DNA of 64,000 bases from Coprococcus eutactus (GTDB taxonomy: Bacteria; Bacillota; Clostridia; Lachnospirales; Lachnospiraceae). Below the pieces are notes generated by a model. The model searched no databases, was not told the DNA's origin, and saw only the letters and a program-made list of their open reading frames with translations. The translations under genes were made by a program, and so were the position numbers. Shown here one piece after another: positions 1-64,000 of the stretch. Location of the stretch: the NCBI RefSeq assembly GCF_025149915.1, contig NZ_CP102278.1, positions 620,001 through 684,000 of the forward strand, read 5' to 3'. The stretch's first letter is position 1; every line of letters begins with the position of its first letter.

Positions 1-409
1 TCAGTGCGTTCAGAAAGCAGCCTCCGCCTACGATCTCAAGATAGCTCATGGCAGGTTCCCTGAGATTTCCGGCTATTCCAATCATGTCAAGAATGCCGCC
101 GGAGAAGACGAACAGGAATACGGACATTCCCACGCCTATGACTGAATTAAATATAAGACCAAGCTGACGAGCCTGATAGGCGATGCCAGGTCTGCCTGCA
201 CCTATGTTCTGTGTCATGACAGTCATCATTCCTGATGATATGATGGAGAACATGATGATAAACATGCCTATGTAGCTGTTGGCGGTTCCGACAGCACCCA
301 CGGCATAGTCGCCCACTGATGAGAGCATAAGTGTGTCCACCATGCCAGACAGCATATAGAATAGTGTTTCAAAACATATAGGTATAAAAAGTGCGGATAA
401 TTTCTTCAT
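1..409 (-). CDS. MATE family efflux transporter, N-terminal part (cut by window edge)
   Basis: Only the first 136 codons are present; the gene continues beyond base 1. The translation starts MKKLSALFIPICFETLFYML and carries the hydrophobic helices and the GMVDTLMLSSVG segment typical of the first half of MATE (multi-antimicrobial extrusion) antiporters, which export drugs or metabolites using Na+ or H+ gradients. The ATG at 409-407 has an AAGGAG ribosome-binding site (complement of 420-425). It is divergent from the AraC-type gene at 605, a common arrangement for a transporter and its regulator, but no operator was identified. Substrate unknown. Confidence 0.85.
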   Translation of the reverse strand, partial: MKKLSALFIPICFETLFYMLSGMVDTLMLSSVGDYAVGAVGTANSYIGMFIIMFSIISSGMMTVMTQNIGAGRPGIAYQARQLGLIFNSVIGVGMSVFLFVFSGGILDMIGIAGNLREPAMSYLEIVGGGCFLNAL

Positions 410-513
410 ATAATCAGTACTCCTTTGGCGATGGGTATAAAATCATGGGTTATAACTAAATTGTATAATATCGCATTGGTGCCGCTCGAATCTTGTACTA
501 TTTCAATTAAAAG

Positions 514-542
514 TTGCACATATTCCACATATGAGTTAATAT
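514..542 (+). promoter_or_regulatory. Sigma-A promoter of the AraC-type gene
   Basis: TTGCAC (514-519), 17-bp spacer, TAATAT (537-542), about 60 bp before the ATG at 605. It lies in the divergent region shared with the MATE gene. Confidence 0.6.
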
Positions 543-604
543 AACGAAGTTGCATGATATAAAAAGCAACGCAATATATAACAAATCAATATCAGGGGAT
601 AACA

Positions 605-1507
605 ATGTACGCAGAATTAAAGGAAAATCATCCGCACGGAACAAGAGAATATCCATTTTGTGAGTATCATATGCGATATTTTCCTCATGCATTTCAGATC
701 CCGGTCCATTGGCATGATGAGATGGAGATAATATATGTGAGGAAAGGTCCGCTTACGGTGGAGATTGATGGACAGAAGTTTACAGGGGAAGACGGCTCGG
801 TGTTTATTGCAAGTCCGGGAGTGCTGCATATGATGAGTGCCCCAGACACTCCTGTGGACTATTTTACATTTATATTTCCTCTGGAATTTATATCATTTCA
901 GACCAAGGATGCCTTGGAGGATGAAGTGTTTTTCCCACTCAGGAATCACACCCGGGGATTCAGACCAGAGGTGGCGGATCGAAAACTGCTTGGAAAACTC
1001 ATACCTATTCTTGATGAACTTGTGGAGGAGAATGGAAAGATGGGTACACACAGACAGATACAGGTAAGGATCCGGCTTTTACAGATGATGGATTTGCTTG
1101 TTGAATACAGTCAGCTTGAAGAGTTGACAAGGAATGCATCAGGTGAACTGGAAAAGGAGATACTTTTGTATATACAGGATAATTATCATGATAACATAGG
1201 GCTTGCTGAGCTATCTGAACATTTTCATTTGTCAGAAAAATACATGTCAAGGTTATTCAGCGAGAGATTTCACATGACACTTACCCAGTATGTGAACTAT
1301 GTGAGACTGAGGTATGCTAGACATCTGCTTGAGTCCACAGATCTGTCGGTGACCGAGATTGCCATGAAATCGGGATATCAAAATGTAAGCTATTTTATCA
1401 GGAGATTTTCTTCTGCTATGGGAGAGTCTCCACTAAGATATAGAAATGGTAAGGCCAGAAGAGATAAGAAAAATAAAATAAAAAATTCAAAAAATGATGT
1501 CTGTTGA
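605..1507 (+). CDS. AraC family transcriptional regulator with N-terminal cupin domain
   Basis: A 300-residue protein. Residues about 25-110 look like the AraC cupin ligand-binding fold (HWHDEMEIIYVRKG, then a conserved SPGVLH stretch). Residues about 195-290 form the double helix-turn-helix: GLAELSEHFHLSEKYMSRLF is the first helix-turn-helix, and VTEIAMKSGYQNVSYFIRRF the second, with the usual GxxxxxYFxRxF signature. It should bind DNA and respond to a small molecule, often a sugar in gut Firmicutes. The ATG at 605 follows an AGGGG site. The C-terminal tail is very lysine-rich. It is divergent from the MATE fragment, its most likely target by position; the ligand cannot be read from sequence. 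Confidence 0.9.
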   Translation: MYAELKENHPHGTREYPFCEYHMRYFPHAFQIPVHWHDEMEIIYVRKGPLTVEIDGQKFTGEDGSVFIASPGVLHMMSAPDTPVDYFTFIFPLEFISFQTKDALEDEVFFPLRNHTRGFRPEVADRKLLGKLIPILDELVEENGKMGTHRQIQVRIRLLQMMDLLVEYSQLEELTRNASGELEKEILLYIQDNYHDNIGLAELSEHFHLSEKYMSRLFSERFHMTLTQYVNYVRLRYARHLLESTDLSVTEIAMKSGYQNVSYFIRRFSSAMGESPLRYRNGKARRDKKNKIKNSKNDVC

Positions 1508-1569
1508 CGAATGAAGTGGATAAACATATAATTACAGTATTAAATCAATAACATCTGAGGAGACTGTGA

Positions 1570-3078
1570 ATGAGAATCAGACAATTTAGAGAAGACCATT
1601 GGGACAGATTGCCTACAATAAGGATACAGAAGGCCGTCCTTGATAATTTCAAGAGCGTTGAGCATGGCGAGATAGTATTTGCATGCGGAAAGAAATATGT
1701 TCCGTATGGAACGGAAGCAGATATATTGGGGCTGTATGGACAGAATGGATCAGGAAAAACGAGTTTTATAGAGGCGTTAGCTATTTTAAAATTGCTGATG
1801 ATGGGTGTTGAAGTACCCGGAGTATACGCTGAATGTGTGGCAAAAGGACAGGATAAGTCCAGACTTGAGTTCACATTTGATCTTCAGTACCCGGATGGGC
1901 ATATAAGAAAGGCAGTGTATGAGTTTGCACTCTCGGCAGTTGAAACTGAACAGCCTGGCGGCTTTGGACAGTACGGTGCAGACGATGCCGGCAGTTCGCA
2001 GCACTCAAAGTACAGGGTTAAGATAAGCGACGAGAAACTCAGCATGTCAGGGGATTTTGACGGCAGAAAGATCATAATGCAGCCGATCATAGATACATCC
2101 GGGGATGAGAGACCATTTGGCCCTGTGTCGAAGCAGAAGTTTTTCGTGGCGGGTGACAAGAAGTCTCTGGATGAGCTGAACATAGTGAGAAGACTTTCGG
2201 AGGAGAAATCAACATCATTTGTGTTCTCCCTTGGTGCTGCAAAGGTATTTGATGACTGTGGGCTGTACTCGGAGTTTTATCAGGTCGTGCTGGAGCTTGC
2301 GTATTACAGCCAGCTCTATCTTCATGTGGTGGATACGAAGTCTACAGGATATATAAGGCTCAACTATGGACTTCCTCTTTATACCCAGAGCGGCAGGTAC
2401 CTGCTCAAGACTGACATGCCAAATATAATGCCGGATTTTGTGTTTTCAGAACTCAAGTCGCAGTTTGACAATATTAATATAGTGCTCAGTCAGATTGTAC
2501 CGGGATTGAATGTAAATATGCATGAGCTTTCTCCAACAATGATGAAGGATGGCAGCATGGGGCATGTTGTGGAGATCGTGTCGAGCCGCAATGAATCAGA
2601 TATGAGCAATGAGCACAATGCCGATGCTGCGCCGGATGGAAGACTTTTGATGCCGTTTCGATATGAGTCTGATGGAATCAGAAAGATCGTGTCAGTGCTC
2701 AGCCTTATCATAGATGCGTACAATGAGCAGTCGTGTACGATCGCCATAGATGAGCTGGATGCAGGAGTGTTTGAGTATCTGCTGGGGGAGGTGCTGCAGA
2801 CATTCCAGGAATCAGGAAAGGGACAGTTTATTTTCACATCGCATAACCTGAGACCGTTGGAGGTCATAGATAAGGACTTTATATGCTTTACGACTACCAA
2901 TCCGGAGAACAGGTATATCAGGATGAAGGGGATTGGCAACACAAATAATCTGAGAAGTACCTATTTCAGAGAGATACTTGTGGGGGAACAGGACGAAGAG
3001 CTGTATAGGAATACCAAGAAATACAAGGTCGTATCAGCGTTCAGAAAGGCGGGGATTGATAATGGGGAAACGACCTAA
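1570..3078 (+). CDS. AAA/ABC-type ATPase (SMC/OLD-like), first gene of a probable defence cassette
   Basis: A 502-residue ATPase of the AAA_15/AAA_21 (OLD, AriA-like) kind. Residues 19-32 form an opening beta strand (IQKAVLDNFKSVEH, resembling the i-L-NFkSf of SMC-type proteins). A Walker A loop follows at 57-64 (GQNGSGKT), and a Walker B at about 390-397 (IAIDELDAG, D394/E395). Downstream come FIFTSHNLRPLEV, the H-loop region, and FRYESDGIRKIVSVLSLI, which sits where the ABC signature is expected. No nuclease domain is fused. The next gene overlaps by 17 bp and looks TOPRIM-like, so the two probably act as one complex, as in split OLD or PARIS (AriA/AriB) systems. ATG at 1570 follows GAGGAG. 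Family membership is by motif; a defence role is inferred. Confidence 0.75.
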   Translation: MRIRQFREDHWDRLPTIRIQKAVLDNFKSVEHGEIVFACGKKYVPYGTEADILGLYGQNGSGKTSFIEALAILKLLMMGVEVPGVYAECVAKGQDKSRLEFTFDLQYPDGHIRKAVYEFALSAVETEQPGGFGQYGADDAGSSQHSKYRVKISDEKLSMSGDFDGRKIIMQPIIDTSGDERPFGPVSKQKFFVAGDKKSLDELNIVRRLSEEKSTSFVFSLGAAKVFDDCGLYSEFYQVVLELAYYSQLYLHVVDTKSTGYIRLNYGLPLYTQSGRYLLKTDMPNIMPDFVFSELKSQFDNINIVLSQIVPGLNVNMHELSPTMMKDGSMGHVVEIVSSRNESDMSNEHNADAAPDGRLLMPFRYESDGIRKIVSVLSLIIDAYNEQSCTIAIDELDAGVFEYLLGEVLQTFQESGKGQFIFTSHNLRPLEVIDKDFICFTTTNPENRYIRMKGIGNTNNLRSTYFREILVGEQDEELYRNTKKYKVVSAFRKAGIDNGETT

Positions 3079-3856
3079 GAAGAAGATCGTGCTGTTTCTG
3101 GTCGAGGGAATGTCCGACAAAAATGCATTTGAGATTCCGTTTGGACAGCTGCTTGAGGACATAGATCCTGATATATTGCTTGAATTTGCCATGGTCATGA
3201 ATGACGATGGACATGCCGGCGGAGATATAACGTCAAAGAATGGTATATATCCGGACAATATAGAGAGGTTCATAGATGAGATAATGGTCAGTCCATTCTT
3301 GAAACAAACTGGATTATATCCAAAGGATATTCTGGAGATAGTTCATTTTGTAGACACGGACGGTGTATATATAGATGATGCGCTGGTGGCGGCCAGCGGC
3401 AATGAGACAGATGATCCGGTATACTATCCGGATTACATAGTGACGGGTATTCCGGCTCATGTCGTGGAGAGAAATCACAGAAAGAGTGACAATCTGGATG
3501 TGCTCACATCGCTTACATCCATCAAGATCGGAAGTAAGAAGGTAAAATATTCGGCGTATTATTTTTCCTGTAATCTGGATCATTTTCTGCATGGAGATGC
3601 CAATTTCAATGAGCATGACAAGACCAGAAAGGCTCTTGAATTTTCTATAGCTCATGAGGAGTCCGGATCTTTGGAGAAGTTTTTCTTTGAGAATGAGACG
3701 GAGACTACGGATATGTCCTATGATGAGTCCTGGGATTTCATAAGGAGCGGGGAGAATTCGCTGAAACGCCACACAAATGTAAATCTGCTCATAAAGAGAC
3801 TTATGAGTCTTGCGAGGCAGAGAGGAGGAACAGATGGGAAAGAGCAAAAAAGATAA
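3062..3856 (+). CDS. TOPRIM-like / DUF4435-like protein, partner of the upstream ATPase
   Basis: A 264-residue protein. Near the N terminus a beta strand runs into VEG (IVLFLVEGMSDKNAF, E15-G16), and later there is EIVHFVDTDG with a DxD at D98/D100. A glutamate after a hydrophobic strand followed by a DxD is the TOPRIM pattern of OLD nucleases and of AriB (DUF4435) in PARIS. The ATG at 3062 lies inside the 3' end of the ATPase gene and has an AAGGCGGGG site 6 bp upstream, so translation is probably coupled. A longer in-frame start at 2978 would lie deep in the ATPase gene and is rejected. The gene overlaps the next small ORF by 23 bp. The similarity is weak by eye; RloB-like or another TOPRIM family are alternatives. 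Confidence 0.6.
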   Translation: MGKRPKKKIVLFLVEGMSDKNAFEIPFGQLLEDIDPDILLEFAMVMNDDGHAGGDITSKNGIYPDNIERFIDEIMVSPFLKQTGLYPKDILEIVHFVDTDGVYIDDALVAASGNETDDPVYYPDYIVTGIPAHVVERNHRKSDNLDVLTSLTSIKIGSKKVKYSAYYFSCNLDHFLHGDANFNEHDKTRKALEFSIAHEESGSLEKFFFENETETTDMSYDESWDFIRSGENSLKRHTNVNLLIKRLMSLARQRGGTDGKEQKR

Positions 3857-3977
3857 AAATGATGATGGTATATATAAGAAGCCTACGCGTGGTTTCAGCA
3901 AGAAAACGAATATGATAGTGGGCATTGCATTTGTGATATTTGTTCTGGTCTGCTGCATAATAAGGATGTTCGTATAA
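3834..3977 (+). CDS. Small single-span membrane protein (47 aa), third gene of the ATPase cassette
   Basis: An ATG at 3834 with an AGAGGAGGA site just upstream opens a 47-codon frame ending in TAA at 3975-3977. The first 26 residues are lysine/asparagine/aspartate-rich and basic (MGKSKKDKND at the start). Residues about 27-43 form one hydrophobic helix (MIVGIAFVIFVLVCCII) followed by RMFV. The basic side would stay in the cytoplasm. It overlaps the 3' end of the TOPRIM-like gene by 23 bp, so it belongs to the same transcript. No family is recognised. The strong ribosome site, overlap and clean helix argue that it is real. Confidence 0.65.
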   Translation: MGKSKKDKNDDGIYKKPTRGFSKKTNMIVGIAFVIFVLVCCIIRMFV

Positions 3978-4004
3978 GGTTTCAGTAAAGAAAAGCTGCG
4001 ATGG

Positions 4005-4032
4005 TTGATTTTTAAAATCTTCATGTTATACT
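4005..4032 (+). promoter_or_regulatory. Sigma-A promoter of trkAH
   Basis: TTGATT (4005-4010), 16-bp spacer, TATACT (4027-4032). Transcription should start near 4040, so the upstream TTG at 4033 cannot be the trkA start. Confidence 0.7.
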
Positions 4033-4071
4033 TTGCTTAGTTATATGAAGATATTCAAGGAGGATAGACCT

Positions 4072-5475
4072 GTGTTTGGTAGTAAATCAAGCAAGAAGAC
4101 GGGACTGAAAATAATAATAGTTGGCTGTGGCAAGGTTGGCGTTGCGATCCTTAAACAGCTGGCGAATGAAGGTCATGACATAACGATCATAGATAAGGAT
4201 CCGCAGAAGGTAGCGACATATTCCAATCAGTATGATGTGATGGGGGTTGTCGGAAATGGGGCTAATCACAGCGTACAGCTGGAAGCCGGAATACAGAATG
4301 CGGATCTTATTGCTGCGGTGACGTCATCGGATGAACTCAACATCCTGTGCTGCACTATAGCAAAGCAGGTTGGAGACTGTGCAACCATAGCAAGGCTTCG
4401 AGATCCGGACTATAGCAAGGAGGCAAGTTATCTTAGGGAAAAACTTGGACTCACTATGATCATCAACCCTGAGCTTGAGACCGCGATAGAGGTGTCTAGA
4501 GTCCTCTATCTACCGACAGCACTTGAGATCAATTCATTTGCACATGGACAGGCGGAGATGACAAGGATCAAGATACCGGAGAAGAATGTCCTTGACAACA
4601 AGAGCATAGCTGATCTGGGTAAGGATCTTGCGAATAAACAGAAACCTATCAATATACTTATAGCGGCGGTTGAGAGAGCAGGAGAGTTTTACATACCTTC
4701 TGGAGATTTTGTGCTCAAGGCAGGGGACATAATGTCATGTGTCGGAACAAGACCTATGTCCAGAAAATTCATGGAGCATATAGGCTTTAAGACTGCCAGA
4801 GTCAAGGATACCATGATAATAGGAGGCGGCAATGTCGCTTACTATCTGGCGGGACAGCTTGTCAACATGGGAATATCTGTCAAGATCATTGAGGAGAGCA
4901 AGAAACGATGCGAGGAGCTCTCTGTGCTTTTACCAAAAGCTATCATCATAAACGGTGATGGAACGGATCAGGAGATATTGAATGAGGAGGGACTTGCCGA
5001 GACCGAATCATTTGTATCGCTGACAGGAATAGATGAGGAGAATATCCTTCTCACTCTGCACGCGAGAAAGCACTCAAATGCAAAGACGATAACCAAGATA
5101 AACAGAAGCAATTTCCGCGAGGTTATAAACAGTCTGGATCTTGGCAGTGTTGTTTATCCGTGCAGTATCACAGCAGAGTCGATAGTTGCATACGTCAGGG
5201 CAAAGCAGAACTCTAACAGCAACAATATAGAGACTCTTTATCACATGTTTGATTCGCGGGCAGAGGCGATAGAATTCAGGGTCGACGTGAAGTCTGAGGT
5301 GACGGATATTCCACTCAAGGATCTAAAACTCAAGAAGAATCTGCTTATCGCGTTTATAAATAGAAATGGTTCAATACTTCTTCCTACAGGACAAGATTCC
5401 ATACAGATTGGAGATACAGCCATGATAGTTACAACGGAGACGGGATTTACAGATATAAGAGATATACTGGCTTAG
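4072..5475 (+). CDS. trkA: Trk potassium uptake regulatory NAD-binding subunit TrkA
   Basis: Cytoplasmic gating subunit of a Trk/Ktr K+ channel. The roughly 467 residues contain two RCK units in tandem. Each has a Rossmann GxGxxG motif (GCGKVGVAIL near the N terminus, GGGNVAYYLAGQL in the second half) followed by an acidic residue at the end of beta 2, and each is followed by a TrkA-C lobe. The GTG at 4072 is chosen because AAGGAGG lies at 4057-4063 and the promoter -10 box ends at 4032; the longer TTG start at 4033 is not supported. trkH follows after 10 bp with its own GGAGG site, so both subunits come from one operon. Confidence 0.93.
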   Translation: MFGSKSSKKTGLKIIIVGCGKVGVAILKQLANEGHDITIIDKDPQKVATYSNQYDVMGVVGNGANHSVQLEAGIQNADLIAAVTSSDELNILCCTIAKQVGDCATIARLRDPDYSKEASYLREKLGLTMIINPELETAIEVSRVLYLPTALEINSFAHGQAEMTRIKIPEKNVLDNKSIADLGKDLANKQKPINILIAAVERAGEFYIPSGDFVLKAGDIMSCVGTRPMSRKFMEHIGFKTARVKDTMIIGGGNVAYYLAGQLVNMGISVKIIEESKKRCEELSVLLPKAIIINGDGTDQEILNEEGLAETESFVSLTGIDEENILLTLHARKHSNAKTITKINRSNFREVINSLDLGSVVYPCSITAESIVAYVRAKQNSNSNNIETLYHMFDSRAEAIEFRVDVKSEVTDIPLKDLKLKKNLLIAFINRNGSILLPTGQDSIQIGDTAMIVTTETGFTDIRDILA

Positions 5476-5485
5476 GAGGCGCGCT

Positions 5486-6985
5486 ATGAATAATTCCATG
5501 ATCATATACATACTCGGGCAGGTCGTGAGACTCGAGGGAATATTGATGATCATACCATGTATCACGTCTCTTATATATCAGGAGCATGAAGGGTTTGCCT
5601 TTCTTGTGGTCATCCTTGCCTGTGTGATAGTGGGTACACTTATGACTATAAGAAAACCATCGAATCAGACTATATATCTGAAAGAGGGGTGCATAGCTAC
5701 GGCATTTAGCTGGGTACTGCTCAGTATATTTGGCTGTATGCCATTTGTAATATCTGGGGAGATCCCATCATTTACAAATGCACTTTTTGAGACGGTGTCT
5801 GGACTTACAACCACAGGAGCAAGTATCCTGAGCGATGTTGAGGCGATGTCCCACGGAATGATGTTCTGGAGATGCTTTACGCATTGGATAGGTGGAATGG
5901 GAGTCCTGGTATTCCTGTTGGCAATCATTCCTATGAACAGCGCATCAGGATCAAATATGAATCTTATGAAAGCGGAGAGCCCTGGCCCATCGGTGGGTAA
6001 GCTCGTGCCAAGACTTAAGCACACTGCGCGCATACTCTACGCAATATATTTTGCTATGACGCTTCTTGAGGTGGTTCTTTTACTGTTTGGACGAATGGGC
6101 CTGTTTGATGCATTCTGTACAGCTTTTGGAACGGCTGGAACCGGTGGCTTTGGTATCAAGAACGACAGTTTTACAAGTTTCTCGCCTTACATACAGTGGG
6201 TAGTAACAATATTCATGATGCTGTTTGGCGTGAATTTTAACTTCTATTATTATATACTATATAGAAATGTTAGAAAGGCTCTGTCCATGGAGGAGGTAAG
6301 AACATACTTCCTGATAATCCTTGGAGCTATCGGAATAATATTTGTCAACCTTATGCAGACCATGTCAAATGCCTGGGATGCGCTGAGACATGCATCGTTT
6401 CAGGTTGCATCTATCATAACCACAACGGGATATGCATCAGCAGACTTTGATCAGTGGACGCAGACATGTAAGACTGTGCTCGTGATACTGATGTTTATCG
6501 GTGCCTGCGCGGGAAGCACGGGCGGTGGTATGAAGGTGTCCCGACTGATAATCATGTTCAAGACGGTGGTAAAGGAACTTGGTTCGTATTTTCATCCTAA
6601 GAATATCAAGAAGATAAAGATGGATGGAAAACCGGTGGAGCACGAGGTCGTGAGGGCTGTAAACGTGTACTTTATAACACTTATGGGTATATTTACTATA
6701 TCTGTTTTTCTGGTGTCATTTGAGGGAAGAGATCTGGTGACGAACTTTACAGCTGTGGCAGCCTGTCTCAACAACATAGGTCCGGGTCTTTCACAGGTTG
6801 GACCAACACAGAACTTTGGGATGTTGACGGGATTTAGCAAATATGTATTGATGTTTGACATGCTTGCGGGAAGACTTGAACTTTTCCCACTGCTGCTCAT
6901 ATTCAATCCGGGAGTATACAGGGATATGATAATGGGAGCAGTCAGATATGTTAAACGTAAAATTGCAGCGCGGAGAGTGAGTTAG
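5486..6985 (+). CDS. trkH: Trk potassium uptake membrane subunit TrkH
   Basis: A 499-residue polytopic membrane protein, the pore of the Trk K+ system. Four selectivity-filter segments can be picked out in order: VSGLTTTGAS, GTAGTGGFG, TTTGYAS and NNIGPGLS. Each supplies the filter glycine of the four MPM repeats in the SKT transporter family. ATG at 5486 follows TAGGAGG. It directly follows trkA in the same operon. Length and order of segments are normal for TrkH. About 300 bp without a gene follow; these hold a promoter, two hairpins and a second promoter (separate entries). Confidence 0.94.
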   Translation: MNNSMIIYILGQVVRLEGILMIIPCITSLIYQEHEGFAFLVVILACVIVGTLMTIRKPSNQTIYLKEGCIATAFSWVLLSIFGCMPFVISGEIPSFTNALFETVSGLTTTGASILSDVEAMSHGMMFWRCFTHWIGGMGVLVFLLAIIPMNSASGSNMNLMKAESPGPSVGKLVPRLKHTARILYAIYFAMTLLEVVLLLFGRMGLFDAFCTAFGTAGTGGFGIKNDSFTSFSPYIQWVVTIFMMLFGVNFNFYYYILYRNVRKALSMEEVRTYFLIILGAIGIIFVNLMQTMSNAWDALRHASFQVASIITTTGYASADFDQWTQTCKTVLVILMFIGACAGSTGGGMKVSRLIIMFKTVVKELGSYFHPKNIKKIKMDGKPVEHEVVRAVNVYFITLMGIFTISVFLVSFEGRDLVTNFTAVAACLNNIGPGLSQVGPTQNFGMLTGFSKYVLMFDMLAGRLELFPLLLIFNPGVYRDMIMGAVRYVKRKIAARRVS

Positions 6986-7028
6986 GGCGAAATGATAAAT
7001 GTTATCACTATACACATCCCTGAATGTA

Positions 7029-7057
7029 TTGACACACAGGTAAAATTTGGATATACT
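7029..7057 (+). promoter_or_regulatory. Consensus sigma-A promoter in the trkH / response-regulator gap
   Basis: TTGACA (7029-7034), 17-bp spacer, TATACT (7052-7057). No gene starts within 200 bp downstream; the predicted transcript would begin in a perfect stem-loop at 7063. Confidence 0.7.
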
Positions 7058-7062
7058 CGTAG

Positions 7063-7154
7063 ATAGTTAGACACACCTAACTATAGCTCTTCCAATCATT
7101 TTATAAAGAAAAGGCGAGGTCCTCTTATCACAACAGGTAAGAGGGCTTTGTTTT
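7063..7154 (+). ncRNA. Candidate small RNA or leader between a promoter and a terminator
   Basis: Directly after the promoter at 7029-7057 an 8-bp perfect stem (ATAGTTAG 7063-7070, loop ACACAC, CTAACTAT 7077-7084) is followed by an A-rich stretch, and then by the terminator hairpin at 7121-7154. The implied RNA is about 90 nt. It matches no RNA family I recognise; it could equally be a terminated leader of the two-component operon. Confidence 0.35.
7121..7154 (+). terminator. Intrinsic terminator
   Basis: Stem CCTCTTATC / GGTAAGAGG (7121-7129 with 7136-7144, one T-G pair), 6-nt loop, followed by a T-rich tail. It could end trkH read-through or the candidate RNA. Confidence 0.65.
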
Positions 7155-7205
7155 GCTTAAAATTCCTTGACAAGATTAAATAGATGTAATCAACAGACGA
7201 TTATT

Positions 7206-7214
7206 TGTTATAAT
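7206..7214 (+). promoter_or_regulatory. Extended -10 promoter of the two-component operon
   Basis: TGTTATAAT at 7206-7214 (TGn plus consensus -10), about 75 bp before the response-regulator start. No good -35 box sits at 17 bp. Confidence 0.55.
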
Positions 7215-7288
7215 GTACACAGTTTTGGTGCAGTGCTTACTGCGCCGGCATGGATATGAATGTGTATATTTGACGAAGGAGCATGAAT

Positions 7289-8017
7289 ATGGAAAATACA
7301 GTAGAAAATATGAATGAGAACGAATCAATAAAGGTTCTCGTGGTGGATGATGAGCAGGATATAAGGACTTTGCTCAACATATATCTGAAGAGACTCGGAT
7401 ATGAGGTCGTTGAGGCGGCAGACGGAGTTGAGGCGGTGGAGACAGTCAGAGCCAACAGTGATATAGATCTCATAGTCATGGACATCATGATGCCAAAGCT
7501 GTCTGGAACTGAGGCGTGTGAGCAGATAAGGGAGTTCTCTTCCGTGCCGGTACTGTTCCTCACAGCAAAGACAAAGGAACCGGATCAAAATGAGGCGTAT
7601 GTTGTGGGCGGAGATGATTTTCTACCAAAGCCATTTACCCAGAATGATTTCAACAGAAAGGTAAATGCCCTTATAAGGAGATACAGAGTGTACCGTGGCA
7701 AGTCAGAGGTCGACGCCAAGAATATAACAGTGGGCAACATAAGCATAGATTCATTTAAGCGTATAGTGACTAAGAATGGTGAGATCGTAAAACTCACCGA
7801 CAAGGAGTATGCGCTCCTGTTCTTCCTTGTTGAGCACAGGGGTAAGCCATGGTCACTGGAGGCACTGTACGAGAATATATGGCAGGAGAAGTATCTTCCA
7901 TCATCATCCAACACGGTCATGGTGCACATATTGAGACTTAGACAGAAGATAGAGGATAATTCCGCACAGCCAGAGATCATAAGAACCATATATGGAAAGG
8001 GATATCAGGTAGACTGA
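7289..8017 (+). CDS. OmpR/PhoB-family DNA-binding response regulator
   Basis: A 242-residue response regulator. The receiver domain covers about residues 10-125, with the acidic pair in VLVVDDEQD, the phospho-acceptor D65 in LIVMDIMMPK, and a K in FLPKPF. The winged-helix DNA-binding domain spans about 145-240 (KLTDKEYALLFFLVEH, then VMVHILRLRQKIE and IIRTIYGKGYQ). The ATG at 7289 sits 7 bp after AAGGAG and is preferred to the ATG at 7283, which is only 1 bp from that site. A sensor kinase follows after 1 bp, so the two genes form a standard two-component operon. The signal is unknown. Confidence 0.93.
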   Translation: MENTVENMNENESIKVLVVDDEQDIRTLLNIYLKRLGYEVVEAADGVEAVETVRANSDIDLIVMDIMMPKLSGTEACEQIREFSSVPVLFLTAKTKEPDQNEAYVVGGDDFLPKPFTQNDFNRKVNALIRRYRVYRGKSEVDAKNITVGNISIDSFKRIVTKNGEIVKLTDKEYALLFFLVEHRGKPWSLEALYENIWQEKYLPSSSNTVMVHILRLRQKIEDNSAQPEIIRTIYGKGYQVD

Positions 8018-8018
8018 T

Positions 8019-9614
8019 ATGAATAAGACATTCAGACGTACGCTCAAGGTCAAGATGTTCATAGTTGTTGTGCTGGGACTTCTGACGGCGGTGATATCAT
8101 TCTTTGCAGGGATGCTTGCACTGGACAGGTATGTGGCAAATGTCTACATGAGTGATGCAAATGTACAGCAGCGTTCTATGCAGCAGATCCAGAGCTTTGC
8201 CGCCTATGTGAACAGTCATTCTATGAAGGCATCTGATTCCAGGGCGCTCAGGGCGTGGCAGGGAAAGCATAAAAATGTATATATACTGATATACAACAAT
8301 GATGATATAGTGTTTGATTCCCAGTGGATGATAGAAAAGCGTGGTGCATACAAGTACGTGATTACCAATTCTGTTACGGGAGAGATGGTAATCCTGATCC
8401 AGGACAATCAAGGTACCATAAGGAAGATCAGAAGACAGAACAATGGCAACAGCACAACAACAAACAAAAATAGCGGTGTTACAAAGAAACAGAGCAATGC
8501 GACAAATGGAGCGAGCGGCGGTACTGCAGTAATGGAGAAGCCGGAGACATCGGAATATGCGGAGGATACCGGGGGGCAGGAAGCGGATTATGATTTCTAC
8601 CCAGTTCTGTTCAGGGATGGCGTATTCGATGTGTGCATAGTAGATTATTCGGATGACACGTTGAAAGAAGTCGGTAGGGTAGCGATATTTGTGCTCTGCA
8701 GTATGCTGTTTATAGGGATAATAATATATTATTTTGGAAGAGAGATAAGAAGACTCAGGAAACTTACCAATCAGGTCATGGATATAAAGAATGTGGACAT
8801 CAATGGACCTATTACGATAAAGGGACAGGATGAGATATGTCTGCTTGCGGAGAATATAGACACTATGAGGGCAACCATCATAGAACAGCTGAGCAGAGAG
8901 AAAGAGGCATGGCAGGCAAACAGTGATTTGGTAACGGCCATGGCGCATGACATCAGAACCCCGCTCACGGTCATGGCGGGATATCTTGAGCTTATGAAGA
9001 ATAAGGAATACTCCTCCCAGGAGGAACTTGATGAGTACATCAGGATAAGTTCGGAGAAGGCAGAACAGCTCAGGATGATGTCCGATAAAATGTTCAGATA
9101 TTTCTATGTATATTCCAAGAGCAGTGATGAGCTTAATATGGAGACATTCCAGGCGGGACCGTTCCTCAATCAGATGCTTGGAGAGTACATGGTACTTCTC
9201 GGAGAGAATGGATACCAGTTCAATGTCGACATATCAGATAGGGAAGCGGAGATATCGGTGGATGTACAGGGGATGAAGAGGATAACCGACAATGTATTTA
9301 CCAATATACGGAAATATTCAGACAAAACTAAGCCGATAGATGTTAGAGTATATGTTGATGTCCGCAGAGTAAGGATATTTTTTAGAAATTATATAAGTGC
9401 TGAGAGTGCCAGGGCAGAGAGTACACACATTGGAACATTGACATGCCAGAAGATGGCAGAGGAGATGAACGGATCGTTTGTGACATGTAGAAGGGGAAAG
9501 ATCTACGAGGCGACACTTACCCTGCCGAATGTGTTCTATGACGACAATGTGGGTGTGCCGACACAGGGACTCACGGCAATATTGTCGGGAGGCGGTCATC
9601 ACGGTTCAGTGTAA
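8019..9614 (+). CDS. Sensor histidine kinase with a divergent ATP-binding domain
   Basis: A 531-residue membrane sensor kinase. Transmembrane helix 1 is at about 12-35. An extracytoplasmic part of roughly 180 residues follows, containing an Asn/Thr/Ser-rich low-complexity stretch around 135-175. Helix 2 is near 220-240, then a HAMP-like linker. The HisKA box has H310 in MAHDIRTPLTV. The N box is recognisable (ITDNVFTNIRKYS), but the usual G1 motif DxGxG is replaced by FFRNYIS and the G2 motif reads STHIGTLTCQKM. It partners the upstream response regulator. Whether it autophosphorylates normally is uncertain. Confidence 0.88.
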   Translation: MNKTFRRTLKVKMFIVVVLGLLTAVISFFAGMLALDRYVANVYMSDANVQQRSMQQIQSFAAYVNSHSMKASDSRALRAWQGKHKNVYILIYNNDDIVFDSQWMIEKRGAYKYVITNSVTGEMVILIQDNQGTIRKIRRQNNGNSTTTNKNSGVTKKQSNATNGASGGTAVMEKPETSEYAEDTGGQEADYDFYPVLFRDGVFDVCIVDYSDDTLKEVGRVAIFVLCSMLFIGIIIYYFGREIRRLRKLTNQVMDIKNVDINGPITIKGQDEICLLAENIDTMRATIIEQLSREKEAWQANSDLVTAMAHDIRTPLTVMAGYLELMKNKEYSSQEELDEYIRISSEKAEQLRMMSDKMFRYFYVYSKSSDELNMETFQAGPFLNQMLGEYMVLLGENGYQFNVDISDREAEISVDVQGMKRITDNVFTNIRKYSDKTKPIDVRVYVDVRRVRIFFRNYISAESARAESTHIGTLTCQKMAEEMNGSFVTCRRGKIYEATLTLPNVFYDDNVGVPTQGLTAILSGGGHHGSV

Positions 9615-9643
9615 CGTACTTTCAAAGAAAATGGACACAGATC

Positions 9644-9682
9644 GGGACGTGCGGGATCAGATGATTCTGTACGTCCCTTTTT
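9644..9682 (+). terminator. Intrinsic terminator of the two-component operon
   Basis: GGGACGT (9644-9650) pairs with ACGTCCC (9671-9677), followed by five T. Confidence 0.8.
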
Positions 9683-9782
9683 AATGAGGTTTTTGATAAA
9701 ATAGATTTTCTGATAAATAGGAAGTAAAAGTGGTATACTACAAATGAAAATCACGATAATTATGATGAGGAGACAAAAGCTT

Positions 9783-10775
9783 ATGAATATTTTATTTTAC
9801 GATACAAAAAAGTATGACAGAGATTCATTTGATGCCATAAAAGGTGGATACCCACAGCTTTGCATAGATTATGTGGAGGCAGATCTCTCGGTGAGAACAG
9901 CAAGACTGGCAAGAGGATATGAGGCTATATGCGCATTTGTGAGCTCGGATGTGAGCGCAGCTGTTGTAAATGCGCTGAGCGAGGTCGGCGTAAAACTCAT
10001 ACTCATGAGATGTGCAGGATTCAACAATGTAGATCTTGACGCCACAGAAAAATGTGGCATGACGGTGCTCAGAGTTCCCGGTTATTCACCTGAGGCAGTT
10101 GCTGAGCATGCCATGGCGCTGGCAATGGCAGTGAACAGAAAGCTGCACAAGAGCTATATAAAGGTTCGCGAGAACAATTTCAGTCTTGTTGGACTTACGG
10201 GGATGAATTTTCACGGTAAGATAGCGGGAATAGTTGGAACTGGCAAGATAGGAGCAGCCATGGCGAGGATATGTCATGGATTTGGGATGAAAGTCATAGC
10301 TTATGATATGTATAAAAACCCGGAGCTGGACTTTGTGACGTATGTGGAGCTTCAGGAACTTTTTAGAGTATCCGATCTCATATCCTTGCACTGTCCACTC
10401 ACAGATGACACATATCATCTGGTGAATGCAGACACCATAGCTCAGATGAAGGATAAGGTGATATTGGTGAACACATCTAGAGGGGCGTTGATCAAAACTG
10501 AGGATTTGATAGCAGGCATAAGAAGTAGAAAATTTTTCGGCGTGGGACTTGATGTGTACGAGGAAGAGACAGGAAATGTATTTGAGAACCGGGAAGATGA
10601 TATCCTGGAGACATCCATAACAGCAAGGCTTCTCTCTTTCCCAAATGTAATAGTGACTTCACACCAGGGCTTCCTGACGGAGGAGGCGTTGGAGGCGATA
10701 AGCAGGACAACCCTCGACAATGCGGTTAACTTTGAAGCAGGCAATATAGACAAGGCAAATCTCGTTGTGTTATGA
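9783..10775 (+). CDS. D-2-hydroxyacid dehydrogenase (D-lactate dehydrogenase type)
   Basis: A 330-residue NAD-dependent D-2-hydroxyacid dehydrogenase, most like fermentative D-lactate dehydrogenases (pyruvate + NADH to D-lactate). The NAD-binding GxGxxG is in GIVGTGKIGAAMA. The catalytic set is visible: R in NTSRGALIKTEDL, E in VGLDVYEEE, and H in VTSHQGFLTEEAL. The ATG at 9783 follows GAGGAGA. A longer frame from 9744 would begin at the transcription start implied by TATACT at 9734-9739, so it is rejected. Substrate preference (pyruvate against other 2-keto acids) cannot be settled by eye. Confidence 0.88.
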   Translation: MNILFYDTKKYDRDSFDAIKGGYPQLCIDYVEADLSVRTARLARGYEAICAFVSSDVSAAVVNALSEVGVKLILMRCAGFNNVDLDATEKCGMTVLRVPGYSPEAVAEHAMALAMAVNRKLHKSYIKVRENNFSLVGLTGMNFHGKIAGIVGTGKIGAAMARICHGFGMKVIAYDMYKNPELDFVTYVELQELFRVSDLISLHCPLTDDTYHLVNADTIAQMKDKVILVNTSRGALIKTEDLIAGIRSRKFFGVGLDVYEEETGNVFENREDDILETSITARLLSFPNVIVTSHQGFLTEEALEAISRTTLDNAVNFEAGNIDKANLVVL

Positions 10776-10813
10776 TGGACAAATGAGGTCGTTATTTAGC
10801 GGAGGAAGACCGG

Positions 10814-11611
10814 ATGAACATCAATGAAATATTTGGCAGACTGGACAAGCTGTTTGCAGAAAACAGAATATCTGAGGTTGAGCGTTATCTGACGCAGGCA
10901 CTGAGCGAGGCTGAGTATGACGGAGATCGTGAAACCATGCAGGCCATATACAATGAACTTATCAGCTTTCACCGGTCTACAGGGGAGTATGACAAAGCAC
11001 TCTATTTCTGTAGACAGGTGATAAGGCTGGCGGAGAAGATGGAGATAGACGATACTGTGCCATACGGAACAACGCTGATGAATGTGGCAAATACCAACAG
11101 AGCCGCTGGAAATCTTCTGGAGGCACTGGCCTATTTCAGGCAGGTCAGAGATATATACCAGGGACAGGTGAGTCCTTATGATATACTGATGGCAACATAT
11201 TACAACAATGTTGCCATGCTCTATCAGGATCTGGGGGATTTTGACAAGGCTGTTGATTCATTTGAACAGGCACTTGTCATCATAGAGAGACATGATAAGG
11301 CGGGAAACGAGATAGCTACAATCTATGTGAGCCTCGGTGAGAGTCTTCTCAGGGCGGGCAGGCTGGATGAGGCGAAGGACAGACTTGCTGAGGCAGTCAG
11401 GCGATATCAGCTTATGGGGGAGCGCGGATATCACTACAGTGCGGCGCTGTCAGCTATGGCGGAGACTTTTTACAGACAGGGAGATCTTGTACAGGCGCTC
11501 AAGTACTACGAGCTGGCGGCGGAGGAGATATACGGGATCTATGGTGACAATGATACATACAGAGTCATAATGGGAAACATAGAGACAGTAAAATCACAGC
11601 TTATGAATTGA
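10814..11611 (+). CDS. Tetratricopeptide repeat protein
   Basis: A 265-residue soluble protein made of TPR units. Clear repeats include YDKALYFCRQVIRLAEKM, NLLEALAYFRQVRDIYQ, DFDKAVDSFEQALVIIERH, RLDEAKDRLAEAVRRYQLMG and DLVQALKYYELAAEEI, each with the small/large alternation of TPR helices. It has no signal peptide or catalytic motif, so it is probably a scaffold. The start follows GCGGAGGA. It lies 38 bp after the dehydrogenase and about 125 bp before a MoxR-DUF58-transglutaminase operon, where TPR proteins often occur, but a hairpin separates it from that operon. Confidence 0.85.
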   Translation: MNINEIFGRLDKLFAENRISEVERYLTQALSEAEYDGDRETMQAIYNELISFHRSTGEYDKALYFCRQVIRLAEKMEIDDTVPYGTTLMNVANTNRAAGNLLEALAYFRQVRDIYQGQVSPYDILMATYYNNVAMLYQDLGDFDKAVDSFEQALVIIERHDKAGNEIATIYVSLGESLLRAGRLDEAKDRLAEAVRRYQLMGERGYHYSAALSAMAETFYRQGDLVQALKYYELAAEEIYGIYGDNDTYRVIMGNIETVKSQLMN

Positions 11612-11618
11612 ATATGAA

Positions 11619-11653
11619 ATATCGGGAGGAAGCGTGCTGTGTCCTCCCGATAT
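11619..11653 (+). terminator. Strong hairpin after the TPR gene, possible terminator
   Basis: A perfect 12-bp stem (ATATCGGGAGGA 11619-11630 with TCCTCCCGATAT 11642-11653) and an 11-nt loop. No T-run follows, so termination may be weak or factor-assisted. Confidence 0.5.
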
Positions 11654-11736
11654 ATGTATATATTAGGTCTGAATGTGAAACAGATAGATATAGTATTTCG
11701 GTAAATAGAGATAAATTAAGATAAATGGAGATAGGT

Positions 11737-12696
11737 ATGAATTACAATGGTAAGGTGCTTGACGTTATAGAGGAAGTAAAGAAGGTCGTTGTTGGAAAGG
11801 ACATATGTGTTGCCAAGATAATGGCATCTATAATCGCTGGTGGAAATATACTCATGGATGATGTTCCGGGAGTTGGAAAGACGACCATGGCTCTGGCATT
11901 TGCAAATGCAATGGGGCTTGAGAACAAGAGAATGCAGTTTACACCGGACGTATTACCGGGGGATATAACAGGATTTACGATGTACGACAAGGCAACGAAC
12001 AAATTTGTGTATAGACCGGGTGCTGTGATGTGCAATCTCTTCCTCGCAGATGAGATCAACAGAACATCACCTAAGACACAGTCGGCACTTCTGGAAGTTA
12101 TGGAGGAAGGGCATGTGACAGTGGATGGTGTCACGTATCCTGTTCCTGAACCGTTCATAGTTATAGCAACGGAAAATCCGATAGGAAGCGCCGGAACTCA
12201 GCTCCTTCCGGATTCCCAGCTGGACAGATTCATGGTGTGCTTAAAGCTTGGTTATCCATCCATAGAGAACGAACTGGATATAGTCAAGGGAAGGACATCA
12301 GCCAATGGATTTGAGGAGATCCATCCGGTGATCGGTGCGGCAGAGCTTCGCATGATCAGAGAGGAAGTCACACAGGTGAAGGTCAGCGATGAGGTGTACA
12401 CATATATAGGCCAGCTAGTAACGGAGACCAGGGACAACCCTAGCCTTGAACTGGGAGTCAGTCCAAGAGGAACAATCGCCCTCACGAAGATGGCGAAGAG
12501 CTGGGCATATATAAGCGGAAGAGATTTTGTCATACCTGAGGATGTTCAGATGGTATGGAAGGATGTTGTGCGGCACAGGATCATTTTGAATGCCAAGGCG
12601 AGGGTAAACCATATTACCCCGGAGGCTGTGCTCAAGGACATCATGGAGCATGTGTATAAGCCAACTGTGAGACGAAGAAACAGTCCAAAAAGATAG
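11737..12696 (+). CDS. MoxR family AAA+ ATPase
   Basis: A 319-residue MoxR-type AAA+ ATPase. Motifs in order are Walker A (VPGVGKTTM), Walker B (LFLADEINRTSPKTQSALLE), the sensor 1 region (VIATENPIGSAGTQLLPDSQ) with the arginine in LDRFM, and the C-terminal AAA lid (SPRGTIALTKMAKSWA). MoxR proteins act as chaperones, often with DUF58/VWA proteins. The ATG at 11737 has GGAG 6 bp upstream; the ATG at 11725 lacks a site. It is the first gene of the operon with the DUF58 and transglutaminase genes, 33 bp before the next start. Confidence 0.93.
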   Translation: MNYNGKVLDVIEEVKKVVVGKDICVAKIMASIIAGGNILMDDVPGVGKTTMALAFANAMGLENKRMQFTPDVLPGDITGFTMYDKATNKFVYRPGAVMCNLFLADEINRTSPKTQSALLEVMEEGHVTVDGVTYPVPEPFIVIATENPIGSAGTQLLPDSQLDRFMVCLKLGYPSIENELDIVKGRTSANGFEEIHPVIGAAELRMIREEVTQVKVSDEVYTYIGQLVTETRDNPSLELGVSPRGTIALTKMAKSWAYISGRDFVIPEDVQMVWKDVVRHRIILNAKARVNHITPEAVLKDIMEHVYKPTVRRRNSPKR

Positions 12697-12729
12697 TCCG
12701 TTGCAGGATGCGGAGATAGTGGGTAGATT

Positions 12730-13821
12730 ATGAAAAGAGGAATAATATATATTTTACTGATCCTGGTCTGCATATATATAGGAATCATTAATCGGGAAGA
12801 GGCTTATTTCTACGTGGCTGCACTTATGCTGGCAGTCATGGTATGCCTCCTTGCGGGGCTGTTTACCAGGTTTTTCAGGACAGGCATAAGTATGCAGATG
12901 AACATACCGGTGGTTGAGAAGAACAGAACATTTCATCCTGAACTTACCGTGAGATCGAACTCAGGTCAGGTACCTTATGTGTCAGCAGTTTTCAAGGTCA
13001 TGGCAGCGGGTATGAAGAAGAAACAGAACAGCACTTTTAGGCAGATTGACAATGAAAATGGGGTATGTCAGGGGGCTATGTCCCTTGCTGTCAGCGGCAG
13101 ATATGAGATCGCAGCGGCAGATGTGAGGGTGTATGATGCATTTCATATGTTCTATATAAAAAAGAAGATAAAGAACTCGGCAAATGTATATGTGTTGCCG
13201 CAGTGTTACCTTATGCCTATAAATATCACGAAAAAAACGAGAGACTTTGTGACTGACAGTGATGTATATCATGCAGATATACGGGGGGATGACTCCTCCG
13301 AAGTTTATCAGGTCAGAGAGTATAGACCGGGTGACAGTGTGAGAAATATACATTGGAAACTGACAGCGAGACAGGATGAGATAATGGTGAGAGATATGAA
13401 CAAAACATTGTCGTGTCCTGTCATTATATGTGTAAACCTCAATGGAAAGGACTGCAAGAATTATGGGCATGCCATGTCGGCAGCGCTTGAGTCTATGGTA
13501 TCTTTAAGTTTTTCACTTATAGATATCAGGGTACCGCATTTTATAGCGTGGTATGATCCTGAGAAAATGTCTATAACTAGGTACAGGATAATAAAAGAAG
13601 AGGATGTGTATGACGCGGCAGCTCGGATGTCCTATGTAGATGCGAGAAGTATGGATTGGTATGATGTGATAGGCATGTACAGAGAGAAGTATCGCGGCGA
13701 GGATTTCACCAGTTTTATAGATGTTGATATGAAAGGAAATATACAGTGCGGGGATGACAGATATCATGTTAAATTTGAGACATTGAAGGAAGATATTACT
13801 CATATTTGTCTCACAGTTTAG
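12730..13821 (+). CDS. DUF58 domain-containing membrane protein
   Basis: A 363-residue protein. Two hydrophobic helices lie at about 3-20 and 27-48, followed by an extended beta-rich region. The DUF58 core is the motif YRPGDSVRNIHWKLTARQDE near 197-216, then VRDMNKTLSCPVIICVNL. The part after it resembles a degraded von Willebrand A fold. DUF58 proteins pair with MoxR ATPases and transglutaminase-like proteins, possibly in envelope maturation; the biochemical role is not established. Its 3' end overlaps the first possible start of the next gene. Confidence 0.9.
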   Translation: MKRGIIYILLILVCIYIGIINREEAYFYVAALMLAVMVCLLAGLFTRFFRTGISMQMNIPVVEKNRTFHPELTVRSNSGQVPYVSAVFKVMAAGMKKKQNSTFRQIDNENGVCQGAMSLAVSGRYEIAAADVRVYDAFHMFYIKKKIKNSANVYVLPQCYLMPINITKKTRDFVTDSDVYHADIRGDDSSEVYQVREYRPGDSVRNIHWKLTARQDEIMVRDMNKTLSCPVIICVNLNGKDCKNYGHAMSAALESMVSLSFSLIDIRVPHFIAWYDPEKMSITRYRIIKEEDVYDAAARMSYVDARSMDWYDVIGMYREKYRGEDFTSFIDVDMKGNIQCGDDRYHVKFETLKEDITHICLTV

Positions 13822-16016
13822 GTGAGGTTACAGATGTAGTTGCAGATAGAGGTGCAGATTTGAAGATTATATTGGGCCTGGCGGTGTGGATGCTTTCATC
13901 AGGAATTGCGTATCTGGTGGGGGATATAGCATTTAGCTCAGATATATATAAATATATGGAACCGACCAATCTTATGATGTTATGTGTGATCGGAGGATTG
14001 GTCATAGCGGCTGTGTACAGCTGCTGGTATCTACTTAGAAAAGAAAAAAGACTTACAGACATACTTGTTCCGGTGTGTACGCTTCTGGTATGGGGACTTG
14101 CCCGAAGAAAGATGCTTTACACCGGCGGAAGAGGTATGATATATAGCATTGCTTACGAGATAAAAATGGCATATGGAGTCAGGACAGGAGCTGTGGATCT
14201 CGACTACATAAGTGTAGGTGCGATGTACGAGTTTATTCTGTTTGTCACGGCTGTAGCCATGTTTTTTGCCGCATATATGATATTTAGGTGCAGCAGTATA
14301 TTGATAGGCGTCGGGCTTGCATTTCTGTTCATGGCGGCAGGAGCCATGTTGGACGTACATGTGAGTCCGGCTGGAATCGTACTCACGGTTCTGTCACTCA
14401 TAGTTGCAAGATATGTACTCATGAGAAATGGTCAGCCGTTATCAATAAAATGGAATGTTGTGGTTCCGCTTATCTCCCTTGCAGCCTGCATTATAACGGC
14501 CATGCTGGTATACTCAGCCGCGTATGAGCGTGGCGTAAAATTTCAAGGTGTGCTTGTGGAGATGGTTGAAAATGTGGAATATTTCTTTTCTGGGGACTCT
14601 GGAAAAGGTTACTCAACATATTATAAGGTTGACGGCTCTGAGGTGAAACCGACTGATGAGGTTGTGGACGAGATAACGAGAAATGAGAAGCCAGATGGCA
14701 ATCTATACGTGAAAGCCAGAAGTTATGTCGTATACGACAATGGTACATGGAGAAACAGGGATATAGGATACAGCCCGGACAGCGAGATACTGATCAAGTA
14801 CGACAGTGATACATTCAGTGGATACGGAAAGGCGATAAAGGAACTTACTAAGAATGCAGGAACAGATGATAGTGCCGTTGTGGATAAGGTGGTCGAGTAT
14901 ATAAGACAGCATATGTCTTATACGATATCGCCAAAGCCTTTTGCATCGGACGTGGATCCGGTTCTGTATGCGCTATACACTGGCCATGAGGGGTATTGTG
15001 TGCATTACGCCTCTGCGGCTGCGATAGGTCTTAGAACCATGGAAATACCGACAAAATACAATACAGGTTATGTGGTGCCTTCATCGGCGTGGACGAGGCA
15101 GGCGGATGGAACATATCATGCATATATACTTGAAAAGTACAGCCATGCGTGGATCGAGGCATATGAGAGGGATGCTGAGAACTGGGTGATAGTTGATGCC
15201 ACCCCGCTTGGCAACAGGGCAGATACCCTTGGTATCCCGGATGAACCGGACAACTCAGGATCACAGAATGGTCAGGACAAGGATGATGATCAAAGCGGCG
15301 GAGACACTGAGCTCACCACGGAGAATATAACAACAGAGATAACAACAGAGATCACGACAAAAGCTTCGGAGGAGAGCACGGATGATGATGGAGAAGATGC
15401 CGCTGATGTGACTACGGAAAAACATGCATCCTCAGTGAGTGAGGATACAACTGAGAACAATTCTGGAAACAGTGGCACAGGTGATAATGGTGGAAATGGA
15501 CAGAACCAGGCCGGAGGTGGTGGCTCCGGTGATGCAAATGGCCTGTCGGAGCTGTTTGACAGCAGAACGTTTAAGATAGCAGCGTCAGTCATATCGGTGG
15601 CGATGCTCCTTATGGCTTCGGTCATGCTGAGAAGACGTGTGCTCGTTACGCGGCGTAGGCGCAAGCTTGTTGGAAGAGACCGTATAGCTGCCGTGCATGA
15701 GATGTCGGCTGCCATGTGGGATATGCTCACATTTGCCAGACTAACGGATGGTGTAGGCTCAGATGACAGCGAATATGCGGATATTGTGACTGAACGGGTG
15801 AAGATTGTAGGCGGAGATGAGTTCAGGACATTTGTGGCTTGCGTTCAGGCTGCTGTGTACGGACAGATCGTACCGGATGACGAGCAGTTAAAGATGGCAA
15901 GAAAGCTTTATAATAAGATAAGGGCATACACGTACTGGAGTCTGAACTTTAAGGAGAGGCTTGTGTGGAAGTATGTGAAGTGCTACGACTGTGGGGGACG
16001 CAGACGAAAGAGATAA
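13806..16016 (+). CDS. Transglutaminase-like membrane protein (TgpA-like)
   Basis: Up to 736 residues. Six or so transmembrane helices fill about 20-245. An extracytoplasmic transglutaminase-like domain follows with a full catalytic triad: C398 (EGYCVHYASA), H447 (YSHAWIEAY) and D464 (VIVDATP). Next come a Thr/Ser/Gly/Asp-rich linker containing a duplicated 12-bp unit (15327-15350), another transmembrane helix near 585-605, and a basic cytoplasmic tail. The triad implies a protease or transamidase working outside the cell, perhaps on peptidoglycan or surface proteins. Start is uncertain: TTG at 13806 is the longest frame, but TTG at 13860 has an AGAGGTG site 5 bp upstream and gives a protein opening in the first helix. 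Confidence 0.88.
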   Translation: MSHSLGEVTDVVADRGADLKIILGLAVWMLSSGIAYLVGDIAFSSDIYKYMEPTNLMMLCVIGGLVIAAVYSCWYLLRKEKRLTDILVPVCTLLVWGLARRKMLYTGGRGMIYSIAYEIKMAYGVRTGAVDLDYISVGAMYEFILFVTAVAMFFAAYMIFRCSSILIGVGLAFLFMAAGAMLDVHVSPAGIVLTVLSLIVARYVLMRNGQPLSIKWNVVVPLISLAACIITAMLVYSAAYERGVKFQGVLVEMVENVEYFFSGDSGKGYSTYYKVDGSEVKPTDEVVDEITRNEKPDGNLYVKARSYVVYDNGTWRNRDIGYSPDSEILIKYDSDTFSGYGKAIKELTKNAGTDDSAVVDKVVEYIRQHMSYTISPKPFASDVDPVLYALYTGHEGYCVHYASAAAIGLRTMEIPTKYNTGYVVPSSAWTRQADGTYHAYILEKYSHAWIEAYERDAENWVIVDATPLGNRADTLGIPDEPDNSGSQNGQDKDDDQSGGDTELTTENITTEITTEITTKASEESTDDDGEDAADVTTEKHASSVSEDTTENNSGNSGTGDNGGNGQNQAGGGGSGDANGLSELFDSRTFKIAASVISVAMLLMASVMLRRRVLVTRRRRKLVGRDRIAAVHEMSAAMWDMLTFARLTDGVGSDDSEYADIVTERVKIVGGDEFRTFVACVQAAVYGQIVPDDEQLKMARKLYNKIRAYTYWSLNFKERLVWKYVKCYDCGGRRRKR

Positions 16017-16049
16017 CACAAATTTGTAACGAAAGAAGTAGTATTAGAG

Positions 16050-16757
16050 ATGGAATTTAGAAAAGGATTAAAGGATGGAATACCGATAGCATTGGGGTAT
16101 TTCGCGGTAAGTTTTAGTTTTGGCCTGCTGGCGGTGAAAGGAGGACTCACAAGTTTTCAGGCGGTCATCATAAGCCTGACAAATGTAACCAGTGCGGGAC
16201 AGTTTGCCGGACTCAAGATCATTCTTGCAGGGGGAACGCTGGTTGAGATGATACTCACACAGTTCATAATCAATCTGAGATATTCCCTTATGAGTCTGTC
16301 ACTCTCGCAGAAGCTTGGAGAGGCAGTGGGCATCAAGGAGAGGCTTGTGATCGCATTTGCAAATACTGACGAGATATTTGCGGTTGCCATGGGACATGTG
16401 AAGGAATTGACATTTGGCTATATGATAGGACTTCAGCTGCTGCCGATAGTCGGCTGGACAGGCGGAACCCTGTTCGGTGCGATTGCCTCAGGACTTCTTC
16501 CAAAGTCAATCAGCAGCGCACTCAGTCTGGCGCTCTACGGAATGTTCGTCGCCATAGTCATGCCGGTTGCCAGGAAGTCCAGACCGGTTGCCATAGTGGC
16601 ACTTGTGGCTGCTGCCATATCATGCGTGTTGTATTACGTTCCGATATTCAAGTTTATATCGACTGGAATTGCCATAATCATAAGCACGGTGGCAGCCTCT
16701 GTGATAGGGGCTATATTCTTCCCTGTGGGAACTGCTGAGAAAAAGGAGGTGCAGTGA
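16050..16757 (+). CDS. azlC: AzlC family branched-chain amino acid exporter, large subunit
   Basis: A 235-residue membrane protein. The opening RKGLKDGIPIALGYFAVSFSFG and the SAGQFAGLKI segment are typical of AzlC, the large subunit of a permease that exports branched-chain amino acids and analogues such as 4-azaleucine. About five to six hydrophobic helices are visible. Its stop codon overlaps the start of azlD by one base (TGATG), so the subunits are translationally coupled. No regulator gene lies beside the pair. Confidence 0.92.
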   Translation: MEFRKGLKDGIPIALGYFAVSFSFGLLAVKGGLTSFQAVIISLTNVTSAGQFAGLKIILAGGTLVEMILTQFIINLRYSLMSLSLSQKLGEAVGIKERLVIAFANTDEIFAVAMGHVKELTFGYMIGLQLLPIVGWTGGTLFGAIASGLLPKSISSALSLALYGMFVAIVMPVARKSRPVAIVALVAAAISCVLYYVPIFKFISTGIAIIISTVAASVIGAIFFPVGTAEKKEVQ

Positions 16758-17065
16758 TGAATATATACATATATATAATAACCATGGCGGTCGTCACCTA
16801 CCTCATAAGAATGGTGCCGCTGGTGGCGTTCCGCAAGAAGATAGAGAACAGATTCGTCAATTCATTCCTCTATTATGTGCCGTATTCATGTCTCACGGCA
16901 CTTACACTTCCGTCTATACTATACAGTACGGAGAGTATCATAAGCGCTGTGTGTGGATTTGCGGTTGCACTCATACTTGGAATAAAGCAAAAGGGACTTA
17001 TAGTTGTCGCTGCTGCGGCATGTGTGACCGTGTTCGTGGTGGAGTGGATATTGAAGCTTATGTAG
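16757..17065 (+). CDS. azlD: AzlD family branched-chain amino acid exporter, small subunit
   Basis: A 102-residue protein with four hydrophobic helices; the short YLIRMVPLVAFRKKIENRFV stretch followed by YVPYSCLTALTLPSILY is characteristic of AzlD. The ATG at 16757 lies 7 bp after a strong AAAGGAGG site; the in-frame GTG at 16754 is less well spaced. It works with AzlC in the membrane. Confidence 0.92.
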   Translation: MNIYIYIITMAVVTYLIRMVPLVAFRKKIENRFVNSFLYYVPYSCLTALTLPSILYSTESIISAVCGFAVALILGIKQKGLIVVAAAACVTVFVVEWILKLM

Positions 17066-17101
17066 AAGGAGGTAGGCAGGGATACCTGCAGATAATATAT
17101 G
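17066..17101 (+). promoter_or_regulatory. Distant ribosome-binding site with intervening hairpin
   Basis: AAGGAGG at 17066-17072 is 26 bp from the ATG at 17099. A small stem (GCAGG 17076-17080, loop GATA, CCTGC 17085-17089) lies between and would bring the site to about 12 bp if folded. An in-frame TAA at 17093 excludes an upstream start. Confidence 0.45.
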
Positions 17102-18118
17102 AGATTTCCGAAATTTATAAAAAGGGGCGATACGATAGGTTTCGTTGCGCCATCATTTGGCTGTGATACAGAACCGTATAAGACTGCATTTGGCAGAGCG
17201 CAGGAGAACTTCAGGAATATGGGCTTTGGTATACAGATCGGGCCAAACTGTTATGTCGGAGAAGGCATAGGAATCAGCAATAAGCCAGAACTATGCGGGC
17301 AGGAGATAAATGACTATTACACATCGGAGAAGAACGATGCACTCATATCCTGCGGCGGCGGTGAGCTCATGTGTGAGATACTTAACTATATTGATTTTGA
17401 CAGGCTGAGGGCAGCAGACCCTAAGTGGTTCATGGGATATTCGGACAATACAAACCTCACGTTCCTGCTCACCACTTTGTGCGATACGGCATCCATATAT
17501 GGTCCGTGTGCGGCGGCATTTGGACAGGAGCCGTGGCACCGATCAGTTGCGGATGCTATGGCGGTCCTTCAGGGACAGAAACTGTCATTTGCAGGATACG
17601 ACGGATGGGAGAAGGAGTCCCTCAGGGATGAAGAGCATCCATTCCTGCCGTACAACATCACGGAGCCGAGGGTGATAAAGGGCTATCCAGAGAAGTTCCA
17701 GGTGAGCGGGCGAATGATAGGTGGCTGCATGGATTGTCTGGTGAACCTTATAGGAACAAAGTTTGACCATGTTGGCGAATTCCTTGAGAGATATAAGGAT
17801 GATGGATTTATCTGGTTTCTCGAGTCCTGCGATCTGAACGTTATGTCCATAAGACGTGCTATGTGGCAGATGGACAACGGAGGATGGTTCAGATACTGTA
17901 AGGGCTTTATGATCGGCAGACCGCTGCAGTTCGGACAGGAGATGATGGGCCTTGACCAATATCAGGCTGTGCTGGGAATCATAGGAAAATACAATGTGCC
18001 TGTTGTGATGGATGTGGATCTCGGACACCTGTCACCGATGATGCCTGTGGTATGCGGCAGCATGGGAACTCTTGTGGTGGACGGCCAGGATATGAGTCTT
18101 TCCATGGAGATGAGGTAG
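17099..18118 (+). CDS. S66 family peptidase (LD-carboxypeptidase / MccF-like)
   Basis: A 339-residue serine peptidase. The S66 triad is visible: nucleophile S115 in MGYSDNTNLTF, E242 in WFLESCDLN, and H310 in DLGHLSPMMPV. The N terminus (KRGDTIGFVAPSFG) is also typical. Family members trim L,D bonds of murein tetrapeptides during recycling, or cleave microcin C-like compounds as self-immunity proteins; the sequence alone does not separate these. It follows azlD by 33 bp with an unusual spaced ribosome site. The next 470 bp have no gene and hold the thrS promoter and T-box. Confidence 0.9.
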   Translation: MRFPKFIKRGDTIGFVAPSFGCDTEPYKTAFGRAQENFRNMGFGIQIGPNCYVGEGIGISNKPELCGQEINDYYTSEKNDALISCGGGELMCEILNYIDFDRLRAADPKWFMGYSDNTNLTFLLTTLCDTASIYGPCAAAFGQEPWHRSVADAMAVLQGQKLSFAGYDGWEKESLRDEEHPFLPYNITEPRVIKGYPEKFQVSGRMIGGCMDCLVNLIGTKFDHVGEFLERYKDDGFIWFLESCDLNVMSIRRAMWQMDNGGWFRYCKGFMIGRPLQFGQEMMGLDQYQAVLGIIGKYNVPVVMDVDLGHLSPMMPVVCGSMGTLVVDGQDMSLSMEMR

Positions 18119-18190
18119 AGAGAAGTCTGTTGGCTGTTTGATTGGCTGAAAATGGTTGAAAAAATAAAGGCAAAAAAATAAAAAATACTA

Positions 18191-18219
18191 TTGTGAAAAA
18201 AAATATATCGTGCTACACT
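18191..18219 (+). promoter_or_regulatory. Promoter of the thrS T-box transcript
   Basis: TTGTGA (18191-18196), 17-bp spacer, TACACT (18214-18219), just before the T-box leader. Confidence 0.55.
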
Positions 18220-18225
18220 AGGTGG

Positions 18226-18478
18226 CAGATATGACAAAGGCATAGACGGAAAGAGTAGTGTGATGGATGCATCCAGAGAGAGCTGCATATGTGGACCAGA
18301 TATTAATCCTGAACATATGGTGGGAGCAGCTTATGATATATCACATGAAGACCACTCCCGAGCCGTGCGCGATATAAGCGTCACCGCGTAGCTGCGTTAA
18401 AGGCATAATTGAGTTAAAAGTTAAGGTGGAAACGTGCATACGCACCCTTAGATAGATTATATCTAGGGGTGCTTTTTT
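18226..18478 (+). ncRNA. T-box leader RNA of thrS
   Basis: A tRNA-sensing leader. Visible parts are the stem I base (GACGG, 18245-18249) followed by AGAGTAGT, the AGAGAG bulge region (18275-18280), an apical stem (AGCTGC with GCAGC), and a probable ACC threonine specifier at 18351-18353 on the 3' side of stem I. Then comes the T-box sequence AAGGTGGAAACGTG at 18423-18436, a variant of the usual AGGGTGGNACCGCG, and the terminator. The TGGA would pair with a tRNA ending in UCCA. Uncharged tRNA-Thr should favour the antiterminator and thrS expression. Confidence 0.88.
18442..18478 (+). terminator. T-box regulated terminator
   Basis: A 13-bp stem (18442-18454 with 18460-18472, one T-G pair) followed by six T (18473-18478). 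Its 5' arm lies just after the T-box sequence, as needed for antiterminator exchange. Confidence 0.88.
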
Positions 18479-18585
18479 AGTTGTTACAGAAAGCTCATGT
18501 ATAACCAGACGCCGGGCAGATATATTGATGTCTGCTGCGTCTGCAACGTATTTTCACTTTATAAGAAGTAAGAAGGAGAACTGAC

Positions 18586-20349
18586 ATGGTTAATTTCAAA
18601 GAAGACGAACAGCTTAAGACACTGAATCATTCCTGTGCACATCTTATGGCACAGGCTATCAAGCATTTGTACCCACAGGCAAAGTTCTGGGTAGGACCGG
18701 TAGTTGCAGAAGGATTCTACTATGATGTAGATCTCGGCGATGACGTTATCAGAGGCGAGGAAGATCTCGCAGCCATCGAGAAAGAGATGAAGAAGATTGC
18801 CAAGAGCGGCAAGAAGATCATCCGCAAGGAGATATCCAAGGAAGAAGCTCTTGAGATGTTCAAGGATGACGAGTACAAGCTCGATCTTATAAATGGACTT
18901 GAGGATGGAACGATCACATGCTATGAGCAGGGTGATTTCACAGACCTCTGCCGTGGACCTCACGTAGACAATGTAAAGCTTTGCCGTAACTTCAAGCTCA
19001 TCAGACATTCAGGAGCTTACTGGAAGGGCGACAGCAAGAACAAGGTTCTCCAGAGAATATATGGCGTGTGCTTCCCTACAAAGGAGGAGCTTGAGGAGCA
19101 TCTTCAGTTACTTGAGGAGGCAAAGGAGAGAGACCACAGAAAGATCGGCAAGGACATGCAGCTCTTCATGGTCGATGACCTTGTAGGACGTGGACTTCCA
19201 ATGTTCCTTCCAAAGGGATATACAGTATGGCAGGAGCTTGAGAACTACATCAAGCGCAAGGAGAGAAAGCTTGGCTATCTCCACGTTATGACACCTTGTG
19301 TAGGTACAGTAAACCTCTACAAGACATCAGGTCACTGGGATCACTACAAGGACAACATGTTCCCGGCAATGGAGATGGAGGGAGAGTCATTTGTACTTCG
19401 TCCAATGAACTGCCCGCACCACATGATGATATATGCAAACAAGATGCACTCATATAAGGATCTTCCTATCAGGATCGCTGAGATCGCACACGACTTCAGA
19501 TTTGAGGCAAGTGGTACACTCAAGGGTATTGAGAGAGGAAGACACTTCTGTCAGAACGATTCACATATATTTGTGACACCAGACCAGATCGAGGAAGAGT
19601 TTGCAGGAGTTGTTAAGCTCATATTTGACACATACAAGGATTTCGGAATCACAGATTACAGATGCGTACTGTCACTCCGTGACCCAGAGGACAAGGTAAA
19701 GTATCACGATGACGATGAGATGTGGAACAAAGCAGAGAATGCACTCAGAAGAGTTCTTGATGATATAGGAATCGATTACACAGAGGAGATCGGTGAGGCT
19801 GCATTCTACGGACCAAAGCTTGATGTAAATGTTAAGCCGGCCGTAGGAAATGAGTATACACTCTCGACATGTCAGCTTGACTTCTGTCTGCCAGCCAAGT
19901 TCGATCTGAAGTATATCGACAAGGACGGCGAGAAGAAGACCCCTGTAGTTCTCCACAGAGCTATCCTTGGATCTCTCGACAGATTCATGGCTTACATCCT
20001 TGAGGAGACAAAGGGCAATCTTCCAACATGGCTTGCACCTGTACAGGTAAGAGTTATGCCTGTAAAGACAGACAACGAGGATCTTATGGCTTATGCTCAC
20101 AAGGTCGTTGATGCCCTTGATGCCATCGACGTTCGTGTAGAGCTTGATGACAGAGCAGAGAAGCTTGGTTATCGTATGCGTGAGGGTCAGGTTCAGAAGG
20201 TTCCATACCTTCTCGTAATCGGATTCAATGAGGCTGAGAACGGAACAGTATCATACAGACTTCACGGTGAGGCTGACACAACAGTTCTTCCACTTGACGA
20301 GTTCGTACAGAAGATCGACACAGAGATCAAGACAATGGCTCACAAGTAA
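18586..20349 (+). CDS. thrS: Threonyl-tRNA synthetase lacking the N-terminal TGS domain
   Basis: Class II synthetase charging tRNA-Thr. The protein is 587 residues, about 55 shorter than usual, because it begins directly in the editing domain: HSCAH (H15/H19) matches H73/H77 of the E. coli enzyme, and the later CRGPH element is present. The catalytic core follows with motif 2 (RFEASGTLKGIERGRHF), the zinc-site cysteine region (RPMNCPHHMMIY) and motif 3 (LGSLDRFMAYILEE). The anticodon-binding domain is at about 485-587. The start at 18586 follows AAGGAG, and no upstream frame could encode a TGS domain, since the T-box terminator ends 108 bp earlier. Controlled by the T-box. Confidence 0.95.
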   Translation: MVNFKEDEQLKTLNHSCAHLMAQAIKHLYPQAKFWVGPVVAEGFYYDVDLGDDVIRGEEDLAAIEKEMKKIAKSGKKIIRKEISKEEALEMFKDDEYKLDLINGLEDGTITCYEQGDFTDLCRGPHVDNVKLCRNFKLIRHSGAYWKGDSKNKVLQRIYGVCFPTKEELEEHLQLLEEAKERDHRKIGKDMQLFMVDDLVGRGLPMFLPKGYTVWQELENYIKRKERKLGYLHVMTPCVGTVNLYKTSGHWDHYKDNMFPAMEMEGESFVLRPMNCPHHMMIYANKMHSYKDLPIRIAEIAHDFRFEASGTLKGIERGRHFCQNDSHIFVTPDQIEEEFAGVVKLIFDTYKDFGITDYRCVLSLRDPEDKVKYHDDDEMWNKAENALRRVLDDIGIDYTEEIGEAAFYGPKLDVNVKPAVGNEYTLSTCQLDFCLPAKFDLKYIDKDGEKKTPVVLHRAILGSLDRFMAYILEETKGNLPTWLAPVQVRVMPVKTDNEDLMAYAHKVVDALDAIDVRVELDDRAEKLGYRMREGQVQKVPYLLVIGFNEAENGTVSYRLHGEADTTVLPLDEFVQKIDTEIKTMAHK

Positions 20350-20378
20350 GAGTGAAAATTTTACACCACAGGTTCACT

Positions 20379-20412
20379 TACCCTGTCCGCAAGGACAGGG
20401 TATTATTTTTTT
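20379..20412 (+). terminator. Intrinsic terminator of thrS
   Basis: TACCCTGTCC (20379-20388) pairs with GGACAGGGTA, 4-nt loop, then a T-rich run ending in seven T. Confidence 0.88.
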
Positions 20413-20445
20413 GTAAATAAATGCGAGTGTGAGGGGGCACAGGAT

Positions 20446-21642
20446 ATGAGACAGGGATATAAGTTTATACGCGAGAGTGGCTGCAAGCATGACGATGATT
20501 ATCTCGGTCATCTTTTTAACGATATTTTCTGCTGGACGAATGGCACATATAAGCTCTGCTATACACGCCCGGATATGGAGGCCGTGAACGGAGATAATAT
20601 ACTCGACATTGAGAATGGTGAGAATAAAATACTGTCATTTGACTATCATATGCAGCTCCTTGTAAGCAAGAGAAATAACCTGGAAAATACAGAAAAGGAT
20701 AAGGCTGGAGATATCGAAGAAAACGATAGAGAGGTGTGGGAGACTCTGATAAATGCGGCGGCATACGACTTCCCAAATGTCCGGCAGCTCAAGACGGATA
20801 TACGGACTATACTTGATTCAGACATGGAAGATGCCCAGATCGTGAGGAATAATAGCGGAGATCCGTACGAAAAAGTGCTGTGTCTTGGGACGGAGGGGAC
20901 ACATGTGGAGGATGGATATGTTCTCAGAAGGATAAAGAGATCCCCGGAGTGTGACAAGCCGGATCGGTATGAGCTGGAGATAGGAACAAATTGTGGGGTA
21001 GTTCCTGACAGTGCACATTTTTACCGTCTGATCGATCTGGACAGGGAGGATATCCGATGTCTGTATACATGCGTTACGAGATTCATAGAAAACGCTGAGG
21101 ACTTGTATAATCACCGGCTGAAACTTCGCCGGGATAGAGAAAAGCATAACAAGAGAATTGATGGCGAAGTCCTGATGTGCATGGAGAACAGCTTTGAGCT
21201 TGTCACCGAAGGCGAAGAGCTGACCGGTATCGAATATTGGGATTTTAGAGGCGAAAAGCTGACAAAGGAATATAATGCGAGGGTATGGTCTATAGATGGC
21301 GATGCTGGCAGTATTGACCTGGGAAGTGGTGAAATGCTGTATATGGATCAGATATATTCCATAGATAAAAAAAGCCCCACCGAGGAAATGTTGTGCATGG
21401 GTGTGGAGGAGATAGCCGAGGATTTCTGTGACAGCATACTTGTGAAGACAGTGACGATGCTGGATGATTTCGGAACCATGGAGGTATATGATCTCTATGA
21501 AAAATATGGTGAATACATAGATAACAGGTATTATATGTACCGTGAGGAACACGGATTTGAGATGCCGGAAGATGTGTTCCTTGGGGAAGGCGTGAAGCCG
21601 TATGTTGAGGAGGTCATACGGCTGTTGAAGTCAAAAGTATAA
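20446..21642 (+). CDS. Uncharacterised 398-residue protein
   Basis: No family recognised. The protein is acidic, soluble and has no signal peptide or transmembrane helix. Notable parts are an N-terminal segment rich in aromatic and acidic residues (DDDYLGHLFNDIFCWTNGTY), a charged middle (about 85-100), a lysine/arginine-rich helix near 215-230 (HRLKLRRDREKHNKRI), and a C-terminal alpha-helical part with YEKYGEYIDNRYYMYREEHG. It stands alone between the thrS terminator and the convergent Rrf2 gene 29 bp away. Coding character and codon use match the neighbours, so it is probably a real gene. Confidence 0.65.
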   Translation: MRQGYKFIRESGCKHDDDYLGHLFNDIFCWTNGTYKLCYTRPDMEAVNGDNILDIENGENKILSFDYHMQLLVSKRNNLENTEKDKAGDIEENDREVWETLINAAAYDFPNVRQLKTDIRTILDSDMEDAQIVRNNSGDPYEKVLCLGTEGTHVEDGYVLRRIKRSPECDKPDRYELEIGTNCGVVPDSAHFYRLIDLDREDIRCLYTCVTRFIENAEDLYNHRLKLRRDREKHNKRIDGEVLMCMENSFELVTEGEELTGIEYWDFRGEKLTKEYNARVWSIDGDAGSIDLGSGEMLYMDQIYSIDKKSPTEEMLCMGVEEIAEDFCDSILVKTVTMLDDFGTMEVYDLYEKYGEYIDNRYYMYREEHGFEMPEDVFLGEGVKPYVEEVIRLLKSKV

Positions 21643-21671
21643 AAAATATAACAAAAGCATGTATATATGAT

Positions 21672-22106
21672 TTAAATGCAATAGTTATCTGCCGCCTCAG
21701 GTCTTTCTGCCACAAGGTCAGCGATGGTGGTGGTGTCTACCACGTCCCGGATCGCTTTGTCCAGTCTGCGCCAGAGACCTATGGTGGAGCATCTTGCCTC
21801 GCGGTCGCACTGGAATTCATCTGCATCAAGGCACGCAACAGGAGATATGCCGCCCTCAGTGAGCCTTAAAACCATTCCAACAGTTATGTCCTCCGGTGCT
21901 TTCCTTAGAAGATAGCCTCCCTGCGGTCCTCTGGTGCTCTTCACCAGCCCGCCGGAGTTCAGCATAGAAGTGATCTGCTCAAGGTATTTCTCGGATATTT
22001 CCTCCTGTGCGGCAACATCCTTGATGCTCACTGGCTTGCCGTCTGTCCTCGATGCTATATTTATAAGAAAACGCAGAGCGTAACGTCCTTTTGTGGATAC
22101 TTTCAT
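21672..22106 (-). CDS. Rrf2 family regulator (IscR/CymR-like), probable cysteine-metabolism repressor
   Basis: A 144-residue Rrf2 winged-helix protein. It opens MKVSTKGRYALRFLINIA, and the recognition region is AQEEISEKYLEQITSMLNSGG followed by the STRGPQGGYLL wing. Three cysteines, C92, C100 and C106, lie in the dimerisation helix region where IscR-type members bind an Fe-S cluster; CymR proteins usually lack these. The ATG at 22106 follows GGGAGG; a longer frame to 22187 has no site. It is divergent from the leader peptide, O-acetylhomoserine sulfhydrylase and cysK genes, so it is the natural candidate to control them, in the manner of CymR. Confidence 0.9.
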   Translation of the reverse strand: MKVSTKGRYALRFLINIASRTDGKPVSIKDVAAQEEISEKYLEQITSMLNSGGLVKSTRGPQGGYLLRKAPEDITVGMVLRLTEGGISPVACLDADEFQCDREARCSTIGLWRRLDKAIRDVVDTTTIADLVAERPEAADNYCI

Positions 22107-22163
22107 AATATAAACCTCCCAAATGCCTGTATTTACTGATGATTTTACATCATTTACATGTCT

Positions 22164-22191
22164 ATTATAACATCTGAAAAAAAACAATCAA
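22164..22191 (-). promoter_or_regulatory. Promoter of the Rrf2 gene
   Basis: On the - strand TTGATT (complement of 22186-22191), 16-bp spacer, TATAAT (complement of 22164-22169). Confidence 0.6.
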
Positions 22192-22211
22192 GATAATTCA
22201 TAAAAAACCTA

Positions 22212-22240
22212 TTGACAAAGTGGGAATTAGGCTGTAATAT
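22212..22240 (+). promoter_or_regulatory. Promoter of the sulfur-assimilation transcript, with repeated GGAATTA motif
   Basis: TTGACA (22212-22217), 17-bp spacer, TAATAT (22235-22240). The spacer contains GGAATTA (22223-22229), and the same heptamer recurs at 22272-22278 after the start site. These may be repressor contacts, possibly for the divergent Rrf2 protein. Confidence 0.7.
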
Positions 22241-22357
22241 ACAGCTATGCTTAATTCATAGTTTACGAGTAGGAATTATGTGAAAAGCAAAAATAATCAC
22301 AGAAATGATACGATCAAGTCAAAGTTCAAAGACGAAAATCGAGAAAGAGGTGTTGAT

Positions 22358-22441
22358 ATGCTGGGAAGGACATTTAAACCACAGTACCTTAATGAAGATA
22401 GACGAATGTGTTGCATAGAAGTCATGTGTTGCTGCTGTTAA
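22358..22441 (+). CDS. Cysteine-rich leader peptide (27 aa), candidate cysteine-sensing uORF
   Basis: ATG at 22358, preceded by AGAAAGAGGTG, opens a 27-codon frame ending in TAA at 22439-22441. The peptide begins MLGRTFKPQYLNE and ends MCCIEVMCCCC: six of the last ten residues are cysteine, four of them in the final four codons before the stop. It sits on the transcript of O-acetylhomoserine sulfhydrylase, 169 bp before that gene, downstream of a consensus promoter. Ribosome stalling at the cysteine codons when Cys-tRNA is scarce would be a natural control. No intrinsic terminator is visible after it; the A-rich, weakly structured stretch to 22610 could suit Rho-dependent control, as proposed for mycobacterial cysteine leader peptides. 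Confidence 0.75.
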   Translation: MLGRTFKPQYLNEDRRMCCIEVMCCCC

Positions 22442-22610
22442 ATCAAACACAGAACAAATAATCATGACACAGATATAAATAACAGATCATACATAATAGA
22501 CAGAGAATAATAAAGAAGAGTATAATGCCACATGAGCTCATATACATGACAAGATGAATGGGCAGGTGCGCATGACAGATAAAATATTTGAATTTAAGGA
22601 GAATAAGATC

Positions 22611-23921
22611 ATGGCAAAGAAGACAAGAGCAGAGAGAAATTTAAAGTTTGAGACATTACAGTTACACGTAGGACAGGAGACAGCAGACCCAGTTACGGAT
22701 GCAAGAGCGGTACCAATCTACCAGACATCGTCATTCGTATTTCACAACTCACAGCATGCAGCTGACAGATTTGCACTCAAGGATGCCGGCAACATCTACG
22801 GAAGACTTACAAACCCAACAGAGGATGTATTCGAGAGAAGAATCGCAGCCCTCGAGGGTGGCGTTGCAGCATTGGCAGTTGGCTCAGGCGCAGCAGCAGT
22901 TACATATACAATTCAGAACCTTGCACTTGCAGGAGACCACATTGTAGCAGCAAAGAATATTTACGGCGGAACATACAATCTCCTTGCACATACACTCAAG
23001 GATTACAATGTAGATACAACATTCGTTGATCCACTTGATCCACAGGCATTTGAGGATGCTATCCAGGAGAACACAAAGGCCCTCTACATCGAGGTCCTTG
23101 GAAATCCTAACTCAGAGGTTTCAGATATCGAGACAATTGCAAAGATCGCTCACGCACACAAGATTCCACTTGTGATCGACAGCACATTTGCAACACCATA
23201 CCTTGTAAGACCTATCGAGTACGGTGCGGACATCGTAGTTCACTCAGCGACAAAGTTCATTGGTGGACACGGAACAACTATCGGTGGCGTCATCATCGAC
23301 AGCGGTAACTTCGACTGGAAGGCATCAGGCAAGTTCCCACAGCTCACTGAGCCAAATGAGAGCTACCACGGTGTAAGCTTTGTAGACGCAGCAGGTCCTG
23401 CAGCATTTGTCACAAGGATCAGAGCTATCCTTCTCCGTGACACAGGTGCTACGATCTCACCAATACACTCATGGATATTCCTTCAGGGACTTGAGACACT
23501 GTCACTCCGTGTTGAGAGACATGTATCAAATGCACTCAAGGTAGTTGAGTACCTGAACAACCATCCACTTGTTGAGAAGGTAAACCATCCTTCAGTATCC
23601 ACAGATCCTGAGCAGCAGAGACTGTATAAGAAGTACTTCCCTAACGGCGGTGGTTCGATCTTCACATTTGAGATCAAGGGCGATGCAGAGACAGCCAAGA
23701 AGTTCATCGATAACCTGGAGATATTCTCACTTCTTGCAAATGTCGCTGATGTTAAGTCACTGGCTATCCACCCGGCATCAACAACTCACTCAGAGTTGAA
23801 CGAGGCTGAGCTTATCGATCAGGGAATCAAGCAGAACACGATCAGACTTTCAATCGGTACTGAGAACATAGACGATATCATCGAGGATCTTGACGAGGCA
23901 TTCAAGGCAATTCAGGAGTAA
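22611..23921 (+). CDS. O-acetylhomoserine sulfhydrylase (O-acetylhomoserine aminocarboxypropyltransferase)
   Basis: A 436-residue Cys/Met-metabolism PLP enzyme. It condenses O-acetyl-L-homoserine with sulfide to give homocysteine (methionine route) and may also accept O-acetylserine. The opening KFETLQLHVGQE and the length match the OAH sulfhydrylase subgroup. The PLP lysine is K215 in HSATKFIGGHGTTIGG. The ATG at 22611 follows AAGGAG by 9 bp; an in-frame ATG at 22554 lacks a site. Preceded by the cysteine-rich leader and followed by cysK, it forms a sulfur-assimilation unit under the divergent Rrf2 regulator. Confidence 0.93.
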   Translation: MAKKTRAERNLKFETLQLHVGQETADPVTDARAVPIYQTSSFVFHNSQHAADRFALKDAGNIYGRLTNPTEDVFERRIAALEGGVAALAVGSGAAAVTYTIQNLALAGDHIVAAKNIYGGTYNLLAHTLKDYNVDTTFVDPLDPQAFEDAIQENTKALYIEVLGNPNSEVSDIETIAKIAHAHKIPLVIDSTFATPYLVRPIEYGADIVVHSATKFIGGHGTTIGGVIIDSGNFDWKASGKFPQLTEPNESYHGVSFVDAAGPAAFVTRIRAILLRDTGATISPIHSWIFLQGLETLSLRVERHVSNALKVVEYLNNHPLVEKVNHPSVSTDPEQQRLYKKYFPNGGGSIFTFEIKGDAETAKKFIDNLEIFSLLANVADVKSLAIHPASTTHSELNEAELIDQGIKQNTIRLSIGTENIDDIIEDLDEAFKAIQE

Positions 23922-23941
23922 TCGATATAAATAATGAATAT

Positions 23942-23998
23942 ACGACGGCGCTGGCTTTGGATGACATTTTGAATGACATGTTGAAGCCCAGCGTCGTT
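23942..23998 (+). terminator. Long imperfect hairpin between the sulfhydrylase and cysK
   Basis: ACGACGGCGCTGG (from 23942) pairs imperfectly with CCAGCGTCGT ending near 23997, with a long A/T-rich loop. The T-tail is only TTT, so partial termination or processing is more likely than a full stop. Confidence 0.35.
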
Positions 23999-24085
23999 TA
24001 AAACAGACGGACAATGAGTAGAATATAAGAGAAGACTACAAATAGTGAACATAATAAATATCAGGAAAGGTAATGGTACGATAAT

Positions 24086-25015
24086 ATGAGTAATATATAT
24101 AAGAGCGCAGCAGAGCTTATAGGTAAGACTCCACTTCTGGAGCTTTCAAACATAGAGAAGAAGAATGATCTCAAGGCAAATATCCTTGCGAAGCTGGAGT
24201 ACTTTAACCCAGCAGGAAGTGTTAAGGACAGGATCGCATTCCAGATGATCGAGGATGCGGAGAAGGACGGCACACTTAAGCCGGGCGCAACCATCATCGA
24301 GCCTACATCAGGCAACACAGGTATCGGTCTTGCATCCATAGCAACAGCCAAGGGTTACAAGGCGATCATCGTTATGCCTGAGACCATGAGCGTTGAGAGA
24401 CGTAACATCATCAAGGCATACGGTGCTGAGATAGTTCTCACAGACGGAACAAAGGGAATGAAGGGAGCCATCGCAAAGGCTGATGAGCTTTCAAAGGAGA
24501 TCCCTGGCAGCTTTGTAGCTGGCCAGTTCGTAAATCCATCCAATCCAAAGGCACACAGACTCACAACTGGTCCTGAAATCTGGGAGGATACAGACGGAAA
24601 GGTAGATGTATTTGTAGCCGGTATCGGAACAGGTGGAACTATCACAGGCGTTGGCGAGTATCTGAAGGAGAAGAATCCAGATGTAAAGGTCATCGCTGTT
24701 GAGCCTGCCACATCACCAGTCCTCTCAAAGGGCGTTTCAGGAGCACACAAGATACAGGGAATCGGTGCAGGATTTGTTCCTGACACACTTAACACAAAGG
24801 TATATGACGAGATCATCGCCGTTGAGAATGATGACGCATTTGCAGCAGCAAAGGAAATCGCATCAGCAGAGGGAATCCTCGTAGGAATCTCATCAGGTGC
24901 AGCTTACTTTGCAGCAAAGCAGATCGCAGAGCGCCCTGAGTATGCAGGCAAGAACATCGTAGTACTTCTTCCAGACAGTGGAGACAGATATTACTCAACT
25001 CCGTTATTCGGCTAA
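24086..25015 (+). CDS. cysK: Cysteine synthase A (O-acetylserine sulfhydrylase)
   Basis: A 309-residue PLP enzyme of the beta family making cysteine from O-acetylserine and sulfide. The PLP lysine is K47 in NPAGSVKDRIA, the substrate loop is EPTSGNTGIGLA, the phosphate-binding glycine loop is GTGGTITGVGEY, and the C terminus has VLLPDSGDRYYSTPLF. It follows the O-acetylhomoserine sulfhydrylase by 164 bp and is probably co-regulated with it. A strong terminator follows. Confidence 0.95.
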   Translation: MSNIYKSAAELIGKTPLLELSNIEKKNDLKANILAKLEYFNPAGSVKDRIAFQMIEDAEKDGTLKPGATIIEPTSGNTGIGLASIATAKGYKAIIVMPETMSVERRNIIKAYGAEIVLTDGTKGMKGAIAKADELSKEIPGSFVAGQFVNPSNPKAHRLTTGPEIWEDTDGKVDVFVAGIGTGGTITGVGEYLKEKNPDVKVIAVEPATSPVLSKGVSGAHKIQGIGAGFVPDTLNTKVYDEIIAVENDDAFAAAKEIASAEGILVGISSGAAYFAAKQIAERPEYAGKNIVVLLPDSGDRYYSTPLFG

Positions 25016-25061
25016 ATGGATATAAAGTAATTGCTGTGATATAGAATTTATACTAATGTAG

Positions 25062-25096
25062 CCCCGCCGCATTGGGATGATGCGGTGGGGTTTTGT
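25062..25096 (+). terminator. Intrinsic terminator of cysK
   Basis: CCCCGCCGCAT (25062-25072) pairs with ATGCGGTGGGG (25080-25090), followed by TTTTG. Confidence 0.88.
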
Positions 25097-25130
25097 GTGC
25101 AAAAATGTTGTATGATAATATACAAACAAT

Positions 25131-25200
25131 GTAGTTCAAGTTATTGGAAACAAGTTCAAAATATGATATAATTGAACTTAAAAATATGGGATGAACTTGT
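25131..25200 (+). promoter_or_regulatory. Fic gene promoter overlapped by repeated AAGTTCA operator motifs
   Basis: Promoter TTGGAA (25144-25149), 17-bp spacer, TATAAT (25167-25172). The motif CAAGTTCA at 25151-25158 recurs inverted at 25172-25179 (TTGAACTT) and 25192-25199 (TGAACTTG), with a related AGTTCAAG at 25133-25140. The repeats sit in the spacer, at the -10 and just past the start site, as expected for repression. Confidence 0.6.
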
Positions 25201-25212
25201 AAGGAGATTTTT

Positions 25213-26280
25213 ATGAGAAAGTTTAATTATAAGAATTTAGCTGAAAAATGCTGGGATAATGATATACTGCTTTTATGCTCAAGAATTCATGAGAGTAAGG
25301 GAAGGCAGGAGCTTTTTGTACGCCAGAAACCTGCACAACTTGAACGTTTGGTTGAAATATCCAAAATCCAAAGTACTGAGGCTTCCAATAGGATTGAAGG
25401 AATTGTCACAACAAGTACACGAATTAAGAAGTTGTTTGAGGAAAAGACAACTCCAAAGAACAGGGATGAAAAAGAGATTCTTGGTTATAGAGATGTGCTT
25501 AATACGATTCATGAAAGCCATGATTATATTGATGTAAGTCCAAATCACATTTTGCAGCTACATAGGGATTTGCTAAAGCATGCAGGAATAACTTATGGTG
25601 GCAGTTTTAAGAGTGTACAAAATTATATAAAGGAAACAAAGCCAGATGGGACGGAAGTGATAAGATTTATGCCGCTTGCACCATACGAGACGCCTGAGGC
25701 AATAGGACTGATATGTAAAAGTTACTGTGAAACCATTGCCTTAGAGATAGTGGATCCGCTTATTTTAATTCCGGCATTTATTTGTGACTTTCTGTGTATT
25801 CACCCATTTAATGATGGCAATGGAAGAATGAGTAGATTACTCACGTTACTTTTACTATATAAGAGCGGATATGAAGTTGGAAAATATATTAGTATTGAGA
25901 GACAAATAGAGAAGACTAAGGATGTTTATTATGATGTACTCCAGGAAATAGATCGTGGATGGCATGAAGAAATGAATGATCCGACACCGTTTATCAAGTA
26001 TATGCTCCAGATGGTTCTTGCCTGTTATAAGGAATTTGAAGAGCGTGTAGGTATTATGGATGATGTGGGAGTAAAGAGTTCCACATATGATATAGTTAAG
26101 TCTTATGTTGATAATAAGCTTGGCAAGTTCACTGCTGCTGACGTGCTTGCAAATTGTCCTAGTGTTGGACGTACTTCTGTGTTTAATGCTCTTAAAAAAT
26201 TAACTAGTGAGGGGTATGTTGAAAAACATGGGGAGAGACAAAAAGCTTTTTATGTAAAGAAAATGACCGGCCAATGGTAG
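25213..26280 (+). CDS. Fic family protein (AMPylase) with C-terminal winged helix
   Basis: A 355-residue Fic protein. The N-terminal helix carries the class II inhibitory motif S58-N-R-I-E62-G (consensus S/TxxxEG). The Fic core has HPFNDGNGRMSRLL with catalytic H197, matching HPFxxGNGR. The C-terminal 75 residues look like a winged helix (ADVLANCPSVGRTSVFNALKKL). Such proteins transfer AMP to a protein hydroxyl and are kept in check by the inhibitory glutamate. The ATG at 25213 follows AAGGAG. The codon use is more A/T-rich than that of its neighbours, it is a single-gene unit after a terminator, and its promoter carries operator repeats it may bind itself. Possibly acquired; target unknown. 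Confidence 0.9.
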   Translation: MRKFNYKNLAEKCWDNDILLLCSRIHESKGRQELFVRQKPAQLERLVEISKIQSTEASNRIEGIVTTSTRIKKLFEEKTTPKNRDEKEILGYRDVLNTIHESHDYIDVSPNHILQLHRDLLKHAGITYGGSFKSVQNYIKETKPDGTEVIRFMPLAPYETPEAIGLICKSYCETIALEIVDPLILIPAFICDFLCIHPFNDGNGRMSRLLTLLLLYKSGYEVGKYISIERQIEKTKDVYYDVLQEIDRGWHEEMNDPTPFIKYMLQMVLACYKEFEERVGIMDDVGVKSSTYDIVKSYVDNKLGKFTAADVLANCPSVGRTSVFNALKKLTSEGYVEKHGERQKAFYVKKMTGQW

Positions 26281-26312
26281 TGTAAGAAAATATTTGTGGG
26301 GAGAACATACAA

Positions 26313-27512
26313 ATGATGTGGGCATTTATTTTTATATTTATGTTTGCGGCGTTCATAGCCGCATGTATATATCTTATCACAAGGGTCAGAAAAATTGCAT
26401 TGGTAGATAAGCTGGCGAAGGACAGAAAGTGGCTTAGCATTCTTATCAGTGCGCTGACCTGTGTTGTCTTCATAGTAGTTTTAAGTCTGGCTATGGGGTA
26501 TATCAACGCAATCATAGTCACGATCTACATGATATTGTTCTGGCTTGTCTGTGAGTTCGCATTCTGGCTGGTGGGTAAGGTGAAGAACAGAATGAAATCA
26601 ACGGCGGGTGAGACAACTGAGAGCAATATAATTAAGAACAATGCAGAGAGCAGCGTAAAACCTAAAAAAAGAAAGATATATTATGCAGGTGTGACCGCTA
26701 TAATCATTACAATCGTATACATGTCGTGGGGCTGGTATCAGGCTCATAACGTGTGGCAGAAGGACTACACGATACATACCGACAAAGCGGTCGGCAGTAT
26801 AAAGCTTGCGCTTATCGCAGATTCCCACACGGGAACAACATTTGACGGTGAGGGATTTGCAGAGCATGTGAAGGCGATACAGGCACAGGATCCTGATGCT
26901 GTGCTGATAGCAGGCGATTTTGTGGATGATGATACGAGCCTTATTGATATGAAGAAGTGTTGCGAGGCGCTTGGAACCCTGGACACTAAGTACGGCGTAT
27001 ATTATGTGTTTGGCAATCACGACAAGGGGTATTACGCATCCGAGCGCAGGGATTATGATGGAGATGATATCATAGCTGAGCTTGAGAAGAATGGAGTTGC
27101 AGTACTTCAGGACGAGACTGTGCTGCTGGGCGACAGCTTTTACATAATAGGCAGACAGGATCTGTCCGAGGTGACGGACCGCGGCGGCAGCAGAGCTGAC
27201 ATAGAGGATCTGGTGAAGGATCTTGACGATGACAAATATCAGATAGTCATGGATCACCAGCCTGCGGATTATGCAAATGAGAAGGCGTCGGGAGTTGATC
27301 TTGTACTTTCGGGACATACTCATGGTGGTCAGCTGTTTCTCATAAAACTGTTTCAGGAGATAACAGGCATGGGAGGAAATGACCAGATATATGGTCTGGA
27401 GAATATAGATGGCTCGGATTTCATCGTGACATCAGGAATATCTGATTGGGCGATCAAGTTCAAGACGGGGTGCAGGTCAGAGTATGTGATAATAGATATT
27501 CAAGGGAAGTGA
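26313..27512 (+). CDS. Membrane-anchored metallophosphoesterase (YkuE-like)
   Basis: A 399-residue protein. Transmembrane helices lie at about 2-22, 45-65, 67-90 and 125-145, so the catalytic domain after about 150 would be extracytoplasmic. Calcineurin-like metal motifs follow in order: LIADSHTG, AGDFVDDD, FGNHDKG, VMDHQP and SGHTHGGQ. These bind two metal ions and hydrolyse phosphoesters; YkuE-type members process membrane or wall-associated substrates. The start has GGGGAGAA upstream. It follows the Fic gene by 32 bp but has normal codon use, so a functional link is not implied. Confidence 0.9.
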   Translation: MMWAFIFIFMFAAFIAACIYLITRVRKIALVDKLAKDRKWLSILISALTCVVFIVVLSLAMGYINAIIVTIYMILFWLVCEFAFWLVGKVKNRMKSTAGETTESNIIKNNAESSVKPKKRKIYYAGVTAIIITIVYMSWGWYQAHNVWQKDYTIHTDKAVGSIKLALIADSHTGTTFDGEGFAEHVKAIQAQDPDAVLIAGDFVDDDTSLIDMKKCCEALGTLDTKYGVYYVFGNHDKGYYASERRDYDGDDIIAELEKNGVAVLQDETVLLGDSFYIIGRQDLSEVTDRGGSRADIEDLVKDLDDDKYQIVMDHQPADYANEKASGVDLVLSGHTHGGQLFLIKLFQEITGMGGNDQIYGLENIDGSDFIVTSGISDWAIKFKTGCRSEYVIIDIQGK

Positions 27513-27601
27513 TCTACAAATATTAATCTTGCAGAAACGATGAAATCATAGTCATTGAATAGGATAAATATGAAAAGTATGTGAAACATACCATAAAGGG
27601 G

Positions 27602-27632
27602 TTGCACATGGAGTCCACTCCAGTGTTATAGT
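27602..27632 (+). promoter_or_regulatory. MerR-type promoter/operator with 19-bp spacer
   Basis: TTGCAC (27602-27607) and TATAGT (27627-27632) are separated by 19 bp, the overlong spacer typical of MerR-activated promoters. The spacer contains the perfect dyad TGGAGT-CC-ACTCCA (27609-27622), very like ZntR-type operators. No MerR gene is in the window and no intact gene follows. Confidence 0.75.
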
Positions 27633-27633
27633 T

Positions 27634-27706
27634 AAGATATCTTAATTAGCTGTAATTGTCAGAATAGAAATATGACAGTTGCAGCTTGTTTGGATATCTT
27701 ATTTTT
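27634..27706 (+). terminator. Long two-step hairpin with T-rich tail right after the MerR-type promoter
   Basis: The outer arms AAGATATC (27634-27641) and GATATCTT (27693-27700) flank a 14-bp inner stem (27648-27661 with 27673-27686, two T-G pairs) with an 11-nt loop. ATTTTT follows. Transcripts from the MerR-type promoter would consist almost entirely of this structure. Confidence 0.55.
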
Positions 27707-27837
27707 ATGTCTGAATGGGCTCTAAGTTTAATGTGTGTGGTAAAAATCACAGTAAGACAAAATAAAATGGAGCATGGTTCAGGAAAGGACATATACATTA
27801 TGGGAAAAAAACTTGATATGCTAGTGGAATTTTTTAA

Positions 27838-28710
27838 GGCAGAGGATCTGATAGTTGGCATGCAGACATGGGCGAATACCTTGCCTGTAAAGTGGCTATG
27901 TTCAGGCAGTGTGATACGGTAATAATCAACAGGGATACCAACATGTATGACCGTGTGCGGGAGTCAGTTCCGGAAGGCGTGAAGGTGATTCTGTTTGGAC
28001 AGAAACAGTATGATCATGACCCGGCAGATGCCGTGATAGGAAATGTGCAGATGGGAATGTCTGGACTTACATTTGAGCTTTCCTACAGAGGAAGAACTGA
28101 TACTATACATACAAACCTGGTTGGAAAATTTAACGCTGAGAATATAACGGCTGCAGCACTGGCTGCTCTTGAGCTGGGGGTGGATATTGATACAGTTAAG
28201 AGTTCGGTTAAGGAGCTTTTTATCCCAGGACGATTGAATTTTGTTGAGGCGAATGGAAGACACGTTATCATAGATTATGCGCACAATCATATGAGCTATA
28301 GCAGTCTTTTCCGGACCATCAGAAGTATATATCCAACTGACAGACTTACGGCATTGGTTGGTGCTATGGGAGACAAGGCATTTGGCAGAAGGCGGGAGGC
28401 TGGGCAGATGACAAATGTATATGCAGACCGGGTGGTGATAACAGAGCAGGATTCAGGCAGTGAGCATCCGGCGAAGATTGGCAGTGAGATAGCCAGATAT
28501 GTGCATAAACTATGTAAGATAGTGCCAAGACGTGAGGCTGCGATCAGGTATATACTTGATAAGTCTGATCCTGGAGATGTGATCGTTCTCACAGGAAAGG
28601 GAGCTGAGAAAACACTGCGTGTTGGAAGAAATTCCGTGAGACCGTATGCCGGCGATCTGGAGATAGTGAAAGCGTGGCTTCGTACAGATATGACAATAGA
28701 TGCAAAATAA
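27838..28710 (+). pseudogene. Mur ligase (MurE-like) remnant lacking its ATP-binding N-terminal half
   Basis: The frame from 27838 (first ATG 27868) encodes the middle and C-terminal parts of a MurE-type ligase. HADMGEYLACKVAMF matches the segment with the carbamylated lysine; then come IPGRLNFVEANGRHVIIDYA, GAMGDKAFGRRREAG, and VLTGKGAEKTLR near the end. The N-terminal substrate domain and the GTNGKT P-loop (about 200 residues) are absent; an in-frame TAA at 27835-27837 lies directly upstream. A short unrelated frame from the ATG at 27800 runs into it out of register. Without the P-loop it cannot be a ligase. The C-terminal part is intact over about 280 codons, so the loss may be recent or the fragment may be kept for another use. 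Confidence 0.75.
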
Positions 28711-28876
28711 AGCTGATTATGCTTGTATTTTTTTCGTTAGATTGTTAATCTATTGTACGAAACAGGAGATCAGCCGCCACGGCAGCAGCTGATTGCCGGT
28801 GCATTTAAGATAGTGGGCAGATTGGGATAAGACTGATCTGAATGAATTGATATTAGGGGAAAAGGGATATAAGACT

Positions 28877-29902
28877 ATGAAAAAACTATCAGATAGACAG
28901 AAAACACTTATAAAATGGTTGTGTGTGCTGGTGCTGGTCGGACTTATCATATATGTGTTCCGTGACATGGCAGGTCCTATAATGTCGCAGCTTGTAAAGA
29001 CAAGTCCTGTGGTCGTGGCAGCTATTCTCGGAGCGACGCTTTTATACGGAGTGATAGAGAGCTGCATAACGTTTATCCTCATGCGACAGGTGGAGAACAA
29101 TATGACATTTTTCGATGCAAATATTATGACGTATTTTGTGTCATTTTACAGGGTGTCAACGCTTGGAAGCGGTACCATAGTGGCATCCACATTGTTCATG
29201 AAACACTGCGGAATACAGCCGTCGAAAGCGCTTGGTCTGTACTCTATTGATTATGCGATACACAAAATGACCATATGCGTTATGGCGGTGGCATTGTTTC
29301 TTGCAAACAGAGAATATATGCTTGGAGTATTCGGCAAATACAGTTCATATGTTGTCCTTGGAGTTATAGCGACCATACTCATAACGGTGGCGATAGTGCT
29401 CTTTGCGTGCTGGCCACCGTTTCACAGATTTCTCAGATGGCTTCTCGAAAAAGCTAATGCTTTGTTTAAAGGGCGATTTGCAAAGCTGATTGACAGTTTA
29501 AGTGAGCAGACAGCTATGATGGAGGATGCCACCAGGGTTGTACTTAAGAAACCGTGGCTTATAGTGGTAGTCATGCTGCTTGATATATGCAAGTTCGCGT
29601 GCTGGTTTGCCATACCTTATATAGTGTGTCACAACCTGTGTGATATGAATATTGTCACGTCAATAGGTATAACAGCCATGAGTGTCATGCTGGCGGCAGT
29701 CATTCCTATGCCGGGCGGGATCGGGTCAAGTGAGCTTGTTATGACAGCGATCTATTCGGGACTTGTTGGTTCTGCTGCAGCCGGAGCCATGGCACTTCTC
29801 TATAGATTTGCCACATTTATGTTCCCATTTATCATAGGCGCATTTACAGCCATATTCTTCAAGAGGTTCAAGAGATATAAGGCGGCGCAGAATGAAAAAT
29901 AG
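28877..29902 (+). CDS. Lysylphosphatidylglycerol synthase-type transmembrane (UPF0104 flippase-like) protein
   Basis: A 341-residue polytopic membrane protein with about eight hydrophobic helices. The segment FYRVSTLGSGTIVASTLFMKH and the late PMPGGIGSSELVMTAIY motif are characteristic of the membrane domain of MprF-type proteins (UPF0104). There is no synthase domain, so it probably moves or binds a lipid and does not make lysyl-PG. The ATG at 28877 follows AAAAGGGA; the TTG at 28847 gives no better site. The C terminus is basic (FFKRFKRYKAAQNEK). Confidence 0.85.
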   Translation: MKKLSDRQKTLIKWLCVLVLVGLIIYVFRDMAGPIMSQLVKTSPVVVAAILGATLLYGVIESCITFILMRQVENNMTFFDANIMTYFVSFYRVSTLGSGTIVASTLFMKHCGIQPSKALGLYSIDYAIHKMTICVMAVALFLANREYMLGVFGKYSSYVVLGVIATILITVAIVLFACWPPFHRFLRWLLEKANALFKGRFAKLIDSLSEQTAMMEDATRVVLKKPWLIVVVMLLDICKFACWFAIPYIVCHNLCDMNIVTSIGITAMSVMLAAVIPMPGGIGSSELVMTAIYSGLVGSAAAGAMALLYRFATFMFPFIIGAFTAIFFKRFKRYKAAQNEK

Positions 29903-29962
29903 GGAATCTGGTATGGCGGATACAGACTCATAGCTGAACCAATAAATGAGTTTATAAAGAAT

Positions 29963-30010
29963 CGATATATATCAATGGTTAGCAAGATGCGTGGCGGGTG
30001 ATATATATCG
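29963..30010. repeat. Perfect 12-bp inverted repeat before the GTPase-nuclease gene
   Basis: CGATATATATCA (29963-29974) and TGATATATATCG (29999-30010) with a 24-nt GC-richer loop. Each arm also contains the 10-bp palindrome GATATATATC. It ends 23 bp before the ATG at 30034, so it may be an operator pair or a 5' hairpin near the ribosome site. Confidence 0.6.
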
Positions 30011-30033
30011 GCTGGTGAAGGGAAAAGATACAT

Positions 30034-32820
30034 ATGAAGAACATAGTCGCGGGCATACTGGCCCACGTTGATTCAGGCAAGACCACACTCTCCGAGGCGA
30101 TGCTATACCAGACTGGACGTATCAGAAAGCTTGGACGTGTGGATCATCAGGATACATACCTTGACACGGACAGTCAGGAAAAGGACAGAGGAATAACCAT
30201 ATTTTCAAAGCAGGCGGAGCTTACCTATGAGGACATGCATATAGCTTTGCTTGACACTCCGGGGCATGTGGATTTCGGCACGGAGATGGAGAGGACACTG
30301 CAGGTTCTTGATTATGCGGTTCTGGTCATCAATGGCATGGACGGAGTGCAGAGCCACACGGAGACACTGTGGAAACTGCTTGAGAGATATGAGATTCCTG
30401 TATTTATATTTGTAAATAAGATGGACATGACGGGGTATGACAGGGAGTATCTCATGGACAATATCAGACACAGACTGAGTGATGGCTGTGTCGATTTTTT
30501 ATGTGAAGATGCTGGTGAACACATAGCCATGTGCGATGAGAATATGCTAGAGAGATTCCTCGAGACCGGGGAAAACCGGGAAGATGACATAGCTAAGGCT
30601 GTGGCAGACAGAAAGCTGTTTCCTTGTTATTTTGGTTCGGCACTTAAAAATGATGGTGTGGCTGAGCTGCTGGATGGAATGAACAGATATGTGACGGAGC
30701 CTCGGCGAACGGATGAATTTGGAGCCAGGGTATTTAAAATCGGCCGTGATGACAAAGGAGAGAGGCTGACCTATATGAAGATCACAGGGGGAACCCTGAG
30801 ACTAAAGGATGTACTCACGCTTACAGGCAGACAAGGCGAGGAAACACTTGAAAAGGTAAATCAGATAAGGGTATACTCCGGTGCAAAGTATGACATGGTG
30901 GATCATGTCACTGCGGGCTGTGTATGTGCTGTTCCGGGACTGGTGAATACCTACGGCAGACAGGGAATCGGTGCCTGCCCGGATGGAGAGCTTCCAAGTC
31001 TGGAGCCGGTTCTCAGCTATAAGGTTATGTACCCGACTGATGTGGATGCGGTCACGATGGTGTCAAAGCTCAGACAGCTTGAGGAAGAGGATCCATTGCT
31101 GCAGGTGCAGTGGAATGAGGCAGCCGGTGAGATATACATCAAGGTCATGGGACAGGTGCAGCTGGAGGTTGTGGCGCAGATGGTCAGAGACAGATTTGGC
31201 ATAGCCATCACGTACGGTCAGGGCAGGATAACATACAAAGAGACGATCGCAGCTCCGGTCATGGGAGTGGGACATTTTGAACCGCTCAGACACTATGCTG
31301 AAGTACATTTGCTGCTTGAACCTATGGAAAATGGCAGCGGTATGTGCTTTGACAGCATTTGCAGCGAGGATGTGCTGGACAAGAACTGGCAGAGATTGAT
31401 CCTGACTCATCTACAGGAAAGGGAATTCAGAGGGGTGCTGACGGGATCCCCGATCACGGATATGAAGATAACTATCACCGCAGGCAGGGCACATCAGAAA
31501 CACACTGAGGGCGGAGATTTCAGGCAGGCGACATACAGGGCTGTGAGACAGGGACTTATGATGGCGGAAAGTGTCTTGCTTGAACCTGTGTATGCATTTA
31601 AAATAGAGGTGCCGCAGGAGTATGCGGGCAGAGTGCTTGCTGACATAGTGAAGATGAGCGGCAGCATGGACGGACAGGAGATCGCAGGCGAGACAACGGT
31701 TATCACTGGACATGCTCCGGTATACACTATGAGAGAGTATTACAGTGAGCTCACGGCATTTTCTAGAGGTACAGGCAGGCTTCAGGTGGATATAGACGGC
31801 TATCAGCCATGCCACAACACCGAAGAGGTTCTGGCTGAGAGACATTATGATCCTGAGCTTGACAGGTTTAATCCATCATCATCGGTATTCTGTGCCCACG
31901 GTGCAGGTTATCTGGTCGACTGGTACGATGTGTATGAGAACATGCATGTGAAGGAGGATCCGGGATTTGAGATCTCAGGTCAGCTGGGGTATACAGAGGA
32001 TGGCGATGTTACGGATATTCCTGTGAACAGGCCGGGAAAGAGCGTGTCGGATATGTCCATCACGGACGAGGAACTCAGCGAGATATTTGCAAGGACATTT
32101 GGCGGAGATTACAAGGATAAGGATGTGGCACTGAACGGAAGATTCAGGAGAACTACATCTGAGTATAAGGTAAATGGAACTTCCAGCAGAGGAAGTGACG
32201 GCACAGCCGGAGGCGGCGCGTCTGCTGGTACGGCAGGAGATTCTTCAAATTCGGGATATCGTGGAAATGGACAGTATAATAAGAGTCAGTCCAGAGACAG
32301 ACAGCCCGGGAATGGGCCTGTCGTGGGCAGCAGGCCAGCCGACAGAGGGATAGCAACACCTGGAGCATTCAAGCGCAGAAAGAGTGGCGAGGACTATGTC
32401 ATAGTGGATGGTTATAACGTCATATTTGCGTGGGATACACTTCGGGAACTGTCGGAGCACAATATAGACTCCGCGAGAGGTAAGCTCATGGATATCCTGT
32501 CGAACTATCAGGGATATATGAACTGTCATCTGATAGTGGTATTTGACGGCTACAAGGTGAAGGATAATAAGGGGGAGAGATTCCCATATGACGATATAGA
32601 GGTAGTGTACACAAAAGAGGGCGAGACCGCCGATGCGCACATAGAAAAGCTCACACATGAGCTTGCGAGAAAGCATAAGGTCACTGTGGTCACATCGGAC
32701 GGACTGGAGCAGATAGTCACCATGGGACAGGGTGCGATCCGCATGTCTTCAAGAGACTTCAAACTAGAGGTCGAGAGAGTGAACGAACATTTGAGAGAGA
32801 ATTATCTGAAAAACGATTGA
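30034..32820 (+). CDS. TetM/EF-G-like translational GTPase fused to a YacP/Rae1-type NYN ribonuclease
   Basis: A 928-residue two-part protein. Residues 1 to about 690 are a translational GTPase closest to tetracycline ribosomal-protection proteins: G1 AHVDSGKTT, G2 DRGITIF, G3 DTPGHVDFG, G4 NKMD, G5 SAL, then domains II-V (GYQPCHNTEEVLAERHYDPE near the end). Residues about 700-785 are a Gly/Ser/Arg-rich linker. Residues about 786-928 are a NYN/PIN-like nuclease of the YacP (Rae1) family: VIVDGYNVIFAWD with D792 and N795, VVFDGYKVKDN, TADAHIEKL and VVTSDGLEQ. Rae1 of Bacillus cleaves mRNA in the ribosomal A site, where such GTPases also bind. The frame is continuous with no internal stop. Ribosome site GAAGGGAAAAG. 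Antibiotic resistance is not implied. Confidence 0.9.
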   Translation: MKNIVAGILAHVDSGKTTLSEAMLYQTGRIRKLGRVDHQDTYLDTDSQEKDRGITIFSKQAELTYEDMHIALLDTPGHVDFGTEMERTLQVLDYAVLVINGMDGVQSHTETLWKLLERYEIPVFIFVNKMDMTGYDREYLMDNIRHRLSDGCVDFLCEDAGEHIAMCDENMLERFLETGENREDDIAKAVADRKLFPCYFGSALKNDGVAELLDGMNRYVTEPRRTDEFGARVFKIGRDDKGERLTYMKITGGTLRLKDVLTLTGRQGEETLEKVNQIRVYSGAKYDMVDHVTAGCVCAVPGLVNTYGRQGIGACPDGELPSLEPVLSYKVMYPTDVDAVTMVSKLRQLEEEDPLLQVQWNEAAGEIYIKVMGQVQLEVVAQMVRDRFGIAITYGQGRITYKETIAAPVMGVGHFEPLRHYAEVHLLLEPMENGSGMCFDSICSEDVLDKNWQRLILTHLQEREFRGVLTGSPITDMKITITAGRAHQKHTEGGDFRQATYRAVRQGLMMAESVLLEPVYAFKIEVPQEYAGRVLADIVKMSGSMDGQEIAGETTVITGHAPVYTMREYYSELTAFSRGTGRLQVDIDGYQPCHNTEEVLAERHYDPELDRFNPSSSVFCAHGAGYLVDWYDVYENMHVKEDPGFEISGQLGYTEDGDVTDIPVNRPGKSVSDMSITDEELSEIFARTFGGDYKDKDVALNGRFRRTTSEYKVNGTSSRGSDGTAGGGASAGTAGDSSNSGYRGNGQYNKSQSRDRQPGNGPVVGSRPADRGIATPGAFKRRKSGEDYVIVDGYNVIFAWDTLRELSEHNIDSARGKLMDILSNYQGYMNCHLIVVFDGYKVKDNKGERFPYDDIEVVYTKEGETADAHIEKLTHELARKHKVTVVTSDGLEQIVTMGQGAIRMSSRDFKLEVERVNEHLRENYLKND

Positions 32821-32973
32821 GAAAATTTGATCAAAACAATTAAGCTGAACTATTTGATTCTGGCTTATTTGATAGATACTTAAAAGGAAGAAGGTTAAAA
32901 GGTTTGTCAGGGCAAAATTGCCCGACGGACCATACATAATTACGGAGAACAGCGAGGTTTAACAGTGTATATA

Positions 32974-33113
32974 AACCAAGCTGATGGGTATGCCTTCGCA
33001 GGGGCATTTGAGCCCGCCGGTCCTTAGATGGTGCGCTAAGCAGCATCTTAGTACCGCTGCAGGGCGAAACGAGCGGGAGCGTCCCCTGAGAAGGCATACC
33101 CATCAGTTTGGTT
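32974..33113. repeat. 140-bp long inverted-repeat element (palindromic element A)
   Basis: Arms 32974-32996 and 33091-33113 pair over 23 bp with a single G-T, continued by CAGGGG (32999-33004) with CCCCTG (33083-33088). The core is GC-rich and has no ORF. Core bases 33054-33081 read CCGCTGCAG, 8 nt, GAGCGGGAGCG, a pattern repeated inverted in the element at 42507. It fills most of the 338-bp gap before glpK. There is no T-run, so it is not a normal terminator. Confidence 0.75.
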
Positions 33114-33125
33114 GCAAAACACTAG

Positions 33126-34646
<1,521 letters not shown>

Positions 34647-34705
34647 ATATAAAAATATATATAGAAAGAAAAAACAATGGGTAATGAGAAAAACAGGAGG
34701 GATTT

Positions 34706-37131
<2,426 letters not shown>

Positions 37132-37157
37132 AAATTATCCAGAAATCAACAATTTAG

Positions 37158-37215
37158 GCCTAAAAGATACAAAGTTCCAGAAAATTGTATCTTTTAGGCT
37201 GTTCTATATTTTTTT
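37158..37215 (+). terminator. Intrinsic terminator after the GH1 gene
   Basis: A perfect 15-bp stem (37158-37172 with 37185-37199), 12-nt loop, and a run of seven T at 37209-37215. The rest of the gap to 37505 holds only the next promoter. Confidence 0.85.
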
Positions 37216-37354
37216 GTGAGAAAATTATTCTGGAATCTTGATTTTATACGAAAAAGGATAAAAACAGCCAGACTGTTTTCTAAGGTGGTATATTTAAATC
37301 TTGGTCTGTAGATGAAAATAGAAAAGCCCAAGATTGTATTTTTGAATAAAGTCC

Positions 37355-37382
37355 TTGCATTAATTTATTTATGTGCTATACT
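37355..37382 (+). promoter_or_regulatory. Promoter of the aldolase gene
   Basis: TTGCAT (37355-37360), 16-bp spacer, TATACT (37377-37382), leaving a leader of about 115 nt. Confidence 0.6.
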
Positions 37383-37505
37383 AAACAAAGTCACCAACAT
37401 ACACCAACGCGTTAAAGTGACGCAAGTTTAAATTGAGAAAACATCGACCGTTATCAAAAATCCCATTGAAAGGTTGATGTAAAAAAGAAGAAGGAGGACA
37501 CTATT

Positions 37506-38480
37506 ATGATAGGCGGAGATTTGATCACCTACAGACCTGACATTCAGGTACTTGACGCAACAATAAGAGATGGAGGACTTGTCAATGATTTCTATTTTAC
37601 TGACGAGTTTATAAGAGCCCTCTATGAAGCGAACATCAAGGCGGGGGTTGATTATATGGAATTCGGCTATAAGGCCTCCAAGGAAATGTTTGATGTGAAC
37701 AAATTCGGCAAATGGAAGTTCTGTAACGAGGAGGACATAAGAGCCATCGTCGGGGAGAACAATACAGATCTGAAAATCTCGGTTATGGCAGATGTTGGAA
37801 GATGTGACTACAAGAAGGATATTATCGACAGAGCCGACAGTGTCATCGATCTGGTGAGGGTGGCGACATACATCAACACTATGCCGGCAGCCATCGAGAT
37901 GATTGAGGATGCACATGCAAAGGGATACGAGACGACATGCAACATCATGGCAGTTTCAAAGGATCAGGAGTCGGATATCGATCTTGCCCTTGAGATGCTT
38001 GGTAAGAGCAATGTAGATGGAATATACATTGTTGACAGCTACGGCTCACTGTACCCTGAGCAGATCAAGAAACTCGCGGAGAAATATGTCGCAGTTGGAG
38101 AGAAGTATGGCAAGAAGATAGGAATACATGCACACGACAACTTAAAGCTTGCCTATGCCAACACTGTTGAGGCAATGAGGAGTGGTGCGAGCATGCTCGA
38201 TGGAACTGTAAGCTGTATGGGCAGGGGCGCAGGAAATTGTGCACTTGAGCTTCTTCTTGGATTCCTCAGAAATCCAAAGTACAACCTGTACCACATCCTG
38301 AAGTTCATAGAGCAGTACATGGTTCCGCTCAAGGCAAAGGGAGATGCAGTATGGGGCTATGATGTGCCATACATGCTGACCGGAATGCTGAATCAGCACC
38401 CAAGGGAAGCCATCGATTTCATCAAGAATGAAAGACACGATTACGCAGATATGTACAGCTACCTTATGTACAGGGAGTAG
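37506..38480 (+). CDS. HMGL-like (DRE-TIM) aldolase catalytic domain protein
   Basis: A 324-residue TIM-barrel enzyme of the HMG-CoA lyase-like group. The metal and catalytic signature is VLDATIRDGGLVNDFYF near residues 13-29 (DxTxRDGG), with HAHDNLKLAYANT as the later histidine pair, and CMGRGAGNCALELLL. Homologues include 4-hydroxy-2-oxovalerate aldolase and isopropylmalate synthase domains, but the regulatory and CoA-related extensions are absent, so the substrate is unknown. It has a GGAGG ribosome site and its own promoter, and it stands alone. Confidence 0.85.
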   Translation: MIGGDLITYRPDIQVLDATIRDGGLVNDFYFTDEFIRALYEANIKAGVDYMEFGYKASKEMFDVNKFGKWKFCNEEDIRAIVGENNTDLKISVMADVGRCDYKKDIIDRADSVIDLVRVATYINTMPAAIEMIEDAHAKGYETTCNIMAVSKDQESDIDLALEMLGKSNVDGIYIVDSYGSLYPEQIKKLAEKYVAVGEKYGKKIGIHAHDNLKLAYANTVEAMRSGASMLDGTVSCMGRGAGNCALELLLGFLRNPKYNLYHILKFIEQYMVPLKAKGDAVWGYDVPYMLTGMLNQHPREAIDFIKNERHDYADMYSYLMYRE

Positions 38481-38559
38481 TCAGCTGCTAAGAATGTATG
38501 CCATACAGTGAGTAACCAGTTGCTGCGAATGCATACAATACAGAGAGAAAACAAATATC

Positions 38560-38589
38560 TTGATATATGTCATGGCAATAGCCTATAAT
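38560..38589 (+). promoter_or_regulatory. Promoter in the aldolase / oxidoreductase gap
   Basis: TTGATA (38560-38565), 18-bp spacer, TATAAT (38584-38589). It precedes a terminator by about 85 bp, so the transcript may be a short RNA or an attenuated leader. Confidence 0.5.
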
Positions 38590-38676
38590 AAGCGTTGACA
38601 CAGTATTAACATAAAACAAAATAATATACACATTGTGGTTTGGACACAGGCAATGGTGTTCAAAATAAAGGGGAGG

Positions 38677-38718
38677 ACTCCTGGTGTCAGTTATCGCTGG
38701 CATCAGGAGTTTTTCTTC
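38677..38718 (+). terminator. Intrinsic terminator between aldolase and oxidoreductase genes
   Basis: ACTCCTGGTG (38677-38686) pairs with CATCAGGAGT (38701-38710, one G-T), followed by TTTTCTT. It is 197 bp from the aldolase stop. Confidence 0.75.
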
Positions 38719-38734
38719 TTTTTTCCGGGCTGTG

Positions 38735-38743
38735 TGTTATAAT
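38735..38743 (+). promoter_or_regulatory. Extended -10 promoter of the Gfo/Idh/MocA gene
   Basis: TGTTATAAT at 38735-38743, directly after the terminator, the same layout as at 7121-7214. Confidence 0.5.
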
Positions 38744-38852
38744 CGGATGTGTAGTGTCAAATTTGTCAATAAATAACAAGAGAATACTTGGGAAGATTGA
38801 TATGTGCAGCGATAGCACTTGAAAACATATAGAAATAGCAGGAGGGCAGCAC

Positions 38853-39821
38853 GTGAACATAGGAATATTGGGCGCAGGCAAGATTGCCGGTGTCATGGCA
38901 GATACGATAAATAAGATGGATAATGTGGAGCTGTATGCAGTAGGTTCAAGAACCTTGGAAAAGGCGAATGAATTTGCCAGGGAATTTGATATAGATAAGG
39001 CTTATGGAAGCTATGAAGAACTGGTAAGTGATGACGCGATAGATCTTATATACATTGCAACGCCGCATTCACATCACTATGAGCATATGAAGCTCTGCAT
39101 AGAACATGGAAGAAATGTACTCTGCGAGAAAGCATTTACCTACGATGCTGCGCAGGCTGAGAAGATCGCAGCTCTGGCAGCAGAGAAGAAGGTGTATGTG
39201 GCTGAGGCGATATGGACGAGATATATGCCGTCCAGACAGATAATAAATGAAATTCTGGAATCAGGTGTGATAGGGGATATCAGGACAATGACCTGCAACC
39301 TGTCCTATCCGATATCAAAGATAGAGCGCCTGATAAGACCAGAACTGGCAGGAGGTGCCCTTTTAGACGTGGGAGTTTACGGGCTGAACTTCATTGTCAT
39401 GCATATGGGTAAGGAGATATCAGCTATCGAATCGTCTGTCATGATGCATGAGACCGGGGTAGACGGACAGGAGAGTATAACAGTCAAATACGAAGACGGA
39501 AGGATGGCAGTGACGACCCACAGCATATATGGCAGATCGGACAGAAAAGGAATCTTCTATGGCGAGAAGGGATATATGATAGTCAATAATATAAATAATC
39601 CGCAGGGGATAGATGTGTTCGACTGTGAGGACAGGCTTATCAGACACGTGGATGTACCGGAACAGATAAGTGGTTATGAGTATGAGATCATGGAGAGTCT
39701 GGATATGATCAGACAGGGACGAACGCAGAGTGAGTCGATGCCTCTGGCTGAGTCGATATATATGATGAAGCTCATGGATGATATTAGAAAAGAGTGGGCT
39801 GGTGCATTAAAAAGATTGTAA
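38853..39821 (+). CDS. Gfo/Idh/MocA family oxidoreductase
   Basis: A 322-residue NAD(P)-dependent oxidoreductase. The Rossmann motif is at the very start (IGILGAGKIAGVMADTI), followed by YIATPHSHHYEHMKLCIEHG and the catalytic lysine in VLCEKAFT (the EKP position, here EKA). The C-terminal substrate domain has GGALLDVGVYGLNFIVMHM. Relatives oxidise sugars, inositols or trans-dihydrodiols; the substrate cannot be named. The GTG start at 38853 is set by AGGAGGG upstream. Monocistronic by context. Confidence 0.9.
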   Translation: MNIGILGAGKIAGVMADTINKMDNVELYAVGSRTLEKANEFAREFDIDKAYGSYEELVSDDAIDLIYIATPHSHHYEHMKLCIEHGRNVLCEKAFTYDAAQAEKIAALAAEKKVYVAEAIWTRYMPSRQIINEILESGVIGDIRTMTCNLSYPISKIERLIRPELAGGALLDVGVYGLNFIVMHMGKEISAIESSVMMHETGVDGQESITVKYEDGRMAVTTHSIYGRSDRKGIFYGEKGYMIVNNINNPQGIDVFDCEDRLIRHVDVPEQISGYEYEIMESLDMIRQGRTQSESMPLAESIYMMKLMDDIRKEWAGALKRL

Positions 39822-39850
39822 AAATCCGAATAATATAAAGTCCAAAGAAC

Positions 39851-39878
39851 TTGAAAATATGCCGGCGTCATTTATACT
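39851..39878 (+). promoter_or_regulatory. Promoter of the FMN-binding protein gene
   Basis: TTGAAA (39851-39856), 16-bp spacer, TATACT (39873-39878). Confidence 0.5.
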
Positions 39879-39982
39879 ATTTTATTAGATTGTATTTTGA
39901 TCTTCGAGTGATTAGAGATTAAGATAGCAGATGAGAAAAAGAGGATTGCACAAGACTGTATGATGATAGAGGGAGGTATTGT

Positions 39983-40501
39983 ATGCGGGAGATGCGGAGA
40001 AGTGACAGGATGATAACAGATCGTGAAGAGATAGTGGATGTACTTGATTCGTGCAAGGTGTTCCGGATGGCGGTGCATGATGAAGAGGGAATGTACATAG
40101 TTCCGTTGAATTTCGGCTATACCTACGAAGAGGATGTCCTGAAGCTTTACTTCCATTCTGCCGGCGATGGCAGGAAGGTGGATGCGCTGGCGGCAGATCC
40201 GAAGGTTGCCATAGAGATGGACACGGATCATTATCTGGTTGAGGGACCAAATGCATGCAGCTTCGGTTATCTCTACAGCAGTATCATGGGAAATGGCACA
40301 GCCAGAAAGCTCACAGAACCGGAGGAGAAGTGTGCGGCACTTAACTGCCTCATGAATCATCAGCTCACAAGAAATACTGATAATATGAGGTCATTTGACA
40401 AGATAGAGAAGAAGAAATACAACTACTCATACCAGATGCTTGCAGCGGTAAATGTGTATGAGATAATTGTGGAGAATTTTACATGTAAATCAAGAAGATA
40501 A
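39983..40501 (+). CDS. Pyridoxamine 5'-phosphate oxidase-like FMN-binding protein (NimA-like)
   Basis: A 172-residue split-barrel flavoprotein. It opens REMRRSDRMITDREEIVDVL, then VPLNFGYTYEEDVLKLYFHS, and AADPKVAIEMDTDHYLV, the pattern of the NimA / PNPOx-like group that binds FMN. These proteins often reduce nitroimidazoles or other small oxidants, but many have no known role, so resistance should not be assumed. The ATG at 39983 follows GGGAGG. It stands alone. Confidence 0.85.
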   Translation: MREMRRSDRMITDREEIVDVLDSCKVFRMAVHDEEGMYIVPLNFGYTYEEDVLKLYFHSAGDGRKVDALAADPKVAIEMDTDHYLVEGPNACSFGYLYSSIMGNGTARKLTEPEEKCAALNCLMNHQLTRNTDNMRSFDKIEKKKYNYSYQMLAAVNVYEIIVENFTCKSRR

Positions 40502-40649
40502 GTGCACTAGGATGACGAGAGCTGGGGATGATCAACACCCCAAAAACAACGCAGCACGCGGTGCAGATAAGAAACGATATCGGTTGTGGCGTGATTGGTG
40601 AAATTCAAGTAAGTTATTACGAGATCAATAGTTCTTGTGGTTTAAAGAA

Positions 40650-40678
40650 TTGACGTAAAACATAATACAAATTATAAT
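40650..40678 (+). promoter_or_regulatory. Promoter of gltX
   Basis: TTGACG (40650-40655), 17-bp spacer, TATAAT (40673-40678). The leader of about 110 nt has a small stem (CCGCA with TGCGG near 40714-40742), but no T-box is visible. Confidence 0.7.
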
Positions 40679-40797
40679 CAGACAGGATATAGTACAAATG
40701 AAGTATATATATTGTTCCGCAGTACAGTTCAGATGGTGCGGGATATTTAGAAGATTTTAAAACATGAAGTAATTAGTTAGAAAGGTGAAAACAGGAG

Positions 40798-42474
40798 ATG
40801 GATTACAACAAATTAGCGGATTTGATATTTGCAGATATAACAGATACAGTGGATGACCTCGAGAAGAGGTTTCCGGAGAGAGATCTTCCAGAGGGAGCAA
40901 GGGTGACAAGATTTGCACCAAGCCCTACAGGATATATGCACATCGGCGGACTGTATGCTGCCATGATCTCAAGAAAGCTTGCAAAGCAGAGCGGTGGCGT
41001 GTTCTACCTCAGAATAGAGGATACCGATAGGAAGAGAGAGCTTGAGGACGGTGTAAATGAGATCATCAATTCGCTGAAGAAGTTTGACCTTGGATTTGAC
41101 GAGGGACCATTTGAGGGCGGCGAGACTATATATGGTCCATATAAGCAGAGCGAGAGAAAAGAGATATATCAGACCTGTGTCAAGAAGCTTATGCAGGAGG
41201 GATATGCATATCCTGACTTTACAACAGCCGAGGAGCTTGACGAGATCAGGGCAAAGCAGGAGGCTGCAAAGGTTGACATAGGATATTACGGTGAGTATGC
41301 AGTTGGAAGAAAACTGACTTACGAGCAGATAGAGGAGAAGCTTGCTGCGGGTGAGCCTTATGTAGTGAGACTCAAGAGTCCGGGCGAGGCAGGAAAGACT
41401 GTTATCTACAGCGATCCTATCAGGGGCAAGATTGAGATGCCTGAGAATATCATGGATGTGGTACTTTTGAAGTCAGATGGAATACCTACATACCATTTTG
41501 CACATGCAGTTGACGATCACTTCATGAGGACAAATCTTGTCATCAGAGGTGACGAGTGGCTTGCGTCATATCCACTTCACAAGCAGCTCTTTGACCTGTG
41601 TGGATTTGCGCTTCCAAAGTATGCGCATATCGCACCTATCATGAAGCTTGAGGTCACTGTGGACGAGGAGGGCGAGCACCAGAGAAAGAGAAAGCTCAGC
41701 AAGAGAAAAGATCCGGAGGCTGCGGTTGGCTTCTATGCAGAGCAGGGCTTCCCATCAGTCAGCGTGCTTGAGTACCTTATGACAATAGCAAACTCCAACT
41801 ACGAGGAGTGGCATGCAGCCCATGCGGACAAGACAATAGACGACTTCACACTCTCACTCAAGAAGATGCCTGTCAGCGGTGCACTTTTTGATATGGTGAA
41901 GCTCAACGATGTCAGCAAGGAGATGATCTCAAAGCTCACAGCCGAGGAGTGTTACGAACTCATCATGGAGTGGGCAAAGGAGCATGACGAGAACATATAT
42001 ACATTTGGCACACAGGACAAGGACGGCTTCATGAAGACCATCAACCTGTGGAAGATGTCAGGCAAGAAGGTCCGCAAGGACGTCGGCAAATGGTCAGATC
42101 TGCGCGCGATGTTCGGCTATCTGTATACACCAGAAGATGAGCTGGATCTCCAGTATGAGATAGACGAGAAGTACACACCAGAGATGATCACAGAGGTTAT
42201 CGAGGAGTACAAGAAGGATCTCTTCCTTGACTCAGAGGACTGGTTCTCAAGCATGAAGGTCATGGGCGAGAAGATCGGCTACTGTCCAAATGTCAAGGAG
42301 TATAAGCAGAATCCTGACGGATACAAGGGCAGCATCACAGATGTATGTACCATAGTAAGAGTTGCCATCACAGGCAAGCAGAACTCACCTGATCTGTTCA
42401 CCATCATGAACGTGATTGGAAAAGACAAGACCATGGGCAGACTGGACAAGTTCCTTGCGTGGGTGAATAGATAG
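40798..42474 (+). CDS. gltX: Glutamyl-tRNA synthetase
   Basis: A 558-residue class I synthetase. The HIGH motif lies in RFAPSPTGYMHIGGLYAAM, DTDR in RIEDTDRKRELEDG, and the KMSKS loop is KRKLSKRKDPEA. It charges tRNA-Glu and, in organisms using GatCAB, also tRNA-Gln. The family variant found in Lachnospiraceae is longer than the E. coli enzyme and has a divergent C-terminal anticodon-binding region, as here. The ATG at 40798 follows an AAAGG/AGG-type site. It has its own promoter. Confidence 0.93.
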   Translation: MDYNKLADLIFADITDTVDDLEKRFPERDLPEGARVTRFAPSPTGYMHIGGLYAAMISRKLAKQSGGVFYLRIEDTDRKRELEDGVNEIINSLKKFDLGFDEGPFEGGETIYGPYKQSERKEIYQTCVKKLMQEGYAYPDFTTAEELDEIRAKQEAAKVDIGYYGEYAVGRKLTYEQIEEKLAAGEPYVVRLKSPGEAGKTVIYSDPIRGKIEMPENIMDVVLLKSDGIPTYHFAHAVDDHFMRTNLVIRGDEWLASYPLHKQLFDLCGFALPKYAHIAPIMKLEVTVDEEGEHQRKRKLSKRKDPEAAVGFYAEQGFPSVSVLEYLMTIANSNYEEWHAAHADKTIDDFTLSLKKMPVSGALFDMVKLNDVSKEMISKLTAEECYELIMEWAKEHDENIYTFGTQDKDGFMKTINLWKMSGKKVRKDVGKWSDLRAMFGYLYTPEDELDLQYEIDEKYTPEMITEVIEEYKKDLFLDSEDWFSSMKVMGEKIGYCPNVKEYKQNPDGYKGSITDVCTIVRVAITGKQNSPDLFTIMNVIGKDKTMGRLDKFLAWVNR

Positions 42475-42506
42475 GATATATCAATTTGATGTGCACATTA
42501 AGTTGA

Positions 42507-42657
42507 TATAGTCTGTATCGTGTTTGACATAACCATGCAGGAGCGCTCCCGCTCAACTCAGGCTGCAGCGGCGCTAGCGCTCGCAGGCTCACTGAGAGCC
42601 GGCGCCTTCGTATGTCCTGCATCAGTTAATGTCAAAACGATTACAGATTGTACTATA
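42507..42657. repeat. About 150-bp long inverted-repeat element (palindromic element B)
   Basis: The arms (about 42507-42542 and 42615-42657) match imperfectly: TTTGACAT, AAC and ATGCAGGA on the left recur in order as their complements on the right. The GC-rich core has no ORF. Core bases 42544-42571, read on the - strand, are CCGCTGCAG, 8 nt, GAGCGGGAGCG, the same pattern and spacing as in element A. It lies between gltX and argJ. Confidence 0.7.
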
Positions 42658-42720
42658 TACTTGTGCGCATCCAATTGATGAAGATTGGTTAAAATACATT
42701 TTAGGAGGGATTGGATTACT

Positions 42721-43965
42721 ATGAATAAGAAGATATATGACGGTTATACATATGTAGACGGTGGCGTGTGTGCTGCAAAGGGTTTCACAGCAAATGGACT
42801 TAACTGTGGACTGAACCCTGATAAGAATAAGAATGATCTCGGAATGGTATTTTCAGAGGTGCCATGTGTGGCAGCAGGCGTGTATACACAGAACAAGGTG
42901 AAGGGCGCGCCGGTTACAGTTACCAAGGAGCACCTGAAGAAGTCTGGCAACAAGGCACAGGCAGTAATTGTGAACTCCAAGAATGCCAACACATGCAACG
43001 CAGATGGAATAGAGAAGGCTGAGAAGATATCCCAGCTTGCAGCGGATGCCCTTGGCATAGATGTGAACCTTGTCATCAATGCTTCAACAGGTGTCATCGG
43101 ACAGATCATCCCTATCGAGCCATTTGAGGAGCATATGAAAGAGCTTGCAGACGGTCTCTCAGCAGAAGGCAACGACAAGGCGGCAAATGCTATCATGACC
43201 ACAGACACAGTTGATAAGCAGGTTGCTGTCCAGTTTGATATAGACGGTGTGACATGCACCCTTGGCGGTATGGCAAAGGGAAGCGGAATGATCCATCCAA
43301 ATATGGCTACAACGCTTAACTTCATCACCTCAGACATAGCCATCACATCAGAGCTTATCCAGAAGGCACTTTCAGAGATCGTAAAGGTTACTTACAACTG
43401 TCTCTCAGTAGATGGAGACCAGTCCACAAATGACACTCTGACAGTCATGGCAAATGGCCTTGCGGGCAACAAGCTCATCGACACGGAGAACGAAGCTTAT
43501 GAGAAGTTCAAGAAAGCACTCTACATAGTTATGGAGTGCATGACCATGATGCTCGCCTCGGACGGCGAGGGCGCAACCAAGATGATCGAGTGCACAGTTG
43601 CAGGAGCACCTGACCTTGACACAGCCATCATAGTTGCAAAGAGCGTTATCCGCTCCCCACTTACAAAGTGCGCTATGTTCGGCGAGGATGCCAACTGGGG
43701 ACGTATCCTCTGTGCCATCGGATATGCGGAGGCTGACTTTGATATAGACAAGGTTGCAGTTGATCTTGAGTCAGAATTTGGCGTGGTTCCAGTATGCCGC
43801 AACGGTGCAGGCGTACCATTCTCAGAGGAGAAGGCAGCCAAGGTATTGAGCTCAGATGAGATACACATCAACATAGATCTCGGAATAGGTGAAGTGACAG
43901 CCAAGGCATGGGGTTGTGACCTGACTTATGATTACGTGAAGATCAATGGGGATTATCGTTCATAG
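42721..43965 (+). CDS. argJ: Bifunctional ornithine acetyltransferase / N-acetylglutamate synthase
   Basis: A 414-residue arginine-pathway enzyme that moves the acetyl group from N-acetylornithine to glutamate, and may also use acetyl-CoA. The self-cleavage site is in KGSGMIHPNMATTL, with T197 as the new N-terminal nucleophile. GRILCAIGYA and a late DLGIGEVTAKAWGCDLTYDY also fit. The ATG at 42721 is preferred over 42685 because AGGAGG lies between them. No other arginine gene is in the window; element B lies just upstream. A strong terminator follows. Confidence 0.94.
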   Translation: MNKKIYDGYTYVDGGVCAAKGFTANGLNCGLNPDKNKNDLGMVFSEVPCVAAGVYTQNKVKGAPVTVTKEHLKKSGNKAQAVIVNSKNANTCNADGIEKAEKISQLAADALGIDVNLVINASTGVIGQIIPIEPFEEHMKELADGLSAEGNDKAANAIMTTDTVDKQVAVQFDIDGVTCTLGGMAKGSGMIHPNMATTLNFITSDIAITSELIQKALSEIVKVTYNCLSVDGDQSTNDTLTVMANGLAGNKLIDTENEAYEKFKKALYIVMECMTMMLASDGEGATKMIECTVAGAPDLDTAIIVAKSVIRSPLTKCAMFGEDANWGRILCAIGYAEADFDIDKVAVDLESEFGVVPVCRNGAGVPFSEEKAAKVLSSDEIHINIDLGIGEVTAKAWGCDLTYDYVKINGDYRS

Positions 43966-44006
43966 TCTTAAATATATACAGTGAGATTTGAATATATAAT
44001 AACAGA

Positions 44007-44038
44007 GGTGGGGAGCTTTATCCCCACCATTGTTTTTT
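44007..44038 (+). terminator. Intrinsic terminator of argJ
   Basis: GGTGGGGA (44007-44014) pairs with TCCCCACC (44021-44028), then ATTG and six T. Confidence 0.85.
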
Positions 44039-44220
44039 CTGCATTACCGGGAAAATAATAATAAGCAAGATAATAAGTAAGATAGTAAGCAGGATGGAAA
44101 TGCTATCAGCACAGCAAATAAACAGAGTTTTCCATATCAAAAAATGGATAAATCTTGTAAAATAAATAACATAGTGAAGTCGTGAATAAATAGGTGTTCA
44201 AAACGTTGGAGGTTAAATAC

Positions 44221-46989
44221 ATGGAAGATAGAGTACTTGACTGGGCAGTATATGAGAAGACAGCCCGTGAGATGGTTGCAGAGGGACTTGTTCTGTTAAA
44301 GAACGACAACAAAGCTCTGCCGCTTAAGCAGGGAGAGACGGTTTCTGTATTTGGACGTATGCAGAACCATTATTATAAGAGTGGAACCGGTTCGGGCGGC
44401 ATGGTGAATGTTGCCAAAGTGGTAGGAATCCTTGATGCACTTAATGAGTGCAAGGATGTGAATGTCAATCAGAAACTGGCAGAGACTTATGCCGCATGGG
44501 ATAAGGAACATCCTGTGGAGCTGGGACTTGGCTGGGGACAGGAGCCGTGGTCACAGGCGGAGATGCCGGTTACAGAGGAACTCGTGCAGGAGGCTGCCGG
44601 TGAGTCGGATTCGGCCATAGTGATAATCGCTAGGACGGCAGGCGAGGACAAGGACAATACACTTGAAAAAGGAGCATTTATGCTCACTGATATAGAGACT
44701 GATATGCTTAGACTTGTCAGAGAGAATTTCCAGAAGATGGTCGTTCTCTTGAATGTCGGCGGTCTTATAGATATGTCATTTCTTGACACGATTTCCCCGG
44801 ATGCCTGCATGTATGTATGGCAGGGCGGAATGGTCGGAGGATATGGAGTGGTTGATGTCCTCGTAGGGGATGTCAGCCCTTCAGGAAAACTCACAGACAC
44901 GATAGCCTACGATATCAAGGATTATCCTGCGTATGACAATTTCGGCGGCGAAGAGAGAAACTTCTACGCTGAGGATATCTATGTGGGATACCGTTATTTC
45001 GAGACATTTGCAAAGGATAAGGTCAGATATCCGTTTGGGTACGGATTGTCATACACAGACTTCAAGATCGGCGTAAAACATGCAAGCCTGGATTTTGAAA
45101 AAGGCGTGGCGAATATCTGTGTCAAAGTCACAAATACAGGAAAGAGACTTGGCAAGGAGGTTGTCCAGGTGTACGGTGAGATGCCTCAGGGCAGGCTTGG
45201 CAAGCCATCCAGAGTACTCATTGATTTTGCGAAGACAAAGGAGCTTGTTCCGGGACTCAGCGATGAGCTGAAGTTTGAGATCCCGCTTGACCGTATGGCA
45301 TCATTTGACGATTCAGGGGCGACAGGCCATAGAAACTGTTATGTGCTTGAAGCAGGAGACTACACTATCCATGTAGGAAACAGCATAAGAAATACAACAG
45401 AGTGTCTGTTCTTTGAGCTTGCCGAGACTGTGGAGCTTCAGAAGCTTCAGGAGGCACTTGCACCTTATGAGAAGTTTGACCGCATGAAACCATTCTGTGA
45501 TGAGAACGGCAGGATGCTTATAGAGTATGAGGAGACACCTCTAGTCACTGTTGATATGTATGACAGGAGAGAGCAGGAGCTGCCGGAGGAGATACCGGTT
45601 ACCGGTGACAAGGGTATTACGCTTCTTGATGTAAGGGAAGGCAAGGCAACCATGGATGAGTTCATAGCGCAGTTTGATGATGAGGATCTGGCATGCTTTG
45701 TCCGCGGAGAGGGAATGGGAAGTTCTCTTGTGACGGCGGGAACAGCGTCAGCATTTGCCGGGGTATCGCCAAATTTGATCGCACATAAGATCCCATCGGT
45801 GTGCTGTGATGATGGACCATCGGGAATGAGACTTGATTCGGGTATGAAGGCATTCTCACTTCCAAATGGCACTCTGTGTGGATGTTCATTTAACAAAGAA
45901 TTGAACACCAGACTGTATGCACTTCTCGGACTTGAGATGACAGCGAATAAGGTTGAGGTTCTTCTCGGACCGGGAATGAATATCCACCGTCACCCGCTTA
46001 ATGGACGAAACTTTGAGTATTTCTCCGAGGATCCATACCTTACGGGTTCCATTGCAACTGCCCAGTTAGAGGGACTTAAGTCCAGTGGCGTGTCCGGAAC
46101 GATCAAGCATTTCTGCGGAAATAATCAGGAGTATCACCGCCATACAATGGACTCGGTCATCTCCCAGAGGGCACTCAGAGAGGTATACCTGAAGGGATTT
46201 GAGATAGCTGTCAAGTCAGGATATGCCGACTCGGTCATGACAACATACGGTCTGGTAAACGGTCTCTACACCGCAGGAAGTTATGATCTGAATACCACAA
46301 TACTCAGAAATGAGTGGGGATTTACAGGCGTGGTCATGACAGATTGGTGGGCATCCATCAACCGCAGAGGTATGGAGCCGGATGCAAATGACTTTGCGAC
46401 TATGATACAGGCACAGAATGATATGTATATGTGCTGCCCGGACGGCTCGAAGAATATGGGTGGAGACAATGTCCTAGAGGCACTTCATGACGGACGTATA
46501 TTGAGAGCTGAACTCCAGAGGATCGCAAAGAATGTGTGTAGCTTTGCCATGGATACAAATGCATTTAAGCGTCTTGTGGGAGAACCTGTAGAGATAGAGA
46601 TAATAAACCGTCCAAAGCAGGCTGACGATTTTTCAATTGATGATGTGGAATATATCAATGTCGACAGAGACATACTTATAGATCTGACAGAGAAGGCCAG
46701 CACCGCCGACACGAATTATGTCATAGCCCTTGATGTTGAACATCCGGGAGAGTATGATGTGAGTCTGAGGGGAAGTTCAACTCTTGAAAAGCTTGCCCAG
46801 CTGCCGTGTACCCTGTTTTTCAACGGATTCCCTGTGAGCAACTTCACATTTAACGGAACTGACGGCAAGGATGTTGTGATCAGGAAAGAGGTCAAATTTT
46901 ACAGCAGATTCAATGTGCTCCGACTGTATGTGAAGTCGAATGGACTTGACCTCAAGGATATTAAGTTCAGTTTTGAAAAAGAGTTTTGA
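44221..46989 (+). CDS. Glycoside hydrolase family 3 with permuted domain order
   Basis: A 922-residue GH3 enzyme, probably a beta-glucosidase. The domain order is reversed from the common one. The GH3 C-terminal alpha/beta sandwich comes first (EMVAEGLVLLKNDNKALPL, about 15-30), followed by an FnIII-like domain (YPFGYGLSYTDFK and on). The catalytic (alpha/beta)8 domain comes last, from about 470, with GPGMNIHRHPLNGRNFEYFS, IKHFCGNN and nucleophile D708 in VVMTDWWAS. Such permutation is known in Ruminococcus and Butyrivibrio beta-glucosidases. There is no signal peptide, so it is cytoplasmic. The ATG at 44221 follows GGAGG. Confidence 0.9.
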   Translation: MEDRVLDWAVYEKTAREMVAEGLVLLKNDNKALPLKQGETVSVFGRMQNHYYKSGTGSGGMVNVAKVVGILDALNECKDVNVNQKLAETYAAWDKEHPVELGLGWGQEPWSQAEMPVTEELVQEAAGESDSAIVIIARTAGEDKDNTLEKGAFMLTDIETDMLRLVRENFQKMVVLLNVGGLIDMSFLDTISPDACMYVWQGGMVGGYGVVDVLVGDVSPSGKLTDTIAYDIKDYPAYDNFGGEERNFYAEDIYVGYRYFETFAKDKVRYPFGYGLSYTDFKIGVKHASLDFEKGVANICVKVTNTGKRLGKEVVQVYGEMPQGRLGKPSRVLIDFAKTKELVPGLSDELKFEIPLDRMASFDDSGATGHRNCYVLEAGDYTIHVGNSIRNTTECLFFELAETVELQKLQEALAPYEKFDRMKPFCDENGRMLIEYEETPLVTVDMYDRREQELPEEIPVTGDKGITLLDVREGKATMDEFIAQFDDEDLACFVRGEGMGSSLVTAGTASAFAGVSPNLIAHKIPSVCCDDGPSGMRLDSGMKAFSLPNGTLCGCSFNKELNTRLYALLGLEMTANKVEVLLGPGMNIHRHPLNGRNFEYFSEDPYLTGSIATAQLEGLKSSGVSGTIKHFCGNNQEYHRHTMDSVISQRALREVYLKGFEIAVKSGYADSVMTTYGLVNGLYTAGSYDLNTTILRNEWGFTGVVMTDWWASINRRGMEPDANDFATMIQAQNDMYMCCPDGSKNMGGDNVLEALHDGRILRAELQRIAKNVCSFAMDTNAFKRLVGEPVEIEIINRPKQADDFSIDDVEYINVDRDILIDLTEKASTADTNYVIALDVEHPGEYDVSLRGSSTLEKLAQLPCTLFFNGFPVSNFTFNGTDGKDVVIRKEVKFYSRFNVLRLYVKSNGLDLKDIKFSFEKEF

Positions 46990-47003
46990 TCTGAAAATAA
47001 ATA

Positions 47004-47032
47004 TTGACATAGACTGCCATAGATGGTAACCT
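47004..47032 (+). promoter_or_regulatory. Promoter of the NiCo riboswitch transcript
   Basis: TTGACA (47004-47009), 17-bp spacer, TAACCT (47027-47032; a weak -10). The start would lie near 47039, just before the aptamer. Confidence 0.55.
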
Positions 47033-47059
47033 AAATTAACTCTTTGCACTGCATATAAA

Positions 47060-47152
47060 TCTACAGTACAAACTGAGCAGACCATTGGCGAAAGCCAAGG
47101 AGTCGGGCCATCATGGCAGTGGAATCTTTACATCCACGGGACAGTAGTTACT
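47060..47152 (+). ncRNA. NiCo (czcD) riboswitch aptamer
   Basis: Conserved junction segments of the Ni2+/Co2+-binding NiCo riboswitch occur in order with the right spacing: ACTGAGCAG (47072-47080), a GGCGAAAGCC hairpin, GTCGGGC (about 47102), GGCAGTGG, a stem with an A/T-rich loop, and GGGACAGT (47138-47145). ACTG pairs with CAGT to close P1. The gene after it is a cation diffusion facilitator, the standard target. The metal should stabilise the aptamer and block the terminator at 47131. Confidence 0.88.
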
Positions 47153-47177
47153 AATACTGAGTCGTGGGTGTTTTTTT
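47131..47177 (+). terminator. Riboswitch-controlled terminator
   Basis: CATCCACG (47131-47138) pairs with CGTGGGTG (47163-47170), extended by ACAGTA with TACTG, then seven T. Its 5' arm uses the last aptamer stem and the GGGACAG strand, so the two folds exclude each other. Confidence 0.85.
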
Positions 47178-47309
47178 ATACTCTTTTAGACATTCTATAA
47201 AATCTCCCACATATATTTAGTGATAAGAGCTTTCTGAAATTTATTGATCGCACAGCATAGGTCTTTTGATTAAGGTGATTATCAATAGACTGGTGTTCAT
47301 TAGGAAAGG

Positions 47310-48251
47310 ATGGCTGATTATATGGAAAGCGCAAACAAAATAAACACGATGGCGGCATCTGCCGTATCAGAGGATGAGTTTAAAAAGGTTGCAAATAAAG
47401 TATCGTTTATAACGATAGTACAGAACGTACTGCTTTCAGTATTCAAATTATTTGCGGGAATATTTGCACATTCAAATGCAATGATAAGTGATGCGATACA
47501 TTCTGCATCAGACGTGTTCAGCACCATAATAGTCATAATCGGGGTGAAGCTGGCGTCGAAGAAATCCGACAAGGAACATCCATACGGTCATGAGAGGCTT
47601 GAGTGTGTGGCGGCGATCGTGCTGTCTATAGTGCTGCTGTATACCGGTATCAAGATCGGCTCGCAGGCGGTTAAGGACATAATCGGTGGCAATTACCAGA
47701 ACCTGCAGAAACCGGGGATGCTGGCACTGGTTGCGGCTGTTGTATCCATTGTCACAAAGGAGATAATGTACTGGTACACAAGACACTATGCGAAGAAGAT
47801 AGATTCAAGCGCACTTATGGCAGATGCATGGCATCACCGCTCAGATGCGTTGTCATCAGTCGGCGCGCTTGTCGGTATCGGTGGTGCGATGATGGGATTC
47901 CCAGTTATGGATTCCATTGCAAGTATTGTTATCTTTGTATTCATAGCTAAGGCGGCATATGATATCTTCAAGGATGCCATGGATAAGATGGTGGACCATT
48001 CCTGCGATGATGAAACAGAGAAAGAGATGAGGGATTTTGTGCTCGCCCAGAAAGAGGTTCTCAGTGTTGATCTTCTCCACACAAGGATATTTGGCAACAA
48101 GATATACGTAGATGTGGAGATAGGAGTAAACGGTTCATATACATTAAGACATGCGCATGAGATAGCGGAAGAGGTCCATGAGGGCATAGAGAAGAATTTT
48201 CCAAAGGTAAAGCATGTGATGGTGCATGTAAATCCTGCGGATGCTTCATAG
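47310..48251 (+). CDS. Cation diffusion facilitator (CDF) transporter, probable Co/Ni exporter
   Basis: A 313-residue CDF protein. About six transmembrane helices fill residues 30-215. The metal site is given by SNAMISDAIHSASDVFS in helix 2 and LMADAWHHRSDALSS in helix 5 (HxxxD). A cytoplasmic C-terminal domain follows (about 220-313) with the usual VDVEIGVNGSYTLRHAHEIAE. It expels divalent metal using the proton gradient. The NiCo riboswitch upstream suggests Ni2+/Co2+ as the inducing metals. The start is either 47310 or the ATG at 47322; the ribosome site AGGAAAGG fits both poorly. Confidence 0.93.
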   Translation: MADYMESANKINTMAASAVSEDEFKKVANKVSFITIVQNVLLSVFKLFAGIFAHSNAMISDAIHSASDVFSTIIVIIGVKLASKKSDKEHPYGHERLECVAAIVLSIVLLYTGIKIGSQAVKDIIGGNYQNLQKPGMLALVAAVVSIVTKEIMYWYTRHYAKKIDSSALMADAWHHRSDALSSVGALVGIGGAMMGFPVMDSIASIVIFVFIAKAAYDIFKDAMDKMVDHSCDDETEKEMRDFVLAQKEVLSVDLLHTRIFGNKIYVDVEIGVNGSYTLRHAHEIAEEVHEGIEKNFPKVKHVMVHVNPADAS

Positions 48252-48284
48252 TAATATAAATAAAATAATAATTCAAAAGTATAG

Positions 48285-48316
48285 GGCGTTGACCGGTGGG
48301 GGCAACGTCTTTTGTT
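48285..48316 (+). terminator. Intrinsic terminator after the CDF gene
   Basis: GGCGTTG (48285-48291) pairs with CAACGTC (48303-48309, one G-T), followed by TTTTG. The DNA from 48317 to 48390 has nothing recognisable. Confidence 0.65.
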
Positions 48317-48390
48317 TTATTAATACCGGGAGCTGATGGGGATGAAGGTGCCTGTCCCCTCCGTCCCCACTTTGAGTAGAAAATAACAAA

Positions 48391-48535
48391 CAGTCAAAAA
48401 CAATCAGAAATGTTCAAAAAACCTCAAAAATATGATTGACAGTCTTCATTTACGGTGATATTATGCATGTAGAATGATTGAAAGTGACTGAAATCAAGTG
48501 AAAATCACCCTGAAACAATCACAAACAATTGAAAA
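48391..48535 (+). promoter_or_regulatory. fruRKA promoter flanked by 10-bp-phased operator repeats
   Basis: Upstream array: four exact 10-bp units NNNTCAAAAA (48391-48430, the second with TCAGAAA). Promoter: TTGACA (48436-48441), 17-bp spacer, TATTAT (48459-48464). Downstream array: TGAAA at 48479, 48489 and 48499 (10-bp steps), then 48511 and 48530. The TGAAA-type repeats fit what is known for DeoR-family sugar repressors such as FruR, encoded next. Confidence 0.7.
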
Positions 48536-48670
48536 CAGTCAAAAAGTATGATATCCTAAAGAAAACGAAGTTATAGATCACGGATATAAATATATTTCAG
48601 TGAAATTACTACGAAAACACACAGACTAACACATACAGGAGACGTACTTGTTGTACAGGAGGCAATTATT

Positions 48671-49420
48671 ATGATGACAGAGGACAGATACACAGCGATT
48701 TTAGAAGCACTGAAAGAGAAAAAGTCTATGACAGTTGCAGAGTTCACGGAGATCACGGGAGCGTCAGAATCTACTATAAGAAGAGATTTGATAGCTCTGG
48801 ACGATATGGGTAAGATCAAGAGATTCCATGGTGGTGCCAAGGCGATCGAGCATGAATACATCACCAATGAGGCACCGGTTTCAGCCAAGGCACAGCTCAA
48901 TGTCGAAGAGAAAAGTGCCATTGCAAAATACGCGGCAACGATGATCAATGATGAAGATTTCATATTTATAGATGCAGGAACCAGCACGGCGCTCATGATC
49001 GACTATATCGGCGAAACAAATGCTACATTTGTCACCAATGGAATAGCACATGCCAAGCGGCTTCTCAAGAAGAACCTTAGAACGTATATGATAGGCGGAC
49101 TTGTAAAGCCGATCACAGAGGCGATCATCGGAGCCGAGGCGGTCAATTCCATGAAAAAGTTCAATTTCACAAAGTGCTTTCTTGGAACAAATGGAATCCA
49201 TATGGATTATGGATTCACAACGGTCGATGTGGAAGAGGCTATGGTGAAGATGGAAGCGGTGAACAGATCTTATGCCAGCATAGTCCTTGCTGACAGCAGC
49301 AAGTTTGACAAGGTGACAGCGGTGACATTTGCGGCAATCGAAAAAGCCTGTATTATCACGGACAGACTTGTAAATGATAAGTACATAGACGCCACAGTTG
49401 TAAAGGAGGTACTCAGATAA
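48671..49420 (+). CDS. fruR: DeoR family regulator of the fructose operon (FruR type)
   Basis: A 249-residue DeoR-family protein. The N-terminal helix-turn-helix is MTVAEFTEITGASESTIRRD, and RFHGGAK follows as usual. The C-terminal sugar-phosphate sensor has FIDAGTSTALMIDYI and LGTNGIHMDYGFTTVD. It most likely represses fruRKA until fructose-1-phosphate accumulates. The ATG at 48671 sits 8 bp after AGGAGG. It shares one base with the start of fruK (TAATG), so the three genes form an operon. The 10-bp-phased repeats around the promoter are its likely binding sites. Confidence 0.92.
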   Translation: MMTEDRYTAILEALKEKKSMTVAEFTEITGASESTIRRDLIALDDMGKIKRFHGGAKAIEHEYITNEAPVSAKAQLNVEEKSAIAKYAATMINDEDFIFIDAGTSTALMIDYIGETNATFVTNGIAHAKRLLKKNLRTYMIGGLVKPITEAIIGAEAVNSMKKFNFTKCFLGTNGIHMDYGFTTVDVEEAMVKMEAVNRSYASIVLADSSKFDKVTAVTFAAIEKACIITDRLVNDKYIDATVVKEVLR

Positions 49421-50322
49421 TGATTTATACGGTGACATTTAATCCGGCGCTCGATTATGTTGTCAAGATGGACAGCCTTGAGCTTGGAATGGTGAACAGA
49501 AGTAAGTCAGAAGCCATATTCTATGGCGGCAAAGGTATCAATGTCTCAACCGTACTTAAGAACATAGGAGTTGATTCCGTAGCTCTCGGTTTTGTTGCCG
49601 GATTTACCGGTAAGGAGATTGAGGACGGAGTCAAGGCCATGGGAGTTAAGACAGATTTTATCCAGCTGAAGAATGGTCTCAGCAGGATAAATGTCAAGAT
49701 CAAGGCAGAACAGGAGACGGAGATCAACGGACAGGGACCCGACATTAAGAAAGATGAGCTTCAGCAGATGTTTGACAAGCTGGACAAGCTCCAGTCGGGA
49801 GATTGCCTGATACTTGCGGGAACCATCCCTGCTTCACTTCCATCTGACATATACGAGCAGATCATGGAGAAGCTTATGAACAGGAACATCGACATCGTGG
49901 TGGATGCGACAAAGGATCTTCTGCTCAATGTATTGAAGTTCCATCCATTCCTCATCAAGCCGAATAACCATGAGCTTGGCGAGATGTTCGGAGTTGTCTT
50001 AAAGACAGACGACGAGATCGTTGAGTATGCGAAGAAGCTTCAGGTCATGGGTGCACGAAATGTACTCATATCCATGGCAGGGGATGGAGCAATACTTATC
50101 ACAGAGACAGGAGAGGTTCACAAGATCGGAGTTCCAAAGGGAACAGTTGTGAACTCAGTAGGGGCAGGTGATTCTATGGTGGCAGGTTTTACAGCAAGCT
50201 ACCTGAAGGATCACGATTACATGGAAGCGCTGAAGAGAGGAACAGCAACCGGAAGTGCCACAGCATTTTCAGAAGGCCTTGCCACAGCGGACAAAGTAGA
50301 AGAACTCTACAAGCAGTTATAG
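49420..50322 (+). CDS. fruK: 1-phosphofructokinase
   Basis: A 300-residue PfkB-family kinase turning fructose-1-phosphate into fructose-1,6-bisphosphate. It opens MIYTVTFNPALDYVV, then GGKGINVSTVLKNIG, and near the C terminus the catalytic NSVGAGDSMVAGF (aspartate base) and ATGSATAFSEGLAT. It lies between fruR and the fructose PTS gene and starts inside the fruR stop codon behind an AAGGAGG site. Confidence 0.95.
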   Translation: MIYTVTFNPALDYVVKMDSLELGMVNRSKSEAIFYGGKGINVSTVLKNIGVDSVALGFVAGFTGKEIEDGVKAMGVKTDFIQLKNGLSRINVKIKAEQETEINGQGPDIKKDELQQMFDKLDKLQSGDCLILAGTIPASLPSDIYEQIMEKLMNRNIDIVVDATKDLLLNVLKFHPFLIKPNNHELGEMFGVVLKTDDEIVEYAKKLQVMGARNVLISMAGDGAILITETGEVHKIGVPKGTVVNSVGAGDSMVAGFTASYLKDHDYMEALKRGTATGSATAFSEGLATADKVEELYKQL

Positions 50323-50425
50323 TAAAACGTACGTGTTCCGTCGTGAGAGGGAATACTTAGGAGATTCAGATATCGCACAGCAGCATATGTGGATGCGGCT
50401 GATTATTTAAGAGGAGGTTACGCTT

Positions 50426-52492
50426 ATGAGAATCACAGAGCTTTTATCAAAGGAAAGCATTGCTCTGGGTGTAAAGGTAGATTCAAAGGATGCAGCGATC
50501 GACTACCTTGTAAACCTGCACGATGCAGCAGGCAACATCTCAGACAAGAAAACATACAAAGAAGGAATACTTAAGAGAGAGGAAGAGGGCTCAACAGCTA
50601 TAGGAGAAGGAATAGCAATCCCTCACTCCAAGAACAAGGCGGTCAAGAGACCTGGACTTGCAGCTATGACAGTCCCTGACGGAGTTGATTACGATTCACT
50701 GGATGGACAGCCATCAAACCTGTTCTTCATGATCGCAGCACCAGAGAGCGGATCAGATGTACATCTTGAGGTACTTTCAAGACTGTCTATGCTCCTCATG
50801 GATGAGGACTTCAGAGCAGAGCTTCTGAAGGCAGCAGACAAGGATGCATTCCTTGCAGTCGTTGACAAATATGAGAACGCAAAGTTCCCAGAGGAGACAG
50901 CAGAGAAGCCTGAGGAAAAGGCAGTTGAGAAGGCTCCTGAGAAGAAAGGCTTTAGAGTGCTTGCCGTTACAGCGTGTCCTACAGGAATAGCTCACACATA
51001 TATGGCAGCCGAGGCACTTGAGAAGGCCGGCGCCAAGATGGGATATGCCTTAAAGGCTGAGACAAATGGCTCAGGCGGAGCAAAAAATATACTTACTGAT
51101 GAAGAGATCGCAAACTGTGATGGTATCATAGTTGCAGCTGACAAGAGTGTTGAAACAGCAAGATTTGATGGAAAGCCGGTTCTTTTCACAAGAGTGGCAG
51201 ACGGAATACACAAGCCTGAGGAGCTCATACAGAAGATCGTGGATGGTCAGGTTCCTGTTCACCACGAGGAGGGCGGCAGAAAAGAGTCAAGCAGTGCAAA
51301 TGGCAGTGTGGGAAGCAGAATATATAAGCATCTTATGAACGGAGTATCACACATGCTCCCATTCGTAATCGGCGGTGGTATCCTCACAGCTCTTGCATTC
51401 CTTATAGATACACTTTGCGGATTTGGTGCAACAGGTGGATCCAACTTCGGTTCCATGACCCCGCTCTCAGCATTCTTCAAGTATGCCGGTGGCCTGGCGA
51501 TGGGCGTGATGGTTCCGGTGCTTGCAGGATTTATAGCAGAGTCTATAGCAGACAGACCTGGACTTGCGGTTGGTTTCCTCGGCGGTATCCTGGCATCTTC
51601 CGGAAATGCAGCCTTGTCCGGTTATGTATGGGCAGGAGATAACCTTGGCGGCTTCCAGTCATTTATATCAAAGTTTGGATTCGTCGCAGAAGGCGGCGGA
51701 AATACAGTATCAGGTTTCCTCGGCGGTATCGCAGCAGGTTTCCTTGCAGGATATGTAGTTCTTCTTCTTAGAAAGATCTGCTCCAAATTCCCTAAGTCAC
51801 TGGAGGGAATCAAGCCAACACTTATATACCCACTTGTTGGTATGTTTATAGTTGCAGTACTTATGATATTTATACTCAATCCGATTATTGGATTGATCAA
51901 TACAGGACTTTCAGATATGCTGACAGCCCTTGCAAATAAAAATCTTCTCATCCCACTTGGAATCATCCTCGGCGGTATGATGGCGATAGACATGGGCGGT
52001 CCTATCAACAAGGCGGCTTATGTATACGGAACAATGGTTCTTGCAACAGCGTCAGAGCTTGTCGCAGGCGGCGCACAGCTTTCAGATCCAGCAGTTCAGG
52101 CGTGCTATATCTCAATGGCATCAGTTATGGTAGGTGGTATGGTACCTCCACTTGGAATTGCCCTTGCATGTATCTTCTTCCCTAAGAAGTTCACAAAGGC
52201 AGAGAGAAACTCAACAGTATCAAACATCGTAATGGCTTGTGGATTCATCACAGAGGGTGCAATACCATTTGCAGCAGCAGATCCACTCCACGTAATACCA
52301 TGTACACTCGTAGGCGCAGCAGTTGCAGGTGGAATGTCAGCAGCATTCAAATGTACACTGATGGCACCTCACGGTGGAATATTCGTATTCGCAACAGTAG
52401 GCAACTGGTTACCATACATCATTTCATGGCTTGTAGGATCAGTGATCACATGTATCATGCTCGGTCTTATCAAGAGAAACGTGCAGGAGTAA
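50426..52492 (+). CDS. fruA: PTS fructose-specific IIABC component
   Basis: A 688-residue fused permease. IIA occupies about 1-150 with phosphorylated H70 in IAIPHSKN. A Glu/Lys/Pro-rich linker (about 155-175) is followed by IIB with C184 in TACPTGIAHTYMAAEA, and IIC from about 295 with some eight transmembrane helices (MLPFVIGGGILTALAFL). It imports fructose and phosphorylates it at C1, the substrate of FruK. It lies 103 bp after fruK in the same operon, with HPr and enzyme I genes next. The ribosome site GAGGAGG precedes the ATG. Confidence 0.95.
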   Translation: MRITELLSKESIALGVKVDSKDAAIDYLVNLHDAAGNISDKKTYKEGILKREEEGSTAIGEGIAIPHSKNKAVKRPGLAAMTVPDGVDYDSLDGQPSNLFFMIAAPESGSDVHLEVLSRLSMLLMDEDFRAELLKAADKDAFLAVVDKYENAKFPEETAEKPEEKAVEKAPEKKGFRVLAVTACPTGIAHTYMAAEALEKAGAKMGYALKAETNGSGGAKNILTDEEIANCDGIIVAADKSVETARFDGKPVLFTRVADGIHKPEELIQKIVDGQVPVHHEEGGRKESSSANGSVGSRIYKHLMNGVSHMLPFVIGGGILTALAFLIDTLCGFGATGGSNFGSMTPLSAFFKYAGGLAMGVMVPVLAGFIAESIADRPGLAVGFLGGILASSGNAALSGYVWAGDNLGGFQSFISKFGFVAEGGGNTVSGFLGGIAAGFLAGYVVLLLRKICSKFPKSLEGIKPTLIYPLVGMFIVAVLMIFILNPIIGLINTGLSDMLTALANKNLLIPLGIILGGMMAIDMGGPINKAAYVYGTMVLATASELVAGGAQLSDPAVQACYISMASVMVGGMVPPLGIALACIFFPKKFTKAERNSTVSNIVMACGFITEGAIPFAAADPLHVIPCTLVGAAVAGGMSAAFKCTLMAPHGGIFVFATVGNWLPYIISWLVGSVITCIMLGLIKRNVQE

Positions 52493-52736
52493 AAAAATGC
52501 ACAAAAGTAATGCACAAAAAACGACAGAATGTTATAATTTATACAATTGGGGTTTGTGAAAATCTGTCGGATATATGGAATAACGAAAAAGGTGTGGGGA
52601 ACATCTGGCTGTGATACCATATAACAGAAAATGCAGATCAAATGTTTTACAAAATTCTGCTAAATCCGAGGGTTGATAAGAAACAGCACCATAAAGCAGA
52701 TAATTACAAGTCACAATATATTATTAAACAAAACAA

Positions 52737-52811
52737 GGGCCGCTTATGTAACACAAATTCTGCAAGTGATATATACAACCACTTGCAGTCGTATAATGAT
52801 CATTGCGGCCC
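52737..52811. repeat. Nested inverted repeat upstream of ptsH
   Basis: Outer arms GGGCCGC (52737-52743) and GCGGCCC (52805-52811) enclose inner arms CTGCAAGTG (52760-52768) and CACTTGCAG (52780-52788). A TATAAT lies at 52792-52797 inside the structure, without a clear -35. It ends 24 bp before the ptsH ATG. The other 240 bp of the fruA-ptsH gap show nothing else. Confidence 0.6.
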
Positions 52812-52835
52812 GTATTAGAAAAGGAGAAGATTATT

Positions 52836-53099
52836 ATGGTAGCACAGACAGTAAAAGTAGTAAATGAACAGGGACTTCATATGAGACCAGCAGGAGTATT
52901 TGCAAAGGAGATGACAAAGTTCTCAAGTGCAGTAACTCTTGATGTAGCAGGCAAGAAGATCAATGCCAAGAGCGTAATGCTCATCATTGCAGCATGCATC
53001 AAGTGTGGTGCAGAGGTTACAATAGAGTGTGACGGTGCGGATGAGAAGGAGGCTCTTGCAAAGGCAGTTGAGCTCATCGAGTCAGGATTCGGCGAGTAA
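52836..53099 (+). CDS. ptsH: Phosphocarrier protein HPr
   Basis: An 87-residue HPr. The phospho-acceptor H15 lies in GLHMRPAG, and S46, the HPr kinase site of Gram-positive catabolite control, lies in KINAKSVM. The ATG at 52836 follows AAAGGAGA; longer frames lack a site. It carries phosphate from enzyme I (next gene) to IIA domains such as that of FruA. A 12-bp inverted repeat separates it from ptsI. Confidence 0.96.
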   Translation: MVAQTVKVVNEQGLHMRPAGVFAKEMTKFSSAVTLDVAGKKINAKSVMLIIAACIKCGAEVTIECDGADEKEALAKAVELIESGFGE

Positions 53100-53177
53100 T
53101 ATATGTACATTGCCCTGACGTCGAAGCGGACTATTTATATATGAAATCTGAAATCAGACTTCAGTACAGGTTACAGG

Positions 53178-53206
53178 CAAATGGTACTCGGCTGGAGTAC
53201 CATTTG
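53178..53206 (+). repeat. Perfect 12-bp hairpin between ptsH and ptsI
   Basis: CAAATGGTACTC (53178-53189), loop GGCTG, GAGTACCATTTG (53195-53206). It lacks a T-run, so it may be a weak terminator, a processing site or an mRNA end stabiliser that sets the HPr to enzyme I ratio. Confidence 0.6.
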
Positions 53207-53235
53207 TTGTATAGAGAATAATTGGAGGTTTTCTT

Positions 53236-54939
53236 ATGAATAAAGGAATCGCGGGTTCAGCCGGCTACGGCGTTGGAAAGGTTGTGATCATATCTGACGC
53301 AAAGCCGGAATATGAGAACAGAACGATCACAGATACAGATGCAGAGATCAAGAGATATGACGATGCAGTTGCAGCATTTACAGAAAAGACTCATGCCATG
53401 GCGGAGGCTATGAAGGAGAGTGTCGGAGAGCACAATGCGGAGATACTTGAGGGACACATACTGCTCCTCACAGATCCGGGGATGGATGAGATCACAAAGG
53501 GCGCGATTATGAGCGGAACCTGTGCAGAGGCTGCATTTGAGAGTACATGCGATATGTTTGCCGGAATGTTCCAGATGGCAGATGATGAGCTCACAAGACA
53601 GAGAGCAACGGATATCGGCGACATCAAGGTGAGAATGCTCAAGATACTTACTGGCACGCCGGACATGAACATATCAGAGGTTCCAGCCGGAACTATCCTT
53701 GTGGCTGAGGATCTTACCCCTTCCATGACAGCGGGAATCGTCAAGGAGAATGTGGCAGGAATCATCACCGCGGTTGGCGGCAAGACATCCCACTCTGCTA
53801 TTCTTGCGAGGGCGCTGGAGATACCGGCGGTACTCAGCGTGGATGGAATAGTTGACATGGTTTCAGATGGAATGACAGCAGTAGTTGACGGATGCGATGG
53901 AATCTGCATACTTGATCCGTCCCAGGAAGAGGTAGATGAATATCAGGCAAAGAGAGAGAAGTATCTTAACGACAAGGCTCTTCTTGAGGTATATAGAGGC
54001 AAAGACACAGTCACAGCTGACGGTGTAAAGGTACATTTGTATGGCAATATTGGTAATCCGGAGGATGCAAAGCAGGTTGCTGCATGCGATGGAGAGGGTG
54101 TTGGCCTTTTCAGAACAGAGTTCCTTTTCATGGGTGCATCGGAGCTCCCATCTGAGGAAGAACAGTTTCAGGCATACAAGGCGGCTGCTGAGACCATGGA
54201 GGGCAGAGAGGTTATCATCAGAACCCTTGATGTGGGCGGTGACAAGGATATCCCATACCTTGGACTTGAGAAAGAGGACAATCCGTTCTTAGGTTTCAGA
54301 GCAGTGAGATATTGTCTGCAGAATAAAGATTCATACAGAGTACAGCTGAGGGCACTTCTCCGTGCGAGTGCATTTGGCGATATCAAGATTATGGTACCGC
54401 TTGTCACATGTGTTGATGAGATCAGAAGTGTGAAGGCTCTTGTTAAGGAGCTTATGGTTGAGCTTGACGCTGAGAATATAGCATACAACAAGGATATCCA
54501 GGTCGGTGCAATGATAGAGACTCCTGCGGCAAGTATCATAGCAGACCTGCTTGCAAAGGAGGCAGACTTCTTCAGCATAGGCACAAATGACCTGACGCAG
54601 TACACCATGGCGGTCGACAGAGGTAATGCGAAGGTTGCTTATCTGTACTCATCCTACAATCCTGCAGTTCTCCGCTCCATGAAGAATATCATCGAGGCGG
54701 CAAATGCAGCGGGCATCATGGTAGGCATGTGCGGTGAGGCGGCAGCAGATCCGTTGCTCATACCTCTCCTTATATCATTTGGACTGGGAGAGTTTTCAGT
54801 TAGTGCCACTTCAGTCCTTGCGACAAGAGGAACCATAGCAAAGTGGTCGAAGGCTGAAGCAGATGAGCTGGCAGCAAAGGCACTCTCACTTGCAACAGAG
54901 ACGGAGGTTGCGGAACTTCTCAAAGCAAATGCAAGATAG
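53236..54939 (+). CDS. ptsI: Phosphoenolpyruvate-protein phosphotransferase (PTS enzyme I)
   Basis: A 567-residue enzyme I that takes phosphate from phosphoenolpyruvate and passes it to HPr. The active histidine is H186 in GGKTSHSAILARALEIPAV. The PEP-binding TIM barrel has DGEGVGLFRTEFLFM, IIRTLDVGGDKDIPYL, and FFSIGTNDLTQYTMAVDRGN with the catalytic cysteine region GMCGEAAADP. The ATG at 53236 follows TTGGAGG. It follows ptsH by 136 bp, with a hairpin between. A strong terminator is downstream. Confidence 0.96.
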   Translation: MNKGIAGSAGYGVGKVVIISDAKPEYENRTITDTDAEIKRYDDAVAAFTEKTHAMAEAMKESVGEHNAEILEGHILLLTDPGMDEITKGAIMSGTCAEAAFESTCDMFAGMFQMADDELTRQRATDIGDIKVRMLKILTGTPDMNISEVPAGTILVAEDLTPSMTAGIVKENVAGIITAVGGKTSHSAILARALEIPAVLSVDGIVDMVSDGMTAVVDGCDGICILDPSQEEVDEYQAKREKYLNDKALLEVYRGKDTVTADGVKVHLYGNIGNPEDAKQVAACDGEGVGLFRTEFLFMGASELPSEEEQFQAYKAAAETMEGREVIIRTLDVGGDKDIPYLGLEKEDNPFLGFRAVRYCLQNKDSYRVQLRALLRASAFGDIKIMVPLVTCVDEIRSVKALVKELMVELDAENIAYNKDIQVGAMIETPAASIIADLLAKEADFFSIGTNDLTQYTMAVDRGNAKVAYLYSSYNPAVLRSMKNIIEAANAAGIMVGMCGEAAADPLLIPLLISFGLGEFSVSATSVLATRGTIAKWSKAEADELAAKALSLATETEVAELLKANAR

Positions 54940-55064
54940 ATTAAAAGTGCACAATATGGCTTGGTAAAAATATGAGCACATTTTTGTATGTTTCATGTGT
55001 TTGAGAAAACAATAATGAACAAAAACAATGACCCACAGTGACTATTTTCACGAAAATAAAAAAG

Positions 55065-55100
55065 TCGGCATTTTTAACTGGAAAAAGTGCCGATTTTTTT
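55065..55100 (+). terminator. Intrinsic terminator of ptsI
   Basis: TCGGCATTTTT pairs with AAAAAGTGCCGA across a short loop, followed by a T-run. The remaining DNA of the 310-bp gap (54940-55064, 55101-55249) shows nothing recognisable. Confidence 0.85.
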
Positions 55101-55249
55101 GTTACAGTATATTTAGTAGCAAGAAGAAGCTTTAGTGAACAGAAGGCAGCCTTGCGAATCGAAACAGACAAGCGTATCATATAGCAATTTTAGAGCGTTT
55201 GTTTCAATAGCATTGTAGATGGAAATAATATGGATAGGAGGATGTAAAG

Positions 55250-55552
55250 ATGTTTGAGAATGAAAAAGTAAACCATGTGAAGTTTGGTGAAGGCAGTGTG
55301 ATGGAATGTGATGGAAGCCATATAAGAATTGTATTTTCTTATAATAATGTAGAAAAGACATTTGCCTATCCGGGAGCATTTGACAAGTTTGTCAGCTTCC
55401 AGAGTGAAGAGGCACAGCAGATGGCTGAGAGTGAGCTTGAGCAGATAAAGCTGAACCAGAAAAAACTTGACGGCATGAAGAAGCTTCTTCAGATGGAGAA
55501 TGAGCGCAGAAAAGAGGAAGCTCTTAAGGCCAAGGCGAAGAGGAAGAGATAG
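55250..55552 (+). CDS. Small protein with UvrD/PcrA C-terminal-like (tudor-type) domain and coiled coil
   Basis: A 100-residue protein. Residues 6-45 (VNHVKFGEGSVMECDGSHIR and on) resemble the small beta-barrel at the C terminus of PcrA/UvrD helicases, which usually reads V-H-KFGEGTV. In PcrA that domain contacts RNA polymerase. Residues about 52-100 are a highly charged helix, probably a coiled coil, ending in KAKAKRKR. The ATG at 55250 follows AGGAGG. It stands alone between terminators. No named function; the resemblance is by eye. Confidence 0.7.
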   Translation: MFENEKVNHVKFGEGSVMECDGSHIRIVFSYNNVEKTFAYPGAFDKFVSFQSEEAQQMAESELEQIKLNQKKLDGMKKLLQMENERRKEEALKAKAKRKR

Positions 55553-55693
55553 TAATATAAGGTAAGCCTAATATAAAGTAAGATATAGAAAAAGCTAGTA
55601 ATATACATTGACGCTTAAATGTGTCAGTAAGATTGTGTAATGAGACAAAAGAATAATAGTGTATGCAGTTTTGTATCACTAGAGACATAATAG

Positions 55694-55735
55694 TCCCTGC
55701 CAGAGAGAAAATTTTCTCTTTTGGCGGGATTTTTT
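55694..55735 (+). terminator. Intrinsic terminator after the small tudor-type gene
   Basis: TCCCTGCCAGAGAGAAAA pairs with TTTTCTCTTTTGGCGGGA, with mismatches in the middle, followed by six T. From 55736 to 55881 nothing else is recognisable. Confidence 0.8.
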
Positions 55736-55881
55736 GTGCTTGAGGATAATTAGTGGGAGTTTTGTGTCTGAAGAGACAAATAAGGTACTTGTAAGGATAA
55801 ATTTGGACCAAATCTGAGAAGAATAAGGGAAATGTGAAAAACACAGTGTTGCAGTAATGCAGTGCTATTTTTACATATACC

Positions 55882-55910
55882 TTGATTTTGTTGATATTTT
55901 TTGCTAAATT
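55882..55910 (+). promoter_or_regulatory. Promoter of nfnAB
   Basis: TTGATT (55882-55887), 17-bp spacer, TAAATT (55905-55910). A short palindrome TACGTACGT follows near the start site. Confidence 0.5.
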
Positions 55911-56008
55911 AAGTACGTACGTGTATAAATAGGGGCAAATGCACCCATTTACAGAATAAAATGATCATAACAGTCAGAATTTGGCTGTCGGAAAGGACGG
56001 AGCACAGA

Positions 56009-56896
56009 GTGTATAAGATTACTAAGGTTGAACAGTTGACAGAGACCATATACCTCATGGACGTGGTTGCACCACGAGTTGCAAATAAATGTCTTCCAGG
56101 ACAGTTTGTAATTGTCAGAGGTTCAGAGGATGGAGAGAGAATTCCTCTCACTATCTGCGATTACTCAAGAGAGGACGGAACCATCACTATAGTATTCCAG
56201 GTAGTTGGAGCTGCTACAGAGATGATGAAGAATAAGAAGGCTGGAGATTCATTTGCGGATTTCGTTGGACCACTTGGATGTCCATCAGAGTTCTGCAAAG
56301 AAGATATAGAAGAGCTCAAGAAAAAGAAGATCCTCTTCGTTGCAGGTGGTGTTGGAACAGCGCCTGTATACCCACAGGTAAAGTGGCTCCACGAGCAGGG
56401 CATCGAAGCTGATGTCATCGTCGGAGGAAGAAACAAGTCACTCATCATTCTTGAGGACAAGATGAAGAAGGTAGCCGGCAACCTGTATATCACAACAGAT
56501 GACGGTTCATATGGAAGCAAGGGTGTCGTTACAAATGAGATCCAGAAGCTTGTAGACGCTGGCAACAAGTATGATGTGTGTGTTGCCATCGGACCTATGA
56601 TCATGATGAAGTTTGTATGTAAGCTCACAAAGGAGCTTGAGATTCCTACAGTTGTCAGCCTTAACCCTATCATGGTAGACGGAACAGGTATGTGTGGTGC
56701 CTGCCGTGTGACAGTAGGCGGAGAGGTTAAGTTCGCGTGTGTAGATGGACCAGAGTTCGATGGTCACAAGGTGAACTTTGAGGAGGCTATGCAGCGTCAG
56801 CAGCTCTACAAGACTGCAGAGGGCAGAGCATTCCTTGCAGCAAAAGAGGGCGATACACATCATGGCGGATGTGGAAACTGTGGAGGTGACAAGTAA
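56009..56896 (+). CDS. nfnA: NfnA-type ferredoxin-NADP+ oxidoreductase small subunit
   Basis: A 295-residue FAD/[2Fe-2S] protein. The FAD motif is RIPLTICDY, the NAD-binding loop VAGGVGTAPVYPQVKWL, and the [2Fe-2S] cysteines lie in GMCGACRVTVGGEVKFACVD. With the next gene it forms NfnAB, the cytoplasmic flavin-based bifurcating enzyme that links NADH, NADPH and ferredoxin pools. A related role as glutamate-synthase or sulfide dehydrogenase subunit is the alternative. GTG at 56009 is chosen because CGGAG lies 6 bp upstream; the ATG at 55961 has no site. The C terminus ends in HHGGCGNCGG, a metal-binding-like tail. Its stop overlaps the next ATG (TAATG). Confidence 0.88.
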   Translation: MYKITKVEQLTETIYLMDVVAPRVANKCLPGQFVIVRGSEDGERIPLTICDYSREDGTITIVFQVVGAATEMMKNKKAGDSFADFVGPLGCPSEFCKEDIEELKKKKILFVAGGVGTAPVYPQVKWLHEQGIEADVIVGGRNKSLIILEDKMKKVAGNLYITTDDGSYGSKGVVTNEIQKLVDAGNKYDVCVAIGPMIMMKFVCKLTKELEIPTVVSLNPIMVDGTGMCGACRVTVGGEVKFACVDGPEFDGHKVNFEEAMQRQQLYKTAEGRAFLAAKEGDTHHGGCGNCGGDK

Positions 56897-58296
56897 TGGC
56901 TATAGAAGTAGATGTTTGGAAGAGAGTGCCGGTTCGCGAGCAGGAGCCACAGGTACGTGCAAAGAATTTTGAAGAGGTTTGTTATGGATATAATGAAGAG
57001 GAGGCTATGGCTGAGGCTTCAAGATGTATAGGATGTAAGAACGCCCCATGTATGAATGGCTGTCCTGTATCTATCAATATCCCTGGATTTATAGCTCAGG
57101 TCAAGGAGGGCAACTTCGCTGAGGCATTCAAGATCATCAGCGAGTCATCAGCACTTCCTGCTGTATGTGGCCGTGTATGTCCACAGGAGACACAGTGTGA
57201 GCAGAAGTGTATCAGAGGAATCAAGGGCGAGGCGATATCCATCGGTAAGCTTGAGAGATTTGTTGCTGACTGGGCCCGTGAGAACGGAATCAAGCCAGAG
57301 CCTGCAAAGGAGATGAATGGTCATAAGGTGGCAGTCATCGGATCAGGTCCTTCAGGTGTGACAGCAGCCGGAGATCTTGCAAAGATGGGTTACGACGTAA
57401 CTATATTCGAGGCACTTCACCAGCCAGGCGGAGTTCTCGTATACGGAATCCCAGAGTTCCGTCTTCCAAAGGAGAAGGTAGTTGCCAAGGAGATCGAGAA
57501 CATCAAGTCACTTGGTGTCAAGATAGAGACAAATGTAGTAGTAGGAAAGTCAGTTACGATCGACTCACTCCTTGAGGATGAGGGATTTGACGCAGTTTTC
57601 ATCGGATCAGGTGCAGGACTTCCTAAGTTCATGGGTATCCCAGGTGAGAATGCCAACGGCGTATTCTCAGCAAATGAGTACCTCACAAGAAGCAATCTCA
57701 TGAAGGCATTTGACGAGAATTCAAATACACCTATCATGAGAGGCAAGAAGGTTGCCGTAGTCGGCGGTGGAAATGTTGCTATGGATGCAGCGAGAACAGC
57801 ACTCAGACTTGGCGCTGAGACACATATCGTATACAGACGTTCAGAGGAGGAGCTTCCAGCTAGAGTAGAGGAGGTTCATCACGCTAAGGAAGAGGGAATC
57901 ATATTTGATCTCCTCACAAACCCAACAGAGATCCTTGAGGATGAGAACGGCTGGGTATGCGGTATGAAGTGTGTGAAGATGGAGCTCGGTGAGCCAGACG
58001 CATCAGGCAGAAGAAGACCTGTTGTGATTCCAGATTCAGAGTTCACAATGGACGTTGACACAGTAATCATGTCACTTGGAACTTCACCAAACCCACTTAT
58101 CTCATCTACAACAGAGGGACTTGAGACAAACAAGTGGAAGTGTATCGTTGCAGAAGAGGCAAACGGACAGACAACCAAGGAAGGCGTATATGCCGGTGGC
58201 GATGCCGTAACAGGTGCTGCAACAGTTATCCTTGCAATGGAAGCTGGTAGAGCTGCTGCAAAGGGAATTGATGAGTACATCAAGAACAACAAGTAA
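56896..58296 (+). CDS. nfnB: NfnB-type oxidoreductase large subunit (GltA / glutamate synthase small subunit-like)
   Basis: A 466-residue flavoprotein. The N-terminal 4Fe-4S part has CIGCKNAPCMNGCPV and CGRVCPQETQCEQKC. The FAD-binding motif is IGSGPSGVTAAGDLAKMGYD, followed by the GGVLVYGIPEFRLPK loop. The NADPH site is VVGGGNVAMDAARTALRLGA, and VYAGGDAVTGAATVILAMEAG closes the fold. Standing alone such proteins are often called NADPH-dependent glutamate synthase; next to NfnA it is better read as the bifurcating transhydrogenase. No glutamate synthase large subunit is in the window. Confidence 0.9.
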   Translation: MAIEVDVWKRVPVREQEPQVRAKNFEEVCYGYNEEEAMAEASRCIGCKNAPCMNGCPVSINIPGFIAQVKEGNFAEAFKIISESSALPAVCGRVCPQETQCEQKCIRGIKGEAISIGKLERFVADWARENGIKPEPAKEMNGHKVAVIGSGPSGVTAAGDLAKMGYDVTIFEALHQPGGVLVYGIPEFRLPKEKVVAKEIENIKSLGVKIETNVVVGKSVTIDSLLEDEGFDAVFIGSGAGLPKFMGIPGENANGVFSANEYLTRSNLMKAFDENSNTPIMRGKKVAVVGGGNVAMDAARTALRLGAETHIVYRRSEEELPARVEEVHHAKEEGIIFDLLTNPTEILEDENGWVCGMKCVKMELGEPDASGRRRPVVIPDSEFTMDVDTVIMSLGTSPNPLISSTTEGLETNKWKCIVAEEANGQTTKEGVYAGGDAVTGAATVILAMEAGRAAAKGIDEYIKNNK

Positions 58297-58322
58297 TAAT
58301 TATATAGAGTCATAAAAACAGG

Positions 58323-58362
58323 GCTGATGTGTATAGGGAATACTTCACATCAGCTTTGTTTT
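58323..58362 (+). terminator. Intrinsic terminator of nfnAB
   Basis: GCTGATGTG (58323-58331) pairs with CACATCAGC (58346-58354), followed by TTTGTTTT. Confidence 0.75.
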
Positions 58363-58380
58363 ATATACGGGGGATTAGTT

Positions 58381-58740
58381 ATGTATGATGAATTTGCAAA
58401 ATGGTTAGACAGAATTTTAGATGAGAATATGCCGCTGCCGGGGGTGGCGATCAACTTCAATATATATGAAGAGGTGGACTTGCATTGGTCGATCCAGTTG
58501 ATAAGTTCAACTTATTTTGACGAGGAGGACGAGGACTGGAATTGTTACGAGGAGTTCACGACAGGGGAAGATCTGTACGAATGGCAGCAGGGTGTAGGCT
58601 GGGAGAAGATACTTGATATTTCCTGTGAGATGATCAGAAAGTATCTCACAGAAGGAAAATATGCTGAGAAACTTAAGAAGTACGAGGCTGTTGCCGCTGG
58701 ATTCGTGGACGGCGATGTGGAAATCCTGTACAGAAGATAG
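58381..58740 (+). CDS. Uncharacterised small acidic protein (119 aa)
   Basis: No family recognised. Soluble and strongly acidic: a DEEDEDWNCYEEFTTGEDLYE stretch is flanked by aromatic residues. The protein opens MYDEFAKWLDRILDENMPLP, suggesting a helical start and a beta-sheet core. The ATG at 58381 follows a GGGGGA site. It stands between a terminator and a HAD remnant. Codon use is like the neighbours. It may be an immunity-type or DUF protein, which are often of this size and charge, but nothing specific supports this. Confidence 0.6.
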   Translation: MYDEFAKWLDRILDENMPLPGVAINFNIYEEVDLHWSIQLISSTYFDEEDEDWNCYEEFTTGEDLYEWQQGVGWEKILDISCEMIRKYLTEGKYAEKLKKYEAVAAGFVDGDVEILYRR

Positions 58741-58915
58741 AGTGTTATGGAAACTAGTATGTAGCAGAAAATTGAAAATCTAGTGGGGAGTAGGAAATCG
58801 AGTGAATTGTGGGAAAACGAAAGCATTATAAGAAATAATGCACGTTGTATGAAAATGTGTGAGTTGTAGAAATATAGTATGTATTGCAGAAAAATTGTGA
58901 TAGGTGGGTGACAAC

Positions 58916-59110
58916 ATGAAAACTTTATATGTATCAGATCTGGACGGTACGCTTCTTCGCAGCGATGAGACCACATCCGAGTATACAAACAGTGTGATCA
59001 ACAACTTGACAGATAGAGGGATGATATTTTCTTATGCTACGGCGGTTATATCATCAAATGATGAGGATGGGGTGGCGCACTGGCTTGAGGATAATTATAT
59101 CGTAAAATGA
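58916..59110 (+). pseudogene. HAD (Cof-type) hydrolase remnant with large in-frame internal deletion
   Basis: A 64-codon frame. The N-terminal part, KTLYVSDLDGTLLRSDE, contains the HAD motif I (DxD) of Cof-type sugar-phosphate phosphatases and continues TDRGMIFSYATA, as at the start of motif II. The remaining residues, ISSNDEDGVAHWLEDNYIV, match the extreme C terminus of the same family. About 200 residues, including the cap and motifs III-IV, are missing although the frame is kept. It cannot be an active phosphatase. The ATG at 58916 has a GGTGGG site. Confidence 0.7.
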
Positions 59111-59357
59111 CGAAAACTTATGGGTAAAAATCCAGGTTGAGTATAACGGTAAATATACATAAAAATCAGGTTGTAATTTGCGCAGAGCAGGGTATATAAT
59201 GACACTACACATTTATAATCTTAAGTAAATATGCTAATATGATTGTGAAACACAAGTTGCACCACGAGATAAGGTGCTTGAATAGGGAAAAGGACAATTG
59301 CGGTTATGTAGGATAATATTGTAATTGCCTTAGAAAGTGAGAAGGAGAACATATCTT

Positions 59358-59852
59358 ATGGAAAAGAAAGAAATGATATACTACAGACTGGATGAGGTGG
59401 ATGAGAAGATACTTGCCATGCTTCAGGACAATGCACGTGTATCACTCAAAGATATAGGCGCTGAGGTGTCCATGTCACCTACAGCGGTTGGAACAAGAAT
59501 AGACAGGATGCTTGCCGAGGGCGTGCTTGAGGGATTTACGACCAAGCTGAATCCTGAGGCTATGGGTCATTATATCAAGGCATTTATCAATTTGGAGGTT
59601 TCACCGGAGCAGAAGGCTGAGTTCTATCCATATATAGACAGCGTGTTAAATGTTGTGGAGTGCAACTGCGTGACAGGAGATTACTCAATGCTCATTGAGG
59701 TACGTTTCAAGACAACGGCAGATCTTGATCATTTTGTCGGAGAGCTTCAGAGATTTGGCAAGACCAAGACTCAGATCGTATTTTCCACAAATGTAAAGCA
59801 CAGATGCAGATACTGGAAGAATGATCTTCACCACGATGAGGAGAAGAAGTAA
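59358..59852 (+). CDS. Lrp/AsnC family transcriptional regulator
   Basis: A 164-residue Lrp-type protein. The N-terminal helix-turn-helix is LQDNARVSLKDIGAEVSMSP with TAVGTRIDRM, and the C-terminal half is the RAM ligand domain (VSPEQKAEFYPYIDSVLNVV, then CVTGDYSMLIEVRF). Such proteins sense amino acids and act as octamers. The ATG at 59358 follows AAGGAG; the upstream start at 59337 precedes that site. Its position 248 bp before gdhA on the same strand makes control of glutamate dehydrogenase plausible, though not shown. Confidence 0.9.
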   Translation: MEKKEMIYYRLDEVDEKILAMLQDNARVSLKDIGAEVSMSPTAVGTRIDRMLAEGVLEGFTTKLNPEAMGHYIKAFINLEVSPEQKAEFYPYIDSVLNVVECNCVTGDYSMLIEVRFKTTADLDHFVGELQRFGKTKTQIVFSTNVKHRCRYWKNDLHHDEEKK

Positions 59853-60006
59853 AAATTGAAAACTGTGTCGAAAAGACTTTAGACGTTTAACTCAGCGGGA
59901 AATACCCCAAAACAAGAAGAATGTTTGTAAATAATAAGCTTAATTGATAAAAACAGGGGAAAATTAAGCAAAAACAAAAAAATACTTAGATTTCACAAGT
60001 TTTTTC

Positions 60007-60035
60007 TTTACAATCTTAATTTCCTATACTATAAT
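60007..60035 (+). promoter_or_regulatory. Promoter of gdhA
   Basis: TTTACA (60007-60012), 17-bp spacer, TATAAT (60030-60035), about 65 bp before the ATG at 60101. Confidence 0.75.
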
Positions 60036-60061
60036 AGGGAACGTGGTCAGGAAATAATTAA

Positions 60062-61462
<1,401 letters not shown>

Positions 61463-61531
61463 TCATAAGCATTTGACGAGAGCCACATCTTCAAATCAAC
61501 TAGACATAAGATTATAATATAAGACTATAGA

Positions 61532-61568
61532 CGTCCATCTGTGGAGTGATCCGCAGATGGGCGTTTTT
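61532..61568 (+). terminator. Intrinsic terminator of gdhA
   Basis: CGTCCATCTGTGGA (61532-61545) pairs with TCCGCAGATGGGCG (61550-61563), 4-nt loop, then five T. Confidence 0.88.
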
Positions 61569-61579
61569 GCGTTGCGGTT

Positions 61580-61796
61580 GTCTTCAGTGACTTCTGTTGG
61601 TGTAATCTCTATGTTGTATATCCAATCACGTTTGTCTACCCTCACTTTGCCTTTGCTTCCATCGTGTACGCCGCGCCAAGCACGATAAGGGCGCCTAGCT
61701 CTCCGCGGCGACACAGAAGCGTCAAAGTTCGGTCGCCGGCACTACCGATTGGATATACAACATAGAGAATACACACCAACAGGAGTCACCGAAGAC
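61580..61796. repeat. 217-bp long inverted-repeat element (palindromic element C)
   Basis: The 48-nt arm at 61580-61627 matches the complement of 61747-61796 over its length with about three changes and a 2-nt insertion. The roughly 119-nt core is GC-rich, has no ORF and contains smaller stems (ATCGTG with CACGAT; GCCGCG with CGCGGC). The core shares a GAGAGC plus GGCGCC segment with element B when read on the - strand. It follows the gdhA terminator. Confidence 0.75.
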
Positions 61797-61881
61797 ATTT
61801 TTTTATATTTAAAGTTCGTTTAAGCTTGGTAGGCTATTATAACATCATCAAGAGGAGATAAGATAAGAAAGGATGATGCTT

Positions 61882-62568
61882 ATGGCAGATAATACATTTA
61901 AAAGATACGAACTTAAGTACATGCTTGACAGAGAGCGGTATGAGCAGGTAATGAGCGAAATGATAAGGTATATGCAGCCGGACCGGTTCGCACATAGCCA
62001 GATCATTAACATATATTTCGACACTCCTTCCCACAGACTCATCAGGGACTCCATAGAAAAGCCGGTTTACAAAGAAAAGCTCAGGCTCAGAAGCTATGGA
62101 GTCCCGGATGACGATTCAGAGGTTTTTATTGAGCTCAAGAAGAAATACAAATCTGTTGTGTACAAAAGGAGGCTGGAGGTGCCTGAACAGGAGGCCATGG
62201 ATTATCTGGTGGGCGGTCAGCCACTGCACGAGGATTGTCAGATAGGAAGGGAGATAGATTACTTCATGCAGGTGTACAAGGATCTGGAGCCTGCGGTGGT
62301 TCTCTCATATGAGCGTGATTCTTACAAAGGCATAGACGATCCGGAACTAAGGATTACATTTGACTACGATATACTCTGGCAGAACGATGATCTTACACTG
62401 CAGAAAGAGCCGTATGGGCACAAGGTCATACCTGAATATAATATGTTGATGGAGATTAAGATGGCGGGCGGATTTCCATTGTGGCTGTCACATCTGCTCA
62501 CAAAATACAATGTATACAGAACATCATTTTCGAAGTATGGAGAGGCATATAAACAGATGGTTGGTTGA
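61882..62568 (+). CDS. VTC domain protein (polyphosphate polymerase family)
   Basis: A 228-residue VTC-domain protein. KRYELKYMLDRERYEQV opens the tunnel fold, LRLRSYGVPDDDSEVFIELK carries basic residues that line it, and VVYKRRLEVP and SYERDSYKG follow. In yeast, Vtc4 of this family makes polyphosphate from ATP. In bacteria VTC proteins sit with DUF4956 and CotH/cell-surface genes, as here, where the role is not settled. The ATG at 61882 has AAAGG about 9 bp upstream; 61873 is the alternative. Confidence 0.87.
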   Translation: MADNTFKRYELKYMLDRERYEQVMSEMIRYMQPDRFAHSQIINIYFDTPSHRLIRDSIEKPVYKEKLRLRSYGVPDDDSEVFIELKKKYKSVVYKRRLEVPEQEAMDYLVGGQPLHEDCQIGREIDYFMQVYKDLEPAVVLSYERDSYKGIDDPELRITFDYDILWQNDDLTLQKEPYGHKVIPEYNMLMEIKMAGGFPLWLSHLLTKYNVYRTSFSKYGEAYKQMVG

Positions 62569-62607
62569 CATAAGTCAAGGGCAAACATAAGCAGGAGGAT
62601 ATAGAAG

Positions 62608-63288
62608 ATGACAGGATTATTTAACAGTGTATTTGGTACAGCGACAACGATAACGGTGCAGGAGTTTCTAATCTGCATAGCGGTATCTCTTGCGATAGGC
62701 GTATTCCTTGCAGGGGTGTACGCGTTTAGGAGTAAATATACACAGAGCTTTTTGGTGACACTGGCACTCATACCAGCAGTCGTGTGCGTGGTGATAATGA
62801 TGGTAAATGGTAATGTTGGCGCTGGCGTTGCGGTGGCAGGAGCTTTTAGTCTGGTGAGATTCAGATCAGTGCCCGGCTCGGCAAAGGAGATATGCGCAAT
62901 ATTTCTTGCGATGGGAGCAGGTCTTGTGACCGGAATGGGATTTATCGGATACGCGGTATTACTTGCGATAATACTTGGCGGAGCAATGTTCGCTTGCAGT
63001 CTTACGGGATTTGGCGGCGGAAGGGATGAAGAGAGAGCCCTGAAGATCACTGTGCCTGAAAATCTCGACTATACAGAGGCATTTGATGAGGTACTTGCCG
63101 ACTGTACAGACAGTTACAGACTGACAAATGTGAAAACGACCAGCATGGGAAGTCTGTTCAAGCTTACATATGTGGTAAAACTTAAGAAAGATACAAATCA
63201 GAAGGATATGATAGACAGACTCAGGGTGAGAAATGGCAACTTAGAGATCATGCTGACACAGGTGGATTCGGGGGATATAACATTATAA
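62608..63288 (+). CDS. DUF4956 membrane protein
   Basis: A 226-residue protein with about four transmembrane helices in residues 15-135. VAVAGAFSLVRFRSVPGSAK and AMGAGLVTGMGFIGYAVLLA are the typical DUF4956 segments, and a soluble C-terminal domain of about 85 residues follows. DUF4956 proteins occur beside VTC proteins, suggesting a shared membrane complex; its activity is unknown. The ATG follows AGGAGG and lies 39 bp after the VTC gene. Confidence 0.88.
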   Translation: MTGLFNSVFGTATTITVQEFLICIAVSLAIGVFLAGVYAFRSKYTQSFLVTLALIPAVVCVVIMMVNGNVGAGVAVAGAFSLVRFRSVPGSAKEICAIFLAMGAGLVTGMGFIGYAVLLAIILGGAMFACSLTGFGGGRDEERALKITVPENLDYTEAFDEVLADCTDSYRLTNVKTTSMGSLFKLTYVVKLKKDTNQKDMIDRLRVRNGNLEIMLTQVDSGDITL

Positions 63289-63378
63289 ATGATGACAAAT
63301 GTATGAGATGATGTTGATGATATAAAGCAGAGCAGAAATTTAGATCGGTTGGCAAATGCTTAGTAAGGAGATGATCGC

Positions 63379-64000
63379 ATGAGGAAGAATAAATATATGA
63401 GACATAGAGCGGGAATACGCACGTGTTTGGCGGTGGAGCTGACAGCGGCCATGTGCATGGCAATGCTTGCCGGATGTTCGACCGGCCAGAGCACAGGTTC
63501 GACTTCAGATACTGAGTTGGCAAGTGAAGTGAGCACAGCCACAGATGCTGACACAGATGCAGCGGATGCACAGAACACAAGTACAAAGACAGAGATGACT
63601 GTGGAGGAAATGCAGGCGGCTATAGATGAAGCCATGAGCAATGCGGCTATAGATATAACAGATATGTTCACGAAGCGGGATCTGGCGGGAACCTATGATG
63701 AGAGCGAGGCTGTAAAGATAACATTATCGGGAAAGACAGCCACATGTGACAGCTCAAATGTACATATAGAAGATGGTGTGGTGACGATCAAGGCGGCAGG
63801 TGTATACGTTCTGTCAGGGACACTCACAGACGGAACCGTCGTAGTGGATGCCGGTGATGATGACAAGGTGCAGCTTGTATTTGATGGCGTGTCGATCACG
63901 GCTGCAGACTATGCGGCGATATATGCAAAGAACGCAGACAAGGTATTTGTGACATTGACAGAGGGGACTGAGAACACCCTTACAGTGTCAGGCGACTATG
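63379..64000 (+). CDS. Lipoprotein with Cthe_2159-like (carbohydrate-binding) beta-helix domain, 3' part cut off
   Basis: The frame starts at the ATG 63379 (AAGGAG 8 bp upstream) and runs off the window after about 207 codons. A basic, hydrophobic signal peptide ends in the lipobox MLAGC with C33, so the protein is anchored outside the membrane. A Thr/Ser/Asp-rich spacer follows (about 34-75), then the start of a repeat-rich beta domain (VTIKAAGVYVLSGTLTDGTV and VQLVFDGVSITAADYAAIYA) as in Cthe_2159-type proteins, a Clostridium polysaccharide-binding family. It follows VTC and DUF4956 in one operon. Confidence 0.8.
   Translation, partial: MRKNKYMRHRAGIRTCLAVELTAAMCMAMLAGCSTGQSTGSTSDTELASEVSTATDADTDAADAQNTSTKTEMTVEEMQAAIDEAMSNAAIDITDMFTKRDLAGTYDESEAVKITLSGKTATCDSSNVHIEDGVVTIKAAGVYVLSGTLTDGTVVVDAGDDDKVQLVFDGVSITAADYAAIYAKNADKVFVTLTEGTENTLTVSGDY

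Follow-up and report, generated by a model that had tools for sequence, protein, structure and literature searches.

A translational GTPase fused to a Rae1/YacP-type NYN nuclease replaces standalone yacP in many Lachnospiraceae

The closest described relative of the nuclease considered here is Rae1 (YacP) of Bacillus subtilis, which is reported to act on mRNA in the ribosomal A site (PMC12320835, PMC6613710), is encoded by a gene of its own adjoining yacO (PMC6613710) and needs translation in order to destabilise mRNAs (PMC10100781). For the protein as a whole, the closest precedent is the report by Atkinson 2015 that the Tet proteins of ten clostridial species have acquired a YacP-like NYN RNase domain, a fusion for which that paper proposes an antibiotic resistance mechanism, without experiment (PMC4342817). 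The fusion of a translational GTPase to a nuclease of this kind is therefore not itself new. The first-pass annotation of the locus knew of no characterised example, a statement that has to be amended in that the fusion is in print for ten clostridial species, though without experiment (PMC4342817). Among the matches listed in the openly licensed literature, Atkinson 2015 was the only paper on the fusion; its extent, its exclusion and relocation of yacP, the shortening of the nuclease tail and the separation of the GTPase from the Tet proteins were not found among those matches. What we report as new is that the fusion is widespread in the family (101/120 genomes), excludes standalone yacP and goes with an empty place behind rlmB, where yacP stood, in the fused genomes checked. 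A paper by Condon in 2018 deals reportedly with the distribution of Rae1, and it may already describe the fusion.

Architecture of the fused protein

The gene lies in a stretch of 64,000 nucleotides of the Coprococcus eutactus genome, referred to here as the window, and its features are collected in Table 1. The frame that the first-pass annotation had described as single and unbroken over 928 codons is indeed so, from ATG to stop, and its reading as a GTPase-nuclease fusion is confirmed by Pfam, which places GTP_EFTU, EF-G domains and NYN_YacP in that one frame. The nuclease signatures it had picked out were also found at the positions given (D792 and N795, ETAD at 864-867, TSDGLEQ at 887-893). 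Its boundary of the GTPase at residue 690 has to be moved, the GTPase and a conserved C-terminal extension ending near residue 640.

Table 1. Features of the fused gene, with nucleotide positions counted from the first letter of the window
Feature	Residues	Positions	Strand	Basis or remark
Whole fused gene, translational GTPase + YacP/Rae1 NYN nuclease	928 aa	30034..32820	+	open ATG-to-stop frame, Pfam
GTPase (G) domain	1-220	30034..30693	+	Pfam GTP_EFTU; motifs AHVDSGKT, RGIT, DTPGH, NKMD, SALK
EF-G-type domains II-V	229-595	30718..31818	+	
Domain IV tip loop GRAHQKHTEGGDFR	484-497	31483..31524	+	kept in fused copies and unfused sister GTPases
Conserved extension after domain V (SVFCAHGAG, W, H)	596-640	31819..31953	+	sequence comparison
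Disordered linker	643-784	31960..32385	+	pLDDT mostly <50
Short linker helix, motif ELSEIFARTF (680-689)	678-689	32065..32100	+	predicted helix
NYN_YacP / Rae1 nuclease domain	787-928	32392..32817	+	Pfam, PDB sequence and fold matches

The genome to which the window belongs is one contig, over the whole of which NYN_YacP was counted, and the fused gene is its sole match. The same architecture recurs in 74 of 79 fetched relatives, including one copy cut by a contig end (L075), and the nuclease is absent from the other five. An assembly chimera is ruled out by this recurrence and by the single contig of the genome itself. No conserved operon partner was found, the best neighbour cluster being present at 11 of 75 loci, with many short contigs among them; by eye, this cluster encodes an ABC-type ATPase, and the neighbourhood points to no pathway. 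No leader RNA was found either, the sole Rfam match in the window lying far from the fused gene, and a promoter and terminator scan returned chance level.

Pfam matches in the GTPase part comprise GTP_EFTU at residues 5-220 (E 7.6e-53), EFG_III at 324-395, EFG_IV at 397-511 and EFG_C at 514-595, with EF-G domain 2 as a sub-threshold match (25.4 bits vs a cut-off of 27). Across 53 aligned copies, G1 (10-17, except residue 14), G3 (74-78) and G4 (128-131) show little or no variation, and the same applies to the greater part of G2 and G5. When the predicted model was used in a structure search, the fold of ribosome-bound EF-G-type factors was matched within residues 1-618, and the close structural matches of the GTPase part include mitochondrial EF-G2 (7nsh, 7l20), which we take to be a recycling factor, in agreement with the entry names. 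On these profile matches and this predicted fold, we assign the GTPase part to the translational GTPase superfamily, with an EF-G fold. The tip loop of domain IV mostly follows the pattern GxxHxKHTxGGDFR in the fused family and in its unfused sister group, with Pediococcus deviating; H490 is present in 75/75 copies and H487 in 74/75, and the first His of the loop aligns with a His at the EF-G tip. The extension at 596-640 is common to fused and unfused members of the subfamily, and the Tet protein encoded in the same genome is without it.

The first-pass annotation had called this GTPase TetM-like, which is correct in so far as it is a translational GTPase and fails in the sense of ribosomal protection, given that the protein misses the Tet cut-offs and has a tip loop of the form GRAHxKHTEGGDFR. 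Among the NCBIfam models it has its lowest E-value with tet_protect (NF012153), at 422.3 bits and below the cut-off of 775; the M/W/O/S Tet model NF033148 yields 297.5 bits vs a cut-off of 1100, and the protein stays below the cut-off of all five Tet models compared. The Tet protein of the same genome (L082), serving as a control, passes both of these models with 853 and 1311 bits. Its tip loop is YSPVSTPADFR vs GRAHQKHTEGGDFR in the fused protein, to which it is 28.5% identical. The EF-G equivalog TIGR00484 is not reached by the fused protein (317.9 bits vs a cut-off of 659.4), whereas the separate EF-G of the genome (L083) meets it with 990.5 bits over 607 matched residues. The fused GTPase has the look of a normal translation factor retained over a long time, and not of a tetracycline-protection protein. 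Tetracycline resistance as its function is ruled out by the cut-offs, the tip loop, the distribution over 101/120 genomes and the presence of a separate, real Tet gene.

Public names vary on this point. Relatives with 91% identity include a 'TetM/TetW/TetO/TetS family tetracycline resistance ribosomal protection protein' (NCBI), a 'ribosomal protection tetracycline resistance protein' (JGI) and, in another source, a 'translation elongation factor G'; among the 120 matches listed, most are without a name. If our reading is true, a chromosomal translation factor of many gut bacteria is partly being counted as tetracycline resistance, which could inflate resistome surveys.

Between the two parts, the tether from residue 638 to residue 792 (aligned) measures 71-153 residues, with a median of 85 over 75 copies. 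A motif of the type ELxxIFxxTY, searched as a loose pattern, is found in 63/75 copies, and the predicted helix that carries it is a candidate docking element. In the full-length predicted model (pTM 0.54, linker pLDDT <50), the nuclease has no fixed placement against the GTPase.

At the C-terminal end, Pfam NYN_YacP (PF05991) is matched at 789-926 (E 2.4e-47, 161.5 bits vs a cut-off of 24.6), and the PDB sequence match is to 5mq8/5mq9 (E 6e-25). Since fold searches with the full model listed GTPase matches only, the nuclease part was folded alone; its predicted model then matched 5mq8 and 5mq9, both B. subtilis Rae1, at E 7e-11, TM 0.81-0.84 and 38% identity, and these were its sole fold matches with E <0.001. 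The nuclease fold claimed by the first-pass annotation is thus upheld, the structure-based search having returned Rae1 and no non-nuclease fold, and the NYN acidic residues are likewise retained in homologues: D792, N795, D838 and D867 are kept in 93/93 fused and 20/20 standalone copies, and D889 in 92/93 and 20/20, where the 93 fused copies combine the named loci of highest similarity to the query with 19 from genome surveys, and are hence biased to close relatives. These five residues align to Rae1 D7, N10, D53, D81 and D104 (5mq8), of which D7 and D81 are presumably catalytic. By its residues the nuclease looks active.

The C-terminal tail, an accessory feature of Rae1 that lies outside the Pfam threshold, differs between the two forms. 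After the conserved Ser, standalone copies have at least 48 residues in 20/20 cases (median 49), and fused copies have 11-53 (median 26), with fewer than 40 in 72/93 and at least 40 retained in 21/93; the fused protein of the window has 23, and its Pfam profile match stops at 145 of 166. In the class-wide genome set the Pfam match extends to at least position 159 in 46/46 standalone vs 19/53 fused copies. Tail shortening is common and not general, because 53/101 fused copies in the family set still reach at least this position. The R166P tail mutant of B. subtilis Rae1 is reported to behave as a loss of function (PMC6613710). One of the Rae1 crystal structures is that of a W164L variant. Losing a tail that is important in free Rae1 would fit the GTPase having assumed part of Rae1's contact with the ribosome.

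Distribution, relocation and history

The first-pass annotation had suggested surveying the Lachnospiraceae for the fused gene against a separate yacP. In a family set of 120 genomes, one per genus, NYN_YacP is present in 108, being fused in 101 (a number that includes copies pieced together across contig ends or frame breaks) and standalone in 7, and 12 genomes have neither. A class set of 147 genomes contains 54 with the fusion (split or contig-cut copies included), 46 with the standalone form, 47 with neither and 0 in which both forms pass the Pfam cut-off, against 16.9 such genomes expected if the two forms were independent (Fisher p 5e-12, kinship ignored). The GTPase match is present in 54/54 of the fused class genomes. 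We conclude that the fusion belongs to the chromosomal gene set across the family and takes the place of standalone yacP. Phylum-wide, NYN_YacP is found in 219/398 genomes, with fused and standalone forms counted together. One genome (G427) has an extra NYN fragment at a contig edge besides its fused copy, and another (G625) has a second NYN match that is sub-threshold.

Members of the fused-type GTPase subfamily are missing from 42/46 class genomes with standalone YacP, and an unfused GTPase occurs without any YacP in four class genomes (G539, G541, G564 and G577). Across the class set, unfused GTPase and standalone YacP are not associated (4/46 vs 4/47, p 1.0). In the family set the unfused GTPase is present in 5/7 genomes with standalone YacP vs 0/12 (p 0.0018, kinship ignored). 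The idea that the two tend to occur together is thus not borne out across the class.

Of 20 fetched loci with standalone yacP, 16 have it immediately after rlmB; the remaining four comprise two probably hidden by the simple gene caller, one interrupted by a contig end and one (G445) with a truly different location. The ancestral order is cysS, an RNase III-domain gene (mrnC-like), sometimes thyX, rlmB and yacP, with a sigma-factor gene present in 15/20 loci, the family assignments in this operon having been verified with Pfam on one or two representatives apiece, and that of rlmB with TIGR00186. In the family, by comparison, 23 of 25 genomes have no NYN within about 1.5 kb beside rlmB, and 22 of those 23 carry the fusion (the genome of the window and 21 relatives), the other (G400) being without any NYN; in the 2/25 where yacP is still beside rlmB, it is of the standalone type. 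In 16 of the 23, rlmB leads directly into the sigma-factor gene, as it does in the genome of the window, where 9 kb were inspected; in the other seven, two of them contig-cut, the sigma gene was not seen beside rlmB. The place of yacP behind rlmB is empty in the 22 genomes with the fusion that were compared, and Rae1 has therefore been moved rather than added: what sits on the GTPase is the cell's own Rae1, a relocated cellular function and not an acquired extra.

In a quick-method tree of the GTPases (86 rows, Tet outgroup), the fused copies cluster together with SH-aLRT 98, and 13 unfused GTPases are their sister group. Because the branches to the Tet outgroup are long, the fused-type GTPase appears to be a subfamily of its own. 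Nested inside the fused group are three rows without nuclease, two from Treponema and one from Pediococcus, so the GTPase can evidently do without its nuclease; the branching reads as one fusion, then two losses after transfer. For the nuclease, the alignment columns are too few to establish the backbone of the tree, and a grouping of all standalone copies as one was not rejected (AU p 0.49). The standalone YacPs of the family score like fused NYN domains, and 6/7 are directly behind rlmB; that they split off from the fusion is not supported, given this position and the AU result, with G445 alone elsewhere. GTPase and nuclease joined, and staying joined in most genera, is a hallmark of the lineage.

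How the two parts may work together

On balance we lean, if not strongly, towards the view that the lineage's own Rae1, relocated and fused, makes up with the GTPase one housekeeping ribosome-directed factor that delivers an A-site RNase. A more specific version, which we put forward tentatively and with some doubt, is that of a GTP-gated A-site ribonuclease, a translational GTPase subfamily of its own without a part in antibiotic protection, which would clear the A site in the course of its catalytic cycle and bring the tethered Rae1 there. It would constitute a general translation-coupled mRNA-cutting system of the Lachnospiraceae and relatives in place of free Rae1. Rae1 and the GTPase part both belong to families with A-site ligands, and EF-G and TetM place domain IV into the ribosomal A site. 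With domain IV occupying that site there should be no room for the NYN domain, and the two probably act one after the other. We infer that the protein docks on ribosomes, acts on stalled ones and cleaves in the A site, in the following order of events. The GTP-bound part would dock on a paused ribosome, at the site where translation factors bind, and domain IV would be pushed into the A site; GTP would be hydrolysed and domain IV would withdraw; the tethered NYN domain would enter the vacated A site and cut the mRNA codon, and the truncated complex would be left for tmRNA, which is present in this genome. The tether, at 71-153 residues, is long enough for this succession of domain IV and then nuclease. 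Points against it are that each half also exists without the other, and that domain IV and the NYN domain would compete for the A site.

It is also conceivable, if unlikely, that the GTPase is a mere anchor which raises the local concentration of Rae1 on ribosomes, with GTP hydrolysis and the movement of domain IV standing outside the cutting cycle. A linker this long and disordered would suit an anchor, as would the fact that B. subtilis Rae1 has its own gene next to yacO (PMC6613710), and the persistence of the GTPase without nuclease in Treponema and Pediococcus implies that it is capable of an independent function. For an anchor there would, however, be no need to keep every G motif and the tip of domain IV throughout the family, and a Rae1 tail so often shortened points to some specific task having passed to the GTPase, which could still be anchoring and nothing more.

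We consider it improbable that the fused factor serves idle, hibernating or post-termination ribosomes, in recycling or in the clearance of leftover mRNA, rather than stalled elongating ones, a proposal that is favoured by the appearance of EF-G2, presumably a recycling factor, among the close structural matches. The dependence of B. subtilis Rae1 on translation for destabilising mRNAs (PMC10100781) argues against it. Still less probable is an rRNA or tRNA processing nuclease that the GTPase would recruit to ribosomes or precursors; such a role for NYN domains was first guessed by Anantharaman and Aravind 2006 (via PMC4342817), and the ancestral neighbours of yacP, genes for an RNase III-domain protein and a SpoU rRNA methylase, would agree with it, but the nuclease is Rae1 by sequence and by fold, and the action reported for Rae1 is on A-site mRNA. 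We give very little credence to the idea of a Tet resistance protein to which an RNase has been added, a suggestion made in Atkinson 2015 (PMC4342817) and echoed by the best NCBIfam match and by the NCBI name of a 91% identical relative, since the cut-offs of both Tet models, which L082 passes, are missed, the tip loop and overall sequence depart from L082, and presence in 101/120 family genomes is unlike an acquired resistance gene.

In a lineage where the nuclease is joined to an A-site-type GTPase, the way in which Rae1 recognises its ribosome and the means by which the A site is vacated for it can both be tested directly with one protein.

Comparison with known systems

With B. subtilis Rae1/YacP (5mq8, 5mq9; PF05991) the nuclease part has its fold in common, and the aligned active-site residues are identical. 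Standalone Rae1 is encoded in most genomes by frames of about 170-200 aa, behind rlmB in 16/20 loci; the fused nuclease is unlike it in that it sits on a GTPase, is gone from the rlmB operon and has a short C-terminal tail. From TetM, TetO and TetW the fused protein differs by its tip loop, its C-terminal extension and its nuclease domain, with 28.5% identity to the Tet protein of the same genome, and it is set apart from EF-G and EF-G2 by falling below the EF-G equivalog cut-off in a genome that has a separate EF-G. The clostridial Tet-NYN proteins of Atkinson 2015 have an identical architecture and very probably belong to the same family (PMC4342817). They were grouped there as Tet proteins, whereas the fused gene described here fails the Tet cut-offs, is chromosomal and widespread, and replaces yacP.

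Linker of the fused protein

A short predicted helix (residues 678-689), whose motif is conserved in the fused family, lies within the linker between the GTPase and the nuclease, and the remainder of the linker is predicted to be disordered.

Features in the window and the tetracycline protection gene of the same genome
Feature	Position	Strand	Basis
Linker helix ELxxIFxxTY (residues 678-689)	window 32065-32100	+	motif in 63/75 fused-family copies
NiCo (nickel/cobalt) riboswitch	window 47063-47146	+	65.9 bits vs gathering score 37
Fic/DOC family protein, 355 aa	window 25213-26280	+	family match
Mur-ligase-like frame, 280 aa	window 27868-28710	+	matches positions 99-200 of the profile for the Mur ligase central domain
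TetM/W/O/S-type tetracycline protection gene (L082)	C1 (contig of the same genome):3034149-3035984	-	curated cut-off

The start of the Mur-ligase-like frame falls in the middle of the central domain and the N-terminal part is absent; the frame is perhaps a truncated or frame-broken gene.

GTPases without the nuclease

Five relatives of the GTPase lack the nuclease, three in Treponema (L070, L073, L080) and two in Pediococcus (L076, L077), the latter with an altered domain IV tip. Since the three included in the GTPase tree (L070, L073 and L076) are nested within the fused group, these proteins probably arose by transfer and subsequent trimming. Unfused chromosomal TetM-like GTPases (e.g., L089-L100, L103) form a sister group that shares the KHTxGGDFR tip with the fused family and occurs in some genomes that have no YacP; to our knowledge, these sister proteins have no known function.

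Judged by sequence, L082 is a genuine tetracycline protection gene, distinct from the fused gene.
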